Positions 1-53,298 of a stretch of 53,298 nucleotides of DNA are shown in pieces. The position numbers and the translations under genes are program-made. Positions within the stretch are counted from its first letter, which is position 1; the number at the start of each line of letters is the position of its first letter. The stretch comes from a virus, in the IMG/VR virus record IMGVR_UViG_3300042691_044167, positions 1-53,298 of that record; one strand, given 5' to 3'. The notes under the pieces are model-generated. The model ran no database searches, was not told the origin of the DNA, and saw only the letters and a list, made by a program, of their open reading frames with translations.

Positions 1-70
1 ACTTTTTTAAGGAGTATAGTTATGAGTAATGGGATTTTTGCGCCTCAAGGCTTTGTCCCTATGAACTACC
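1..70. repeat. Direct terminal repeat, left copy
   Basis: Bases 1-70 are identical to bases 53229-53298. The repeat covers the ribosome binding site and first codons of the first gene, so it cuts through a gene. That fits an assembly overlap of a circular or circularly permuted genome better than a physical terminal repeat. The unique length is then 53,228 bases. Confidence 0.95.
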
Positions 71-678
71 GAGATGGTACAGCGTATACAGGTGCTACTC
101 AAGCAATTGAAATTGATCCAACAAGCCCAGCAATTGGTCTTAATGACCCAGTGGTAATTACTACTGGTAAAGTTGCGGCATTAAATCCCACTGAAAGTTA
201 TGCCTTCAATGAAGCTACCCCGACTTCTTTTTTCGGGATTTTTCAGGGATGTTATTACCAGACAAAAGGTACCGGACAAGGAGCCATTTACCCGTTTGTA
301 AATTCCAAAAGTTGGCCCGGCACAGGTGTTGAATTGGCGGAAGGAACAAAGCCATTAGCTTATGTAATTGTTGACCCAAATGTGGTATTTAACGTGGTTA
401 CTGGTGGTCCTAACATTCCAAATGGCATAACCCAAATACAAAACTATCAAGTGGCTGGGTTTACAATGAATGGAGTGAATTCTTTTGGTATTTCAAAAGC
501 TTATTTAAGTTCAACTGGGCAGAGAAATGCAACTCCTCCTAATAATTCTACCGTTTATGCGCCTTTCCAAATTGTTGGTTTGGCTGATTTACCAAACAAT
601 GCATGGGGGCAACCATACAACAACGTTCTTGTAATTATGAACGGCACATTAACTAAAGCTGGCACAGTTGGCAAATAA
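22..678 (+). CDS. Putative head decoration / capsid-associated protein
   Basis: This 218-residue protein is encoded directly upstream of the major capsid gene and is preceded by a strong AAGGAG site 7 nt before the ATG. It is rich in Gly, Asn, Thr and Pro, with few charged residues and no signal peptide or membrane segment, which is the composition of a beta-rich virion protein. In many tailed phages the gene just before the capsid gene encodes a head decoration or stabilisation protein, and I infer the same here from position and composition. No family motif was recognised, so a minor structural role elsewhere in the head is equally possible. Its 5' end is repeated at the other end of the contig, so on the circular genome it is the first gene after the long structured leader. 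Confidence 0.55.
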   Translation: MSNGIFAPQGFVPMNYRDGTAYTGATQAIEIDPTSPAIGLNDPVVITTGKVAALNPTESYAFNEATPTSFFGIFQGCYYQTKGTGQGAIYPFVNSKSWPGTGVELAEGTKPLAYVIVDPNVVFNVVTGGPNIPNGITQIQNYQVAGFTMNGVNSFGISKAYLSSTGQRNATPPNNSTVYAPFQIVGLADLPNNAWGQPYNNVLVIMNGTLTKAGTVGK

Positions 679-704
679 CAAAGAACGCATAAAGGAGTAA
701 TTTT

Positions 705-1604
705 ATGGCTACAACTACATCTATGATCGCCAGGCTCATGGAGCCTGGATTACAAGGATTTGTGTACGACATGCGACACAATGACGACATTTGGAAGCCC
801 TTATATGGGATTTACAAATCAGATAAAAACGTTGAATACGATTTGGCAATGAAAGCCTACGGTATTGCGCAACTTAAAGCGCAAGGTGCGGCGGCAGCAA
901 TGGATGATGCTGAACAAAGGTATCTCAATACATTCGTTCATCAAATTTATGCAATCGCAACGCAAATGACACGAGAAGCAATTGAAGATAACCTCTATTC
1001 TCGCGAAGCACCACAAATGAGTCGGGCGATGAAAGTATCATTGCGCGAAGTCACCAATGTGAATGCAATGCAGCCTCTCAATCAAGCTTTTTCACCTAAC
1101 AAGCCTATGGGAGACGGGCAAAGCCTTTGCTCAACTCAACATCCCATTAGCAACGGTGTTGTTTCCAACCGAGCATCGACTATAACCCAGTTAAATGAAA
1201 CTGCGATTGAGCAAGGTTTAATTGATATTCAATATTTGCGCGATCAAGCCGGTATTTTATTGAACAACCTGGCTGTTCGTTTGATTGTTCCACCACAATT
1301 AAAATTCACAGCTGCGCGAATCAATGGCTCTCAATTTACGCCTCAAAGCGCAAACAACGCAATTAACCCGATTAATACAATGAATCTTCTTCCAAAAGGC
1401 GTTGTAGATAATCCTTATTTAACAAATCCTGGTGCTTGGTTCATTCAAACAGAAGCCGAAGCGTTAAAGTATTTTGAACGTAGTCCTGTAAGAACAGATA
1501 TCTCAACTGATCCTTTGACTCAAAACTTGACGGTAGTAGCAACAATTCGTCATAGCTTTGGGCCATCTGATTACAATGGTATCTACGGTTCTCCAGGCGC
1601 TTAA
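705..1604 (+). CDS. Major capsid protein
   Basis: The 299-residue protein forms the icosahedral head shell. Around residues 137-147 it has the segment GDGQSLCSTQHP, which closely matches the GDGxxLFSxxHP signature of HK97-fold capsid proteins of the Mu gpT-like type. The N-terminal half contains a conserved acidic/aromatic helix region (QMTREAIEDNLYS), and the C-terminal segment PLTQNLTVVATIRHSFG is typical of the closing beta strands of this family. No N-terminal prohead protease cleavage region is obvious and no protease gene was recognised nearby. The start is supported by AAAGGAG upstream. It follows the decoration-like gene by 26 nt and is almost certainly cotranscribed with it from the leader at the contig junction. 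Confidence 0.88.
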   Translation: MATTTSMIARLMEPGLQGFVYDMRHNDDIWKPLYGIYKSDKNVEYDLAMKAYGIAQLKAQGAAAAMDDAEQRYLNTFVHQIYAIATQMTREAIEDNLYSREAPQMSRAMKVSLREVTNVNAMQPLNQAFSPNKPMGDGQSLCSTQHPISNGVVSNRASTITQLNETAIEQGLIDIQYLRDQAGILLNNLAVRLIVPPQLKFTAARINGSQFTPQSANNAINPINTMNLLPKGVVDNPYLTNPGAWFIQTEAEALKYFERSPVRTDISTDPLTQNLTVVATIRHSFGPSDYNGIYGSPGA

Positions 1605-1630
1605 AAAAAAATAAAGAAGGGAAGCAAGAA

Positions 1631-3022
1631 ATGAATTTAATAAACGGAACCAACATTGGTGATGGTTTAAGAGTCGGTACTGTAACAGGTAACGGACCAG
1701 TAGGGATTGGTGGTAAAACTTCTCCCTTCTTTAATTTTATAGTAAAACCAGGAGCCGCTGCTGCAACTGCAATTAGTCCTAATCCGGTAACTATCAACCC
1801 TGGAACAACAATAATTCCTCTTGTCGCTGGGGCTTATGCAACTTTTGAGAACGATCCAGTTTATGGAAGACTTTTGAAGTTGGATTATGCGCGTACTTTA
1901 AGGATGAATATTGGTACTGGTGGTGGTGGTGACATAACAATTAGAGTAGACGGGCTGGATATTTTAAAACAGCCTGTAACGGAAGAACAAACATTAACAA
2001 CCGCCGCAACTAACAATGTTTTGCATTTAAGAAAAGCTATCAAATGGATTAAGCAAATTAAAGCAATTCAAACTGGCGGCGCAGCCAATCAAGTGATTAT
2101 TAACCCTGAAAATCGTTTTGGGTTGCCTTACGCCGTTACCAATCCTAATTCTGTTGATATTAGACCTATTAATAACTTTAACCCATCTATTTGGTGCGAA
2201 GGCGTGGCAACATTTAATGGTGCAACTCCATCTGTTGCTACCATTAACTCACCTTTTGCGCCTGCTTATGCGGGAGGAGCATTGACTCCTGGTACAGGTC
2301 TTATCCCAACCGTTTCCGTTTTACCACGAGAAGGCGTGATCCCTGGTTCTGAAACAATAACGGTGTCAGCAAGCGTTCAATCAAACTCTATTACCTTTCA
2401 ATCTTCCATACCAGGCAGTACTTCATCTTTCTACTGGAGAATGAATTACGAACCTGATAATGCGATACCGGTAGCAGGTGGGCAAGCAGCTGCGTTTCCA
2501 AGTGGTTATGCTAATTTAACAGGTGGGTCAGCAGTTGTTTATAGTCCTTATGTTAATAGCCGAAATCAATATATTATGACATCCTATCCTGCTGGAGGTA
2601 CAGTGCCTGCTGTCGCACCTTATGTTAGTGCGTCTACAAGTGTCTCCCCTGGGGTATCAGGACAATTTACTATTAATGGCACAAATGGTTCAGGCGTCTT
2701 GTGGGAAATTGCTAACGCCGATGAACGTGGACCAGGTGCAGGTGGCCCTATTTATCCTTATGTAATTACCGCTGATAGAACCATGCAATTTAAGGCAAGC
2801 GCATCAGGGATTCCTGGTAACTATTATTCCACACAAAACGCTGGGGACGTGCGAGGTGTCGTAGGAATGACTCAAGAAATTGGGACTGGTTTTAACGGAA
2901 CTTCCATTATTATTTATATTTCGATGTATTTAGAGGGCGTGGATAGCACTTATGTCGAGAACCAAACTAACGCAGGCTTATATGGTGTGAATCAATACGT
3001 TGCTAATGACTGGGGAGCATAA
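1631..3022 (+). CDS. Virion structural protein, unknown role
   Basis: The 463-residue protein is rich in Gly, Ala, Thr, Asn and Pro and poor in charged residues. It reads as a succession of beta strands with no membrane segment or signal peptide. It begins 26 nt after the capsid gene behind AGAAGGGAAGC and is followed 2 nt later by the next structural gene, so it belongs to the capsid operon. The composition and position suggest an abundant virion component such as a head fibre, decoration or tail surface protein. No catalytic motif or named family was recognised. The C-terminal third contains an aromatic-rich stretch and the segment TQEIGTGFNGTSIIIYIS, which looks like a terminal beta-sandwich domain. 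Confidence 0.6.
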   Translation: MNLINGTNIGDGLRVGTVTGNGPVGIGGKTSPFFNFIVKPGAAAATAISPNPVTINPGTTIIPLVAGAYATFENDPVYGRLLKLDYARTLRMNIGTGGGGDITIRVDGLDILKQPVTEEQTLTTAATNNVLHLRKAIKWIKQIKAIQTGGAANQVIINPENRFGLPYAVTNPNSVDIRPINNFNPSIWCEGVATFNGATPSVATINSPFAPAYAGGALTPGTGLIPTVSVLPREGVIPGSETITVSASVQSNSITFQSSIPGSTSSFYWRMNYEPDNAIPVAGGQAAAFPSGYANLTGGSAVVYSPYVNSRNQYIMTSYPAGGTVPAVAPYVSASTSVSPGVSGQFTINGTNGSGVLWEIANADERGPGAGGPIYPYVITADRTMQFKASASGIPGNYYSTQNAGDVRGVVGMTQEIGTGFNGTSIIIYISMYLEGVDSTYVENQTNAGLYGVNQYVANDWGA

Positions 3023-3024
3023 AT

Positions 3025-3726
3025 ATGTCAAAGCCCATTGTTGTTAATTTTCCATCCGGGGCAACCCCGATTGGAACTATTACAATTCCAATTTCAACGG
3101 ATCTTAATATTGATGTTTTAGCGTTAATTAATAATGGGCGTCCCTTGCAATTTCCTTATTTGCAAAGAAAATTAGGATTTTTCTCTGGTGGTGCTGACGA
3201 TTTATTTACCATAGCTATTAATTTTGAGGGGTATGATGTTAACAACAATCCGCTTTCAGAAAACCCTCCTGGCCCAATTGTTGGAGAGCCTATTGAATAC
3301 ACCACGAATGAATATCATATTATCACTTCTCTAACAATTACGGGAACCGCTGATACAGGAGGAACTCTTGAGTTTTACCTTGGGGATGTTGGGCAGTCCC
3401 AATGGTTTTTATTTGATTTAAATAGGCCTTATTTTGGGGCAACTATCCAAACTTCTCAAACTGGAACGCTCACTTATACAGTTGAATATACCAGCGATGA
3501 ATTGACGGTTAAAAACGCAGAAGGAATTGAGGTTGCAAATCCTAATTTAAATAGGACCAAGACAATTCAATTAACAGACAGCTCTACGGTTTATGTCATG
3601 GAAAATAGTGCAGAATCCAAATGTTGGAACGTGGGAGCCTCTCCTATGCGGGCACATAGGTTTATTGTGACAGGCGGTGCAGATGCTGGATCTTTACAAT
3701 ACATAGTGACTCAAACTGGGATATAA
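3025..3726 (+). CDS. Virion structural protein, unknown role
   Basis: The 233-residue beta-rich protein is encoded 2 nt after the preceding structural gene and ends exactly where the next gene begins, which indicates tight translational coupling. Its composition (Thr, Gly, Asn, Ile; little Lys or Arg until the C terminus) resembles the two upstream virion proteins. The stretch EYHIITSLTITGTADTGGTL and the later HRFIVTGGADAGSL look like repeated strand-turn units. No catalytic residues, signal peptide or known domain were recognised. I assign it as a virion protein from context only; a minor head or neck component is the most likely role. Confidence 0.55.
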   Translation: MSKPIVVNFPSGATPIGTITIPISTDLNIDVLALINNGRPLQFPYLQRKLGFFSGGADDLFTIAINFEGYDVNNNPLSENPPGPIVGEPIEYTTNEYHIITSLTITGTADTGGTLEFYLGDVGQSQWFLFDLNRPYFGATIQTSQTGTLTYTVEYTSDELTVKNAEGIEVANPNLNRTKTIQLTDSSTVYVMENSAESKCWNVGASPMRAHRFIVTGGADAGSLQYIVTQTGI

Positions 3727-4032
3727 ATGCGAGATTGGGATGAACCCTATGAAAAATTTTACAGAGCGGTTCAAAACGATTTTCAGGATTTTGTTAAAGA
3801 CAATGAAAAATTTCTTTTTGAAGAGGATCCTAGGCCGATGAGAAAAAAAGTTGAGAAACATTGGATTCAAAAATCAATTAAGCATCCTGGGGCTTTAAGA
3901 GCAGAGCTAGGCATAAAAGAAGGTCATACTATCCCATTAGCTAAATTAGACAAAGCAACTCATAGCTCAAAACCGATTGTTCGTGAGCAAGCCAATTTAG
4001 CTAAAACTTTGCGTGGTTTTCATAAAACATAA
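3727..4032 (+). CDS. Small basic phage protein with the HPGAL motif
   Basis: The 101-residue protein has an acidic N-terminal half and a basic C-terminal half. The C-terminal 55 residues carry WIQKSIKHPGALRAELG, then a Lys-rich loop and ANLAKTLRGF. I know this pattern (W-I-x-KAIK-HPGAL-x-x-x-LG ... ANLAKTL) as a small conserved module in structural clusters of many podoviruses and prophages, where its function is not established. It starts at the base after the stop of the preceding gene and is followed 9 nt later by the head-tail adaptor. Whether it is a virion component or an assembly factor cannot be told from the sequence. Confidence 0.65.
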   Translation: MRDWDEPYEKFYRAVQNDFQDFVKDNEKFLFEEDPRPMRKKVEKHWIQKSIKHPGALRAELGIKEGHTIPLAKLDKATHSSKPIVREQANLAKTLRGFHKT

Positions 4033-4041
4033 GGTGAACCT

Positions 4042-5118
4042 ATGGCAACGAGTAATGAATACGCTTCCGAAATTAGCGCCCTTTATGCAATTGATGAAGC
4101 GTTTGAGCGCTGTCTTATTTCAGGGAATTTGATATCTGGTTACCAGCTAGAAAGCGCAAAAAAAGCCATTAATGCTATTTTAGATCAATGGAGCAATGCT
4201 AATTACCCTTCTTTATATCTTGTCAAAAAAGGCTTGCTTCAATTAATTAGAGGTCAAACTTCGTATCTTTTACCATCGAATTGCGTAGATATTATCGACA
4301 AAGAAGTAACAGTTTTAAAATCATTAAGAAAACTAGGTGGCACGGCTTCTAGCTCGAGTGGAAGTGCAGGGAATGCGTTTAGCGATGATTTAACCGCTTT
4401 TTGCACTCAAACCGAGCCTAATGGTTACATCCAATATATTTACCCTCAAGGTGTTCCCATTTTGTATGTGGGGATTATGTCCGCTGTAGACGCAGATTAT
4501 AAATTATTAATTAGATCCAAATACCAATCAGGGATAGGCAATATACTTGATCCTTTAAATGTTGCGTTAAGAACCCCTGAAACAGCTTATTTAGCGAATC
4601 AAACCGTATGGTGGGCGATTCCAGCAGCTCCATCTGCTCAAGTGTGGAGAATACAAGAAACAGGTGGAGCAACGCTTAATATCAATAAAATCTATTTTAA
4701 CATTAATTCTCCTACGCAGCCTTCTCGTCCTTTGGCACGCATTAGTCGTTCAAGTTATGCAATGATTAATAACAAAACTCAAATTGGGCAAGTATCTCAA
4801 TTCCAAGTGGATCGAAACTTCCCTCAATCAGTTATAAATTTTTATTTAAATCCTGACGGGACAGAAGATCTGGTCACTTACAACTACAATGCGTATACGC
4901 AAGAAGTGGTAAATTTCACTCAAGACATAGAATTACCTAAACGTTTTTGGGAAGCATTAGTGTCTGAATTGGCTGCTCGAATGGCTGAAAAATTTGCACC
5001 TCATTTGTACGAACAAAAAAGATCAGCCGCAGATCAAGCATTTGCATTAGCAAAGGGTCAAGATGTGGAACATGGGGTGAACTTGAAAATAGCACCCACA
5101 TTAGAGAGTCAAATGTAA
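4042..5118 (+). CDS. Head-tail adaptor (P22 gp4-like) with inserted discoidin-like domain
   Basis: The 358-residue protein has an N-terminal segment (about 1-95) with the family pattern of podoviral head-tail adaptors: helical start, AINAILDQWSNANYP, then LLQLIRGQTSYLLPSNCVDI. In that family this domain joins the portal to the tail. The adaptor sequence resumes at about residue 245 and ends with the helical segment FWEALVSELAARMAEKFAP. Between them, residues about 96-242 form an extra beta-rich domain resembling discoidin (F5/8 type C) domains. It has SSSGSAGNAFSDD, the CTQTEPNGYI segment and WRIQETGGATLNI, all closely repeated in the next gene. The insertion makes the protein about twice the usual family length. 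The stop codon overlaps the next start (TAATG). Confidence 0.75.
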   Translation: MATSNEYASEISALYAIDEAFERCLISGNLISGYQLESAKKAINAILDQWSNANYPSLYLVKKGLLQLIRGQTSYLLPSNCVDIIDKEVTVLKSLRKLGGTASSSSGSAGNAFSDDLTAFCTQTEPNGYIQYIYPQGVPILYVGIMSAVDADYKLLIRSKYQSGIGNILDPLNVALRTPETAYLANQTVWWAIPAAPSAQVWRIQETGGATLNINKIYFNINSPTQPSRPLARISRSSYAMINNKTQIGQVSQFQVDRNFPQSVINFYLNPDGTEDLVTYNYNAYTQEVVNFTQDIELPKRFWEALVSELAARMAEKFAPHLYEQKRSAADQAFALAKGQDVEHGVNLKIAPTLESQM

Positions 5119-5771
5119 TGATTTGGTCTAATACCCGTACGCGCATTGATCCTAAAAAACCAGAAGCAATTGGTTATTGTGACTTAACAGGTTTTCGCGT
5201 AATGCGTAAAGATTTAGTGCAACAAATGGAATATCGGGGGACTCAACTTGTTTGGAATGGGTTTCTTGTTTACAAAGATTTTGTAGACGAGCCAAACCGT
5301 CAATCTGGAGCCATTATTTTAGGTCCTGATCCAATCCCAGTTTTAAATCCTCGCCCTGGCTCAAGACCTGAAAAACCTACTGTTCAAGACACTGCAAGAG
5401 TGTTATCAGGATATGGTTTTAGCTCGAGCGGCAATGCTGCGAACGCATTTGATGAGAACAATTTAACAGCATGTACTCAAACAGCTCCTAATGGCTATAT
5501 TGGCTATAATTTTAACGGGACACCTAACATATTGTGGACTGGTATCTTATCAGCTGCGACACTTACTTATACGTTGGTTATTGAATATTCTTTTAATAGC
5601 ATGCAATGGATGGAATATACTACTATTCCTGCTCAAACCTACCCTTCTTCTGAAATTGTTTGGCTCACGGGAGACGGTTATCCCAGTGGTTCATCATGGA
5701 GGATTAGAGAGGTAGGAGGTGCTACGCTAAATATTAGCGAATTATATTTCAATATGCCCACTAAGGAGTAA
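5118..5771 (+). CDS. Virion protein with phage N-terminal module and discoidin-like domain
   Basis: The 217-residue protein has two parts. Residues 1-90 match a module often found in phage neck/tail clusters, usually written as CDxxGFxxxxxxLxxxWxGxxVxxxxxDEP, here CDLTGFRVMRKDLVQQ followed by LVWNGFLVYKDFVDEPN and a Pro-rich linker. Residues about 92-217 are a discoidin-like beta sandwich. It has SSSGNAANAFDENN, CTQTAPNGYIGYNF and WRIREVGGATLNISELYF, clearly homologous to the domain inserted in the upstream adaptor. Such domains often bind carbohydrate, so a surface-exposed virion role is plausible. Its ATG shares a base with the stop of the adaptor gene. Confidence 0.65.
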   Translation: MIWSNTRTRIDPKKPEAIGYCDLTGFRVMRKDLVQQMEYRGTQLVWNGFLVYKDFVDEPNRQSGAIILGPDPIPVLNPRPGSRPEKPTVQDTARVLSGYGFSSSGNAANAFDENNLTACTQTAPNGYIGYNFNGTPNILWTGILSAATLTYTLVIEYSFNSMQWMEYTTIPAQTYPSSEIVWLTGDGYPSGSSWRIREVGGATLNISELYFNMPTKE

Positions 5772-5776
5772 AAACG

Positions 5777-6166
5777 ATGTTAAAAAATGAATACGCTAGA
5801 AAGCTCGGCATTGAAGAAACTAACGGTCGCCAAGAGCTTGAAAATAAAGTTATATCTCCTCACGAAATATCAAATGTTTTGCCTGAATTAAGCGCAAAGG
5901 TTGGTTACATACCAGAACCAAAAACAATATTCCAAGAACTTGTTAACCATATGAGACATATGGAAAATAATTTACAAAATCCAAACCAAATGCCTAGTAA
6001 TGACGGCGATTGGCGAGGAGGAGTATCTATTGAAATTAGAGCGCCAAACCAAGTTCCAGAACAAAACATTCAACAACATGGAACAGCTTTAACCCTTGGG
6101 AATCCTTTTGTTCAAACAAGCAAAATGGTAGTAGCTAGGCCTGGTAAACAACGAAAAATGCAATAA
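5777..6166 (+). CDS. Hypothetical protein in the capsid operon
   Basis: The 129-residue protein begins 5 nt after the preceding stop, behind TAAGGAGTAAAAACG. It is mixed-charge and mostly polar, with a helical N-terminal half containing ELVNHMRHMENNLQNPNQM and a C-terminal basic tail (RPGKQRKMQ). No membrane segment, signal peptide or recognisable domain is present. Its position between the neck proteins and the Gly/Lys-repeat protein suggests a small virion or assembly component. Confidence 0.5.
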   Translation: MLKNEYARKLGIEETNGRQELENKVISPHEISNVLPELSAKVGYIPEPKTIFQELVNHMRHMENNLQNPNQMPSNDGDWRGGVSIEIRAPNQVPEQNIQQHGTALTLGNPFVQTSKMVVARPGKQRKMQ

Positions 6167-6176
6167 GGGGTGTAAA

Positions 6177-6665
6177 ATGGATTACGCAAAAAGATTAGGA
6201 TTAGATACATCGAATAGCGGTGCTGCGCATTTAATCCGCAAAGCTGGCCTATCGCATGATGGCGGTAGTGAAGGTAAAGTTTTAGAGAGAAAAGTCTGTC
6301 GCAAAGCGGATGGTGGTGGTGTTGCTGCTGAATATAAAAAAGGTGGTAGGATCAAGCGTGCCATGGGCGGCTATACTTTTGGGGATAATGTTTTGGGAAA
6401 CCCCGATCCTTTTGGATTGAAAAAAGGCGGGAAAGTTTGCAAAAAAGCCGATGGTGGCGGCGTTGCTGCTGAATATAAAAAAGGTGGCCCCACTAGAAAA
6501 AGTAAAAATAAAGATATTCGTTATTTAGAACGAGACGAACGTTACGATGTGAAAACCCATCGTGGCAAAAACGCTCATCACGCAGTCGAGGATATCATTC
6601 ATGACATGAAGCCTTTGCATAAAGCCGCTGGCGGTGCAGCTAAAAAGAGACTTTACGGTATCTAA
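6177..6665 (+). CDS. Gly/Lys-repeat protein of the virion cluster
   Basis: The 162-residue, strongly basic protein contains two near-identical units, CRKADGGGVAAEYKKGGR and CKKADGGGVAAEYKKGGP (about residues 41-59 and 83-100), separated by an RAMGGYTFGDN segment. Short low-complexity proteins with KKGG and ADGG motifs are common at the ends of structural operons in phages of aquatic alphaproteobacteria; their function is not known to me. The basic charge and flexible repeats would suit nucleic-acid or membrane contact. It is the last gene of the plus-strand capsid operon, and its stop codon lies inside the bidirectional terminator that follows. Confidence 0.6.
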   Translation: MDYAKRLGLDTSNSGAAHLIRKAGLSHDGGSEGKVLERKVCRKADGGGVAAEYKKGGRIKRAMGGYTFGDNVLGNPDPFGLKKGGKVCKKADGGGVAAEYKKGGPTRKSKNKDIRYLERDERYDVKTHRGKNAHHAVEDIIHDMKPLHKAAGGAAKKRLYGI

Positions 6666-6692
6666 ATAAGGGGGAGAAAATCCCCTTTATTT
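6664..6692. terminator. Bidirectional terminator between convergent operons
   Basis: AAATAAGGGG and CCCCTTTATTT form a near-perfect stem around the loop GAGAAAAT, with T-rich flanks in both orientations. It lies between the stop codons of the plus-strand capsid operon and the minus-strand portal gene, where a two-way terminator is expected. Confidence 0.75.
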
Positions 6693-6699
6693 AACCTTC

Positions 6700-9039
6700 T
6701 CATATAGGAGGATGTTCTTTGTTTACCTTATATCGTTCAGTAGCGAGACGATGATCTTCATTCGCTGTTTTTATCTCAAGCTCTGAAATTTTGATATCGT
6801 TGGTTCTCAACATTTTTTCTTTCTCAAGCAAAAGCTTTTGCATATCAACCTGATGCTTTAAATTCATCTGCTCCATTTTTTGCTCAAGTGCCTGCTGTTT
6901 AATTTCCAAGTCTTTTAACATAATCATTTCAGGTGTTACCTGTGGTTGCTGATGTTGTTGCTGTTGCTGCTGCATTTTTTGAGCGGCTTGAGCTTCCATC
7001 ATAGCGATTTGATTTTGTTGCTGTGGTGGCAATTTTTCAATATTAGGAGGCAACATTTGATGCATTTGTTGTTGTAGCTGAATTTGATATTGAAACGCTT
7101 CATGCTCTTTAATGTGAGCGTTAAGCATAGCTAAATCTTGAGCGCGTTTAGGATCAGAAGATAATTGCGCCATGATAGATTGATGCACAATCATATGAGC
7201 TTGATGATCTTGAGCAATGTAAGCCATGACAGGCTCGCTTTTTAAAATCCTCATATTTTCAGTGCCTGGATCAAGAGAGGGAGGAGGAGATGCTTCTTTT
7301 GGATCAGGCAAGATTTCAGATATGTTGGGCACTTTCAAGTCATTGTAAATACGTTTATAAATTGCATGTAAATTGTGAAGGTGAGGCGCTTGTTGAGCCA
7401 TTTTTAAAATAGCTTCGTTGCGCATCATGCGATGGGCTAGAGAATTTAAATTGGGGTCGCTAACGGGGATAATTGTGAAATTTTGAGCAAAATCTTCGCC
7501 CATAATAATTTCAGTGGAATTTTGGCCAACGTTAAATGGGTATTTAATTGTCGAATAATGGCGTGCGATAAGGTTGTAAATAAGGGTTAACTCGTCCCCC
7601 ATGGCTTGGTGCAAACGGCTCATTACTGAACTTGGTATTTTGGTGTGTTGATCCAAAAACGCAAACGCAGTAAGGAGTGGAGCGTCTGCATGCATTTCTT
7701 TAAAGTTTTGATTAACAACACCTGAAAAAGTCTCAATTCCTTTTTCCATTTGCTCTTTTAAAGTTAGCAAAATTTGAGAGGGTTCTTTATAAGGGAAGGG
7801 CATAATGACATCGTGAATCGGCATTCCACCTGTATCAATTGCGCCCCACTCACAAGGACCTATATCCAAATCGTTATCGCTGATTTTCATGCTGGCGGAA
7901 CGAACTCCACCGGGAGCAGTAGCAATTTTACCAGAATCTACCAACAAACGGGTTAATTCAGTCGCGTTTTGCGCAAGGCCACCCGCAAGTTGAATGAGGC
8001 CTGTGCCATAAAATCCTAGACCTGGTGTGTAGATGTATTGTGTAAAACATTCAATCCGTTTATAGGTTTGGTCGTTTTCTTCCCAATTTCTGTAAATTGA
8101 TAAAATCGCTCCATCCACAGCTGAAAGAGTCACAATATAAGGTTTAGGTTGACGTAGTTGGCCGTCTTTTGCTTCGTTATCCTCATCAATTATTAGATTG
8201 CAATGACATTCCCAAACTTTATAAAAAACAGTTTGAGGTGAATGAGGGTCAATCTCCCCTTTAATGTCATCTAACGTTTCTGTTAAATCTTGAGTGGCCG
8301 CATCATCATCTCCACTTTCTGTATCAGCAATTTTTAGTTTTTTGTAAAACCCAGCACGTTGACGCTCAATTAGCTCTTGTTTTGTGTATTTGATGACATG
8401 GGTCATACGAATAGCGGATGCTAGGGAGGTGACGCCATAATTAATAATAAAATCTTCAGGGGGTACGTATTTCGAGCTTGGACGTTTTAAAATAGGATCC
8501 CAGAATGTTTTTTTAAAAACTGACCCTGCTAAAGCACAAATGAAAAAAGCGGTTTCGCAATCTGGGTAGAATTCTTTATCAATAGCTGTGAGAAGGATAT
8601 TACAAAATTGCTGGACACGGTAAGCCGCATCATCCGATGCAGGATCGATGGCGTCTGGCGTTCTTACTTTGACTGGTCCTTCAGGGGGTAAAAGTTCTGC
8701 TCTGGCTGCCGCTACAAAACCCGTGGCTTGCGTTAACAAAACGGGAGAGATAACTTCGTTTTGATTTTGAAGATAGCCTTTTTGGTCTTTCTCTCTAAAG
8801 ACGTTTAAACCTAAGAGTTTGATGCCCTTGGTATACATTTGCAACCAAGGGGCTCTTGAATCTTGATCAGCTTGGATGCCATCTTTTAGGGTTCGACTAA
8901 TTTTTCTCAAGGTGTAATCATCGAGAAACCCATCCGCTAAGTTGGCGTAATGTGACACGGGCTGCATATTGCGGCGGTTGTTGGGCGCCAAATCTACAAT
9001 TACACCGCCTTGAGGCGTTGAAAAAATGTCGTTTTCCAA
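6700..9039 (-). CDS. Portal protein (head-tail connector)
   Basis: The 779-residue protein forms the dodecameric channel through which DNA is packaged and ejected. The N-terminal half has the pattern of P22-type and podoviral portals: a helical start with APWLQMYTKGIKLLG, then FYPDCETAFFICALAGSVFKK, YVPPEDFIINYG, and later GTGLIQLAGGLAQNATELTR followed by SGKIATAPGG. The C-terminal 170 residues are a long Gln-rich coiled coil (QQQQ runs, then KQQALEQKMEQMNLKHQ), comparable to the barrel or crown extension of P22 portal. Its length is near that of P22 portal (about 725). It is the last gene of the minus-strand packaging operon. Confidence 0.85.
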   Translation of the reverse strand: MENDIFSTPQGGVIVDLAPNNRRNMQPVSHYANLADGFLDDYTLRKISRTLKDGIQADQDSRAPWLQMYTKGIKLLGLNVFREKDQKGYLQNQNEVISPVLLTQATGFVAAARAELLPPEGPVKVRTPDAIDPASDDAAYRVQQFCNILLTAIDKEFYPDCETAFFICALAGSVFKKTFWDPILKRPSSKYVPPEDFIINYGVTSLASAIRMTHVIKYTKQELIERQRAGFYKKLKIADTESGDDDAATQDLTETLDDIKGEIDPHSPQTVFYKVWECHCNLIIDEDNEAKDGQLRQPKPYIVTLSAVDGAILSIYRNWEENDQTYKRIECFTQYIYTPGLGFYGTGLIQLAGGLAQNATELTRLLVDSGKIATAPGGVRSASMKISDNDLDIGPCEWGAIDTGGMPIHDVIMPFPYKEPSQILLTLKEQMEKGIETFSGVVNQNFKEMHADAPLLTAFAFLDQHTKIPSSVMSRLHQAMGDELTLIYNLIARHYSTIKYPFNVGQNSTEIIMGEDFAQNFTIIPVSDPNLNSLAHRMMRNEAILKMAQQAPHLHNLHAIYKRIYNDLKVPNISEILPDPKEASPPPSLDPGTENMRILKSEPVMAYIAQDHQAHMIVHQSIMAQLSSDPKRAQDLAMLNAHIKEHEAFQYQIQLQQQMHQMLPPNIEKLPPQQQNQIAMMEAQAAQKMQQQQQQHQQPQVTPEMIMLKDLEIKQQALEQKMEQMNLKHQVDMQKLLLEKEKMLRTNDIKISELEIKTANEDHRLATERYKVNKEHPPI

Positions 9040-9054
9040 TTTTAGAATCCTTTT

Positions 9055-9576
9055 TTAATGACCAAATCTATCGTAGGGAGGAGGGGGATTTTGTTGATTG
9101 TAGGCGTCTGATGGGCCATACGATCTTTGATTTTGCCTCTCTCTAAAATTAATATTGGAATTTTTACGTGCCCAAGCGGTCGAGTCAGCTTTTCTATCAG
9201 CTAAATTTTGGTAGTAACGAACCTCTTTTTCGTGAGGTTTTAAAGGCCTTTCCGCTAAACATGATCCACCTTTTGTAATGCGGCCATTTGTTGAAAAATC
9301 TTTTCCGTAAAATTCAGCAATTGCTTGGCTAAAAAATTCAGGGTGGCGATCGAGAGGGACGGGTCTCCATCCGCGGTAAAACGTGTGCTGCATGTTGCTG
9401 ACGTCAGGAACTTGCATAACTGCTTCGGTAATCCATCCATATACCATGCCTTCAGGTGGCACAACTGTTGGAGGTAATTGAAGTGGTCCTAGCCAACCTT
9501 CTGCCATGCTTGGGTATTCATCCAATTCTCTGGCTTCATACTCTCTTTTTTGAGTTTCGCGTGATTGTCTGCTCAT
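9055..9576 (-). CDS. Hypothetical protein next to portal
   Basis: The 173-residue hydrophilic protein has an Arg/Glu-rich N terminus (SRQSRETQKREYEARELDE), a central Pro- and Trp-containing segment with GWRPVPLDRHPEFF, and a C-terminal tail rich in Asn, Gln and Pro. The middle resembles a small folded domain; the ends look disordered. It is encoded between the scaffold-like gene and the portal gene, with gaps of 12 and 15 nt, so it is very probably an assembly or connector-associated protein. No known family was recognised with confidence. Confidence 0.55.
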   Translation of the reverse strand: MSRQSRETQKREYEARELDEYPSMAEGWLGPLQLPPTVVPPEGMVYGWITEAVMQVPDVSNMQHTFYRGWRPVPLDRHPEFFSQAIAEFYGKDFSTNGRITKGGSCLAERPLKPHEKEVRYYQNLADRKADSTAWARKNSNINFRERQNQRSYGPSDAYNQQNPPPPYDRFGH

Positions 9577-9588
9577 GTTCTTACCTTT

Positions 9589-10623
9589 CTAATAATTTCC
9601 AGCTGCACGGCGTCTTTGCATAACGGCAATTTTATCGCGTGCATAACGCCGGTAACGTTCTGCTTCACTCGGGTTTCCATCGTAATCCCAATCCAAAGCA
9701 AATTTTTTCTCTTCAGGCGTTAGCTCAACTGTTGTGGGCACGCCGTCATTGTCAAAACTTATAGGAGAATTGTGACGATTAACGGGTCCTACATTGGTTG
9801 GATAATAATTGGGTGGATAAGACGGCTTATTGCTGTATTTGTTTTCCAAGATTTTTGAAACCTCATTAATGAATTGCGGCGTACCAATTTTTTCTTTTTC
9901 GCCTCGAATGGTGTAATTCTTTTCAATTTGGCGGCTAATTATTGCTGCTTCAGCGGCTAATTCAGTATCGAATTGCTTAGAATTAGGATCGCACCATGGG
10001 TTTTTGTCCAGCCATTCGTCAAAATGTGGGTTTGCTGGCTGCTCAACGGGCGGGTAATAATTTGCGGGTTGAGGGGTATACGGCATGTTTTGTTGAGGTT
10101 GGGCATAGGGGGGCATATTGAATTGAGGTTGGGCGTAGGGCGCTGAAAACTGCTCCATGTGACGCCTTTGCTGTTCGGATACTTTCTCTGCGTTAATTTG
10201 AGCAATTAAATTAATCGCTTTAACTTCAACTTCGGTATTCCCTTCCATTTTTGCATCTTCGAGCAACTTCATAGCGCTCAATTCTTTTAGCTCCAGATTT
10301 TGATCAATCTGTTGCTGAAGCATAGCTTCAAGATTTTGAGTTTTTTGATAAAGAAGGGGGGTGACTTGTTCACTGTAATACGCTCGAGCGTTTGCATTTT
10401 GTTCTCGTTCAAAGGCTTGAGCTAAGCGTTGTTGATCATAGCGAGCTTTTCGGCTCAATCGTTCGCTTCTATTTTCTTTGGGTTCGACATCAGCTTTTTT
10501 TTGTTCAGGAGCTGGCTCTAATTGAAGTTCATTTGGAAGGTGGGAAAATCCATCATTTTCTTTTAAATGGTTGGTCACCATTGGGATGATGTCGTTTTCC
10601 ATTTGAAGTTGTTGTTCGTCCAT
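9589..10623 (-). CDS. Putative scaffolding protein
   Basis: The 344-residue protein has the architecture expected of a capsid scaffold. A long, highly charged helical N-terminal half is rich in Glu, Gln and Lys. A Pro/Gln/Tyr-rich low-complexity linker follows (PPYAQPQQNMPYTPQPANYY). Next comes FDEWLDKNPWCDPNSKQFD, a motif I associate with scaffold-like proteins of podoviruses. The C terminus is Arg-rich and helical (KIAVMQRRRAAGNY) and could bind the capsid protein. It lies upstream of the portal gene in the packaging operon, whereas most phages place the scaffold next to the capsid gene. That displacement, and the lack of a sequence match I can name, keep the assignment tentative. Confidence 0.5.
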   Translation of the reverse strand: MDEQQLQMENDIIPMVTNHLKENDGFSHLPNELQLEPAPEQKKADVEPKENRSERLSRKARYDQQRLAQAFEREQNANARAYYSEQVTPLLYQKTQNLEAMLQQQIDQNLELKELSAMKLLEDAKMEGNTEVEVKAINLIAQINAEKVSEQQRRHMEQFSAPYAQPQFNMPPYAQPQQNMPYTPQPANYYPPVEQPANPHFDEWLDKNPWCDPNSKQFDTELAAEAAIISRQIEKNYTIRGEKEKIGTPQFINEVSKILENKYSNKPSYPPNYYPTNVGPVNRHNSPISFDNDGVPTTVELTPEEKKFALDWDYDGNPSEAERYRRYARDKIAVMQRRRAAGNY

Positions 10624-10637
10624 AAGTTATCTCTCTT

Positions 10638-11096
10638 TTAATAACGGCCTAAGAATTTAATTTGGCTAAGTTGATCTGGGTAATCGAAAGCGTCCAGGAT
10701 TTTGTCGTCAAACAGCCTACCAATGGTGTGACCGTTAATTTCTGACAAAACAATTTCGTATCGGCGAAACGTGACCCATGAACCAATTTTCCAGGGATAT
10801 TTGCGGTCGCATTGAGCGCCAATGACTAAGACTTTTCCAACGTTATTTTTATATTTCTCATCTTCGTCCATGCATTTTGGGATATAAAAACCGCTTTCAG
10901 TTTTTGTTTCGCCGGTCTCTAATTTTTCGTAATTTTGTTCTTCATATTTGTTAAAAATTTTTAACACGACAAAAGGACCAGATGGGGTAGGGATGGGAAC
11001 CCCAATCTCTTTTTCGATTGTCTCGTTCCAGGACGAATAAATATATTTTTTGCCATCGTGTATAAAAGAGCCATCTTCTAAACGTTCAATTGTCAT
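10638..11096 (-). CDS. GroES-like co-chaperonin
   Basis: The 152-residue protein has the GroES fold pattern. A first strand (GPFVVLKIF, about 40-48) precedes a mobile-loop-like segment ETKTESGFYIP (63-73), which parallels the ETKSAGGIVL loop by which GroES docks on GroEL. The core follows in GroES order: GKVLVIGAQCD (87-97), WKIGSWVTFRRYEIVLSEING (102-122) and the terminal RLFDDKILDAFD (127-138), equivalent to the MRExDILAVIE ending. It is about 50 residues longer than cellular GroES, with an extra N-terminal 35 residues and an insertion before the mobile loop, as in phage co-chaperonins such as T4 gp31. It starts by ATGA overlap with the upstream gene and lies between terminase and scaffold/portal, so a role in capsid folding with GroEL is inferred. 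Confidence 0.75.
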   Translation of the reverse strand: MTIERLEDGSFIHDGKKYIYSSWNETIEKEIGVPIPTPSGPFVVLKIFNKYEEQNYEKLETGETKTESGFYIPKCMDEDEKYKNNVGKVLVIGAQCDRKYPWKIGSWVTFRRYEIVLSEINGHTIGRLFDDKILDAFDYPDQLSQIKFLGRY

Positions 11097-11491
11097 GCCT
11101 TTCCTCTCAAATCTAAAATATGACTAAGTAAATGGTTATAGGATTCGTTCTCACCTAAGAGATTAAATATTTGATGTTCGTTTTGGGCTTGGCCATTTAG
11201 ATAGGAATTTGATATTCCAAATTTTATCTCCAAGCATCGCTGATATAATCTGTCTAGAAAATTAACTGAACTAGGATCCCCTAAATCTTCAGTGGACTCG
11301 AAAAAATCATGTTTTAACTTTCGAATGATACTCTCAAATTCGTTGAGTCTCCGATAACGTCCTGTAAAATAGTAATAAGAGATGGGATCTGATCGCAGTT
11401 GGTCAAAATTAAATAAATTATTTTCAATTTCCTTTTTCTCGTAGGCGACAAATGAGAAAAGGTCGTTCAAAAGATTTGTTAAATCGCTCAT
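11093..11491 (-). CDS. Hypothetical helical protein upstream of co-chaperonin
   Basis: The 132-residue protein is predicted to be mostly helical, with alternating charged and hydrophobic residues (NEFESIIRKLKHDFFESTEDLG, then FLDRLYQRCLEIKFG). There is no membrane segment or signal peptide. Its stop overlaps the start of the GroES-like gene by 4 nt, so the two are translationally coupled. It sits between large terminase and co-chaperonin in the packaging operon. No family was recognised. An assembly chaperone or portal-region accessory protein would fit, but this is only positional. Confidence 0.5.
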   Translation of the reverse strand: MSDLTNLLNDLFSFVAYEKKEIENNLFNFDQLRSDPISYYYFTGRYRRLNEFESIIRKLKHDFFESTEDLGDPSSVNFLDRLYQRCLEIKFGISNSYLNGQAQNEHQIFNLLGENESYNHLLSHILDLRGKA

Positions 11492-11587
11492 AATCCTCGT
11501 ACGGGTATGAATTCAGAATCAGGTTTATAATTGATTGTGAAATAATTTCAACTGAAATGCGAATTATTTTTTTAATTTCTAATAAGA

Positions 11588-13201
11588 TTAGTTTTTTGAG
11601 CGGTAACTCGGCCTTTTAGGCGGGGGCTCGTAGTCGGTTTTGTGTTTAATCCAGCCAGAATCCAATAGCCTCTTGAGTGCTTGTGTCATTGAGTCCACTA
11701 AATCGTTAGATTCAGAGGATGGGAATAAAGCTGCCATATCTACCATAGTCTTTGCATAGCCTCGGAGTTGAGTATATGCAGGGGGTCTAGCAGGAACCCA
11801 TACACGCCCACATTCTAGAATGGGAGAAACGATTTGTGCCCTTTCCATTTTTGAGCCTTTAGGATTGAACCTGGTCACCATAATGCCTGCTCGTGATAGA
11901 TCTTGAATAAGGGATAAACCATTTGCTTTGGCTTCGACCAAAACCATATCAGGTTTACACTCTCCTATAAGAGGATTTTCCAAATCGGTGTCATGATAGT
12001 TCTTGTACATGCGTTGAGCCATGGAACGAAGTTCGGGATATTGAACTCTTCCTCTCCATAAATCGAGCAAAATAACGTGTTCAACGCCGTATTCATCTTC
12101 AAAAATTCCCCATGTGGTACAAGCAGAGAAAGCACCAAGCTCGGAGAGAGCTGTATCCCACGATTGGAGGACAAATTTGCAAGGTGGTGGTGATTCTTCT
12201 GTCCACCATTTCCAGTATTGTTTTTTGAAAATTCCCCCTTCGGCAGGAGCTGGCCGCTGTTGAAGCTGACCTGCTATAAGGTAAGGAGATCCTAAATCTC
12301 GTTTAATAGTTTCAAGTGCTTCGGGTGTGACAAAGGTTGGCCATAACAATTCCCCTTCGGTTTTGCGAGGGTCACTCCAGGGCTCGGGATAGGTGCTTTT
12401 TATGGGGACGGTCGTACAGCGGTTATGAGATTCAAATTCCATTGGGAGACACAAATGCACTAATCCTGGAATCTCTTTATCCAAAATATGCTGGGTCAAA
12501 TCCATCATGGAAAGACGTTGTTGAATATCAATTCTTGCCGTTTCGGCCGCACTGTTACCTCGGGTCGAAAATACCTGATCTCTCCATTCTCGTGCCCGTT
12601 GGTTTTTAATAACACTATAAATATCTCGAGCATCATTGCCGTCATCAACCACAAGTATATCACCACCTTCACCGCTAAGTCCGCCGCTAACCGTGGCACA
12701 TAAACGATATCCTAGCTGGGTGGTATTAAAACGTATTTTTGTATTGGAATCCTTAACCAATTTTACGTGATAACCCCACAACTTTTGAAACCATGGTGAT
12801 AAAATGAGACGGCGGCATCTCACACTGTCTTTTGTTGCGACTTCCAGTTTATGAGAGGCAAACACCATTTGCGTACTTGGATTTTTAATAAAACACCAAA
12901 CAGGAAAAATTACCGCACAAAGTGTGGATTTCATGGTTCGTGGTGGCTGATTAATGAGAAGGTTCCGGATAATTTTAGCTTGGATAAGTTCTAGGTGTTC
13001 GGCAATTACTTGAATGTGCCAGTTATCTCTAAACTCTCTTCCCCCTTCAACCCATTTCCATGCGTGCCGTGCAAAGGTGTGGAGATCGTTTTCACATTCT
13101 TTTTTGATGCGTTCTTCTTCTTCGGTTAATGTGGCTGGGATAAACGTATGTCGCTCAAGGGAGAATTTATTTTGTAATGTTTTAATAGCGTTATATTTCA
13201 T
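11588..13201 (-). CDS. terL: Terminase large subunit
   Basis: The 537-residue packaging motor has both expected domains. In the ATPase domain the P-loop-like NQPPRTMKST is at residues 84-93, the SGEGGDIL coupling region is just before Walker B, and ILVVDD is at 182-187. In the RNase H-like nuclease domain the metal-binding acidic residues are seen as QSWDTALS (D349), VLVEAKANG (E423) and NDLVDSMTQAL (D503). Length and motif order match the terminase family usual in podoviruses and lambdoid prophages. Its ATG overlaps the stop of a 49-residue membrane-protein gene (ATGA), and the small terminase candidate lies just beyond. A 96-nt gap separates it from the next gene. Confidence 0.93.
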   Translation of the reverse strand: MKYNAIKTLQNKFSLERHTFIPATLTEEEERIKKECENDLHTFARHAWKWVEGGREFRDNWHIQVIAEHLELIQAKIIRNLLINQPPRTMKSTLCAVIFPVWCFIKNPSTQMVFASHKLEVATKDSVRCRRLILSPWFQKLWGYHVKLVKDSNTKIRFNTTQLGYRLCATVSGGLSGEGGDILVVDDGNDARDIYSVIKNQRAREWRDQVFSTRGNSAAETARIDIQQRLSMMDLTQHILDKEIPGLVHLCLPMEFESHNRCTTVPIKSTYPEPWSDPRKTEGELLWPTFVTPEALETIKRDLGSPYLIAGQLQQRPAPAEGGIFKKQYWKWWTEESPPPCKFVLQSWDTALSELGAFSACTTWGIFEDEYGVEHVILLDLWRGRVQYPELRSMAQRMYKNYHDTDLENPLIGECKPDMVLVEAKANGLSLIQDLSRAGIMVTRFNPKGSKMERAQIVSPILECGRVWVPARPPAYTQLRGYAKTMVDMAALFPSSESNDLVDSMTQALKRLLDSGWIKHKTDYEPPPKRPSYRSKN

Positions 13202-13347
13202 TGAGTCCAGGATTCAAATAGGCCTAGCTTCAAACCAATGAAGAATGCAATGAATGGCACAAAATTATATTGTGGCATGGTGAGGTAACATCCCAATAAA
13301 CCAATTAACATAAAAATTGTGAGCAAAAAAAATAATCTGCGAAACAT
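13198..13347 (-). CDS. Small two-helix membrane protein, holin candidate
   Basis: A 49-residue reading frame starts at 13347 and its TGA overlaps the ATG of the large terminase gene. It begins MFRRLFFLLTIFMLIGLLGC and continues with a second hydrophobic stretch ending FFIGLKLGLFES. This gives two membrane helices (about 4-20 and 27-44) with a basic N-terminal end. The size and topology suit a class II holin or other small membrane effector, but holins usually lie by the endolysin, which is far away here. No strong Shine-Dalgarno sequence is visible, so the evidence is the intact frame, the strongly patterned hydrophobicity and the overlap with terL. Confidence 0.5.
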   Translation of the reverse strand: MFRRLFFLLTIFMLIGLLGCYLTMPQYNFVPFIAFFIGLKLGLFESWTQ

Positions 13348-13392
13348 AAAAATTTGATAAATAAAAAAAAAGAGTTAGAAAAAATAAAAATT

Positions 13393-13860
13393 TTATTCTT
13401 GCGGGCGTTGTTGGAAAGCTCGTATTTCTTCAAATTGTCTTTTCAATTCATCCATTTGTGGAACGACTTGAGACATTTCTAAAGCTTTGGCTTGGCTTTC
13501 AAGAATTCGGGTTAAATATTCGGCTTCATCGCCAGAAATTTCACCTTCTCCTAATTTGCTCATAACAATGTTTGTACATTCGAGCAAATCATCAGGTGTT
13601 TTAACTTTTGGTAGAGAAAGACAAATATAGCCTTTTTTTGGAGCGGGGCATAGTCGGTCGACAATAATTTTAATGGCAGCTGTATCGCCCTCAACTGCTC
13701 GGTTATATAGAACACCCACAATATCGCCCGCTTGGGCAGTCATTTGCTCTAAGAATCTTTTGGTGACGGTTATTTTTTTAGGTCTACCCAAAGGATTTGG
13801 GGAAACGCCTTTTTTAAAACGCCATGCTTTTTCATTCTCCTCTTTTTTTAGATCGGTCAT
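13393..13860 (-). CDS. terS: Putative terminase small subunit (DUF5681-type)
   Basis: The 155-residue protein begins with a basic segment WRFKKGVSPNPLGRPKKI, the F-x-KGxSxNPxGRPK motif that defines the DUF5681 family found next to phage large terminases. A helical middle (FLEQMTAQAGDIVGVLYNRA, then GDTAAIKIIVDRLCPAPKKG) and a C-terminal coiled coil (QMDELKRQFEEIRAFQQ) follow. Small terminases recognise the packaging site on DNA and oligomerise through such helices. Its position immediately upstream of the membrane ORF and terL supports the role. The family link is established; the terminase function is the usual inference from context. Confidence 0.7.
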   Translation of the reverse strand: MTDLKKEENEKAWRFKKGVSPNPLGRPKKITVTKRFLEQMTAQAGDIVGVLYNRAVEGDTAAIKIIVDRLCPAPKKGYICLSLPKVKTPDDLLECTNIVMSKLGEGEISGDEAEYLTRILESQAKALEMSQVVPQMDELKRQFEEIRAFQQRPQE

Positions 13861-13875
13861 TTTAAATTCTCTTTC

Positions 13876-14478
13876 CTATAAATTTGATTGTTCGTTTTCT
13901 AGCAAAGAAATAATATCATCCACAATCTCATGTATGCTTTTGCCGTAAATGTAGATCACATTATTTTTTCGCATGCATCTTATTTTGGCGTGGTCTTTGT
14001 CGTCTAGGTCATAGATAAAATCGATAATGGTGAATATTGGACACCATTCCGTGTTGTTCTCTTTGTAGGGTGTCATTCCATCAGAGTTAAATGTTCGTTG
14101 AATATTTTTAGGCAACCAAATCGCCCCTATAAGATCGCTCGTGCAGACATAGCTTTTAAATAAAAACTGTCGATCTTCTTTTTCTTCATCAAGATTTTCT
14201 ATTCCATTGACCAAAAAAGAGGGGGGCGTGATGAAAAAGCTATCAATATTCTCCTCTCTTAATCGGGCAATCAATTCAGTTTTATCAATCGGGCCATTTT
14301 TGACTAAAAAAGGGGTCGTCTCTTGGGGTGAATTAATTTGTTCGAGAAACGAAGCGGGAATGGATTCAGGATTTTCAACGTATTTTTTAAATAGTTTAAG
14401 GGGGATCCCTAATAATTCAGCGGCACTTGAGTGGGGTAGAGGATTTTTTTCTAGCCATTCTTTAAAAGAAATACTCAT
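13876..14478 (-). CDS. Hypothetical protein at the head of the packaging operon
   Basis: The 200-residue protein has an N-terminal helix-turn-helix-like segment (FKEWLEKNPLPHSSAAELLG, then IPLKLFKKYVENPESI), which could be a small DNA-binding or protein-interaction domain. A mixed alpha/beta region containing WCPIFTIIDFIYDLDD and an acidic C-terminal helix follow. It is the first gene of the unit running through terminase to portal, and a dyad repeat lies about 80 nt upstream. No family is recognised. A packaging-associated or regulatory role is possible but unsupported beyond position. Confidence 0.5.
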   Translation of the reverse strand: MSISFKEWLEKNPLPHSSAAELLGIPLKLFKKYVENPESIPASFLEQINSPQETTPFLVKNGPIDKTELIARLREENIDSFFITPPSFLVNGIENLDEEKEDRQFLFKSYVCTSDLIGAIWLPKNIQRTFNSDGMTPYKENNTEWCPIFTIIDFIYDLDDKDHAKIRCMRKNNVIYIYGKSIHEIVDDIISLLENEQSNL

Positions 14479-14556
14479 TGATAGCAGCTTCCCCTTTTAA
14501 TTTTTACTTTTTATCTTAAATAATTATAAAAATCGCCAGGGGAATTATCAATTAAA

Positions 14557-14575
14557 ATTCTAATGTAGTTAGAAT
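14557..14575. promoter_or_regulatory. Dyad repeat upstream of packaging operon
   Basis: ATTCTAA-TGTAG-TTAGAAT is a perfect inverted repeat with 7-bp arms. It lies upstream of the first packaging gene and ends at the stop codon of the preceding gene. A very similar 19-bp dyad occurs at 44086-44104, upstream of the ejection-type genes. A shared regulator of late transcription is a plausible but unproven reading. Confidence 0.5.
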
Positions 14576-14766
14576 TATTTATTTTTTAACAAGCAGAGAC
14601 GGTCGTAGGTTCGGGAAATTAAAAGATAAGATAAAAGGGAATAGGTAATTATTGAAATTATGGGTAGGAAAGGATGGATTTTATAAAGCAGGGAAAACAT
14701 TAAAATAAACAAAACAGAAACGGCGGCGATGGTAATTTTTGGTAAAATTGATCGAAGATCCTTCAT
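14575..14766 (-). CDS. Small membrane protein
   Basis: The 63-residue protein has two hydrophobic segments, about residues 9-26 (ITIAAVSVLFILMFSLLY) and 31-50 (FLPIISIITYSLLSYLLIS), with a short turn between them and basic residues at both ends. This is a helical hairpin typical of small phage membrane proteins, including some holins. It starts behind AAGGAGAAAGACT and follows another two-helix protein by 11 nt. The pair stands between RecT and the packaging operon. No family assignment is possible. Confidence 0.55.
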   Translation of the reverse strand: MKDLRSILPKITIAAVSVLFILMFSLLYKIHPFLPIISIITYSLLSYLLISRTYDRLCLLKNK

Positions 14767-14777
14767 AGTCTTTCTCC

Positions 14778-15065
14778 TTATTTGATATTCACGCTGTAGG
14801 AATTTGGCGTTGCCAATGAGGAGGGGGTATCAAATGTTGAAATTAACATCCACGCTCCTATAACCATTAACCACACCACGGTAATTAGAGATTCCAGTGA
14901 ATGTCTCACTGATATTTCCCCGTTTCTATTCTTAGGAAAAAGATGAGGGTTTTGATCTCTAAAACTTTTGAAAGTAACATGGGCGTGCCCTCGAACTAGT
15001 ATCAAAAAAGATTGAACTAAAATCAAAAGGGCACAAACACGCCAGAGAATTGTTAAATTATCCAT
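14778..15065 (-). CDS. Small membrane protein
   Basis: The 95-residue protein has two membrane helices, about residues 7-25 (LWRVCALLILVQSFLILV) and 60-79 (LITVVWLMVIGAWMLIST), separated by a polar basic loop containing RDQNPHLFPKNRNG. The start overlaps the 3' end of recT by 8 nt, so the genes are translationally coupled. The loop is too long for a simple holin hairpin. Function is unknown; adjacency to recombination genes need not imply involvement. Confidence 0.55.
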   Translation of the reverse strand: MDNLTILWRVCALLILVQSFLILVRGHAHVTFKSFRDQNPHLFPKNRNGEISVRHSLESLITVVWLMVIGAWMLISTFDTPSSLATPNSYSVNIK

Positions 15066-15930
15066 TTTTAACGTTTAACTTGTTTAAAAATTCTGTGTTT
15101 TCATCAATGGGGGTTTCGGATTCGTTAACAACAAATTCTCCGTCAATAACCTCAAGAGGCAAATCTATTTCTTTATTAGCATCCAAATATTCGTCTGCCA
15201 TCACCGCATGTTTTAACCTAGCTGCGTGATGATTAGCATTTAGCGTGATGGGTAGATGTTTAAAAACACGGCGAATTACAGTTTTTTTGTACATTTCTTC
15301 TGGAGATTTGCCCCAAGCGGCACTATTTTTCCCGGGACTTTCTTTGCGAATATTTTCAATCTCTCCCGCGAGCATAAAATCAAAATATTTTTCACCATTG
15401 CTTAAAACAACCGTCACATATGCACCTAGAGATTTCCCTCTCCCACTAAAAGAGAGATTTGGTTTGTGAATGATTTTGGGATCCATTCCCATTTCGTACT
15501 CAAAAACGTCATTTTCATGGACGATGATGGGTTGCATTTTTTTGACGACTCCGCACCGATATGCTAATTCAGTCATGCCGCGATATCCCATCATAAGAGA
15601 ACATGTTGGTACACCTTTAATATTTCGAGCAATAAAATGTGTTTGTCCTAAAGCAGGGTCTGGGTCTAATCCAAAGTAAGCGCAACGGCGCACTGCCATT
15701 TCGATGCTTTTAGGCGTGCATTCCATAAGCTCCGGGGATTCTTGTATTATAGCCAAAGACGACTTTATAATTCGGTGAGATGTCATTCCTATGCCTGACG
15801 GGACTGTTTTTTCAATAGCAGCAATGAACTCCGTTGATTGGAACCTTTCAGCCAGTCCTTTGAATTGAGACGCTACCCCAGATTTATTTGTCGGTGTAAA
15901 ACCTTTGGGATTATCGTTAATTGATGACAT
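15058..15930 (-). CDS. recT: RecT-family single-strand annealing protein
   Basis: The 290-residue protein anneals complementary single strands during phage recombination and replication. It has the RecT pattern: an N-terminal region with RIIKSSLAIIQESPEL and the AVRRCAYFGLDPDP segment (79-92), then the GYRGMTELAYRCGVV core (115-129). Later come the FDFMLAGEIENIRKESPG segment and KKTVIRRVFKHLP near 215-227, all in RecT order. The acidic disordered C-terminal tail is also typical and often binds SSB. It starts behind AAAAGGAG. A YqaJ-type exonuclease is encoded two genes upstream, giving the usual exonuclease/annealase pair. A conserved 28-nt box lies at 15984-16011, in the leader before this gene. 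Confidence 0.93.
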   Translation of the reverse strand: MSSINDNPKGFTPTNKSGVASQFKGLAERFQSTEFIAAIEKTVPSGIGMTSHRIIKSSLAIIQESPELMECTPKSIEMAVRRCAYFGLDPDPALGQTHFIARNIKGVPTCSLMMGYRGMTELAYRCGVVKKMQPIIVHENDVFEYEMGMDPKIIHKPNLSFSGRGKSLGAYVTVVLSNGEKYFDFMLAGEIENIRKESPGKNSAAWGKSPEEMYKKTVIRRVFKHLPITLNANHHAARLKHAVMADEYLDANKEIDLPLEVIDGEFVVNESETPIDENTEFLNKLNVKNG

Positions 15931-15983
15931 TTTTAAACTCCTTTTCTAATATTTATCTAATAATATCTTATTGTTAGCTTTGT

Positions 15984-16011
15984 TAAAGTTGAATTAATCT
16001 TTGCTTTCCTA
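15984..16011 (-). promoter_or_regulatory. 28-nt early-region box, copy 1 (upstream of recT)
   Basis: Read on the minus strand this is TAGGAAAGC-N9-TTCAACTTTA-like, exactly 28 nt from TAG to the final A. The two ends match four other boxes at the same spacing in noncoding leaders of the minus-strand early region. A TAAGAT or TATTAT hexamer follows downstream and could serve as a -10 element. Confidence 0.5.
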
Positions 16012-16020
16012 ATCATATGG

Positions 16021-16716
16021 CTAAATCAAACTGACGAAAGGTTCACGCTTAAAAGTTTGAGCCATTAATTCGTTTTCTGTAAATTCTTCATCGTGGTAAA
16101 TAATTTTTTCACCAGTTAGCAAATCAACGAACCCATGTTTTTGGTAATCCGCTAAACTTGATATATCTGCCCTGCTTAAATCCAAAGTTTCAGATAAGTT
16201 GTTAACTTTTTTAGCAAAACACTCAACGGGGGATTCTTGGTTAAAAACCAAACTCCATACATCCCAATCATTGCGTTCTTGGAACCATTCATACGAAAGG
16301 CTCACAAATGAAGCGGGGGATGTGTAATCTGTAGGAAATAAATTCACTTTTAGAAGCTTTGAAAAAGAAGGACGGTGCTGCCATTTTGTTTCAATTCTTA
16401 AAAATTCGCTATCAGTTGAAACCATCTCGTTTTCAATTAAAAACCTAAAAAATTTAATTTTATCTGACAGGCTTATTTTTTTATAGTTAGGCATCAGAAA
16501 TCTTTTATTCATGTTAATCGCTCGATTAAACAAGTAATCTGTAAACTTCGCTAATCCTATTTGAGCATCCCGTTTTATTAAGGGGAGGCGTTCAAAGGTA
16601 TCTAACTTTTTGTATTTCTCAAAATCCCATATTTCAGGAATATTTTTAGTTGCAACGTCATATAAAATATCTTCTTCAATCCTATCAACGTTCTTGTAAA
16701 ATTCTCTTAAATTCAC
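16021..16716 (-). CDS. Hypothetical protein between exonuclease and RecT
   Basis: The 231-residue protein is mixed-charge and predicted alpha/beta, with no membrane segment. Segments such as DKIKFFRFLIENEMVSTDSE and LADYQKHGFVDLLTGEKI are visible, but no family motif was recognised. It lies between the YqaJ exonuclease (34 nt) and recT (90 nt, containing a regulatory box), so it is probably expressed with the recombination module. It could be a recombination accessory or an anti-nuclease factor; neither is supported by motifs. Confidence 0.5.
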   Translation of the reverse strand: MNLREFYKNVDRIEEDILYDVATKNIPEIWDFEKYKKLDTFERLPLIKRDAQIGLAKFTDYLFNRAINMNKRFLMPNYKKISLSDKIKFFRFLIENEMVSTDSEFLRIETKWQHRPSFSKLLKVNLFPTDYTSPASFVSLSYEWFQERNDWDVWSLVFNQESPVECFAKKVNNLSETLDLSRADISSLADYQKHGFVDLLTGEKIIYHDEEFTENELMAQTFKREPFVSLI

Positions 16717-16750
16717 TTTTTTATCTCCTTATAAAATATTGTAAATTGCA

Positions 16751-17578
16751 TCATCCACTAATAAAAGTTGAATTCTCTTCTTTAATACAACTTCTAATTG
16801 AAGCTTTTTCAGATTTCCAATCCATCCCTAAATCGGATATTTTGCTTTGTGTTTGTTTAATCCGCTTTTTTAAACGCTCCATCTCGACCATTTGTTTTTT
16901 TAAATCAATCAGGTATTTTTTGCCTGACTCAGACTCAATAAGTTTTTTTCTCACAAAAAAATCAAGTTCAGTCGCTTGGGGTAGAAAAGATAAAATACTA
17001 TCCTCGCCGTAGACGGGGGGCGTCTCGGTCATTACATGGTTTTCCCAAAACTCTTTTTCTTTTTGAATCAGTGTTTTCTCGACTTCCATGTGTCTTTCAT
17101 AGCGGAATAGCTTTAAATCGTTTCCTCCTACCAGTACCACAATATCTGCGTAGTCAGCGTTTAAAACGGCACAGTAGTGAGCCACTTGTAAGTAATATGG
17201 CCAAGGGGTTAAGTTATACCTCTCTTTTTGCCAATGAGCAAATTGATAACTGGACGTTGTTTTGCACTCTAAAATCGCATTCTTGCCCACAATCAACCCG
17301 TCAACATTCGCCCTCATCCAAGAATATTCTGGATGAACAAACGTTTCAGCTGGTTGAGTTACCTCAACCTCCATCGTCCGTTCGTATTGCTTAATTAAAA
17401 CTGGTTCAAGCAGGTTTCCCCATTCCATGGCAGAATTTGAATCGACAGGTTCCCCTAACCCTATTTTTTGTAGATAAACATCAAATTTATCTTGATAGCC
17501 AGACAAACCCATAATTGCAGAGACGTCTGACCCTCCAATACCAAGGTGTCGTTCGGATAATTGTTTTTCTGTTAACAT
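16751..17578 (-). CDS. YqaJ/lambda-type 5'-3' exonuclease
   Basis: The 275-residue nuclease resects double-strand ends to give the 3' single strands on which RecT acts. The family motifs are all present: GIGGSDVSAIMG (13-24), WGNLLEPV with E58, RANVDGLI with D93, ILECKTTSS with E104 and K106, and PYYLQVAHY with Q131. These are the metal-binding and catalytic residues of the YqaJ/lambda exonuclease fold. A C-terminal coiled coil (LKKQMVEMERLKKRIKQTQ) extends beyond the core. The start overlaps the end of the upstream gene by 7 nt. Confidence 0.92.
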   Translation of the reverse strand: MLTEKQLSERHLGIGGSDVSAIMGLSGYQDKFDVYLQKIGLGEPVDSNSAMEWGNLLEPVLIKQYERTMEVEVTQPAETFVHPEYSWMRANVDGLIVGKNAILECKTTSSYQFAHWQKERYNLTPWPYYLQVAHYCAVLNADYADIVVLVGGNDLKLFRYERHMEVEKTLIQKEKEFWENHVMTETPPVYGEDSILSFLPQATELDFFVRKKLIESESGKKYLIDLKKQMVEMERLKKRIKQTQSKISDLGMDWKSEKASIRSCIKEENSTFISG

Positions 17579-18036
17579 TTCAATTCCTTTAATTTTCTTT
17601 TGTATTTTTCATCAACGAGCGCACGCTCAAATTTAGGGTCGATAAAGTAGACATGTTCATCATCAAGAATCTCACCATCTTCGTCTACGTATTCCACACA
17701 TTCTTTCTCAAACTCTCCAGCCCCAATATGGTATGTCTTTTCTCTTGTTTGAGTGTAGTCCTCAACTGGTATGCTGGCTCCCACCACTACATACTCATGA
17801 TTGATTTTGACGTTCTTCCTAACTCGGTTGTAATCAGAAGTCGGCACTAAAAAGTATTGACCTTGCGTGCTGGATTCTCCAAACGGCAGCATAAAATAAT
17901 CAAAGTTATTTAATGTCTTGTAATTCGCAGATACGACATACAGGCCATCCTCATCAAACTCATCCATATCGTTTTCAAATTTTAAAAACGTTAATTCGCT
18001 CACTCTTTCTAGCCAATCGAACCATTGTTTAGTCAT
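17572..18036 (-). CDS. Hypothetical acidic protein upstream of exonuclease
   Basis: The 154-residue acidic protein is overlapped by the exonuclease start and is the first gene of the recombination transcript; a 28-nt box copy and a terminator lie just upstream. It has several beta-strand-like stretches (DGLYVVSANYKTL, then YFMLPFGESSTQGQYFLV) and an acidic segment ECVEYVDEDGEILDDEHVYFID, ending in a basic helix. A DNA-mimic or nuclease-modulating function would fit the acidity and position, but there is no motif to support it. Confidence 0.5.
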   Translation of the reverse strand: MTKQWFDWLERVSELTFLKFENDMDEFDEDGLYVVSANYKTLNNFDYFMLPFGESSTQGQYFLVPTSDYNRVRKNVKINHEYVVVGASIPVEDYTQTREKTYHIGAGEFEKECVEYVDEDGEILDDEHVYFIDPKFERALVDEKYKRKLKELKC

Positions 18037-18097
18037 ATTTAATTTCCAATTTTTTTTTGTTGTTATATAAATATGTTAAAATGGAAAATGTGTTATT

Positions 18098-18125
18098 GGA
18101 AGTAGAATTTGAGTTTATTTTTCTA
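18098..18125 (-). promoter_or_regulatory. 28-nt early-region box, copy 2
   Basis: The minus-strand sequence starts TAGAAAAAT and ends TTCTACTTCC, again spanning exactly 28 nt. It is the most diverged copy, with TTCTACTT instead of TTCAACTT. It lies in the leader of the gene that begins at 18036, just past the terminator of the preceding transcript. Confidence 0.4.
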
Positions 18126-18160
18126 CTTTTATTAGATATTTACAATGAGGAATTTTGGGC

Positions 18161-18191
18161 AAAAAAAGGGGAGGGACAACTTGCCCCCCCC
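18161..18191 (-). terminator. Intrinsic terminator on the minus strand
   Basis: On the minus strand GGGGGGGG and CCCTCCCC pair around the loop CAAGTTGT (one G-T pair) and are followed directly by seven T residues. It sits 10 nt beyond the stop of the 62-residue coiled-coil gene and separates that transcript from the recombination genes. Confidence 0.75.
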
Positions 18192-18200
18192 TGCGGGTTT

Positions 18201-18389
18201 TTAAAGATATTCCGCAAGGAAATTTGGCGGAAAATTATTCTGAAGCTGTGCCCTAATTCTATCAACCTCATTTTGATAATGCTGCGACATCTCAATTTGG
18301 AACTCAATATTAGCGTTTACTTTGCCCATTTTATCCAAGAGGTCGTTGAGCATTTTTTTTAATTCATTAAAAAATTGTGCATCTGTCAT
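18201..18389 (-). CDS. Small coiled-coil protein
   Basis: The 62-residue protein is almost wholly helical with a heptad-like pattern (FNELKKMLNDLLDKMGKVN, then QHYQNEVDRIRAQLQ). It has no membrane segment. It begins 2 nt after the preceding gene, overlapping its ribosome site, and is followed by an intrinsic terminator. An oligomerisation or adaptor role is all that can be inferred. Confidence 0.5.
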   Translation of the reverse strand: MTDAQFFNELKKMLNDLLDKMGKVNANIEFQIEMSQHYQNEVDRIRAQLQNNFPPNFLAEYL

Positions 18390-18391
18390 TT

Positions 18392-18676
18392 TTACTCTCC
18401 CCCAACGACAGGATTTTGTTCCATATGCTTAAGGTAGTTGTAAATTACCTCTACCCCTCTTCTTTTAATATCCATGAACCGATGAAATTTTTCCTGATTC
18501 CCATCTAAACGGTCGAGTGATTGTTTTTCAAACACCAACAGAATTAACTCGTGCCTCATTTTAAAATTCTCAGCGGAAGTAGTATCGAGATACCAGGTAT
18601 TTATAGTGCCCTGAGAAAGTGTAGAAGTATCAAGCCATTCCATGGCGCATTTATCTTTTATAATTGTCATTTTCAA
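18392..18676 (-). CDS. Hypothetical small protein
   Basis: The 94-residue soluble protein starts behind AAAAGGAATTGAAA, the ribosome site used by several early genes here. It contains TWYLDTTSAENFKMRHELIL and a C-terminal helix rich in Arg and Lys (RFMDIKRRGVEVIYNYLKHM). No motif is recognised. A 28-nt box lies about 90 nt upstream, so it is probably the first gene of a short transcript with the coiled-coil gene. Confidence 0.5.
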   Translation of the reverse strand: MKMTIIKDKCAMEWLDTSTLSQGTINTWYLDTTSAENFKMRHELILLVFEKQSLDRLDGNQEKFHRFMDIKRRGVEVIYNYLKHMEQNPVVGGE

Positions 18677-18762
18677 TTCCTTTTAGTTTAATGTTATATT
18701 TTTATACACCCAAACATAAATTATCTGAATGTAATTATATGTTAACTTAAAGGTAAAAATAG

Positions 18763-18790
18763 TACAGTTGAATTAATTCGACTTTTTCTA
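18763..18790 (-). promoter_or_regulatory. 28-nt early-region box, copy 3
   Basis: On the minus strand the box begins TAGAAAAAG and ends TTCAACTGTA over exactly 28 nt, nearly identical at both ends to copies 1, 4 and 5. A TATAAT hexamer occurs 27 nt further downstream, before the start at 18676. Confidence 0.5.
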
Positions 18791-18845
18791 TTACTGGTTG
18801 ATGGATTTTCTCAATTCTTTGCTCTAGCCACTTTTTTCATTTTTT

Positions 18846-19442
18846 CTATTTTTCATGTTTGAAATTGATAACTAAAGATGAGGCTCTATCAATATGTTTG
18901 CCCCACAGGTGTTTCTTTTTGCCGCCGTAAAAAGTTATTTCAATATCGCTAATTTTAGTTTCATCTTCGTATTGCAATAAAACTGGGTTATGCCCCTTCC
19001 AAATGTTGATATCGCTAAAATAATATGACCTTTCACCTTCTTGAATTTTTAGGAAAAATGGCTTCTTCCCAATAATATCAAGCTGCATGATACAATACAC
19101 AGTTCCTCTTGCGGTCAACGAATAATCTAAGGATTCATGAGAATGACCCATTGTAGCTACATAATTAAAAAGTTCGACAATCGCCAGCGGATGAATTGGT
19201 TCAAAATTCTCCAGAATATATTTTTTGTAATCTTCTCCCACGGAAAAACGTCTTATGCTTTTTTCTAAAATCTCTCTAAATTCACTGACTCGTTCATGCT
19301 TATCCGCAATGTTTTTATAAATTTTTTCCCAACTCCCGTATTTTCTCTCATTCATACAAGGTTCCTCATCCATGCTTTTAGAAAGTTTTTTCAATCCCTC
19401 ATTCCGCATCTTGCAAAAATCATCGTAACTCATTGTTCCCAT
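18846..19442 (-). CDS. Hypothetical protein
   Basis: The 198-residue protein has a charged helical N-terminal half (with KLSKSMDEEPCMNERKYGSW) and a C-terminal half that looks beta-rich, with KIQEGERSYYFSDINIWKGH. The segment RSYYFSD is loosely reminiscent of the aromatic YYFVSKK motif in small proteins encoded at 22.8-25.6 kb, but too weakly to claim homology. It follows the 49-residue gene by 2 nt. No known domain was found. Confidence 0.5.
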   Translation of the reverse strand: MGTMSYDDFCKMRNEGLKKLSKSMDEEPCMNERKYGSWEKIYKNIADKHERVSEFREILEKSIRRFSVGEDYKKYILENFEPIHPLAIVELFNYVATMGHSHESLDYSLTARGTVYCIMQLDIIGKKPFFLKIQEGERSYYFSDINIWKGHNPVLLQYEDETKISDIEITFYGGKKKHLWGKHIDRASSLVINFKHEK

Positions 19443-19444
19443 AA

Positions 19445-19594
19445 TTATTTTTCTTGCTCTCGTTCATACACGTTGTCGCCGTCAATCACCAAGGACTGCC
19501 CGTTTTTAAATTTTAAAACAATCTCATTCCCATGTTCTTTTGTTTTTATCTTCATAAGTTCAATAAATTTTTGAAGCTCTGGCGTAAATTCCAT
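19445..19594 (-). CDS. Small hypothetical protein (49 aa)
   Basis: A 49-residue frame begins at 19594 behind AAAAAGGAACAAAAATAAA, a good ribosome site, and ends 2 nt before the next start. The product begins MEFTPELQKFIELMKIKT and ends with a strand-turn segment containing FKNGQSLVIDGDNVYE. It is a compact helix-plus-beta-hairpin sequence without membrane character. The ribosome site, the tight packing and the strand bias of the region support it as a gene. Confidence 0.55.
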   Translation of the reverse strand: MEFTPELQKFIELMKIKTKEHGNEIVLKFKNGQSLVIDGDNVYEREQEK

Positions 19595-19621
19595 TTTATT
19601 TTTGTTCCTTTTTATCGCGAT

Positions 19622-20338
19622 TTAATTCAGCAATTTGTTTTTTGGGGAATCCGCTGAAAATTTCTCTAACTGCTTTTCTAAAGATTCAATCCCTTCATCA
19701 ATAACACCTACCATTTTACGTACTTCTGAGTCAGTCATTTCTCTCAAATTATAGTGTTTTCCCTCGGTTTGTTGAGCTTCCTCTTTTTCCATCTTATCTT
19801 TATCTTTATAGGGGATGATCGCCATTCCAGGGGGAAGGTCGTTTTCAAAAATACCGCAAATAATTTCAAAACTATCATCTGGTTTAATAACTTTTAAACG
19901 CACAAACGCTTCAATAGCAAAAACGCAGGTAATCAAAAATTGCGAATGCCAAATACCTAGGTTGGCTTTCATAAAAAAGTCAGAGGCTTCCGTAACAAAT
20001 TTAATGCTTTTATTAAATTTTGCAGACATGTAATTAAGGGTTTGGATTAACGCAAAAGCTTTATCTTTTTCTGCAATATCTTTTTTCTCACGGAGTTCTT
20101 CAATAAAAGAGTGCAGCGCATCTCCATCAAAAAAACCTATCGGACGAACGGTTAATTCCCTTTCAAAAAACTCTGAATACCCAAAATGATTTCGTTTGCC
20201 TGCCGCTTGGTGCTGAACAATTCTTAAAACATCATCAATTGTTTCAACAGGGTTCTCTTGCAAATGATCACGGATCGCATTAACTGTATCGAGTATGCCC
20301 GCTCGATTGCTTTCTTTAATTTTTTCAGCTGTTCTCAT
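19622..20338 (-). CDS. Hypothetical protein
   Basis: The 238-residue mainly helical protein has a central segment (FALIQTLNYMSAKFNKSIKF) and a Cys-containing hydrophobic stretch (FLITCVFAIEAFVRLKVIK) that could be buried or membrane-associated. The C-terminal 60 residues are charged and helical (EGIESLEKQLEKFSAD). The start overlaps the preceding gene by 14 nt. No motif is recognised. Confidence 0.5.
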   Translation of the reverse strand: MRTAEKIKESNRAGILDTVNAIRDHLQENPVETIDDVLRIVQHQAAGKRNHFGYSEFFERELTVRPIGFFDGDALHSFIEELREKKDIAEKDKAFALIQTLNYMSAKFNKSIKFVTEASDFFMKANLGIWHSQFLITCVFAIEAFVRLKVIKPDDSFEIICGIFENDLPPGMAIIPYKDKDKMEKEEAQQTEGKHYNLREMTDSEVRKMVGVIDEGIESLEKQLEKFSADSPKNKLLN

Positions 20339-20684
20339 TTTTCTCTTTCCTTTCTAACTTCTCTAACTCTTTTAATACTTTTTCAAAACTTTGGATTGCC
20401 TCTTGATGTTTTTTGAACCCAAAAAACAATTTCGTGCCTCCAAATCCTATTAGCGTTCCTGCCAAAAATATTTGACTTAGGGAATGTGTAGACGTGATCC
20501 ATACCAAGCCGTTCATTACGGCAAGAATCGGCAAATCGCACTCTAGAATTAATTCAATTAATTTTGGTTTAAATTTTTTCCATGTTTTGGAAGAAACTTT
20601 TCCTTTTCCTAACGGCATGATGTGCCCTTTTTCAATCAACTCTTCAATCGTATCGTTGTCTAGATAGTATTCTTCTTTTTTCAT
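20325..20684 (-). CDS. Membrane-associated hypothetical protein
   Basis: I place the start at 20684, giving 119 residues, because this ATG overlaps the upstream stop codon as ATGA, the habit of this operon; a longer frame runs 36 nt further. The protein has a charged N-terminal region, two adjacent hydrophobic segments around residues 50-85 (LPILAVMNGLVWITS, then IFLAGTLIGFGGTKLFFGF) and a charged C-terminal coiled coil (SFEKVLKELEKLERKEK). It probably inserts in the inner membrane with both ends cytoplasmic. Superinfection exclusion proteins can look like this, but nothing more specific is visible. Confidence 0.5.
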   Translation of the reverse strand: MKKEEYYLDNDTIEELIEKGHIMPLGKGKVSSKTWKKFKPKLIELILECDLPILAVMNGLVWITSTHSLSQIFLAGTLIGFGGTKLFFGFKKHQEAIQSFEKVLKELEKLERKEKNENS

Positions 20685-21460
20685 GACTTTTCTTTCAATT
20701 TCCCTTCTAATTCCGCCCATTTATAAAGCACGAGGTCTGTAAATATATAAAAATCTGGCCAAGCAATATTTTTAAAATCGCGGTAATTTTTTATAGCATA
20801 CATAACATGTTCGTTAATTGTGTCCTCAATAAAACCGTCATCCATTAATTCTTTAACGTAATCTTTAAGAATAAGACCGTCTTTTTTAAAACATTCATGT
20901 TCCAATCGTTCGTAAAACTTTTTTGGTTGCAGCAACGACAATAAAATACGGTTATTTTGGGATTCCCCTTTTAGGAATTTGTCGTAAATTTCGGGAATCC
21001 AATAACCCGCCATGGTTCCCATGCGGGTGACATATCTAATCAAAAAATTGAGTTGCTCACTTTCTTTTAATATTTTTTGCGGATTTTTTTTAATTTTGTC
21101 TGCAACGTCGTCCCAAAAAGCATAAGCGGCATTGATATCGTTTCTTAAATCTAATTGATAATCGGCAGGTATTTTGTGTGTAAATTTAATTTCCTGGGTT
21201 TCAACATCCCTCTCCATAATTCCAAGGCTAATCAATTTCTTACAAATTTCTAAAATTGTGGGATGCGAATAATCGATTTTGCCATTTTGATTAAATTCCA
21301 AACTCAACAAACCAAGATCGCAAATGAGGCTCTCATCCAACTTATTAATTTTTTGAGCCATGTCATAATCAAATATATTGTTGAGACCCACATAGCCGCA
21401 CGCTTGATAAAATAATTCAGTGACCGCTGCAAACTCTTCTAAAATTTCTTCATCTGTCAT
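20681..21460 (-). CDS. Hypothetical protein
   Basis: The 259-residue soluble, helical, acidic protein contains CDLGLLSLEFNQNGKIDYSH followed by a winged-helix-like stretch (TILEICKKLISLGIMERDV, then TQEIKFTHKI). It also has an aromatic C-terminal region (YRDFKNIAWPDFYIFTDL). The winged-helix impression is weak. Its stop overlaps the start of the next gene. Function is unknown. Confidence 0.5.
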   Translation of the reverse strand: MTDEEILEEFAAVTELFYQACGYVGLNNIFDYDMAQKINKLDESLICDLGLLSLEFNQNGKIDYSHPTILEICKKLISLGIMERDVETQEIKFTHKIPADYQLDLRNDINAAYAFWDDVADKIKKNPQKILKESEQLNFLIRYVTRMGTMAGYWIPEIYDKFLKGESQNNRILLSLLQPKKFYERLEHECFKKDGLILKDYVKELMDDGFIEDTINEHVMYAIKNYRDFKNIAWPDFYIFTDLVLYKWAELEGKLKEKS

Positions 21461-21553
21461 GATTTTAATTCCTTTTCTTAAATTTGGTGATATTGGTTAT
21501 GCTTTTTTTTGCCTCACAAAACTCAACTTGTGACGTTTTGGTACGGGTTGGTT

Positions 21554-21961
21554 TTAATGAAGCGTTTTATTTTTTAGATTTTTTTTAAAAATATATTCCC
21601 AATCAGTTTTGTGGTTCATCATATTGATAAATGGGCTTTTGTCTTGCTTGTCGCTAAGGTTTGCAATAAAAATTAAAGCTATTTCTTTGCCTTCGTCATG
21701 ACAAACTGTAAAAGCTTCAATTTCAAAACCATTTTGAAAAATAGTTTCGATTTTAAAATTAAAACGATTTGCTCGGCACAGATTAGAAAAAGATTTTACA
21801 GCACTATTCCAGGATTCAAATCCAGGATTGAAGGGGAGGAATTTAATCACTTCTTCCCAATCATTATTTAAAAAAATCTCTAACTGCTCTAATAGAGCTT
21901 CGCAGTGACCCCAATCTTCTTCACTTATGCTGTGTAATTTTTTAAGTTCATCTTTTGTCAC
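21554..21961 (-). CDS. Hypothetical early protein, GTG start
   Basis: I place the start at the GTG at 21961, giving 135 residues beginning MTKDELKKLH. It has ATAAGGAAGAAA directly upstream and a short overlap with the preceding stop; an ATG further up would force an 80-nt overlap with the upstream gene. The protein has a helical, acidic N-terminal half (CEALLEQLEIFLNNDWEEV) and a beta-rich C-terminal half (FEIEAFTVCHDEGKEIALIF). The layout loosely matches the next two upstream genes, of which it may be a distant paralogue. Function is unknown. Confidence 0.5.
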   Translation of the reverse strand: MTKDELKKLHSISEEDWGHCEALLEQLEIFLNNDWEEVIKFLPFNPGFESWNSAVKSFSNLCRANRFNFKIETIFQNGFEIEAFTVCHDEGKEIALIFIANLSDKQDKSPFINMMNHKTDWEYIFKKNLKNKTLH

Positions 21962-22418
21962 TTTCTTCCTTATCCTTCCTAGCAATTCTGAAACAAAAGT
22001 TTTTATCTTCCCGTTGTACCTGCACACACTCCATCAAGGTTTTGTCTAAGTCGTGATCCAGAGAGGCATAGGTTCTAACTTGTGCAAAAGAAGTTGGATC
22101 CTCGCTTAACTTGTAAGAAATAAAGGTAGCTGTACCTTCTTTTATTTTGGTTTTTACTTCCTCTTTTTCAACAAAAAATATTTGTTGATAGGCATCTGGG
22201 AAAACTGGATTATCTATTTCAATAAAATCTATAGAATCCCAATCCTCTGCGAAACATGTTTTTAAAATTTTTTCAACTTCTGCATCATCCGTTAAATCAA
22301 ATAGTGCGTTGTATTTGAATTGCCAACAAATTTTACTAAATGAAGGTTGCCCTAATTTGAGTTCCATAAAAGGGTTGCCTTCATCATCGGTTACAAGGTC
22401 GCAAGTTTTTTTCGTCAT
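21948..22418 (-). CDS. Hypothetical early protein, paralogue A
   Basis: The 156-residue acidic protein is clearly related to the product of the next upstream gene. Both share the order ILKTCFAEDWDSIDFI / ILKICFEKEWGTLQFI, then QQIFFVEKEEV / GQIFFVDIKAT, then DPTSFAQVRTY / NPNAFAKITIF, and a C-terminal NFCFRIARK / KFIFKIIEK. No catalytic residues or known domain were recognised. The paralogous pair, overlapping by 4 nt, points to recent duplication and divergence, as in phage accessory or host-interaction genes. Confidence 0.6.
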   Translation of the reverse strand: MTKKTCDLVTDDEGNPFMELKLGQPSFSKICWQFKYNALFDLTDDAEVEKILKTCFAEDWDSIDFIEIDNPVFPDAYQQIFFVEKEEVKTKIKEGTATFISYKLSEDPTSFAQVRTYASLDHDLDKTLMECVQVQREDKNFCFRIARKDKEESDKR

Positions 22419-22828
22419 TTTTTCCCCTCGGTTTTCTTTTCTATGATTTTGAAAATAAATTTATCGTCTGGCGTCACTACTTCCACGTAGTCCATGGGTT
22501 TTTGCTCTGAATCGGGATGCTTAACCCAAAAAATTGTAATTTTCGCAAACGCATTAGGATTAGAAATAAGATGATAATTTTTTATTAAATCGTCCAATCC
22601 TTCTATTTTTTCTGTTGTTGCTTTGATATCCACAAAAAATATCTGACCGCAAATAGAGTCACCTATTAATTCTTGATCAGTAATGCTGATAAATTGAAGT
22701 GTTCCCCATTCTTTTTCAAAACAAATTTTTAAAATACTCTCAATCTGCAACCCTGTACTCATTGAGTACAAAGGGGTTCCCTTTGCATCGCTAGAGATTT
22801 TTAATATATCTTTAGAGGTAAACATCAA
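22415..22828 (-). CDS. Hypothetical early protein, paralogue B
   Basis: The 137-residue protein is paralogous along most of its length to the downstream neighbour, with shared ILKxCF, QIFFV and NPxAFA blocks in the same order. Both genes overlap their neighbours by 4 nt. The fold appears to be a helix followed by an extended beta sheet. The protein is neutral to acidic and has no membrane segment. I cannot name a family. Confidence 0.6.
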   Translation of the reverse strand: MMFTSKDILKISSDAKGTPLYSMSTGLQIESILKICFEKEWGTLQFISITDQELIGDSICGQIFFVDIKATTEKIEGLDDLIKNYHLISNPNAFAKITIFWVKHPDSEQKPMDYVEVVTPDDKFIFKIIEKKTEGKK

Positions 22829-23238
22829 CTAACCCCTCGGTTATCTTCCATTTCTTGATAAAAATTTATAATTTCGTGGTTAATAAAATATTTTGAAGCT
22901 CGCCCTCCAACCACAATCTCGATCGCAAAAGTTGAATCAATGACGTCTGGGATACCGCATATTTTAATGTTTTGTCCAGACGAAGCATGATAATTAAAAA
23001 AGTGAATTATTAATTTGGTACAACCGTCAACTCCTGAACGAATCGGTTCTTCTTGTGGGGAACTATAGGATTTTTTTAAATCGTATCTATGAAGCAAATT
23101 CAATAACATCTGATCCCTTTTGCCATCTTCGATTTTTTCGATAATTTCGTAATAGCGTTGGTAATCAACCTCTTTAAATTCTGATGTTTTCTTAGAATCA
23201 TTAGTGTAAAAATTTAAAATCTCACGGTAGTCAAACAT
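22825..23238 (-). CDS. Hypothetical early protein, YYFVSKK-like family
   Basis: The 137-residue protein ends with FAIEIVVGGRASKYFINHEIINFYQ, which fits the C-terminal pattern (aromatic-aromatic-Val/Ile-Ser/Asn-Lys followed by a Phe-containing helix) of the next upstream genes. The N-terminal half contains YQRYYEIIEKIEDGKRDQML, comparable to the Asp-Tyr-Tyr segments of those genes. It overlaps the next gene by 4 nt. Membership is weaker than for the genes at 23.7 and 24.2 kb. Function is unknown. Confidence 0.5.
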   Translation of the reverse strand: MFDYREILNFYTNDSKKTSEFKEVDYQRYYEIIEKIEDGKRDQMLLNLLHRYDLKKSYSSPQEEPIRSGVDGCTKLIIHFFNYHASSGQNIKICGIPDVIDSTFAIEIVVGGRASKYFINHEIINFYQEMEDNRGVS

Positions 23239-23248
23239 GGTAGATTCC

Positions 23249-23707
23249 TTAATTGGTCAGATAATGAAAATTCTCCAATAAATCCCTTCGTTTCTTTCTG
23301 AAATCCATAAATTTTTGAGAAACGTAACAGTACCTATTTTCAAGCGGAGCATCTTCGTAAACAATCTCTAAAGAATATACTAGTTCGATGTATTTGCGTG
23401 TGGATGGAACGCTTACTTCCAGCGTGCAGTACTCAATAGTAGCGATTTGGTTTGCCGTTTTATCTTCAGAATCAGTTGATAAACTATAAACAGGGTTGCC
23501 GTTTTCATCAATTTTTTCATAAACCGCGGCATCAGAAAACCAATCCCCTGAAAATCCATGATCTGCATTAAAATTAATATATTTAATATCCCCATGAATA
23601 CCTACATCATAGGTAGGCTCATCTATTAAAATAAAATCAATCCCATCGCTGACTAATTTTATAATTTCTGGATTGGTTTTTAAAATTCTTTTGGTTCTTT
23701 CGTCCAT
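23249..23707 (-). CDS. Hypothetical early protein, YYFVSKK-like family
   Basis: The 152-residue acidic protein has the N-terminal segment NPEIIKLVSDGIDFILIDEP, which parallels NPEIVDVIGRNEEFIETDQQ of the gene at 25.2 kb. Its C-terminal NRYCYVSQKFMDFRKKRRDLL parallels the YYFVSKKMYKFM ending of neighbours. The middle is beta-rich and acidic. It is one of a run of tandem small genes with the same two end motifs and different centres. Function is unknown. Confidence 0.55.
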   Translation of the reverse strand: MDERTKRILKTNPEIIKLVSDGIDFILIDEPTYDVGIHGDIKYINFNADHGFSGDWFSDAAVYEKIDENGNPVYSLSTDSEDKTANQIATIEYCTLEVSVPSTRKYIELVYSLEIVYEDAPLENRYCYVSQKFMDFRKKRRDLLENFHYLTN

Positions 23708-23735
23708 TTTATTTCCTTACTTTGTTTTTTCTAAG

Positions 23736-24164
23736 CTAAATTACTTCATCCAAATGTTTGTTTTTAAAAACAAATTCATAAGCCTTTTTACTGATAAAAT
23801 AAAAACTTTGTTCTTCGATTTTTATTTCAATGGCATATGCATTCTTGAAAACATAAGCTTCAAACTTGGCATTATTTTGCTCTACATTTGAGTTTGGATC
23901 GTCAATTTCAACATCCTTTTGTTCTAAGTATGAGACAATCACAAACGTGTGTGTGTCTCCATGCGGGCTAAAATCTTTTACCGTGGTGTGGTAATCGTAA
24001 ATATTTTCTTCAAAAATTTTATATTCATTGTCCACAAAATACATCGTTCCCAAAACTCGGCTGAGTTGATCCATAGCGTTTTTTAAGACAAAAATAGGCA
24101 CAAATTTGGATAAATCTAGCTTATTTTCTGTGGCTTGTTCGAGAAGGCTTCTATGCGGGTTCAT
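23736..24164 (-). CDS. Hypothetical early protein, YYFVSKK family
   Basis: The 142-residue protein ends QSFYFISKKAYEFVFKNKHLDEVI, nearly the same pattern as the upstream neighbour (TYYFVSKKMYKFMNKNQNIDQII). The preceding strands (FVIVSYLEQKDVEIDDPNS, then AYVFKNAYAIEIKIEEQ) also align with that neighbour in order. The acidic centre is variable. The two genes appear to be tandem duplicates that have diverged strongly. It starts behind AAAGGAAAAAAGAAA. Function is unknown. Confidence 0.58.
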   Translation of the reverse strand: MNPHRSLLEQATENKLDLSKFVPIFVLKNAMDQLSRVLGTMYFVDNEYKIFEENIYDYHTTVKDFSPHGDTHTFVIVSYLEQKDVEIDDPNSNVEQNNAKFEAYVFKNAYAIEIKIEEQSFYFISKKAYEFVFKNKHLDEVI

Positions 24165-24183
24165 TTTCTTTTTTCCTTTCAGT

Positions 24184-24212
24184 TAGAGGGGGGGGGGCTG
24201 TTGCCCCCTCTA
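24184..24212 (-). other. GC hairpin directly after a stop codon
   Basis: TAGAGGGGG and CCCCCTCTA pair around a loop that includes GGGGCTGTTG. The hairpin begins at the base after the stop of the 24213-24713 gene on the minus strand. There is no T-run, so it is more likely an mRNA stability or processing element than a terminator. A near copy, including the flanking CAGTTARA, lies at 25621-25636. Confidence 0.55.
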
Positions 24213-24713
24213 TTAAATCTCGTTAATGATTTGGTCAATATTTTGATTTTTATTCATGAATTTGTACATTTTTTTTGAAACAAAATAATAGGTATTGTCG
24301 TCTGGGGCATCAATTACCGCAGCATAAGCACCACGTTTTACATCATTCATGTATTCATTCCAATCAATTAAAGTACCATCCTCACGGTAATTCTCGCCGT
24401 TGTTGTCTGGAGATTCGTCATCAAAACGCTCATTCAAAAAACTAATTTCCACTGCCCAATCAGCGGTCTCTGTCGGCTCTGCTTCTCGAAATTCGCTGTA
24501 AGGAAAACCTTCTTCAGTTTTCTTTAAATCTTCCATGATCTCGAAATCTCTATCCTCATTTGACCATCGATGGCGTGGGCGAGCATTAAAACGAATCAAT
24601 TTCATAATCTTAATGCAATCATAGTAGCTATCTTCGTCTACTTGATAAAAATCATCTCTTTTGTTGGTTAAAATAGTGTCTAAAATTTTGTAATTGTTTT
24701 TTTCGTTAGTCAT
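24213..24713 (-). CDS. Hypothetical early protein, YYFVSKK family
   Basis: The 166-residue strongly acidic protein has an N-terminal block (LDTILTNKRDDFYQVDEDSY) comparable to the NPEI... blocks of relatives. A long acidic variable centre follows (FDDESPDNNGENYRED), then the family C terminus DNTYYFVSKKMYKFMNKNQ. The highly acidic centre could mimic DNA, as in some anti-restriction proteins, but that is speculation. A 28-nt box lies about 70 nt upstream and a GC hairpin directly downstream, so it may form its own transcript start. Confidence 0.58.
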   Translation of the reverse strand: MTNEKNNYKILDTILTNKRDDFYQVDEDSYYDCIKIMKLIRFNARPRHRWSNEDRDFEIMEDLKKTEEGFPYSEFREAEPTETADWAVEISFLNERFDDESPDNNGENYREDGTLIDWNEYMNDVKRGAYAAVIDAPDDNTYYFVSKKMYKFMNKNQNIDQIINEI

Positions 24714-24784
24714 TTTTTTTTCCTTTTCTGTAAATGTTAAACTTTTTTCTTATATTTTTATGTTAGTTTTGTTTTCCGTGTTGT

Positions 24785-24812
24785 TAAAGTTGAATTTTCT
24801 TTCTTTTTTCTA
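24785..24812 (-). promoter_or_regulatory. 28-nt early-region box, copy 4
   Basis: On the minus strand the box begins TAGAAAAAA and ends TTCAACTTTA over exactly 28 nt. The initial TAG is also the stop codon of the gene that ends at 24810. It lies about 70 nt upstream of the start at 24713. Confidence 0.5.
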
Positions 24813-25094
24813 CTGCTGGTTATTGGTTAAGCTCTTATTGATATAGTACTTGTCATCGCAGTATATCCAGTAAATAACGCCAGTTTTTCTGCATTCTTTT
24901 GCCGCTACGGCGGATTTAAATTTAGTGCCAATACCCATAAAGTCACGATCATCAGATGCCGCATCCCCTATTTGATTAAATAGCTCCTCCGCCACATTTT
25001 TATTTACCTCAATAAAATCGTTTAAATCCGTGTTTTGAAGTCTATAAAACTCTAAAAATTCTTTTAAATCTTCGGGTAATCTATTTGTAGTCAT
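24810..25094 (-). CDS. Hypothetical early protein, truncated YYFVSKK-like
   Basis: The start is placed at 25094 (94 residues, MTTNRLPEDLKEF) because AAAAAAGGAATTGAACAA precedes it; a longer frame extends 48 nt but lacks a ribosome site. The protein ends CDDKYYINKSLTNNQQ, resembling a shortened form of the YYFVSKK C terminus of its neighbours, and then stops inside a 28-nt box. It may be a truncated family member. The N-terminal half is helical. Function is unknown. Confidence 0.52.
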   Translation of the reverse strand: MTTNRLPEDLKEFLEFYRLQNTDLNDFIEVNKNVAEELFNQIGDAASDDRDFMGIGTKFKSAVAAKECRKTGVIYWIYCDDKYYINKSLTNNQQ

Positions 25095-25156
25095 TTGTTC
25101 AATTCCTTTTTTAGTTGGCAGTCGGTGACAAAATGTGACCAACTGATTGGTTAGGG

Positions 25157-25597
25157 TTAGGCTGTTTTTCTTTCGTCCATGTATCCCATGGGTTTTAAAA
25201 AATCAATGGTCGATTTTGAAACAAAAAATGTTTTTTGTTCATCTTTCCCGTTCGGTTTAATTAAAAAAGCAACGAGTTTTCCAAGCCTGGCGTGATCAGT
25301 TGTTGTGAACCAACGGTGAACTCTGGCTATTTGAGTCGGTATGCGTTCCTCATCTTCATCATCTTCATCAATTTGAACGTCATCATAGCCATAAGCATCT
25401 AACAAATATATGGAGCAATCGGACTCATCAATAACTTCATAAAGGCAATCCTCGCTTTCCCATATCTTCATGTCTTTTGAATCTATACAAAAATTCGCCA
25501 TACCACGAACAGCACAATCAAATTGTTGCTGATCTGTTTCTATAAATTCTTCGTTTCGGCCAATTACATCTACAATTTCTGGGTTATTTAATTTCAT
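25157..25597 (-). CDS. Hypothetical early protein, YYFVSKK-like family
   Basis: The 146-residue acidic protein begins with NPEIVDVIGRNEEFIETDQQ, matching the opening of the gene at 23.2 kb. It has a highly acidic centre (VQIDEDDEDEERIPTQ) and ends with KTFFVSKSTIDFLKPMGYMDE, the family C-terminal pattern. The conserved ends around a variable acidic centre are the hallmark of this tandem set. It starts behind AAAGGAATTGATACT. Function is unknown. Confidence 0.57.
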   Translation of the reverse strand: MKLNNPEIVDVIGRNEEFIETDQQQFDCAVRGMANFCIDSKDMKIWESEDCLYEVIDESDCSIYLLDAYGYDDVQIDEDDEDEERIPTQIARVHRWFTTTDHARLGKLVAFLIKPNGKDEQKTFFVSKSTIDFLKPMGYMDERKTA

Positions 25598-25620
25598 AGT
25601 ATCAATTCCTTTCAGTTAAA

Positions 25621-25636
25621 GGGGGCTGTTGCCCCC
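25621..25636 (-). other. GC hairpin after a stop codon
   Basis: GGGGGC-TGTT-GCCCCC is a perfect 6-bp stem and 4-nt loop, 4 nt beyond the stop of the 25641-25976 gene on the minus strand. It shares sequence and flank (CAGTTAAA) with the hairpin at 24184. No T-run is present. Confidence 0.6.
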
Positions 25637-25640
25637 GTTG

Positions 25641-25976
25641 TTATGCTGCTTGTTTGCGTTTTTTTTCCCAATTTTCGTTAACCACATCTAAAATGATGGC
25701 TTCACTATAAAAATAGTTGTCACTTAAAAATAATCTGTCTTTAAACCTCAAAGCGATGAGTTGATTAGGTTTTGTACCTTTTGAAGTATCACGAATAATG
25801 CCTAGTTCAGGAAATACACCCCCCTCATTCCACACGGTTTCTAAATCCCATTCCTTCACAGATCCCAATCTTTTTTTATATATGGTTTCTGAAACTTCAA
25901 TCAGCGAAAAATATTCATCAAACGTTATGTTTGCGTTACGTAAAATTTCATGCTCTTTTATGGTAAATTTAGTCAT
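25641..25976 (-). CDS. Hypothetical early protein
   Basis: The 111-residue protein starts behind AAGGAATTGAGATT. It has an N-terminal helix-turn segment (EHEILRNANITFDEYFSLIE, then VSETIYKKRLG) and the ending DRLFLSDNYFYSEAIILDVV, a possible distant version of the YYFVSKK pattern. The first 30 residues resemble those of the gene at 26.0 kb (MTNFTQNQL ... LFEVSADVFKAAA versus MTKFTIKEH ... LIEVSETIYKKRL), so these two are probable paralogues at their N termini. Function is unknown. Confidence 0.55.
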   Translation of the reverse strand: MTKFTIKEHEILRNANITFDEYFSLIEVSETIYKKRLGSVKEWDLETVWNEGGVFPELGIIRDTSKGTKPNQLIALRFKDRLFLSDNYFYSEAIILDVVNENWEKKRKQAA

Positions 25977-26000
25977 AATCTCAATTCCTTATGTTGGTAA

Positions 26001-26015
26001 GGGGGCATAGCCCCC
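26001..26015 (-). other. GC hairpin after a stop codon
   Basis: GGGGGC-ATA-GCCCCC forms a perfect 6-bp stem 5 nt beyond the stop of the 26021-26431 gene on the minus strand. It is the third hairpin of this kind in the array. Confidence 0.6.
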
Positions 26016-26020
26016 GTGGG

Positions 26021-26431
26021 TTAATAATAAATAGCGTATTGGTCGTGGTCATAATTGCAGTTGTCGAACGCCCCATTCAAATAGCGTTGATAGCGCTCTT
26101 GTTCTTCCTGAACACGCTCCATTAAATTTTTAATTCGTCTGGAACCGTAATAATTTATGTTCAAATAATATGCACATGCTGGCCTGCCATCCTCATTGAT
26201 TTTGGCGTCAACCGCAAACATGGCTTGGTCGTCCGTACCTTCATCGTCAATCGGCATGCGTTCGGAATAAACTCTTTCTTGAATTTTCTCAAAAACAGGA
26301 AGCTTATAAGAATAGTAGCCTGCCGCCGCTTTAAAAACGTCAGCACTTACTTCAAATAATCCTGCAATATCCTCTGGCGTCAATCCAGCTGCATCAAAGC
26401 GGTTTAATTGGTTTTGTGTAAAATTTGTCAT
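26021..26431 (-). CDS. Hypothetical early protein, first gene of the leftward array
   Basis: The 136-residue protein has an N-terminal segment (RFDAAGLTPEDIAGLFEVSA) that looks helix-turn-helix-like and matches the start of the next gene downstream. A central region contains YYLNINYYGSRRIKNLMERV and a Tyr/Asn/Asp-rich tail ends in YAIYY. It starts behind AAAAGGAATTGAGATT and follows a 28-nt box. As the first gene of the leftward early transcript it would be among the first expressed on infection. Function is unknown. Confidence 0.55.
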   Translation of the reverse strand: MTNFTQNQLNRFDAAGLTPEDIAGLFEVSADVFKAAAGYYSYKLPVFEKIQERVYSERMPIDDEGTDDQAMFAVDAKINEDGRPACAYYLNINYYGSRRIKNLMERVQEEQERYQRYLNGAFDNCNYDHDQYAIYY

Positions 26432-26462
26432 AATCTCAATTCCTTTTGTTCAATTTATATGC

Positions 26463-26672
26463 TTAGAATAAGCTATGTATTATTGCTTTTAAAGTTGAAG
26501 ATTTATTGCTTTTTCTATTAATAGTTGATTTAATCTGGGATAGGGATAAACCAAGCTTGAAAAGATTTGTTTTAATTATTTTCTGTGAAATTCTCTGGAT
26601 AGGTACTTTTTTAGACGTACCTTGATTGTTTTGAGGGGATTTATACCCTATTATTGCCTTTAACAGTCTCAT
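26463..26672 (-). CDS. Possible small basic protein in the early leader
   Basis: The 69-residue frame encodes a basic protein with runs of Lys, Ser and Asn (TSKKVPIQRISQKIIKTNLF, then LGLSLSQIKSTINRKSNKSS). The middle could form a short helix-turn-helix. A weak GGAATTTAAAAT precedes the ATG. It spans the 28-nt box at 26490, which reduces confidence that it is coding. If real, its location beside a divergent XRE regulator would suit a Cro-like repressor. Confidence 0.3.
   Translation of the reverse strand: MRLLKAIIGYKSPQNNQGTSKKVPIQRISQKIIKTNLFKLGLSLSQIKSTINRKSNKSSTLKAIIHSLF
26490..26517 (-). promoter_or_regulatory. 28-nt early-region box, copy 5 (leftward early leader)
   Basis: On the minus strand the box begins TAGAAAAAG and ends TTCAACTTTA over exactly 28 nt. 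It lies about 60 nt upstream of the first gene of the leftward array at 26431. Between 26518 and 26904 I see only this leader, the doubtful small frame and an AT-rich divergent promoter zone with further partial TCAACTT motifs at about 26692 and 26760. Confidence 0.5.
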
Positions 26673-26904
26673 ATTTTAAATTCCAATTTTATAAAAGTTG
26701 ACTTATAAAACTAGCTTAAAACATGGGTTTTGTGGGGGAAAGTAGAAAGAATGTTGAGTTTTCAACTTCTGGACTTTTTGAAGATAACAGTTACTAGTTT
26801 TTCTGCTGTTGTATAGACAAGAAGTTTGAGGATGTGGGGGCGTGGGTAAAAATAGTTTAACACGTCTTGTTGAGCGAATACAGGGGTTTTTGAAGGGGTT
26901 TAAA

Positions 26905-27861
26905 ATGAGTGTTAAAGGTATAAACTGGAAAGCGTTAGTTAAAGAGACGCTTATTAGACGCAAAGCTAAGGGCTTGACTCAAAAGGCTCATGCTGATGTT
27001 TTAGGGATAAGCGTTCCAACCTTGAGCAAGTTTGAATGTGGCGAAACGAATATGAGTTTGGATATTGTTTTTAAAATATTAGATTCTGTTGATTTGTTAG
27101 ACAAACCTGCATCTGCTGAAAGAGCGGACTTTGAACGTTTTATTGAAATGGGCAATAGCGTTTATCGAAAACTTGAAGGCACAAATGACGCTTATTTCTC
27201 AATGGCTTGTCAGATACATGAGAGCTGGCCTTATGGCGGCAAATCGTTTTTAAGAAATGACATGAAGCAGTTAAAATTTTATCCTTTAGTAGCTCAACAT
27301 CTGATAAGGCCAAACACATTTCGTTTTGATGAAAATCCTGTGTTTCCTCAATTAAATTATTTTGGACTAACATCAAAAACCAATCAGCCATTAATCTATG
27401 CGGCTAATCAGTACTTTGAAGATATGCAAGCTCAAGTAATGCCTGGTTCATTTATGGACGCCGTTCAACCTTTAGTGAATATGGCTAAATTTGTTTATTA
27501 TTGCATGGATATAGCAGCTGAATACACTAATAATCGTAATTGCAAATACTCATTTTCTATCACATTTAACCGCTTGCTGGGGCGAATCATGAGGAATCAG
27601 AGCTTTCCATTGAATGGAACGATGGTTGAACCTGAGTGTTCGGGGGCTGCTATTCAAGATTCGGTAACGCTAACTCTAGACATTTTCCCTTATCAAACCA
27701 ATGATGATACTTTGTTCGATTTGGCGTTGCCTTTGTACCAAGCTTTTGGCTTTTCAAAAGTTCCAAAAAACGTAAGAAAAAATTATAACGAATGGGTTTT
27801 AAGAAATGTGCCTCAATGGGCACGATATGATGATGAGGTTGAACAGGCGACGGATGAATAA
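26905..27861 (+). CDS. XRE-family transcriptional regulator
   Basis: The 318-residue start at 26905 is chosen because GAAGGGGTTTAAA precedes the ATG; a GTG frame begins 63 nt earlier without a comparable site. Residues about 10-65 are an XRE-type helix-turn-helix (TLIRRKAKGLTQKAHADVLG, then ISVPTLSKFECGETNMSLDI). The remaining 250 residues are unrecognised, alpha/beta, with no LexA-like protease Ser-Lys pattern that I can see. It diverges from the leftward early genes, the layout of a lysogeny or early-gene switch. The large unknown C-terminal domain is unusual for a phage repressor and may sense a ligand or partner. Its stop overlaps the next gene. Confidence 0.75.
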   Translation: MSVKGINWKALVKETLIRRKAKGLTQKAHADVLGISVPTLSKFECGETNMSLDIVFKILDSVDLLDKPASAERADFERFIEMGNSVYRKLEGTNDAYFSMACQIHESWPYGGKSFLRNDMKQLKFYPLVAQHLIRPNTFRFDENPVFPQLNYFGLTSKTNQPLIYAANQYFEDMQAQVMPGSFMDAVQPLVNMAKFVYYCMDIAAEYTNNRNCKYSFSITFNRLLGRIMRNQSFPLNGTMVEPECSGAAIQDSVTLTLDIFPYQTNDDTLFDLALPLYQAFGFSKVPKNVRKNYNEWVLRNVPQWARYDDEVEQATDE

Positions 27862-28354
27862 AGAATATATCGATGCAGCTCAAGAATATCTAAATTTTAA
27901 AGTAAAAAATAAAATAAAGGATTTAGAAGCTTTACAAAAAATAACTAATGAATTAAAGCCTTTGTGGGAATTAAGTAAAAAATTTCTTTCAGAGGAATTA
28001 ATTCTTGGTGACCATCAAATATTTATTTTGTCGGTTTTGTTAATTTTTCAAAAGAAAACAGACATTAAAATAAAAACTAGAAAAGATGTGTTGTGGGATC
28101 GATTTTGGATAGATCTTGATGAAAAAATTTTAAATGGAATCAAGTTTGAATTAAAAATTGGTTTGGGTTACGAAATTGATATCAATAATGAAATTTTTAA
28201 ATTAATAACCCGCAACTTGATTGTAAGCCTGCCGCAAACACCTGAAGAAATTGAAGCTAACGAATTCAAGGTTAAGGTAATCTCTCAAGATCTTTTTGAT
28301 AAGTATGATGAAAAGGTTTTATTTGCTTTAAAAGAGAAATTACATAACAGATGA
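27854..28354 (+). CDS. Hypothetical protein coupled to XRE regulator
   Basis: The start at 27854 (166 residues) overlaps the end of the XRE gene by 8 nt; a longer frame extending further into that gene is unlikely. The product is helical and charged (NFKVKNKIKDLEALQKITN) with a hydrophobic centre (HQIFILSVLLIFQKKTDIK). It ends by ATGA overlap with the next small gene. It may be a partner of the regulator, but no domain is recognised. Confidence 0.5.
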   Translation: MNKEYIDAAQEYLNFKVKNKIKDLEALQKITNELKPLWELSKKFLSEELILGDHQIFILSVLLIFQKKTDIKIKTRKDVLWDRFWIDLDEKILNGIKFELKIGLGYEIDINNEIFKLITRNLIVSLPQTPEEIEANEFKVKVISQDLFDKYDEKVLFALKEKLHNR

Positions 28355-28548
28355 ATTTGCCTAGAATTCCTCAAAAAGTATTAGACAATTTTCCAAAAGA
28401 TGAGCCATTCGATTTGAAATTGCTGTGTGAAAAGACAGGTTTTGCGATTGAAGTTGTTGAGGTAGCGTTGAGGTATTTGATTTCTCACAAGTTTATTTCT
28501 TTAACTCAAGATGATGGCAAATTGGTTTTAAAAAAGACAGGGAAGTGA
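28351..28548 (+). CDS. Small winged-helix-like protein
   Basis: The 65-residue protein reads as a compact winged helix: FDLKLLCEKTGFAIEVVEVA forms the helix-turn-helix, LRYLISHKFISL the recognition region and DDGKLVLKKTGK the wing. It is the third gene of the rightward regulator transcript and overlaps the preceding gene by 4 nt. A transcription or replication control role is plausible. Length and lack of a strict motif limit confidence. Confidence 0.5.
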   Translation: MNLPRIPQKVLDNFPKDEPFDLKLLCEKTGFAIEVVEVALRYLISHKFISLTQDDGKLVLKKTGK

Positions 28549-28570
28549 TGGATTTAAACCAATATTATTG

Positions 28571-29026
28571 TTATGATCTTTGACCGCTTCTACCTACTTC
28601 TTCCCAAAACTCGGCAGCTCTAGCGGATTGTCGTAACATTAAGCCAGTCGCCATGGCAATATTATCTGTGTTTAGAGTTATCCATTGCCATGTTTTCCTG
28701 CTACGTTTTTTAAGTATTTTCTCATGAATTAAAGAATAAATAACATCTTCAGGGTCAATCTCTAGTTCATTAAACATTTCTCTAAGAATTTTAGAAAAGA
28801 AATATTTAAATTTGTTTAGTGATATTTTGTTAAAAGCAGCTGTGAGTGCGATGGCTGCGATTTCTATATCATCTAGTTTGTTAGATTTTTTTTCACCAAT
28901 ATAGCAATTATGAATAATCTCAACTTCATCAGTTTTAATTTCATACAAATCTTTATCCAAGCTAATTAGTTCAAACACGTCTTTTGCTATTTTCTTCAGG
29001 TTGTGATTAAAATTATTATTGCTCAT
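28571..29026 (-). CDS. Hypothetical protein downstream of initiator-like gene
   Basis: The 151-residue version starts at 29026, overlapping the upstream stop by 11 nt; an ATG at 29044 is also possible. The protein is helical, with DDIEIAAIALTAAFNKISLN and YFFSKILREMFNELEIDPED, followed by a basic segment KKRSRKTWQWITLN. It converges with the rightward regulator genes, with only 22 nt between stops and no clear terminator hairpin. Function is unknown. Confidence 0.5.
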   Translation of the reverse strand: MSNNNFNHNLKKIAKDVFELISLDKDLYEIKTDEVEIIHNCYIGEKKSNKLDDIEIAAIALTAAFNKISLNKFKYFFSKILREMFNELEIDPEDVIYSLIHEKILKKRSRKTWQWITLNTDNIAMATGLMLRQSARAAEFWEEVGRSGQRS

Positions 29027-29183
29027 TCTTAATCTTATCTTCATTTTCTTGTTTTATAGAAGCAATGACTCTAGAAAATATTGCATCCTCTCTTATCATC
29101 CTTCCTAATTCGTTGTCAGGGGCTATTAGATGAGGTTCCCATAATTCTTGCAATCCTTTTTCTTTTTTTTCTTTAAACTTCAT
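29016..29183 (-). CDS. Small hypothetical protein
   Basis: The 55-residue start at 29183 overlaps the stop of the initiator-like gene as ATGA and has GGAAAG 7 nt upstream; an ATG 15 nt earlier lacks a site. The product (MKFKEKKEKGLQELWEPHLI onward) is charged and helical, ending in a Lys/Glu-rich tail. It is translationally coupled on both sides. Function is unknown. Confidence 0.5.
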   Translation of the reverse strand: MKFKEKKEKGLQELWEPHLIAPDNELGRMIREDAIFSRVIASIKQENEDKIKNEQ

Positions 29184-30595
29184 TCTTGATCTTTCCATAT
29201 CACGGTTAAACCATTGTTTTTGATCAGGGAATGATTATCTATAAAATCTTTCACCCTATCGTTTTCACTTCCGCACGCTTCACCAATAAGCGTATTTTTA
29301 AGAAACCGTCCAGTCTCTTTTTTTACCAACAGGATAATCTTTCTATTTTCTTTATCCCATTGTACGTTTTGCAAACACTCTACAATTTGAGGCGATAAGA
29401 TAACTTGATTTAGCAGACCCCAAATAAATTGATTTAAATTTTTAGATTCCAACTCCGTTAAGTTTTTCTGGGGTGTTGATATTCTTTCCATAAATCCAAC
29501 GGCAAGTTTTTCTCCAATCTCTCTGTTTCGTTTGATTTGTTCCTGTTCCGTTAAGCCAGAGCTTTTAACTATTTTCTTAGCGGTAGAAACTTTTGGGGCA
29601 CTGCCGTGGGCAACAATTTGCAATTTACCGCCATCAGGGTAGATCAAGATTTTTCGGTTAGGGTCATGGTGATCGGTTTTCATTTGAACAAGTTTGAAGA
29701 AGTCAAAATTCATGACTTTAAGAGCAACCTCTGTGGGGTTTTCAGCACCGTCCATTAACTCATCAAACAGGAATTCGTTAAGCACCACATGCTCAAGGTA
29801 GAGCCGCATGTTATCGGTATTTGTTTGAAAATTGTTGATGTAAACCGTTTTGAAATGGGCACAAAGCTGGTTCGTTTTGAGAGGCCTTTCAATCTTCAAA
29901 ACCCGCTCTGCATCGTTTAGAAAAACATCCAATGGCGTTGTTGGATTCTTGGAAGTGTCCGTTTTTTGGTTTGATTGCGAGATGTTGCGAAAATTGGAAA
30001 AATCCAAATTTGAAAAAAAATTTTTTGCTGCTGTATGCATAAATAATTTTATATTATTTATCTTTAAGTGAGTGTCATCGTGACCTATCGCACGATCGCT
30101 TGCAAGGGTAGGTAGAGCAGGGGGTTCAAAGGGTTCAGAAAATAGCGTTTTTTCAGTTGGTGCATTTTTTGCACTATCTGGTTTTGCGGAAAGTTTCTGT
30201 TGCCAGTAAAGCAAATGGTCTCGGAGTTTACCCGTAATCGATATCTTAAGTTCCTCGAGAAACTCAATAAACAACGGCCAGCAAAAAACCAATTTCGAGG
30301 GTTTCTTAAAACCTTGGTTTTCAACTTTCAAAAATCCAATATCTTTCAATTTCTTGAGGGCACGCTTGACCGTACTTTCACTGGTTAGCGATTTTTCAGC
30401 AAGAATGTGGATAGCAATGACCTTAGGGGTTTTGAGATTGTACGCCAGTTGATTCACAACTTTTAGCATTCCGTCTGTGAATCCATAGGTTTTTAAAGCT
30501 GCGTCTAAATTGTGGTGATGCACTCGGCAGGTTTGTGAAACATAACGTTTTTGAGTTCCAACAACATTATCGAAGCAAAGGGCTAATTGAGACAT
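29180..30595 (-). CDS. Winged-helix replication-initiator-like protein
   Basis: I place the start at the ATG at 30595 (471 residues, MSQLALCFDNV); a TTG frame begins 39 nt earlier inside the preceding gene. Residues about 55-110 form a winged helix (IAIHILAEKSLTSESTVKRA, then LKKLKDIGFLKVEN) like those of phage and plasmid replication initiators. A long polar middle (about 140-230) looks disordered. The C-terminal 90 residues have an order of helices and strands (QVILSPQIVECLQNVQWDKE, then RKIILLVKKETGRFLKN) loosely recalling DnaA domain I or initiator partner-binding domains. With the preceding HTH gene it forms a candidate replication unit. A transcription regulator is the alternative. Confidence 0.5.
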   Translation of the reverse strand: MSQLALCFDNVVGTQKRYVSQTCRVHHHNLDAALKTYGFTDGMLKVVNQLAYNLKTPKVIAIHILAEKSLTSESTVKRALKKLKDIGFLKVENQGFKKPSKLVFCWPLFIEFLEELKISITGKLRDHLLYWQQKLSAKPDSAKNAPTEKTLFSEPFEPPALPTLASDRAIGHDDTHLKINNIKLFMHTAAKNFFSNLDFSNFRNISQSNQKTDTSKNPTTPLDVFLNDAERVLKIERPLKTNQLCAHFKTVYINNFQTNTDNMRLYLEHVVLNEFLFDELMDGAENPTEVALKVMNFDFFKLVQMKTDHHDPNRKILIYPDGGKLQIVAHGSAPKVSTAKKIVKSSGLTEQEQIKRNREIGEKLAVGFMERISTPQKNLTELESKNLNQFIWGLLNQVILSPQIVECLQNVQWDKENRKIILLVKKETGRFLKNTLIGEACGSENDRVKDFIDNHSLIKNNGLTVIWKDQE

Positions 30596-30596
30596 A

Positions 30597-30926
30597 TCAA
30601 ATCGACCCGCCAATAATACGATTAAATTTCTCAAAATCTATAGTAATGATTGGACTTTGGTGATGTCGTAGTTTGAGGTCAAAAACACCCATGCGTCTAA
30701 GTACGTGATAGGCTCGTCTAATGGTTTGATCATGGCAATTAAAGAATTTAGCTACCTCTTTTTGCCTAATTTCGTGGCCTTTTAAGACCTCATCAACCAG
30801 ATAAAAAATTATTCTAGTGCCAAATTTCGTAGCTCCAAACTGTTTTAGCCTTTTAACGGCTATTAATTCGGAGTTATTTTTTTCGTCATTTTCCTTGAAC
30901 GCTAGGTTCTCTGTCGTTTTTTCCAT
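30597..30926 (-). CDS. Winged-helix DNA-binding protein
   Basis: The 109-residue protein carries a clear helix-turn-helix with wing. Helices in GTRIIFYLVDEVLKGHEIRQ are followed by the recognition region KEVAKFFNCHDQTIRRAYHV and then LRRMGVFDLKLRHH. The pattern resembles that in the next gene, so the two may share ancestry. It ends 1 nt before the initiator-like gene and is the first gene after a 500-nt noncoding region. It is likely a regulator or replication partner. Confidence 0.6.
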   Translation of the reverse strand: MEKTTENLAFKENDEKNNSELIAVKRLKQFGATKFGTRIIFYLVDEVLKGHEIRQKEVAKFFNCHDQTIRRAYHVLRRMGVFDLKLRHHQSPIITIDFEKFNRIIGGSI

Positions 30927-31102
30927 TTTTGCCTATTCCAAATTTTTAACTGTTTTTTGAATTAACAGTTGCAATTTTTTTCCAATGTGTTATAGTTCTT
31001 TTATAAACAAAGGCCTTTTTTCTGTGGTTTGATTTCTTTGTCGTGATTTTCCATGGTTAAAGTTTCCTCTGATTTTTTATAGTTCGTATATAATACATAG
31101 AA

Positions 31103-31138
31103 AACGCCTAGTTATTCCAATCTAGGCGTTTTTTTTTG
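31103..31138 (+). terminator. Intrinsic terminator
   Basis: AACGCCTAG and CTAGGCGTT form a perfect 9-bp stem around a 10-nt loop, followed by eight T residues. A TATAAT hexamer lies only 9 nt upstream, so a transcript starting there would end almost immediately. It looks like a tight insulator or attenuator. Confidence 0.75.
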
Positions 31139-31254
31139 CCATAGATGCTGCGTAATAACAACACTAACAGATAAAAAAATAATCTGTCATCCCCTAAAAT
31201 TTGTTTTTTTGAAAAAAAGTTTGATTGTTTTTTAAAAATAATAAAATTATAATT

Positions 31255-31276
31255 CCTGAGGAACCATCAGGTTTTT
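31255..31276 (+). terminator. Weak terminator with alternative pairing
   Basis: CCTGA and TCAGG pair around GGAACCA, followed by TTTTT. The overlapping GAGGAA can instead pair with TTCCTC at about 31281-31286, so the two structures exclude each other, as in an attenuator. Confidence 0.4.
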
Positions 31277-31336
31277 CAATTCCTCCTTTTGGTTCTGTAT
31301 ATTTGTAATATTAAAACTTTTCTTTTTTTAAGCTCG

Positions 31337-31386
31337 CCCTACTGAATCATGACCCTCCACATTGTGATTTCGTAGGGTTTTTTTTT
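31337..31386 (+). terminator. Intrinsic terminator
   Basis: CCCTACTGAATCA and TGATTTCGTAGGG form an imperfect stem closed by six perfect GC-rich pairs (CCCTAC/GTAGGG), followed by nine T residues. It ends about 45 nt before the start at 31431. Confidence 0.65.
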
Positions 31387-31430
31387 CTTTTGTGTTAAAA
31401 TTGTTTTAGAAGCTTTTTCTATGTTCTTCT

Positions 31431-31892
31431 ATGAAATTTTTATATTTATCCCTTCTTGTTCTTTCAACAGCTTGTGCCAATGAACCTACTTTAGACATCG
31501 CTCATCCCATTCCTCGACACGGTTCAGAAGGTTATGATTCTCCACATTTGGCTATTGATTTAGCAAGATTGCGACATAATGAAGTCAGAGCTGAAGTAGC
31601 TAGCGGGATGGAAGCCCGTCACACATGGCATAAAATTTCAAACGCAAGTGAAACCGCATCCGTTATTTTCACAGGTGTCGGAGCTGTTATTGCCTTTGCT
31701 GCCAGTTTTTACAAACTTCCAATTATCGCTTTTGTGGCAGGAATAGGTTCAACAGTCGCCTTGGTTCTTAAAGGATTTAGCAGCTACGCTATCACTGAAA
31801 GTCAAGAGAGAACAGCCCAAGTTAACGCTGAACTAGCCAGACTTGGAATTGCTCCGTTGCCAGCTATTGAGAATCCTTCTTTGCAGAATTAA
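31431..31892 (+). CDS. Exported or membrane protein with signal-like N terminus
   Basis: The 153-residue protein has a hydrophobic N-terminal signal (MKFLYLSLLVLSTACANEP). The Cys at residue 15 could make it a lipoprotein, although the preceding S-T-A is not an ideal lipobox. A soluble helical segment follows, then a hydrophobic hairpin of about residues 78-115 (ASVIFTGVGAVIAFAASFYK, then IIAFVAGIGSTVALVLKG) and a short polar tail. Envelope-located phage proteins of this kind include superinfection-exclusion factors and spanin-like proteins, but neither can be assigned. Its 3' end overlaps the convergent next gene by 29 nt. Confidence 0.5.
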   Translation: MKFLYLSLLVLSTACANEPTLDIAHPIPRHGSEGYDSPHLAIDLARLRHNEVRAEVASGMEARHTWHKISNASETASVIFTGVGAVIAFAASFYKLPIIAFVAGIGSTVALVLKGFSSYAITESQERTAQVNAELARLGIAPLPAIENPSLQN

Positions 31893-32580
31893 TTTCCCAA
31901 TTTTTAATTCTATTTTCAATTTCCGTCTCTATTTCTTCTTCTGTTAAAGCTTGTACAGCTTTAAAATTACGCTCGTTCTCTGGATCTAAAATAGCCCAAA
32001 AACAAGCTTGCAATGTAGCGTATAAACTTAAATACGTGTTATCTTCCCATTCCAACCATTTATCTAATGCTTTAGATATATGAAAAGCCTGCATCAAAAG
32101 TTTTAAACCATAGCAATAAAGCAATTCTGATAGTTGTTCGTGGAAAATATCATGCTGCACCTTTAAAGCTATATCTTCTAACTTTTTCAAAACAATTAAT
32201 TTCCCCATAAAAAATCCATATAAGCTATTTTTTATTTGGTCACTTTTGATTTGAGGGCTATCGTTTTCCCAATATATTTTATTGTTTTTTAAAATTCTAA
32301 AATAACGTCTTAAAACAGGATGCATTAATCCATCGTCAGGATAAATATCTTGAAAATTTTCTAAATTCTCACAAAAGAGTTTTTCAGTTTCTTGACGATG
32401 GGGAAATAGATCATTTTCAATGGAATTATCTTTTAAAATATACTGGATGTGATCACGTATAGACGTCATAGAGCCTTTTTCTTTTTTGCGTTCTGTTTTA
32501 TTTTGTAATTTAAAATTGTAATCAAAACGCTGACACCAACGCCAAATCTTAGGATTATCTTTTAACCTAACAAATGCCAT
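31864..32580 (-). CDS. Hypothetical helical protein
   Basis: The 238-residue, mostly helical protein has a basic N-terminal region (MAFVRLKDNPKIWRWCQRFD) and an aromatic/Leu-rich centre (LSELLYCYGLKLLMQAFHIS). The C terminus is acidic (TEEEIETEIENRIKNWE). It diverges from the AlpA-like gene and may share its promoter zone. No family is recognised. Confidence 0.48.
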   Translation of the reverse strand: MAFVRLKDNPKIWRWCQRFDYNFKLQNKTERKKEKGSMTSIRDHIQYILKDNSIENDLFPHRQETEKLFCENLENFQDIYPDDGLMHPVLRRYFRILKNNKIYWENDSPQIKSDQIKNSLYGFFMGKLIVLKKLEDIALKVQHDIFHEQLSELLYCYGLKLLMQAFHISKALDKWLEWEDNTYLSLYATLQACFWAILDPENERNFKAVQALTEEEIETEIENRIKNWEINSAKKDSQ

Positions 32581-32649
32581 TTTTTTAATTTATCCTTTTA
32601 GAATGCAATAATAAATCTTATACCAAAATATTGTTAGGGTTAATGGCAA

Positions 32650-33249
32650 ATGACTTTCATCAGAGAGCAGGAATGTAAATTTTTAACAGGTTTATCAAAA
32701 CAAACTCGCTGGCGTCTCCAAAAAGAGAAAAAATTCCCCATTAAGCAAACCCTTTGGGATGGCAGCATGGGATGGGATTTAACTGAAATTTATAACTGGA
32801 TAGAAAACAGAGATAAAAGTTTAGAGAGAAAAAGACAAATTCAACAACAAAAATCTAAACCGTTTTCAGAAATGTGCCAAAACCATTTTTTTGTTAACGA
32901 ATTGCTTCTTGAATGCTCTTTAAAAATCAAAGAAGATGAAACAAATTTTCGAGCCGCTGATTTCTTGTATTTTTTAGCTAAAAGCCATATCAGAAAAGAA
33001 CTTATTGAGAAAACTGATTTAAGGAGTGTAGTAAAATTTGTTCATCAAGTTGCAGACACGTTTAATATAAAAGTTGTTTCTCACCAAGAAAAATTTGATA
33101 AAGCCGCCAAGGAAGATAATCTAGAACATGGTTGGGTATCCATTTGGGATTTAAAAGCCATAGCAATTTTGCTTCGGCCTTTAATTTTACAAAAAGGGGT
33201 GACTAACAGAAAAAAAATCTGGGCTAAACCATATCAGACTGTGCGTTAG
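32650..33249 (+). CDS. AlpA/excisionase-like DNA-binding protein
   Basis: The 199-residue protein starts with an AlpA/MerR-type winged helix: CKFLTGLSKQTRWRLQKEKK, then FPIKQTLWDGSMGWDLTEIY, then NWIENR. This matches the pattern (TGLSxxTxxRLxxxxxFPxxx ... GWxxxEVxxWIxxR) of prophage activators and excisionases. The remaining 140 residues are helical and basic, and longer than in typical AlpA proteins (about 70-90). No integrase is present, so an activator or repressor role is more likely than excision. It is the first of two plus-strand genes just before the repeat-rich noncoding stretch at 33.84 kb. Confidence 0.65.
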   Translation: MTFIREQECKFLTGLSKQTRWRLQKEKKFPIKQTLWDGSMGWDLTEIYNWIENRDKSLERKRQIQQQKSKPFSEMCQNHFFVNELLLECSLKIKEDETNFRAADFLYFLAKSHIRKELIEKTDLRSVVKFVHQVADTFNIKVVSHQEKFDKAAKEDNLEHGWVSIWDLKAIAILLRPLILQKGVTNRKKIWAKPYQTVR

Positions 33250-33288
33250 CCACGACTATTCAATAATCTAATTCAAGAAAGACAAAGC

Positions 33289-33840
33289 ATGAAAATTGAA
33301 ACTCCAAATTTTAAATTACATGGACGATTAAAAAAGATATATCCAGAATTAAAAATTAACAAACACAAACTTAACGTTTTAGCCAAAACCTTTGAGTATC
33401 ATAACATTGACCCTGATATTTTAGAGGATATGGATATTATCGCTTTAATGATAATAATTCGCGCATCCGTACCATTTTTAAATGAAAAAAACGAAGGCGA
33501 GGAATATAAAGTGATAACGTTTATGTGGGAAACCCATTTAAGTTGTGTGTTAGCAGACTATAAGCAACTTGGGAAAACTCAATATCAAAACATTAATCAA
33601 ATTCAACGCAAACTGGAGCTTCTTAATTTAATTTTTTATGCAAAATATGAAAGAATCCCTGGTGAGGATGTTATCTTTTTATTTTTAATGACCCCTGAAT
33701 TATGTGAGCTGCTGGACAGTGAACCTTTGCCGCCGTATTGGAATCAAGAACCAAATCGAGGTTTAAGGTCAGATGACGAATTGAAAAATGTAAAACTATC
33801 CCTTGAAACAATTCCTAATTCTTCTTTTTTTTTAACTTAA
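33289..33840 (+). CDS. Hypothetical protein next to repeat region
   Basis: The 183-residue soluble protein is helical in its first half (NKHKLNVLAKTFEYHNIDPD) with an Ile-rich segment (MDIIALMIIIRASVPFLNEK). It contains IFLFLMTPELCELLDSEPLP near the end. It is expressed with the AlpA-like gene, 39 nt apart. Its stop codon is followed within 10 nt by the first iteron-like repeat, so origin-binding or partition functions are worth considering, but no motif supports them. Confidence 0.5.
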   Translation: MKIETPNFKLHGRLKKIYPELKINKHKLNVLAKTFEYHNIDPDILEDMDIIALMIIIRASVPFLNEKNEGEEYKVITFMWETHLSCVLADYKQLGKTQYQNINQIQRKLELLNLIFYAKYERIPGEDVIFLFLMTPELCELLDSEPLPPYWNQEPNRGLRSDDELKNVKLSLETIPNSSFFLT

Positions 33841-34260
33841 AGGGTAGTACCGTTTCACCGTGGATAAATTTTCTCAAAAACATTAAAAAAAAGACTAACA
33901 ACCTTTTTTCTTTTTTAAAAAAGGGGGCATGACCATTTTAGCGTGGATACCTCCCCACCATAATGCGGTGCATACGTAGGGGGTATGCACATGAACCTAG
34001 GTTGCAAAACCGAATTCGGTTTGTTGCATCAAAAGGAAGGGGGGTACTGTTTATGCGTGGATAAATTTTTACAACTAAACGTCTCAAAAACGTCCGTTTA
34101 TGCGACAACGTTTTGAAACGCTTTAATGACCTCAAAAAATGGCAAATTGTTGTCTCAAATGATGATCTCAAAATCAAAGTCCTAAAAATCTAGGTTAATG
34201 TGACTTTTGAGACAAAATGAGTTGTCCGGAATTTCCGGCATACTGAACTGTCAAGTTTTC
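33841..34260. repeat. Repeat- and palindrome-rich noncoding region (possible origin or partition site)
   Basis: No gene is supported here. Three related repeats share AC(C/T)(G/A)TTT-N3-CGTGGATA at 33847, about 33930 and 34044; the first and third agree at 22 of 26 bases. Between them lie GTGCATAC-N7-GTATGCAC (33968-33990), AACCTAGGTT and the palindrome AACCGAATTCGGTT. Beyond them is a cluster of (G)TCTCAAAA-like boxes in both orientations (34081, 34109, 34130, 34152, 34164, 34205), and CCGGAA-T-TTCCGG at 34226-34238. Such density suits a replication origin, a partition site or a multi-operator control region. Confidence 0.55.
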
Positions 34261-34269
34261 CTTGATGGT

Positions 34270-34344
34270 TGGTGTCTCCCACGGGAGTTGAACCCATATC
34301 AACGCCTTGAAAGGGCGCTATCCTAACCTTTAGACGAGGGAGAC
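34270..34344 (-). tRNA. tRNA-Glu (UUC)
   Basis: The minus strand folds into a full cloverleaf. The acceptor stem pairs GTCTCCC with GGGAGAC, the anticodon loop CTTTCAA gives anticodon TTC (Glu), and the T arm contains GGTTCAACTCC. The CCA end is encoded. It lies 2 nt from tRNA-Cys, so both are probably processed from one transcript. Confidence 0.93.
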
Positions 34345-34346
34345 AA

Positions 34347-34420
34347 TGGAGACCGCGATTGGAATCGAACCAATGTAAAAGGATTTGCAGTCCTTGGCAT
34401 AACCACTCTGCCACACGGTC
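34347..34420 (-). tRNA. tRNA-Cys (GCA)
   Basis: The minus strand folds into a full cloverleaf. Acceptor arms GACCGTG and CGCGGTC pair (one G-U), the anticodon loop CTGCAAA gives anticodon GCA (Cys), and the T arm contains GGTTCGATTCC. The discriminator base is U, as required for Cys identity, followed by encoded CCA. Confidence 0.93.
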
Positions 34421-34456
34421 GTATTTTGCTTATTAAATATTAATATTTTTTTTGAA

Positions 34457-34912
34457 TCAATAATAAATTTCTCGATATTTAGGGTCGTTTAGACGAGGAA
34501 ATCCTTTTTTCCTCATATCTTCTTCGTATTTTTTTTCAACTTCTTGTTCGGTCGGCAGGTAAAAGCCTGAATTAATTATTTGAGGGGGGATGCAATCTTT
34601 TAAAAATAAAAAATAGGCAGACTGACTACATCGTCTACGAGCAATCATTTGTTCATTTAAAAAATAATATTTATGGCACTCTGAGACAGTAAAACTTTTA
34701 CTTGCTGACACCTCTAATATTTTAAAATTAGGGTCATCTCTGTATATCTCTAAAAGACGCCACCCCAATTTCCCCATATTAAGAGCGTTTTTATCAAATT
34801 CTTCCCTTATTTTTTTCATCTTTGGGCAATTTTTGAAACAAACCTGATGACCATCTTCCATGGTGATCATTTTACAGATTGGGGCTCGATCTTTACATAT
34901 GGAGTCCGTCAT
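34457..34912 (-). CDS. Cys-rich hypothetical protein
   Basis: The 151-residue protein has a cluster of cysteines at the N terminus (MTDSICKDRAPICKMITMED, then CFKNC), suggesting a small metal-binding knuckle. A charged helical remainder contains SASKSFTVSECHKYYFLNEQ and a C-terminal basic region. It ends 36 nt before the tRNA-Cys and may be cotranscribed with the tRNAs. It diverges from the gene at 34982 across a perfect operator palindrome. Function is unknown. Confidence 0.5.
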   Translation of the reverse strand: MTDSICKDRAPICKMITMEDGHQVCFKNCPKMKKIREEFDKNALNMGKLGWRLLEIYRDDPNFKILEVSASKSFTVSECHKYYFLNEQMIARRRCSQSAYFLFLKDCIPPQIINSGFYLPTEQEVEKKYEEDMRKKGFPRLNDPKYREIYY

Positions 34913-34915
34913 TTA

Positions 34916-34943
34916 TTGATTTTAAAAATAACATATGTAAAAT
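34916..34943 (+). promoter_or_regulatory. Predicted promoter
   Basis: TTGATT (34916-34921) and TAAAAT (34938-34943) are spaced by 16 nt, a good match to a sigma-70 promoter reading rightward. The -10 element abuts a perfect palindrome, so the promoter is probably repressible. Confidence 0.5.
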
Positions 34944-34960
34944 GGTTACAAATTGTAACC
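34944..34960. promoter_or_regulatory. Operator palindrome GGTTACAA-A-TTGTAACC
   Basis: A perfect 17-bp inverted repeat lies directly after the -10 element of the rightward promoter and upstream of the divergent minus-strand gene. Its placement over the transcription start is typical of a repressor operator. The cognate regulator is not identified; XRE or winged-helix proteins of this genome are candidates. Confidence 0.65.
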
Positions 34961-34981
34961 AGTTTGTCCAGGAGATGTGAG

Positions 34982-35209
34982 TTGTCCATAAAAAAAGAAG
35001 ATGATTCTTGGCATTTAAACTCCAAAGGTTTATATGTAAAAAAAAATGAGGATGCTCCAACTTATTGGTATCTAGACCCTGAAGATGCAAAAGATGTTCA
35101 TTACTATGATCGAGATGATCCAGAGCAAGTCGCAGCCGTACAATTAAGAGCTAGAGATATGATGCTGGAGTATCTTGAAGAAAAAGAAAAAACCAAAAAA
35201 ACCGTCTAG
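34982..35209 (+). CDS. Small acidic protein, TTG start
   Basis: I place the start at TTG 34982 (75 residues), because AGGAG lies 7 nt upstream and starting further up would overlap the divergent gene and the operator. The product has Trp/Tyr-rich, acidic character (YWYLDPEDAKDVHYYDRDDP) and a C-terminal helix with LEEKEKTKK. It is under the promoter and operator at 34916-34960. Small acidic proteins with repressible promoters can be anti-repressors or host inhibitors, but no motif identifies this one. Confidence 0.5.
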   Translation: MSIKKEDDSWHLNSKGLYVKKNEDAPTYWYLDPEDAKDVHYYDRDDPEQVAAVQLRARDMMLEYLEEKEKTKKTV

Positions 35210-35213
35210 AATT

Positions 35214-35738
35214 TTATTGAAACGCTTTCATTTTAAAAATCAACATCTCAGCTTTGCGGTGAGGCCAATTTACCTCAAAAACATCGCCGCTAATGAAATG
35301 AACTCTAAATTTATCTAGTTGATCTTCGCCTTTGTTGGTCATAACGGCAAAATGAATGCCTTGTAGGTTTTCTTCTTCTTCCAAGATAGTTTTATAATGT
35401 TTTGCATTTCCCAAAATATTTTCTCGAAGCAAAAAAAGAGGGCATAACCAAACCTCATTTTTCCCTGCGTTTTCTGGTTTTATAGATTTTCGATATCCAG
35501 TTGAAATAAAAACATTCGCAGGTAACGTGCCAAGGTTAGATAAATCAAAGGTGTAATTAAAAACATTGGGGGCACGATCTAACTTAAGTTCAATTGTTCG
35601 ATTTTCAAGTGCGTCATGATAATGCAAGGAAGCATGGGTGAATTTGTTTTCAAAAAAGAATCTTTCGATTTGGTTTTCAGATGCATCCAACGGGTACATG
35701 TAAAAAAATATTAGCAACAAAGCTAATTTTGCTTTCAT
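35214..35738 (-). CDS. Secreted or periplasmic hypothetical protein
   Basis: The 174-residue protein has a typical signal peptide: basic start, hydrophobic core (MKAKLALLLIFFYMYPLDAS) and likely cleavage after DAS at about residue 20. The mature part is beta-rich, with IELKLDRAPNVFNYTFDLSN and VHFISGDVFEVNWPH, and would be a small periplasmic domain. It begins behind TTAAGAGACAATT and converges with the preceding plus-strand gene. An envelope-modifying or exclusion function is possible; no family is recognised. Confidence 0.55.
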   Translation of the reverse strand: MKAKLALLLIFFYMYPLDASENQIERFFFENKFTHASLHYHDALENRTIELKLDRAPNVFNYTFDLSNLGTLPANVFISTGYRKSIKPENAGKNEVWLCPLFLLRENILGNAKHYKTILEEEENLQGIHFAVMTNKGEDQLDKFRVHFISGDVFEVNWPHRKAEMLIFKMKAFQ

Positions 35739-35902
35739 AATTGTCTCTTAAATTGTTTTCTTATCCAGTTAAGAACTTATTCAAAAAGAGAATAAAAATC
35801 AATAAAGTTTTTCAAAATAAATTTGACTCTCTCCTTTTTTCTGCCTCATACTAAATAGGTAAATTGTTTTTTTCACAATTTTCTTTTTTATTTTCTGTAT
35901 CC

Positions 35903-35936
35903 AAAAAAGAAGGGGGTAGGGCTCCCCCCCTTTTTT
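35903..35936. terminator. Bidirectional terminator
   Basis: GGGGG and CCCCC pair around TAGGGCT-like loop sequence, with AAAAAAG on one side and TTTTTT on the other, so it has a T-run in both directions. It could end the leftward transcript from groEL, which would run antisense through the VRR-NUC gene. It lies only 11 nt before that gene's ATG. Confidence 0.6.
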
Positions 35937-35947
35937 AATCAAACCCA

Positions 35948-36382
35948 ATGATTGATATTTACAAAGAATTTCTGTTCTCATCTCAAAAAAATAATGAGAG
36001 AAATTTTGAAAAGCTTAAACCAGAACAAAAAGAATGCGTAATTTTTGCCAATGCGTGCAAATCTCTTAATATTGAAGGTAAATTAAACGCTGTTTGGCTT
36101 CATATACCAAACGAAATTGCCAATAATCGACATCCCCGTTTCGGAAGTTTGCAAAAACGCATGGGTAAAATAGCAGGAGCGGCCGATTACGTCTTTTTAG
36201 GAGAAAAAAATAGCTGTTTTATTGAATTCAAAGTCAAAACGAACACCGTGACCACCAAACAAAACAAAAATCAGCTTATGTTTGAGGAATGGTGCAAAAA
36301 AATAGGGGTTAATTATTTTTTGGTGTATTCCACTCAAGAAGCTCTTCAAAAATTACGAGAAATCAAGCTTTTAAGAGATTAA
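35948..36382 (+). CDS. VRR-NUC domain nuclease
   Basis: The 144-residue protein is a small PD-(D/E)xK nuclease of the VRR-NUC type, a family found in phages and in the structure-specific nuclease FAN1. Motif order is visible: GSLQKRMGKIAGAADYVFLG with D80, CFIEFKVKTNTVTTKQ with E93 and K95, then KNQLMFEEWCKKIGVNYFLV and YSTQEALQKLREI. It may resolve branched DNA during recombination or packaging. There is no clear ribosome site, and a terminator hairpin ends 11 nt upstream, so translation may depend on the hairpin or on a leaderless transcript. It overlaps the convergent gene by 4 nt. Confidence 0.82.
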   Translation: MIDIYKEFLFSSQKNNERNFEKLKPEQKECVIFANACKSLNIEGKLNAVWLHIPNEIANNRHPRFGSLQKRMGKIAGAADYVFLGEKNSCFIEFKVKTNTVTTKQNKNQLMFEEWCKKIGVNYFLVYSTQEALQKLREIKLLRD

Positions 36383-36572
36383 TCTTCTAAATCTAAATCG
36401 TGATCATAGTAGCTATCTTCATCAAAACCATCAATATCCGTTGAATCCCATCTTAATTGAGGGTTCCAAGGCGTAATTTCTACTTCATCGTTATAACAGA
36501 CAAGGGCGTACGTAAAAAATATGGCAAAACTTACGATAAAAACATGAAAAAATTTAAAAATTAACAAGTTTT

Positions 36573-36576
<4 letters not shown>
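36379..36576 (-). CDS. Small membrane protein with acidic tail
   Basis: The 65-residue protein has one N-terminal membrane helix (about 5-27, FKFFHVFIVSFAIFFTYALV) and a very acidic C-terminal tail (TDIDGFDEDSYYDHDLDLED). Its start overlaps the stop of the preceding small gene (ATGA). It belongs to the leftward unit after groEL. A single-pass membrane anchor with an acidic tail could be a lysis regulator or envelope effector; nothing more can be said. Confidence 0.5.
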
Positions 36577-38343
<1,767 letters not shown>

Positions 38344-38359
38344 TTAAAGAGTTTTTTAA

Positions 38360-38437
38360 AAAAGTCATGTACACAAAATCGCATTTTATGTACACGTTTG
38401 AAAAGTCATGTGCGTGAAATTCTATTTTGTGTACTTG
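38360..38437. promoter_or_regulatory. Paired dyad repeats upstream of groEL
   Basis: Two imperfect direct repeats of about 37 bp, at 38360-38396 and 38401-38437, both begin AAAAGTCATGT and contain ATTTT-R-TGTAC. The first has an 11-of-13 inverted repeat (ATGTACACAAAAT against ATTTTATGTACAC, 38367-38395). They fill the gap between the endolysin stop and the groEL start, the second running into the endolysin 3' end. A dimeric regulator binding twice is the natural reading. Confidence 0.6.
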
Positions 38438-38955
38438 TTCTTAAATAGTTCGTTAATTTCTCGCAGTGTGTACAAGTTCCGCACTCCCGTGGGTTCAGTT
38501 TGAACGTGAACAGAGTCTCGAAATGGTTTGCCATTTATTTGGAAATAATACCCAGGCGTTAACCCTAATTCTTTGGCTTCATCCGCATACTCTTTATAGC
38601 CAGGGTGTTCACCATTTGTCACCATCGTGCCATGGACATATAGGTAGCAATCAACAGCTTTCCCATGATTATGCCAAGAAAACCCTGGCAATGCATTCGT
38701 GACATGAGGACCGTTTTGAGGACCAACGGATTCTAACGCTTCAGCCAAAAAATCAGCCCCTTGTTTTTTCCATGCCTCAATTTGCTGTTCTACCTCAATT
38801 CGTGTGCGAGATTGACGCCAATACCGCGCTTGGGTTGCTAAATCTCGATAGCCCTGAACCGGCCTAAAATCGTAATTCTTCTTTTTTAAATTTTCTAAAA
38901 GATTCGTAATTTTGACCCCTAATCCCGAATCTAATAAGGAGAAATCGACAGACAT
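38422..38955 (-). CDS. M15-family peptidoglycan peptidase (endolysin)
   Basis: The start at 38955 (177 residues, MSVDFSLLDSGLG) follows TTGGAATAAGA; a longer frame of 57 nt lacks a site. The enzyme belongs to the M15 zinc peptidases used as phage endolysins. FRPVQGYRDLATQARYW precedes the metal motif SWHNHGKAVD (H95, D102), and the third ligand is in DSVHVQ (H150). It would cleave peptide cross-links or stems of peptidoglycan to release progeny. There is no signal peptide, so export needs a holin. The next gene downstream is groEL rather than a lysis gene, and it diverges from the tail genes at 39.1 kb. Confidence 0.88.
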   Translation of the reverse strand: MSVDFSLLDSGLGVKITNLLENLKKKNYDFRPVQGYRDLATQARYWRQSRTRIEVEQQIEAWKKQGADFLAEALESVGPQNGPHVTNALPGFSWHNHGKAVDCYLYVHGTMVTNGEHPGYKEYADEAKELGLTPGYYFQINGKPFRDSVHVQTEPTGVRNLYTLREINELFKNKYTK

Positions 38956-39099
38956 TCTTATTCCAATTAAAGTTGATCTATTATTTTGGAACCAATCCCA
39001 TTTTTTTTTCAAGCCGCAAATTTGTCATGTTTTACTTTTATTAGGAATCTATTAAAAAAAGCTTTACAATTAATAGTAGAATTTTTTAGGATTTTTCTA

Positions 39100-39978
39100 A
39101 TGGCACAAGATTATTCGTTTATTCTAGAAGCTACTAATTTACCATCAGCTTCTGGCAGCCCTGCCCCTTTCCCACCTAATATTCCTTCTAATTTTTACAA
39201 CGTTACCACCAATTTGATGGGAAAAGATTTACCAACAGGCTCTGCGTTTCTTATTAGATCTTTAAATATAAATTTTTATATAACATACGATGTTGGCTTG
39301 CCAGATTGGAGCGGTTCTGTACCTTATTGGGCTTTGTTTGGCACAAACAGCAATACAACTACTAAGCCAATTTATGTTTATTCAACTGCTATGGGGGAGT
39401 TTACTAATTTTATTACTAATACGACTGCTAGTTCCAAAAACGTTTTTGCACAAACTATTAAATTAGTTGATGCAAACGCTCCTATTTGTATTAATAATCC
39501 TGGAACAGGGGAATCCACATCTTTAGTCGTACAATTTGTTGGTGGTTCTACAAGCGCTACAACTACACCTTATTTTTCAAATGTTACTGTTTCTATGGAA
39601 GGTATTTTGTTTCAATCAACTGATAATTTTAATGTCCAAAGTAACCTAGTTTCAGTAACAGGTGGCAGTATTCAGCCTTTTATCCCAATCAGCGGGTTAT
39701 TAAAAAGAAATCTTTTAAGTGTCTACGTGGTAAATTTTAACAATAGTGGACTTTTTAATAACCCAACTGCTTCTTTTATCTTATATAATGCTGACGGATC
39801 TAACGTTTCGAAGCCAATAGGTATTCGGCAGCCCTTAACAGATCTACAAACTGGAATTTATGTTGATAAAAATCATCCCTGGATTTTACAGAATGGAGAA
39901 GGATTAACAATCCAACCGCGTAATTTGGGGTCACAAGTTGCGCTAGCCCATGCAACTTACATTTTCACGGAAAGTTAA
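39100..39978 (+). CDS. Virion structural protein, unknown role
   Basis: The start at 39100 (292 residues, MAQDYSFILEATNLPSA) is preceded by TTTAGGATTTTTCTA; an ATG 114 nt upstream would overlap the divergent endolysin leader and encode an implausible basic hydrophobic extension. The protein is beta-rich, full of Thr, Asn, Ser and Gly, with no membrane segment. It starts the plus-strand run of tail genes and is followed 2 nt later by the adaptor gene. It may be a fibre, tail-tip or decoration protein. Confidence 0.55.
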   Translation: MAQDYSFILEATNLPSASGSPAPFPPNIPSNFYNVTTNLMGKDLPTGSAFLIRSLNINFYITYDVGLPDWSGSVPYWALFGTNSNTTTKPIYVYSTAMGEFTNFITNTTASSKNVFAQTIKLVDANAPICINNPGTGESTSLVVQFVGGSTSATTTPYFSNVTVSMEGILFQSTDNFNVQSNLVSVTGGSIQPFIPISGLLKRNLLSVYVVNFNNSGLFNNPTASFILYNADGSNVSKPIGIRQPLTDLQTGIYVDKNHPWILQNGEGLTIQPRNLGSQVALAHATYIFTES

Positions 39979-39980
39979 TT

Positions 39981-40652
39981 ATGGCTGTTGTTAACCCACC
40001 ACGAACTTACGACACCTTAATATCCACGGTAATGAGTTATCTTAATCGCACCGATCAAGATACTTTAGATCGAGTTCCTACGTTTATCGCGCTTGCTCAA
40101 GATCAAATTACTCGAGAATGTAAAATTTTAGGGGTAGAAGAATATGTGACAGGTAATTTTACTCCAGGCGTAGCTGTTGTTCCCACGCCAGCTGGATGGC
40201 GTAATACTTTAAGTGCGTTTGTAGGAGAACCCGTCAACATCATACCGCCGCCTGTAGTACCTCAATATAACCGTGTGCCTGTTTTGCTTAGAACATTAGA
40301 ATACGCGCGCATGTGCTACCCAAATCAATCTGAAACGGGTTTTCCTAGGTTTTTTTCTGATTATTCGTACGGCCAGTGGTTATTTACTCCTACCCCTGAT
40401 CAAGCGTATCCATTTGAAATTTGCTCAATGAATTACGTCCAACCGCTTAGCCCAGATTATCAAACAAATTGGTTTACACAAAACGCACCTAGCGTTCTTT
40501 TTGACAAATGTATGGCAAACGCATATGGATTTTTGCAAAACGCTGAAAAACAGGCGGAATGGGAATCTCTTTATCAAAATGACAAAGCTTCGTTGCTTGC
40601 TGAAGATCAATTGAGATCAACAGACCGATATAATAATGGTAAGGAGAATTAA
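39981..40652 (+). CDS. Podoviral neck/tail adaptor protein
   Basis: The 223-residue protein fits a widespread podoviral adaptor family. The start TYDTLISTVMSYLNRTDQDT leads to RVPTFIALAQDQITRECKIL. It continues through the strand region with FPRFFSDYSYGQWLFTPTPD and YPFEICSMNYVQPLSPDYQT, then NWFTQNAPSVLFDKCMANA and a C-terminal helix. This order (LNR-D ... IP-FI-LAE ... P-P...Y-L...YY...P-LS...NW) is familiar from head-tail joining proteins. It is distinct from the adaptor at 4.0 kb, so the genome encodes two neck components. Confidence 0.7.
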   Translation: MAVVNPPRTYDTLISTVMSYLNRTDQDTLDRVPTFIALAQDQITRECKILGVEEYVTGNFTPGVAVVPTPAGWRNTLSAFVGEPVNIIPPPVVPQYNRVPVLLRTLEYARMCYPNQSETGFPRFFSDYSYGQWLFTPTPDQAYPFEICSMNYVQPLSPDYQTNWFTQNAPSVLFDKCMANAYGFLQNAEKQAEWESLYQNDKASLLAEDQLRSTDRYNNGKEN

Positions 40653-40655
40653 AAA

Positions 40656-42038
40656 ATGCCGCTGCCTTTTAGCCCTGGATTCACTAATCAATTTGGTCAA
40701 ACGGTTTCCGCTGCTTATCCAAGCTATGCATCTTATACAATTTCTTCCACTACACCGAATCAAACTATTTCTCTAGGTTGGGCAACCACATTTCAAAATG
40801 TTCCAAATGTCGTTGCTCAAATCATGGATGTAACGGTAACAGCCTCTACGGCAGGGACAATTCAATTGCCTGATGCCACACAAGCATCCGTGGGAACCGA
40901 TTTCGTAATAAATAACTATAGCGATAGCCAATCTATTAATATTGTGGATGCAACTGGATCAGTTCTTTTTGAAATTTCTGTTCAATCAGCAGGCAGCACT
41001 GAATCTTCTTCAGCTCTTATTTATTTATCAGACAATTCCACAACAGGTGGCACATGGCATTATATTAATTATGGAGGAGTTGCAGGAGGATTTAACCCAG
41101 CCAACGTTGCTGGACCTGGATTGGAAGTATCAACTATTAACCCCGAAGAATTAATGGTTAATCTGGCGGTTCAATCTTTTGTTGCCGATACTGATTTTAA
41201 CGCTGAAAATCGCGCGGTAACAATGGTTTTTACTGGTTCTTCTTCGGCTACAGTGAAACTACCCCCTGTGCTGGCTTCTGATATCGGAAATGGTTATTTT
41301 GTGACCATTTTAAACAATTACCAACCAAATGCAGGGGCAGCTCCTACAATTACTGTCAATCCTTCTAGCCCAGGAGCAGCTACGTTTAACGGGGGTGCTA
41401 CTACCTACAGCATGCCGTTTGGCGCAGAAGTCACGTTTTATTGTGATGGCACAGGATGGTGGACGTTTAGAGGTAATAAAGGGGGGAGTGACGCTGCTAC
41501 TTTCCCAGATGGAAATGCACCCGCTCCTGGAATTGCTTTTACAAACCAAACGGGCACGGGATTTTTTAGGTATACTACGGCAGCATCCAATCAAGCGATT
41601 GGATTTTCTGTCAATGGAGTTCAACAAGGATCAGTTTTATCTAATGGGCAAGTAAGTGCTACGAATTTGTTTAGGGGACCTCTAGTCGTAAGTAACACTC
41701 TAAACATGGGGCTCGATTCTACGCAGCTACCAAACCAAGCATTTTTAAAATTCAGCGGCTCAAATTTACAAGCTTGGTATTTACCAAGCCCAACTGATGG
41801 TATTTTTATTGGTTGGCAATCGCCATCTACTGGGACTATTAGCAATATCACTATTGGAGCCAATATTCTTGCACCTGCAGCCAATACTTACTTTCCAGGA
41901 AGCACTCGCGGTCTACAAGCCCAAAACCTTGTTGCAATTAATGGTTTGTATGCAGGATCCACGGCGTCGGGTGCAAACGGAAAACTTTACATCAACGGAA
42001 TTCCTTTAGATATTTATTTGCGAGCGTCTGGGTTTTAA
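40656..42038 (+). CDS. Tail fibre-like or surface structural protein
   Basis: The 460-residue protein is rich in Gly, Ser, Thr, Asn and Ala with repeated beta patterns and no charged clusters. Two segments look like related repeats: STAGTIQLPDATQASVGTDF near residue 64 and SSATVKLPPVLASDIGNGYF near 195. Each is followed by a VINNY or ILNNY strand, a pattern seen in trimeric phage fibre or tail appendage domains. The C-terminal third ends in NGIPLDIYLRASGF. It lies between the adaptor and the gp10-like protein. A receptor-binding role is possible but not shown. Confidence 0.55.
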   Translation: MPLPFSPGFTNQFGQTVSAAYPSYASYTISSTTPNQTISLGWATTFQNVPNVVAQIMDVTVTASTAGTIQLPDATQASVGTDFVINNYSDSQSINIVDATGSVLFEISVQSAGSTESSSALIYLSDNSTTGGTWHYINYGGVAGGFNPANVAGPGLEVSTINPEELMVNLAVQSFVADTDFNAENRAVTMVFTGSSSATVKLPPVLASDIGNGYFVTILNNYQPNAGAAPTITVNPSSPGAATFNGGATTYSMPFGAEVTFYCDGTGWWTFRGNKGGSDAATFPDGNAPAPGIAFTNQTGTGFFRYTTAASNQAIGFSVNGVQQGSVLSNGQVSATNLFRGPLVVSNTLNMGLDSTQLPNQAFLKFSGSNLQAWYLPSPTDGIFIGWQSPSTGTISNITIGANILAPAANTYFPGSTRGLQAQNLVAINGLYAGSTASGANGKLYINGIPLDIYLRASGF

Positions 42039-42041
42039 AAC

Positions 42042-43811
42042 ATGTCAAATTCCTCTCAAATTGTCCAAAAAGTAATTTGTCAGCCAGGAATAACGACTAG
42101 GTTTGATAGTACGGCGTTTGACGCTCAAACGTTTATTGACGGCGAACATACACGTTTTTATCGCAGTAAACCCAAAAAAATAGGGGGTCGTTTAGCAGTC
42201 GAAATGGGCAATAAAATTATTGCTCGAACGTTGCTTACCCAAACCAACAACGACAAAACTATTACGGTTTTTGCGGGACGAGAAGATTCTCTTACAAAAT
42301 TTACCGTATCGATTGAAGGAGCAGCAACACCTGAAATAAACCGAACACCAGCCGAGTTTAATGACCCAGGGCCGCCAGGCACAGAAGCAAAAAATCGAGT
42401 CTGGGATTTGATCATGTTTAATGGTGTTTACACGGGGTACACACCGCCTTCTTGGAATGATTGGTTCCAACGAGGAGTTTCTCAAACATACATTATTGGA
42501 TTAGCTCCGTATGTTTTAAACGACATTGCCGATCCTACACAGGTGACGGTCTATTTTGGACCGTTATCCACGGATCCCAATAATGCAATTAATTCAGAAA
42601 GACTAATTGCTTTAGGCACTTATAACTCTCAACCTACTAATCCTTTAGTCCCACCCCCATTAATCCCATCAAATACCGTTTTAGGTCAATCAGGCGGAAT
42701 ATTATCTTTAGATCAATATCTTCTTGTTTTTGGTTCAGATGGAACGGTACGGTGGAATGGCGTTAATGTGGATGGAATTTCAGATTTTTCCTATTGGCCT
42801 TTTCAAAATTTAAAAACCTTTGGGAACACTAAATTAGTGGCAGCGACAACTACGTTAGGTGGGCAAACAGCTTGCGCATTGTTCTGGAGTTTAGACACCT
42901 TGTATCGTGCAATTTTACAGCCTCTTCCTTTTGTCACGGAAACTTCAACCACTCCACCGCTAGAAACTACCACCAAATTTCTAGGACGAGTCCCAATTAC
43001 ATTTGCAACGGTTCAAAGTGGAATTAGTATTTTATCTTCAAATGCAGTTTTGCAATATGACCAAGACATCATTTGGCCAGGAACCAACACATTTTATAGC
43101 TACGTTGGAATTGTTCAGACAGTTCCTAACAACGAAGTTCACAATTTCTTTTTTTCCAACCTCAATTACAAACATCAACAAAAAGTTTTTGGCGTTGTTT
43201 TGCAGCGATACAACGAATTATGGTGGATGTGGCCTAACAGATTAGCTCCTGGGGGCGAAGATGAACCAGGTAAGGAAGCTGAATGCAATTGGGCAATTGT
43301 TTATAACAAAAAAGAACAGCGATGGTTTCATACCCCATGGAATCGAGCGGCCGCTATTGTTCCTGGTAATAGCCCTTATCCCATTATGAGTAGTTCTCAA
43401 TTTAAAACTACTTCAACGAATCAAGATGTTTATCCCATTTGGTTTGAAGAATACAAGTTTGATGAATTTTTTGAAAATGATGTCACACCTATTAAAGCGT
43501 CCTTCCAAACCAATTTGTTTTCTTTTTTCCAAACCAATCCAGAAGCCGACTACCAAATGCAAGCTGTTCGTTTTGAACCTGATTTTGTTCAAGCAGGAGC
43601 GATGACTTTGGAGGTTTCCACTCAAAAATATGTAACAGATTCTCCTACGAATTTTTCTGAACCTTATACGTTCTTCCCTGAAACAGGAAAAATAGATATT
43701 CGTGAAATGGGTCGTTTAATGAGCTTTCGTTTTACAAGCAACGCTTTAGGCGGAGATTTTCAAATGGGTGTTCCAGTTATTACCGTTCAACCAGGAGATG
43801 AAAGACCTTAA
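42042..43811 (+). CDS. P22 gp10-like tail hub/nozzle protein
   Basis: The 589-residue protein resembles the tail hub or nozzle proteins of P22-like phages, which cap the connector and hold the DNA. An internal region has the family pattern SGISILSSNAVLQYDQDIIW, then PGTNTFYSYVGIVQTVPNNE, FFFSNLNYKHQQKVFGVV, RYNELWWMWPN and WAIVYNKKEQRWFHTP. These blocks look like blades of a beta-propeller. It starts 3 nt after the fibre-like gene, and its stop is separated by 1 nt from the next gene. Family assignment is by pattern recognition, not alignment. Confidence 0.7.
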   Translation: MSNSSQIVQKVICQPGITTRFDSTAFDAQTFIDGEHTRFYRSKPKKIGGRLAVEMGNKIIARTLLTQTNNDKTITVFAGREDSLTKFTVSIEGAATPEINRTPAEFNDPGPPGTEAKNRVWDLIMFNGVYTGYTPPSWNDWFQRGVSQTYIIGLAPYVLNDIADPTQVTVYFGPLSTDPNNAINSERLIALGTYNSQPTNPLVPPPLIPSNTVLGQSGGILSLDQYLLVFGSDGTVRWNGVNVDGISDFSYWPFQNLKTFGNTKLVAATTTLGGQTACALFWSLDTLYRAILQPLPFVTETSTTPPLETTTKFLGRVPITFATVQSGISILSSNAVLQYDQDIIWPGTNTFYSYVGIVQTVPNNEVHNFFFSNLNYKHQQKVFGVVLQRYNELWWMWPNRLAPGGEDEPGKEAECNWAIVYNKKEQRWFHTPWNRAAAIVPGNSPYPIMSSSQFKTTSTNQDVYPIWFEEYKFDEFFENDVTPIKASFQTNLFSFFQTNPEADYQMQAVRFEPDFVQAGAMTLEVSTQKYVTDSPTNFSEPYTFFPETGKIDIREMGRLMSFRFTSNALGGDFQMGVPVITVQPGDERP

Positions 43812-43812
43812 C

Positions 43813-44064
43813 ATGGCCATTGTTCCTGTTCCTGGCACGCTTACTTTCCACGAATGGGGGATGTCGTTATTCCGAGTTTTTCCTGATAATTTTATCCCAA
43901 CGCCGCCAAAAGACGCCAAACACTGGCAAGAATGGTCTAAAAATCTTTTATTGTGCAATCCTGATTTTGGAGCCGCTCCTTATCCCACCAAAATGAAGTT
44001 TGAACACGAGGATGATTGGAAAATTTGGGCTGGTTATTTTGTGGGAGCAGCAGCTTTTTTTTAA
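43813..44064 (+). CDS. Small tail-cluster protein
   Basis: The start at 43813 (83 residues, MAIVPVPGTLTFHEW) lies 1 nt after the gp10-like stop; AGGAG is 14 nt upstream, rather far. The protein carries Trp-rich motifs (WGMSLFRVFPDNFIP, HWQEWSKNLLLCNPD, DDWKIWAGYFVGAAAFF) with short helices. Similar small proteins occur after gp10-like genes in podoviral clusters. It may be a virion-associated plug or chaperone; this is not supported by a motif. Confidence 0.5.
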   Translation: MAIVPVPGTLTFHEWGMSLFRVFPDNFIPTPPKDAKHWQEWSKNLLLCNPDFGAAPYPTKMKFEHEDDWKIWAGYFVGAAAFF

Positions 44065-44085
44065 ACGCATGCAATAAGAATAAAA

Positions 44086-44104
44086 ATTCTAATATGAGTA
44101 GAAT
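44086..44104. promoter_or_regulatory. Dyad repeat upstream of ejection-type genes
   Basis: ATTCTA-ATATGAG-TAGAAT is an inverted repeat with 6-bp arms in the 81-nt gap before the gene at 44146. It closely matches the 19-bp dyad at 14557-14575 before the packaging operon. A partial third match, ACATTAGAAT, follows at about 44125. It may be an operator coordinating the two late units. Confidence 0.5.
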
Positions 44105-44145
44105 TAATGTACAATTTTATCATGACATTAGAATTTTCGTGAAAT

Positions 44146-45690
44146 ATGAATCATTCCCAGCGCCTTCAAAATTTAGTTAGTCGTCCTACTTTTTCTCCTT
44201 CTCCTGAACCTGGTGTTTTTAACCCAGGTAAAAATCCTTTGGGCAACCCTGGTGTTCCAGCTGCAGCCAATATGAACGGCGCATCATCTATGAACCCTAA
44301 TAATCAAATGGTCGATGCGCATATGTCGCCTCGAGAAATCCAATTTTTTACTCAAATGCAAGGCTACCCTTCCGTAGACCCGCAAAGTGGAGTCCATTCT
44401 TTTGAAGGTTTGGCTAATAAAATGCTGCCGTTGGAATTCCTCCAAATGGCCAAAAGAAAAACGCCTCGATTTGCTAGTGGTGGATCAGTTAATCCGTTTT
44501 TGGCTAATCAATATCAAAATGCGGCTTCTCAAGGTTTAGGACCTGACAGTCAAATGGCTAGAATTCCTCTTTCGTTTGCCAATCATCTTGATTCGGTCAT
44601 GGGTGGCCCTGACATTAACCCTATGACAAATGTACGCCAATATGGGTTTTTTGATGATCTTTTGGGCGGTATTGGTTCAATGTTCTCTCCTATCATGGAC
44701 ACGGTAAAAGATATTGGTTCTGGACTCGGCGGTCTAGTCAATGATGTAATCCCTGGCGCTGGTAACATGTTAGGTGGTATTACGGGTGCTTTATCTGGAC
44801 CTCTCGGTGGAATGTTAGATGAAGTTGCGCCAGAGGTAGGACTTCCATTGCAAGCTTTAGGTGGAATAATGGGTGGTGGGGGTCAACAAGGTCAACAACA
44901 AGGCCAAAATCCATTTATGGGTATGTTAAGTGGCATGATGGGTGGCGGTCAACAAGGCCAACAAGGACAACAATCTTCACCGCTAATGAGCGGCCTCATG
45001 GGAGCGATGCAAGGTCTTGCAGGCGGCCAAGGGCTGCAAGGTGCGCTTCAAGGTGCATTAGGTGGAGCAGGGCAATCCATAATGCAAAGTAATCCTCAAT
45101 TAGGGGGAATGATGCAGCAAGGCATGAATATGATGAACGCCTATAACCAAGGCGGTCTTGGTGGTTTGATGGGGCAGGCTGGAAACATGATGGCTCAATC
45201 AGGAAATCCTTATATGCAGCAAGCTGGGAATATGATGAATGCTTATCAACAAGGTGGAATGGGTGGTTTGATGAATCAAGGCATGAACATGATGAACCAG
45301 TATGCTCCTCAAATGTCTCCATATTTGCAACAAGCTGGCAATATGTACAATGCTTATAACCAAGGCGGTTTGGGTGGTCTAGCTAGCGAAGCCATGAATA
45401 CAGCAAGTCAATATATGCCTCAATCCGAAGGTCCACCAAATCCATATTTAAGCGCTCTCAAAAATGCAGGAATGGGTGCTTATAATGCGTATCAACAAGG
45501 TGGCGGCATGAATATGGGCAATATGATGCAAGGCGCATTAGGTGGTGCAGCTCAATCTATGATGCAAAATCCAGAAGCGCATCCTTACGCGCAGATGGCG
45601 GGCGGCATGTACAACATGATGCAAAATCCGCAAATGTACCAACAACAGCCTCAATATGGGGCTCCCTATGGGATGCAAATGGGAAACTAA
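44146..45690 (+). CDS. Gly/Met/Gln-rich virion (ejection-type) protein, 0-frame product
   Basis: The 514-residue 0-frame product has a polar N-terminal region with KRKTPRFASGGSVNPFLANQ. A hydrophobic Gly-rich segment at about 165-245 contains YGFFDDLLGGIGSMFSPIMD and GLGGLVNDVIPGAGNMLGGI. A long Gly/Met/Gln/Asn repeat region with QQAGNMMNAYQQGGMGGLM units follows. The hydrophobic segment resembles one in the next gene. Such proteins are typical ejection or internal virion proteins of podoviruses, which enter the host envelope to guide DNA. The last codons are GGA AAC TAA, forming a slippery heptamer followed by a GC hairpin, so part of the product is probably extended by a -1 frameshift. Confidence 0.7.
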   Translation: MNHSQRLQNLVSRPTFSPSPEPGVFNPGKNPLGNPGVPAAANMNGASSMNPNNQMVDAHMSPREIQFFTQMQGYPSVDPQSGVHSFEGLANKMLPLEFLQMAKRKTPRFASGGSVNPFLANQYQNAASQGLGPDSQMARIPLSFANHLDSVMGGPDINPMTNVRQYGFFDDLLGGIGSMFSPIMDTVKDIGSGLGGLVNDVIPGAGNMLGGITGALSGPLGGMLDEVAPEVGLPLQALGGIMGGGGQQGQQQGQNPFMGMLSGMMGGGQQGQQGQQSSPLMSGLMGAMQGLAGGQGLQGALQGALGGAGQSIMQSNPQLGGMMQQGMNMMNAYNQGGLGGLMGQAGNMMAQSGNPYMQQAGNMMNAYQQGGMGGLMNQGMNMMNQYAPQMSPYLQQAGNMYNAYNQGGLGGLASEAMNTASQYMPQSEGPPNPYLSALKNAGMGAYNAYQQGGGMNMGNMMQGALGGAAQSMMQNPEAHPYAQMAGGMYNMMQNPQMYQQQPQYGAPYGMQMGN

Positions 45691-45708
45691 CAGGCCCCAG
45701 TGGGGGCC
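45681..45708 (+). promoter_or_regulatory. Programmed -1 ribosomal frameshift signal
   Basis: The heptamer G GGA AAC (45681-45687) is in the correct 0-frame phase, X XXY YYZ, and is followed directly by the TAA stop. After a 5-nt spacer (TAACA), GGCCCC-AGTG-GGGGCC (45693-45708) forms a 6-bp all-GC hairpin. All elements of a -1 frameshift signal are present at the usual distances. Confidence 0.8.
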
Positions 45709-45938
45709 AAAACCCTTTTACTAACCCAAGCGGCGCGCAGTCTCAAACATCTGCCGTTAAAACTAATCCACAAGATTTAGCCAACCAAGATGTGAAAAAC
45801 GTCCAGAATTTATATTCAAGTGGCAAGCTTCCCGCAAAAGATATGTTGTCATTAGAAGGGGAAAGCCTATACAAAATGGTGAAAAATGGGCAAATTTCTG
45901 AAGATGATATGGCTACAGCTATGCTGAATGATTTATAA
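45687..45938 (+). CDS. -1 frame extension of the 44146 gene (frameshift product, 597 aa total)
   Basis: After slippage the ribosome reads CTA ACA GGC CCC and continues for 83 codons to TAA at 45936-45938, giving a total of 597 residues. The extension is Gln/Asn/Ser-rich at first (GGQNPFTNPSGAQSQTSAV), matching the composition of the parent, then forms a charged helical end (DVKNVQNLYSSGKLPAKDML, then YKMVKNGQISEDDMATAML). No internal start with a ribosome site serves it, so it is expressed only by frameshifting, if at all. A sequencing indel is the alternative explanation. The next gene has its own AAGGAG, overlapping this stop. Confidence 0.72.
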   Translation, partial: LTGPSGGQNPFTNPSGAQSQTSAVKTNPQDLANQDVKNVQNLYSSGKLPAKDMLSLEGESLYKMVKNGQISEDDMATAMLNDL

Positions 45939-45951
45939 GGAGCATTCTAAA

Positions 45952-46809
45952 ATGTCAGTCGCAAATCAATTACTAAACGCAATTAATAAATCGACAGCCA
46001 ACAAATCCATTATGATTAATGGTGTCCGAATGCAGGTTGTCCATGCGTCCGAAAAAGAGCTTGACGATTTGGACAAAATTCAAGGAGGTTCTTATAAACA
46101 TAATGGAATCCCTGAATATTCAAGAATTGCGCCTTTAATCCAAATTCCGCAAGTGCGCCAAGTGTTTATTGAAGTAGCAAAAATGGCCTTTGGCGATCCT
46201 AAACAAACTCGCAAAATTAACAACCAAATGGATAATAAAAACCCTGTTAATTATTCCGATCATCCCATGCCTAATCGTTTGGCTCATGAAGTCGCTGACA
46301 AAGGAAATCAATACGATAAAAAAATTGCATATTTCCCCGTAGCTTTGTGTGAATTTTTGAATGAACATGTCTATAAAATCCTTCATCCCGATCAAGACGG
46401 TCCTCCTATTAACTCTCAAACAGGGCTTGTTGAATATAATGCGTTTGGTGATTTTTTTGGAGGAATAGGAAATGTTTTTAAAGGGGTAGTTAAAGGCGTA
46501 GGAAGTTTAGTTAGTGGTATGGGGCCAATGCTTCCAGCTATTGGCGGTTTAACATTGGGTCCTTTAGGTGCATTGGGTGGGAGCTTATTAGGAGGTCTAG
46601 GGGGAGCTTTGGGTGGAGGTGAAGGCGGAATGGGGCTTCCAGGTATGCTAGGAAATATGTTAGGAGGGTTAGGTAATCCTCTTATTACTGGCTTGTCAGC
46701 AATGCTATCCCATAAAGCCAGGCGACAACTTGCTGAAAAAACCGCCGCGGAAGATCGTTTGGCAAACTCTCAAATTCAAGCGTATGTGAGGAGTCGTGGC
46801 TTTAGATAA
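45952..46809 (+). CDS. Virion (ejection-type) protein with Gly-rich membrane-active segment
   Basis: The start at 45952 (285 residues, MSVANQLLNAINKSTA) has AAGGAG 8 nt upstream, overlapping the stop of the frameshift extension. Residues about 160-260 form a strongly hydrophobic Gly/Leu/Met-rich stretch (FGDFFGGIGNVFKGVVKGVG, then LTLGPLGALGGSLLGGLGGA). It parallels the YGFFDDLLGGIGSMF segment of the preceding gene, so the two may be paralogous over this part. The C terminus is basic and helical (HKARRQLAEKTAAEDRLANS). An internal virion protein that inserts in the host membrane during ejection is the likely role. Confidence 0.6.
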   Translation: MSVANQLLNAINKSTANKSIMINGVRMQVVHASEKELDDLDKIQGGSYKHNGIPEYSRIAPLIQIPQVRQVFIEVAKMAFGDPKQTRKINNQMDNKNPVNYSDHPMPNRLAHEVADKGNQYDKKIAYFPVALCEFLNEHVYKILHPDQDGPPINSQTGLVEYNAFGDFFGGIGNVFKGVVKGVGSLVSGMGPMLPAIGGLTLGPLGALGGSLLGGLGGALGGGEGGMGLPGMLGNMLGGLGNPLITGLSAMLSHKARRQLAEKTAAEDRLANSQIQAYVRSRGFR

Positions 46810-47254
46810 GGTACGTGTTAATACCCACTCTCAAGCATGGCTTGGTCATGGAAAAGGCCAAGCCGATGATGTTTCCACTTCTTTGCCTGTTGGAAGCTAT
46901 GTAATTGACGCACATAGTGTAAGTGCTTTAGGCGATGGTTCAACTAATGCAGGAATGAAAGTTTTAAAAAATTTTGAGCATGACGTTTTAAAAAAGTTTG
47001 GCAAAAAAATTGATCTTGATGAAGGTGTCGATTCAGAATATTTAAAAGCCTTAACATCAGATGGAGAATATCAACTCATGCCTTTAACTGTCACCTTACT
47101 CGGGCATGGTAATAACACTCAAGGTTCTCATTATCTGGATATGATGATTAAAAATTTGCGAGCGCACAAACGTTCTAATGGTTTGGGATTACCGCCAAAA
47201 GCAAAAAATATTTGGGATTATCTTCCACCTTCAGCTAGGAGAGGTAAAGTTTAA
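46796..47254 (+). CDS. Conserved phage structural-cluster protein, GTG start
   Basis: The 152-residue protein has the pattern GHGKGQADDVSTSLPVGSYV, then IDAHSVSALGDGSTNAGMKV, ending GLGLPPKAKNIWDYLPPSARR. I recognise this sequence type (G-x-GxGQxDxIPA-L-xGEYVIxAxxVSALGDGSxxAG) from many podoviral structural clusters, where it is a virion-associated protein of unknown role. It starts at GTG 46796, overlapping the previous gene by 14 nt, with AGGAG very close (2 nt), so translation probably depends on coupling. It ends at the first base of the next gene. Confidence 0.65.
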   Translation: MALDKVRVNTHSQAWLGHGKGQADDVSTSLPVGSYVIDAHSVSALGDGSTNAGMKVLKNFEHDVLKKFGKKIDLDEGVDSEYLKALTSDGEYQLMPLTVTLLGHGNNTQGSHYLDMMIKNLRAHKRSNGLGLPPKAKNIWDYLPPSARRGKV

Positions 47255-50200
47255 TGGCTAAAACAAAAGCACAATTAGCAAAAGAAGCAGCCGCAGCTAA
47301 AGCAAAAGCAGCAGCTGCAGCTAAAGCAAAAGAAGAAGCTAAAGCAAAAGAAATTTATTTGGCTTCCATCAAAGCTAACAGAATAGCTAACAGTCCTTAT
47401 GCTACGCCTGCAGATATAGCTGCCGCCCAAGCTGCCCATGATGCCTATGCAGCCTCATTGCGAAAAGCATACGAAAAATCTGGCGCTTCCGCAGCTACGA
47501 CTAAAAACACATCTGGCGCTTCCGCAACTACGACAAAAAAAAAGGAAGTTACAACTAAAAAAACAGCTCATAAAAATAAACCTGCGTCTGTTACTCATCC
47601 GCCTAGTCAAAGTGTTTTATCAACGCCAAATCAAGCAACTGAACAAAAGCTTGAAGCAGCTGCAAAACGTTTGGAAGCGTTTGCCAATTCTTATCCCACA
47701 AGCCCTGCTGCTCAAGCTTTTCAGCAAGTTAATGCTCAAACCAAACGTAATATTGATGATTTAAGCTCGCCTACTTCAGTTCTTAGACAAGGGCTGGATG
47801 CTCCTTTAAATCTTCAAAATGATTTAAATGCCAATCTTTTACCTGAACTTGATACGTACAAGCAAGACATGGAAGGTTTGGCTAATCGAGCTGAATTAGT
47901 GTCTCCCGCATATGAACAGCAGATACAGCGTTTTATTAACCAGTACTACCCCGAACCAAACGAAGAAGAATTAATAAAAAATTACAATAATTTGGTTCAA
48001 AAAAGCATTCAACAAGACATTGCAAGCCGACCTAGCGCTGACCATTTTGGAGCAGTCTACGATGATAAAACAAAAGAAAGCATGAAAATGGCGATGAGCC
48101 AGCAAATTGCTGATAGACTTTTAAAAGAAAAAATTGAAAGAGACAAAATTCGTCAAGACGCTTTTATAAAAATGCTTGGCCAACATCCCATTGCAATAGA
48201 ACAAGCAAGAGCGGCCAGAATGGCATCGATTGACCCCAAAATAAAAATTGCAGACACGAGAGTTCAAAACGCTCATGCCATGGCTAAAGCAGGAGCTACC
48301 CACGGAGAATTGGGGTATCATAACGCCAATATTATGGCTCATAATGCGGCAGCTCAAGCAAACGCGGCTGCTACTGCGGCAGGATTGCCAGCTCATTATA
48401 TGCCCGCTTTAGCCAATCAATTGCCTCAAATGACTACTACCATGAATACCACAATTCCTGGGCGTGGTGATTCAAAGTTAGTTGATTTGGCTACCACTAT
48501 GGCTCCTATCGTTACAGCTATGGCTGGTCAGGAAACTGGAAATCCGCTCAAAGCGTTTTTGCCAGCAAATCAGCAAAACCAGAACAACAGCAAAGACAAT
48601 GACAAAAAAGCCGATCAAACTGTACCAATAAAGAAAGCTGCAGGCGGCTATGTCCCAAATACCCAACTCAACCAACAAGTGAACGCTTCTCCTCAAGAGG
48701 TTTTAAGAGAAAACGAAACTTATAGACAAGGGGTGGCTGGCCAGAATTTTAATCCGTTCTTAGCGGTGGCTGGTGATTTATTAGCAACTGCTGGCATGCC
48801 TGCCAAGGACGCTGCGCAATTAACCACTGCGCGCGTTCACGAAAGATTTGAAAACCAACGTAAACACATGTTGGAAGAAAAAAAATTAGCTGCTGATATC
48901 CAAAAAAGCCGACTTGAAAATAAAATTAAATTTGCGGACAACGAAGGTACGTTGAAGCATGCTTACGCCAATACAGATATGTTGGATCGTTATCATAAAG
49001 CCACCGTTGGTCATTCTTATTATCAAACAAATCTTCAAAATAAATTTAATTACGCCCAGCTCGCTGAAACTAAATCCAGTAATCAACGCACGCATGAATA
49101 TCATGCGGCTGTTTTGGAAGAGACAAAACGTTTTAACAATTTAAAAAATCAACTTGGCTATGACGAATTAGATGAAAGAAGAGAGAATAACACTTTAACT
49201 CGACAATTTAACCAAGCCACTCTGGAAGAGAAAAGACGCGCAAACGACATGCTACAGAAACAAGTCGACGCTAAATTAAAATTTGACTACGACAAGCTTG
49301 CCACTGAAGATAGGCAAAAAGTTGACGAGTTAACATTTAACAAAGAAAAACATTCGGAAAAACACGGTTTGGAAATCAATAAACATGAGGAACAAAAAAA
49401 ATATAATCAGGCCTACCTTGCTACCTTAGATAAAAAAAACACAGGTAAAGATTACATACATTACCGAGGCCAGGCGTATAAAATTAATAGAGATGCAGAT
49501 GGCAATCCTATTTCAAAAACTCCGTTGCCAACACGAATAGATTTGTCCAAAAATAGGGCTTTAATGAACAATGCGGAGGCGCCACAAGCATTTTTAGGCA
49601 ATCCTGACTCTCAATCTTCAACTAGTGCTTTGTTAAAACTTGCTTCTACACCTGCTAATGCAAATACCTCTAACTTTGGCGAGAGGAACGAAAAAAATAT
49701 GCCGCAGGAAAATAGAGAAGAAATTCCACTCGAAGAAATGAATGGTTGGTTGCCTGGTGAAGTGGTGGACCCTACGGCTATGGCAAATATTAACAAAGAC
49801 ATCCAACAAGTACAAAATGTTGCGCGAGTGACGCCTAAGTTGTACCAGGCTCTTTTCCAAAATTTAAAAATTGCTAGAGAAACCCCTGATATGGCATCGG
49901 CTGGTAACCGATTTGTTAATTTTTGGGGGGATGCTGGTAAAATATGGAATGAAAAATTTGATCCTAACCAGGCGGCAGCTAATGATTTAGCACGGAAAAA
50001 CAATGCTTCAGCTGTTAGCCTTTTAGGGACTACTTTAGGATCCAACAATACGGGAGAGGCAAGAGCTAAATACGCTGAAGGATGGCCCGATCCTACAAGC
50101 ATGAATAAAAAAGCATTTGATGATGCTTCTTATAATAAAGCAATGGAATTGGCAGTAAACCAATACCACTCATATTTAGTTAATCAAGGCCGATTATACC

Positions 50201-50520
50201 AGCGTTTCCCAACCCCATATGATACACAAAATTACATTAGGGAACACCCTCAAAAATTTCTAAAATTTGTTGCTAAATCCATAGCTCCTCATGCGTCAAA
50301 AGAAGATTTTAAAGGTGTTTTAGACTATGTAGCACACCATTTTCTTGGAGAAGAAAATGCTGGTTCGTTAGGGGATTCAAATATTCAGAATGGTAGGGAG
50401 GCGCGACAACAAGTCAATCAGAACGCAGACCCATACGCGGGATTGGATCCTGAAAGAAGAAAAAAATTACAAGAGATAGATGCAGAATTAGCGGAAATTC
50501 AAGCTAATAAAGATAAATGA
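47254..50520 (+). CDS. Large internal virion / ejection protein
   Basis: The 1088-residue protein begins with an Ala/Lys-rich repeat region (MAKTKAQLAKEAAAAKAKAA), resembling bacterial histone-H1-like tails and able to bind DNA. A long helical, Gln/Asn-rich body follows, with extended coiled coils at about 520-720 (HERFENQRKHMLEEKKLAAD, EETKRFNNLKNQLGYDELDE, LEINKHEEQKKYNQAYLAT). The C-terminal 300 residues look globular and helical (NKAMELAVNQYHSYLVNQGR). Such size and composition are usual for core or ejection proteins of podoviruses (T7 gp15/16 or P22 gp20/gp16 position). No lytic transglycosylase or other catalytic motif was found. Confidence 0.62.
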   Translation: MAKTKAQLAKEAAAAKAKAAAAAKAKEEAKAKEIYLASIKANRIANSPYATPADIAAAQAAHDAYAASLRKAYEKSGASAATTKNTSGASATTTKKKEVTTKKTAHKNKPASVTHPPSQSVLSTPNQATEQKLEAAAKRLEAFANSYPTSPAAQAFQQVNAQTKRNIDDLSSPTSVLRQGLDAPLNLQNDLNANLLPELDTYKQDMEGLANRAELVSPAYEQQIQRFINQYYPEPNEEELIKNYNNLVQKSIQQDIASRPSADHFGAVYDDKTKESMKMAMSQQIADRLLKEKIERDKIRQDAFIKMLGQHPIAIEQARAARMASIDPKIKIADTRVQNAHAMAKAGATHGELGYHNANIMAHNAAAQANAAATAAGLPAHYMPALANQLPQMTTTMNTTIPGRGDSKLVDLATTMAPIVTAMAGQETGNPLKAFLPANQQNQNNSKDNDKKADQTVPIKKAAGGYVPNTQLNQQVNASPQEVLRENETYRQGVAGQNFNPFLAVAGDLLATAGMPAKDAAQLTTARVHERFENQRKHMLEEKKLAADIQKSRLENKIKFADNEGTLKHAYANTDMLDRYHKATVGHSYYQTNLQNKFNYAQLAETKSSNQRTHEYHAAVLEETKRFNNLKNQLGYDELDERRENNTLTRQFNQATLEEKRRANDMLQKQVDAKLKFDYDKLATEDRQKVDELTFNKEKHSEKHGLEINKHEEQKKYNQAYLATLDKKNTGKDYIHYRGQAYKINRDADGNPISKTPLPTRIDLSKNRALMNNAEAPQAFLGNPDSQSSTSALLKLASTPANANTSNFGERNEKNMPQENREEIPLEEMNGWLPGEVVDPTAMANINKDIQQVQNVARVTPKLYQALFQNLKIARETPDMASAGNRFVNFWGDAGKIWNEKFDPNQAAANDLARKNNASAVSLLGTTLGSNNTGEARAKYAEGWPDPTSMNKKAFDDASYNKAMELAVNQYHSYLVNQGRLYQRFPTPYDTQNYIREHPQKFLKFVAKSIAPHASKEDFKGVLDYVAHHFLGEENAGSLGDSNIQNGREARQQVNQNADPYAGLDPERRKKLQEIDAELAEIQANKDK

Positions 50521-50527
50521 GGAAAAT

Positions 50528-52918
50528 ATGAGCGATTCTATTTCCAAAAGAGAGCAGCAGCTACTTCAAGAAAGAGAAAAACTTCTCGCTGATTCAAAAA
50601 AAGACGAGATGGCTCAACCAAGCGATTCTATTTCCAAAAGAGAGCAGCAGTTACTTCAAGAAAAAGAAAAACTTCTTGCTGGTTCACGAAAAAATAATGA
50701 AGAACAACCTCGCAAACCTAAGGAAATTGCCGAGAACTCATTAGCACGTCAAGTTGGGAATACGGTTGTATCAGGGTTACAAGGGGTTACGGGAATTCTT
50801 GATTTACCTGTTCATGGATACAATTTAAAGAAAGCAGTGTTAAATAAGCTAACAGGCTTGAATGTCCCGAGAACGCCCACAATGTCAGAACTTTTAGAAC
50901 ATTTAAAAACTCCTTCAACTTCAGGAATGGAGTCTCTTGCTCAAGGGGCTGCCTATGGCGCTGGTATGCTTGCAAGTGGGTTACCTAGATTAGTTAGTGC
51001 AGGTGTCGCCAAAGCGGCACAATATGGCCCTAAATTTGTTGATAAATTAGCTAAAATTTTAAAAGAAGGCAGTATTGTTAATGCAAAAAATTTAGGAGCA
51101 GCTGCTGTTTCAGGTGGAGCAGAAAAACTAGTTGAAGATACAACCGATAGTAAATTACTTGGTTTGTTAGCAGGAATGACAGCTTATCCCGTAGGTGCTT
51201 CTTTGTACAGACTCACAAAACCCGGATCTCGTCAAAAGTTTATTAATAAATATGTTGGGGAAGATAGCGCTTTGCTCAATGCTGGAGATGGAGAGGGAAC
51301 AGCGTTAAGTGCTGGTATTCCTGAAGATGTTCGGACATTGTTTACAACACCAAAAGCTGGCAAAAAAATTAACAGATTGGAAGTTAATCCAGGTTCTCAA
51401 CCCATTGCGCAAAATTACTCAAAACAGCAAATGAAAATAGCGGATGAAGCACTGGAAGATGTTGCAGAAGGAGTTCCAGAAACTTTAGGGCGAAATGTTA
51501 CAAAAAATGCCATTAAGAAAAAAGAAGAAAATAGCCAGGTTATTGAAGCTTTAAAAAAAGAGATGGATAAAGAGGTATCTGGGAACGCACCTCAATACGT
51601 GATGCCTCAAACTACTATGGGACAAATTCGCACTTTATCTCAAGATTTGAAAAACTCTTACAAAGGAGAAGATCTTTATAATTCTACAGCGGTAGGAAAA
51701 GTTGAAAGACAACTTCTTCAAGGGGCAAGAAAATCTGGGGATGTCACTCTATCTGAAAAACAGGCTAATAAATGGATTACGCAATTAGATAACACTTTGA
51801 AAAAAACAACGCTAACACCTGAAGAATCTTTGCGTGTCTCTGGCATTAAACAGTTATTGAAGAATGCACTCAAAAAAGGAGATGCTTCTGAAATTCTGGA
51901 GATTTTGCCTGGCATGTTATCGAAAGAAATTGAAACCGCAGGAGGAAAAACGCTTCAATGGGGACAAACTGCGTCTGGAAAGATAGCCAACAATTTATTA
52001 AAAGAGGTTAGCAAAAGTCAGAAAGATGTTGTCGATCCAGGTTATGCTCGTGGTCTTTTGGAAAATATCCGAGATCGAATTGGGCGGGGAGGGCTAAGTG
52101 ATAATGAACACCGCAAACTTAGCTTAATAGCTGACAGTATTAGCCAAGATCTTGGAAAATATTATGCGTCTGTAAGTCCAAAAGCTAAAAAAGCGTGGGA
52201 TAGGTTTAACGAAACTTACACCAAATATGTTACGGGAGACGGCACTCACATTGAAAGATTTAGAGGCGAAAAATTCCCTCAAAACAACGTCAATGAAATG
52301 TTTAACACAAAGCCTGAAGATTGGAATTCCACGTTAGAATTTATGGCTCGGGTATTGCCTAAAGGCGAAGCAGCACAATTAATGCGTCATTTTACCTCTA
52401 AAACGGGGAAGGGGGACGTTCAAACTCTTATTTCCAAGTTTTCCGACCTTTCGAGTGAAAACAAAAATCTGGTGATTAAATACAGTTCACCAAAAATGGC
52501 TCAAATATTAACTTATTTTAAGAAAAACCCTAAAGAAGCATACAACCTTTTTGGTAATGCTCAAAAAACATTAAATCGCCCTCTTAAAGAAGAGCCTTTT
52601 ACATTAGGACGACTTTTCCCTATGGCAAAGCAAACAGCGGGGCGTTTAATTGGGAATGCAGTTGCAACAAAACAAGCTAATAAGTTCTACAATCCAGACT
52701 TTCATCAAGAGCTAAGATCGCATATTCAAAACACATCACCTTTGTATAATTTCTTTGCGTCTGCTCCTTCAGTCCCAACTAATACTAACCAGCTTTACAA
52801 GCAAATGCTTGGCAACATGATTGCACAAAATTCCGCACGTGCCTTTGCTTCTCCACCTATTCAACCCCCTCAACAGCCTTCTTCCTCTCCTGCTAATCCT
52901 TTTGTGCCCCCTCAATAG
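50528..52918 (+). CDS. Virion / DNA-ejection protein with N-terminal tandem repeat
   Basis: The 796-residue protein starts with a 30-residue unit repeated in tandem (SDSISKREQQLLQEREKLLA, then SDSISKREQQLLQEKEKLLA), encoded by a 90-bp direct repeat. A hydrophobic Gly/Ala/Leu segment at about 135-170 (MESLAQGAAYGAGMLASGLP) suggests membrane insertion, as in the P22 pilot protein gp16. The remainder is helical and charged, with IRTLSQDLKNSYKGEDLYNS. A Pro-rich C-terminal tail (PPIQPPQQPSSSPANPFVPP) ends it. It starts behind GAGGAAAAT, 7 nt after the preceding gene. Size and place at the end of the virion cluster match an ejection protein. Confidence 0.6.
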   Translation: MSDSISKREQQLLQEREKLLADSKKDEMAQPSDSISKREQQLLQEKEKLLAGSRKNNEEQPRKPKEIAENSLARQVGNTVVSGLQGVTGILDLPVHGYNLKKAVLNKLTGLNVPRTPTMSELLEHLKTPSTSGMESLAQGAAYGAGMLASGLPRLVSAGVAKAAQYGPKFVDKLAKILKEGSIVNAKNLGAAAVSGGAEKLVEDTTDSKLLGLLAGMTAYPVGASLYRLTKPGSRQKFINKYVGEDSALLNAGDGEGTALSAGIPEDVRTLFTTPKAGKKINRLEVNPGSQPIAQNYSKQQMKIADEALEDVAEGVPETLGRNVTKNAIKKKEENSQVIEALKKEMDKEVSGNAPQYVMPQTTMGQIRTLSQDLKNSYKGEDLYNSTAVGKVERQLLQGARKSGDVTLSEKQANKWITQLDNTLKKTTLTPEESLRVSGIKQLLKNALKKGDASEILEILPGMLSKEIETAGGKTLQWGQTASGKIANNLLKEVSKSQKDVVDPGYARGLLENIRDRIGRGGLSDNEHRKLSLIADSISQDLGKYYASVSPKAKKAWDRFNETYTKYVTGDGTHIERFRGEKFPQNNVNEMFNTKPEDWNSTLEFMARVLPKGEAAQLMRHFTSKTGKGDVQTLISKFSDLSSENKNLVIKYSSPKMAQILTYFKKNPKEAYNLFGNAQKTLNRPLKEEPFTLGRLFPMAKQTAGRLIGNAVATKQANKFYNPDFHQELRSHIQNTSPLYNFFASAPSVPTNTNQLYKQMLGNMIAQNSARAFASPPIQPPQQPSSSPANPFVPPQ
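50531..50710 (+). repeat. 90-bp tandem direct repeat inside ejection gene
   Basis: Bases from 50531 recur from 50621 with a 90-bp period. The first 30 bases of each unit are identical and the ends diverge. It encodes two copies of a 30-residue coiled-coil unit, so the reading frame is kept. Confidence 0.85.
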
Positions 52919-52963
52919 ATTTTTTCATTATTTTTTTATAAAAAAATGCATTTTTACTTAATT

Positions 52964-52991
52964 TTGTCGTTTATTTTTTTGTAAATATGCT
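52964..52991 (+). promoter_or_regulatory. Predicted promoter of capsid operon
   Basis: TTGTCG (52964-52969) and TATGCT (52986-52991) are spaced by 16 nt and match sigma-70 elements at 4 of 6 bases or better. Position upstream of the structured leader supports it. No phage RNA polymerase gene was seen, so host polymerase is expected to read it. Confidence 0.4.
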
Positions 52992-53013
52992 AAACTTAAT
53001 ATTGAAAATGGTT

Positions 53014-53044
53014 CTAAATCGATTGATGTATCGTCTCGGTTTAG
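53014..53044 (+). ncRNA. Leader hairpin, copy A
   Basis: CTAAATCGA pairs with TCGGTTTAG (one G-U) around the 13-nt loop TTGATGTATCGTC. The core and loop recur in copy B at 53108. It probably acts within the mRNA leader. Confidence 0.6.
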
Positions 53045-53107
53045 AGGGGAAACCAGATTTAAAAATAGGTTGCTGGCAAAAGATCTATTTTTTATTAAGC
53101 CCCCGTT

Positions 53108-53136
53108 GAAATCGATTGATGTATCGTCTCGATTTC
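53108..53136 (+). ncRNA. Leader hairpin, copy B
   Basis: GAAATCGA pairs perfectly with TCGATTTC around the same 13-nt loop as copy A. Relative to copy A an outer T-A pair has become G-C and the internal U-G pair has become U-A. These changes keep the stem while the loop is unchanged. Confidence 0.6.
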
Positions 53137-53196
53137 CGGCTGGTCTGCCAGTCGAACATCCCCATGTTCAGACTATATTTTTCCAAATTTTTATTT

Positions 53197-53212
53197 GGCA
53201 CTTTCGAGTGCC
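53197..53212 (+). ncRNA. TTCG-loop hairpin before capsid operon start
   Basis: GGCACT-TTCG-AGTGCC is a perfect 6-bp stem with a UUCG tetraloop, about 30 nt before the ribosome site of the first gene, followed by ACTTTAACTTTTTTT. It could be a terminator/attenuator, an RNase processing site or a stability element. Confidence 0.6.
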
Positions 53213-53228
53213 ACTTTAACTTTTTTTA

Positions 53229-53298
53229 ACTTTTTTAAGGAGTATAGTTATGAGTAATGGGATTTTTGCGCCTCAAGGCTTTGTCCCTATGAACTACC
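53229..53298. repeat. Direct terminal repeat, right copy
   Basis: These 70 bases are identical to 1-70 and close the contig into a circle. Confidence 0.95.
53250..53298 (+). CDS. Partial duplicate of the first gene (decoration-like protein)
   Basis: The ATG at 53250 and the following 16 codons repeat the start of the gene at 22-678 because of the contig overlap. It is not a separate gene. It shows that the first gene is read from the leader at 52.9-53.25 kb. Confidence 0.9.
   Translation, partial: MSNGIFAPQGFVPMNY

Follow-up and report, generated by a model that had tools for sequence, protein, structure and literature searches.

Several short-tailed phages use -1 frameshifting to produce a minor, C-terminally extended form of a virion protein; this was described for gene 10 of T7/T3 (10A/10B) and for the capsids of phiEco32, SU10 and Privateer (PMC5009743, PMC7881722). 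In Proteus phage Privateer the site is GGGAAAG, and the minor form was detected in virions (PMC7881722). In phages T3, A2, PSA, A118 and SPP1, Ig-like or other C-terminal domains are appended by frameshifting to capsid or tail proteins; such domains are mobile, are carried by a fraction of the copies, and among relatives are joined to their carriers by in-frame, -1 and +1 solutions (PMC5009743, PMC9022992). Reports or predictions of the heptamer GGGAAAC as a -1 site exist for phages KL1, Colossus and HCTV-1 (PMC3483164, PMC3556154, PMC5009743), and in KL1 the predicted heptamer immediately precedes the stop at which the short form ends (PMC3483164).

A candidate site of this kind is present in a 53,298-base IMG/VR virus record, a single genome represented by one metagenomic contig, which was analyzed over its whole length and is referred to below as the window. 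It lies at the 3' end of a gene that we designate P1. The region contains the following features:

44146-45690, plus strand: P1, the Gly/Gln/Met-rich 0-frame (short) product of 514 aa (open reading frame with its translation; coding segment of 220.7 bits)
45681-45687, plus strand: slippery heptamer G_GGA_AAC (GGGAAAC) in X_XXY_YYZ phase, comprising the last sense codons of P1 (sequence)
45688-45690, plus strand: TAA stop of the P1 0 frame, abutting the heptamer (sequence)
45688-45692, plus strand: 5-nt spacer TAACA between heptamer and hairpin (sequence)
45693-45708, plus strand: putative stimulatory hairpin GGCCCC-AGTG-GGGGCC, a perfect all-GC stem of 6 bp with an AGTG loop, -14.1 kcal/mol
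45687-45938, plus strand: extension in the -1 frame, 83 codons after the slip (CTA ACA ... TAA), without a usable start (coding statistics)
45936-45942, plus strand: stop TAA of the extension (45936-45938), overlapping the Shine-Dalgarno sequence TAAGGAG of the next gene (sequence)
45952-46809, plus strand: the next gene, 285 aa, Gly-rich and hydrophobic, an apparent distant paralogue of the N-terminal part of P1 (sequence similarity)
46796-47254, plus strand: a 152-aa domain of the 'GDGS..AG' / SDGEYxID type, in another frame than the preceding gene

An earlier sequence-only reading of this DNA had described the end of P1 as 514 residues closing with GGA AAC and then TAA, and a base-by-base check confirmed this, the last codons being ATG GGA AAC. 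It was also correct in placing the heptamer in exact X XXY YYZ phase, the all-GC 6-bp stem five bases past it, and the end of the 83-codon open -1 frame within the ribosome-binding site of the next gene. The heptamer sits in the overlap of the P1 0 frame and the -1 frame. The distance from TAAGGAG to ATG 45952 is nine bases, and this ATG, not the mechanical ORF start at 45928, is most likely the start of the next gene.

P1 gave no match in Pfam or PHROGs. It follows the genes for an SU10-type adaptor (PF24175, E 1e-20) and a phrog_3287 'stabilization' protein (E 6e-19) and a 98-aa gene, and the portal encoded in the same window matches phrog_1216 (E 1e-25). The tail module matches the short-tailed (podovirus-type) set, with an SU10-type adaptor, a stabilization/nozzle-type protein and a fitting portal, and it is reasonable to regard the phage as short-tailed. 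Gene order, Gly-rich hydrophobic stretches and homologues annotated as 'tape measure' assign P1, most likely, to the internal-virion proteins (ejection or tape-measure-like), and its homologues make its presence in the virion a reasonable supposition. The earlier view that P1 is not a tail assembly chaperone held, as we detected no chaperone homology and the gene is located downstream of the adaptor and stabilization/nozzle-type genes, where gene order and relatives put it in a group of Gly-rich proteins of internal-virion or tape-measure-like kind. P1 and the next gene are similar to each other (E 1e-4 to 3e-6) and therefore look like distant paralogues; the N-terminal 235 aa of P1 are related to the P1 genes of four other loci (L186, L167, L008, L089; E 1e-17 to 1e-8).

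The locus resembles T7/T3 gene 10, phiEco32, SU10 and Privateer in that a shift near the end of a virion gene would lead to a minor long form. However, the shifted gene in those phages encodes the major capsid protein, whereas here it is P1, and the matches to major-head PHROGs, of which P1 has none, are found elsewhere (705-1604). Besides, the minor form of Privateer was seen in virions, while the long form of P1 is predicted from the sequence. With the lambda G/GT-type chaperones, including those of Burkholderia phage KL1 and Caulobacter phage Colossus, the locus shares the heptamer GGGAAAG/C (PMC3483164, PMC3556154), and the placement of GGGAAAC before the stop is the same in KL1 and P1; it differs from them in that neither tail-chaperone homology nor a long-tail tape-measure operon was recognised. 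As in T3, A2, PSA, A118 and SPP1, a C-terminal domain would be added to some copies of a structural protein, but here the extension is predicted to be helical (with low confidence), has no Ig-like match and belongs to another carrier gene.

To assess the coding capacity of the -1 frame we used a codon-usage log-likelihood score trained on the long genes of the same window. The extension scored +0.339 bit/codon over 81 codons, compared with +0.287 bit/codon (sd 0.115) for true genes in frame and -0.27 and -0.30 for their off-frames. Thirty-eight of 5,222 off-frame windows of 81 codons were open at all, and none was both open and as high-scoring as the extension. Within the region, coding scores peaked at 0.48 bit/codon in the first 33 codons of the extension, which precede any ATG or GTG, and none of 6,022 off-frame windows was both open and as high. 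A sliding comparison located the change of coding frame, from 0 to -1, within 45670-45700, where the heptamer lies. The -1 frame, which the earlier reading had called compatible in composition, has the codon usage of the phage's own genes.

The extension frame contains no ATG, GTG or TTG between 45486 and GTG 45792, and neither this GTG nor ATG 45843 is preceded by a Shine-Dalgarno sequence. Shadows of other genes aside, the extension was alone in the whole window in having a strong coding signal and no usable start; the other start-less segments with coding-like scores were antisense or short shadows, or had a normal start slightly inside. The distance between the P1 stop and the next start also counts for translation: it is 261 nt here versus -14 to 68 nt in 15 relatives in which P1 is a separate gene, and such tight packing is sensible only if the extension is translated. 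Given a coding -1 frame with no start or Shine-Dalgarno sequence, the most economical reading is a translated extension that lacks a start of its own.

Taken by itself, the heptamer is a weak signal and carries no significance given the M-G-N C-terminus. The genome has 0.013 in-phase X_XXY_YYZ heptamers per codon, and, owing to the M-G-N end of the protein, 18% of synonymously shuffled versions of P1 carried one in the final position. Moreover, AAC is a weaker A-site shift codon than AAG in bacteria/E. coli (PMC5009743), which counts against frameshifting at G_GGA_AAC. The hairpin is a strong signal: its -14.1 kcal/mol was reached by 9 of 35,516 windows of 24 nt (the top 0.025% of the sequence), and the strand has only four perfect all-GC stems of 6 bp, this one included. 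Its distance of 5 nt from the heptamer falls in the range of about 5-9 nt expected of a stimulatory structure. Folded as a whole, however, the 86-nt region is no more stable than its shuffled versions (z -0.78). No other ORF in the window has at its end a heptamer together with a -1 ORF of 45 or more codons and a fold of -10 kcal/mol or lower over the next 45 nt.

The extension is predicted, with low confidence, to consist of a disordered linker rich in Gly, Pro, Ser, Thr and Asn and a C-terminal segment of three helices (AF2 model from the single sequence, pLDDT 65). It had no match in PDB or PHROGs and no detected homologue, and used as a single query it found nothing in IMG/VR; conservation therefore cannot support frameshifting. 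Insignificant similarities to tape-measure motifs (PF20155, E 0.004-0.012; PF09718, E 0.1) were dismissed, as were those to head scaffolding proteins at their C-termini (SPO1, E 2; L284, scaffolding-like by our reading, E 0.003).

Searches for relatives showed that the virus is a singleton, its TerL being at most 51% identical to anything found. As single queries for close relatives P1, the next gene and the stabilization protein yielded nothing in IMG/VR, and a DNA-level search of phages gave no match. With alignment queries we detected about 240 distant loci, together with contigs from Rickettsiales or other MAGs. The same gene order was found in Caulobacter phage GB2A, phage DSL-LC04 and dozens of IMG/VR contigs; their Gly-rich genes at this position carry the annotation 'tape measure' or hypothetical. 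The P1 genes of these phages are like P1 of the window in their place after the adaptor, the stabilization protein and a gene of roughly 80-98 aa and in shared N-terminal motifs, and differ from it at 15 loci in being encoded in a single frame with neither an end heptamer nor an extension. None of the 15 separate P1 genes, whose products are very distant (about 25-30% identical over 100-190 residues), had an in-phase heptamer in its last 10 codons or an extension. Their C-termini are often rich in Tyr, Gln and Pro and resemble ...QYGAPYGMQMGN of P1 here. In the nearest relatives by TerL (about 50%; L173, L011, L184, L303, L304 and L307 among others) P1, the next gene and the 152-aa domain form one ORF; fusion of P1 to the next gene, a difference from the window, occurs in many relatives (L011, L184, L303, L304, L307). 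Heptamer, hairpin and extension are absent from the relatives with fused genes, the hairpin is absent from all relatives found, and an automatic survey of the relatives' loci for start-less coding frames revealed none at the P1 position. It should be added that this phage family encodes the unit of P1, the next gene and the 152-aa domain as one, two or, in the window, three ORFs.

Conservation of the heptamer, the hairpin and the -1 frame, which the sequence-only reading had proposed to look for in related phages, was thus seen in no relative found, and the pattern it had named as contrary to its proposal, namely relatives with the short form only and neither heptamer nor hairpin, occurred in 15 of 15 relatives with a separate P1. 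Since all of these are very distant, the result does not so much speak against the device as show that it is neither ancestral nor widespread. In the relatives P1 ends beside its neighbour or is fused to it, and no extension is present; from this it seems that the C-terminus of the 514-aa form is ancestral and that the extension was gained in this lineage. Such a gain would be in line with the proposal that frameshifting can rescue domains that have arrived out of frame after a structural gene (PMC5009743).

We consider programmed -1 ribosomal frameshifting at the end of P1 to be the best explanation of these data and a probable one. Most ribosomes would read GGA-AAC-TAA and release the 514-aa form, while in a minority of cases the GC hairpin, five bases ahead, would hold the ribosome on G_GGA_AAC, and the ribosome would slip to GGG-AAA and continue with CTA-ACA-GGC-... 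The slipped ribosomes would add 83 residues, made up of a Gly/Pro/Ser/Thr linker followed by a small domain of helices, and stop at the TAA overlapping the ribosome-binding site of the next gene. The outcome would be two products, the short one in the majority and a long one of about 597 aa in the minority. We infer the slippage and its frequency, the entry of both forms into the particle and the acquisition of the extension by this lineage. The frameshift interpretation of the sequence-only reading finds good support in the anatomy and in the coding statistics, and none in conservation among relatives. Two other routes to a longer product were rejected. After read-through of the P1 TAA the 0 frame closes again after 28 codons and its coding score there is negative; transcriptional slippage is unlikely because there is no long homopolymer (A/T run).

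The main rival, which we regard as unlikely, is an indel in this lone contig. P1 and the extension would then be, or have recently been, one continuous frame split by a single-base change, whether an error of sequencing or assembly or a genuine mutation of the virus, and the heptamer and the hairpin would be coincidental. The record is a single metagenomic contig without a near relative, and a terminal heptamer arises in 18% of synonymous shuffles. In addition, the reading frame is broken again 1.1 kb downstream, at 46790-46809, where all relatives have an uninterrupted gene, and this makes small indels in the contig more likely a priori. On the other hand, TerL, the portal, GroEL and the genes of 1088 and 796 aa are intact and nothing else in the window looks frame-broken, the extension being the only strong start-less coding segment. 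Nor does an indel predict a hairpin in the top 0.025% or its exact 5-nt spacing from an in-phase heptamer; the frame overlap upstream of the stop contains no long homopolymer, and no relative has a continuous P1-extension frame.

Two further explanations dispense with frameshifting. A separate small gene in the -1 frame, starting at GTG 45792 or ATG 45843, or termination-reinitiation after the P1 stop appears very improbable. Reinitiation near stops is common in phages, and GTG 45792 would give a 48-aa protein with most of the predicted helical part, but the 33 codons upstream of this GTG have a coding score that no off-frame open window equals, and the frame lacks both an earlier start back to 45486 and a Shine-Dalgarno sequence before either candidate. 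Slightly less probable still is that the hairpin serves as a terminator or RNA-processing element after the P1 stop and that the -1 frame is untranslated. The hairpin is indeed located just past the stop codon, and three intergenic GC hairpins occur near minus-strand genes of the window; however, there is no T tract on the plus strand, a terminator scan listed the hairpin only on the minus strand, and it lies within the coding signal of the -1 frame.

We found no described -1 frameshift in an internal-virion or ejection protein, in agreement with the sequence-only reading, which knew of no case in this gene class, although our coverage of the literature was incomplete. Apparently, it is the gene class that would be new, the class of mechanism being already well known; likewise, of the earlier suggestion that two forms are built into one particle, the gene class seems new, but the two-form principle was already known in podoviruses (T7/T3 gene 10; phiEco32, SU10, Privateer). 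We see an even chance that P1 represents the first -1 frameshift in an internal-virion protein of a short-tailed phage, with a lineage-specific helical domain placed on a fixed minority of the copies in each particle. If programmed frameshifting in P1 is real, the DNA-ejection apparatus of short-tailed phages joins the capsid, tail-tube and chaperone genes in which frameshifting makes minor forms, and the ratio of the two P1 forms could determine the way in which the trans-envelope conduit terminates. We would also have an example of a phage recruiting a new C-terminal domain behind an existing stop and using it at low dose. The case for it is built on one contig.

Several other features of the window deserve mention. 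From 46790 the 152-aa domain is read in a frame different from that of the 285-aa gene, which closes at 46809; this is a +1 step with a 20-nt overlap, while in all relatives (L008, L012, L089, L009, L167-L188, L303-L315) the two are one ORF. GTG 46796, with AGGAG two bases upstream, could be the domain's own start, and the break at 46790-46809 may be a real gene split, a second recoding site or an indel. In L084 (10735-12135) an in-frame stop divides a gene of the SDGEYVIDA type into two pieces, both coding and both in one frame.

Three near-identical intergenic hairpins, GGGGGC-loop-GCCCCC, were found at 24193-24208, 25621-25636 and 26001-26015, just upstream of minus-strand genes and shortly before AAGGAA...ATG, and possibly represent a shared regulatory or processing element. 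The minus strand carries adjacent genes for tRNA-Glu(TTC) and tRNA-Cys(GCA) at 34270-34420 and, at 36703-38331, a full-length phage-borne GroEL of 542 aa (phrog_5725, E 9e-164), whose top-ranked match in the phage collection is 56% identical. For TerL (11588-13201, minus strand) the best relatives in GTDB genomes were found in Candidatus Bandiella numerosa (43%) and a Rickettsiales MAG (42%) (L316, L317), which hints that the family may include phages of Rickettsiales-type hosts.
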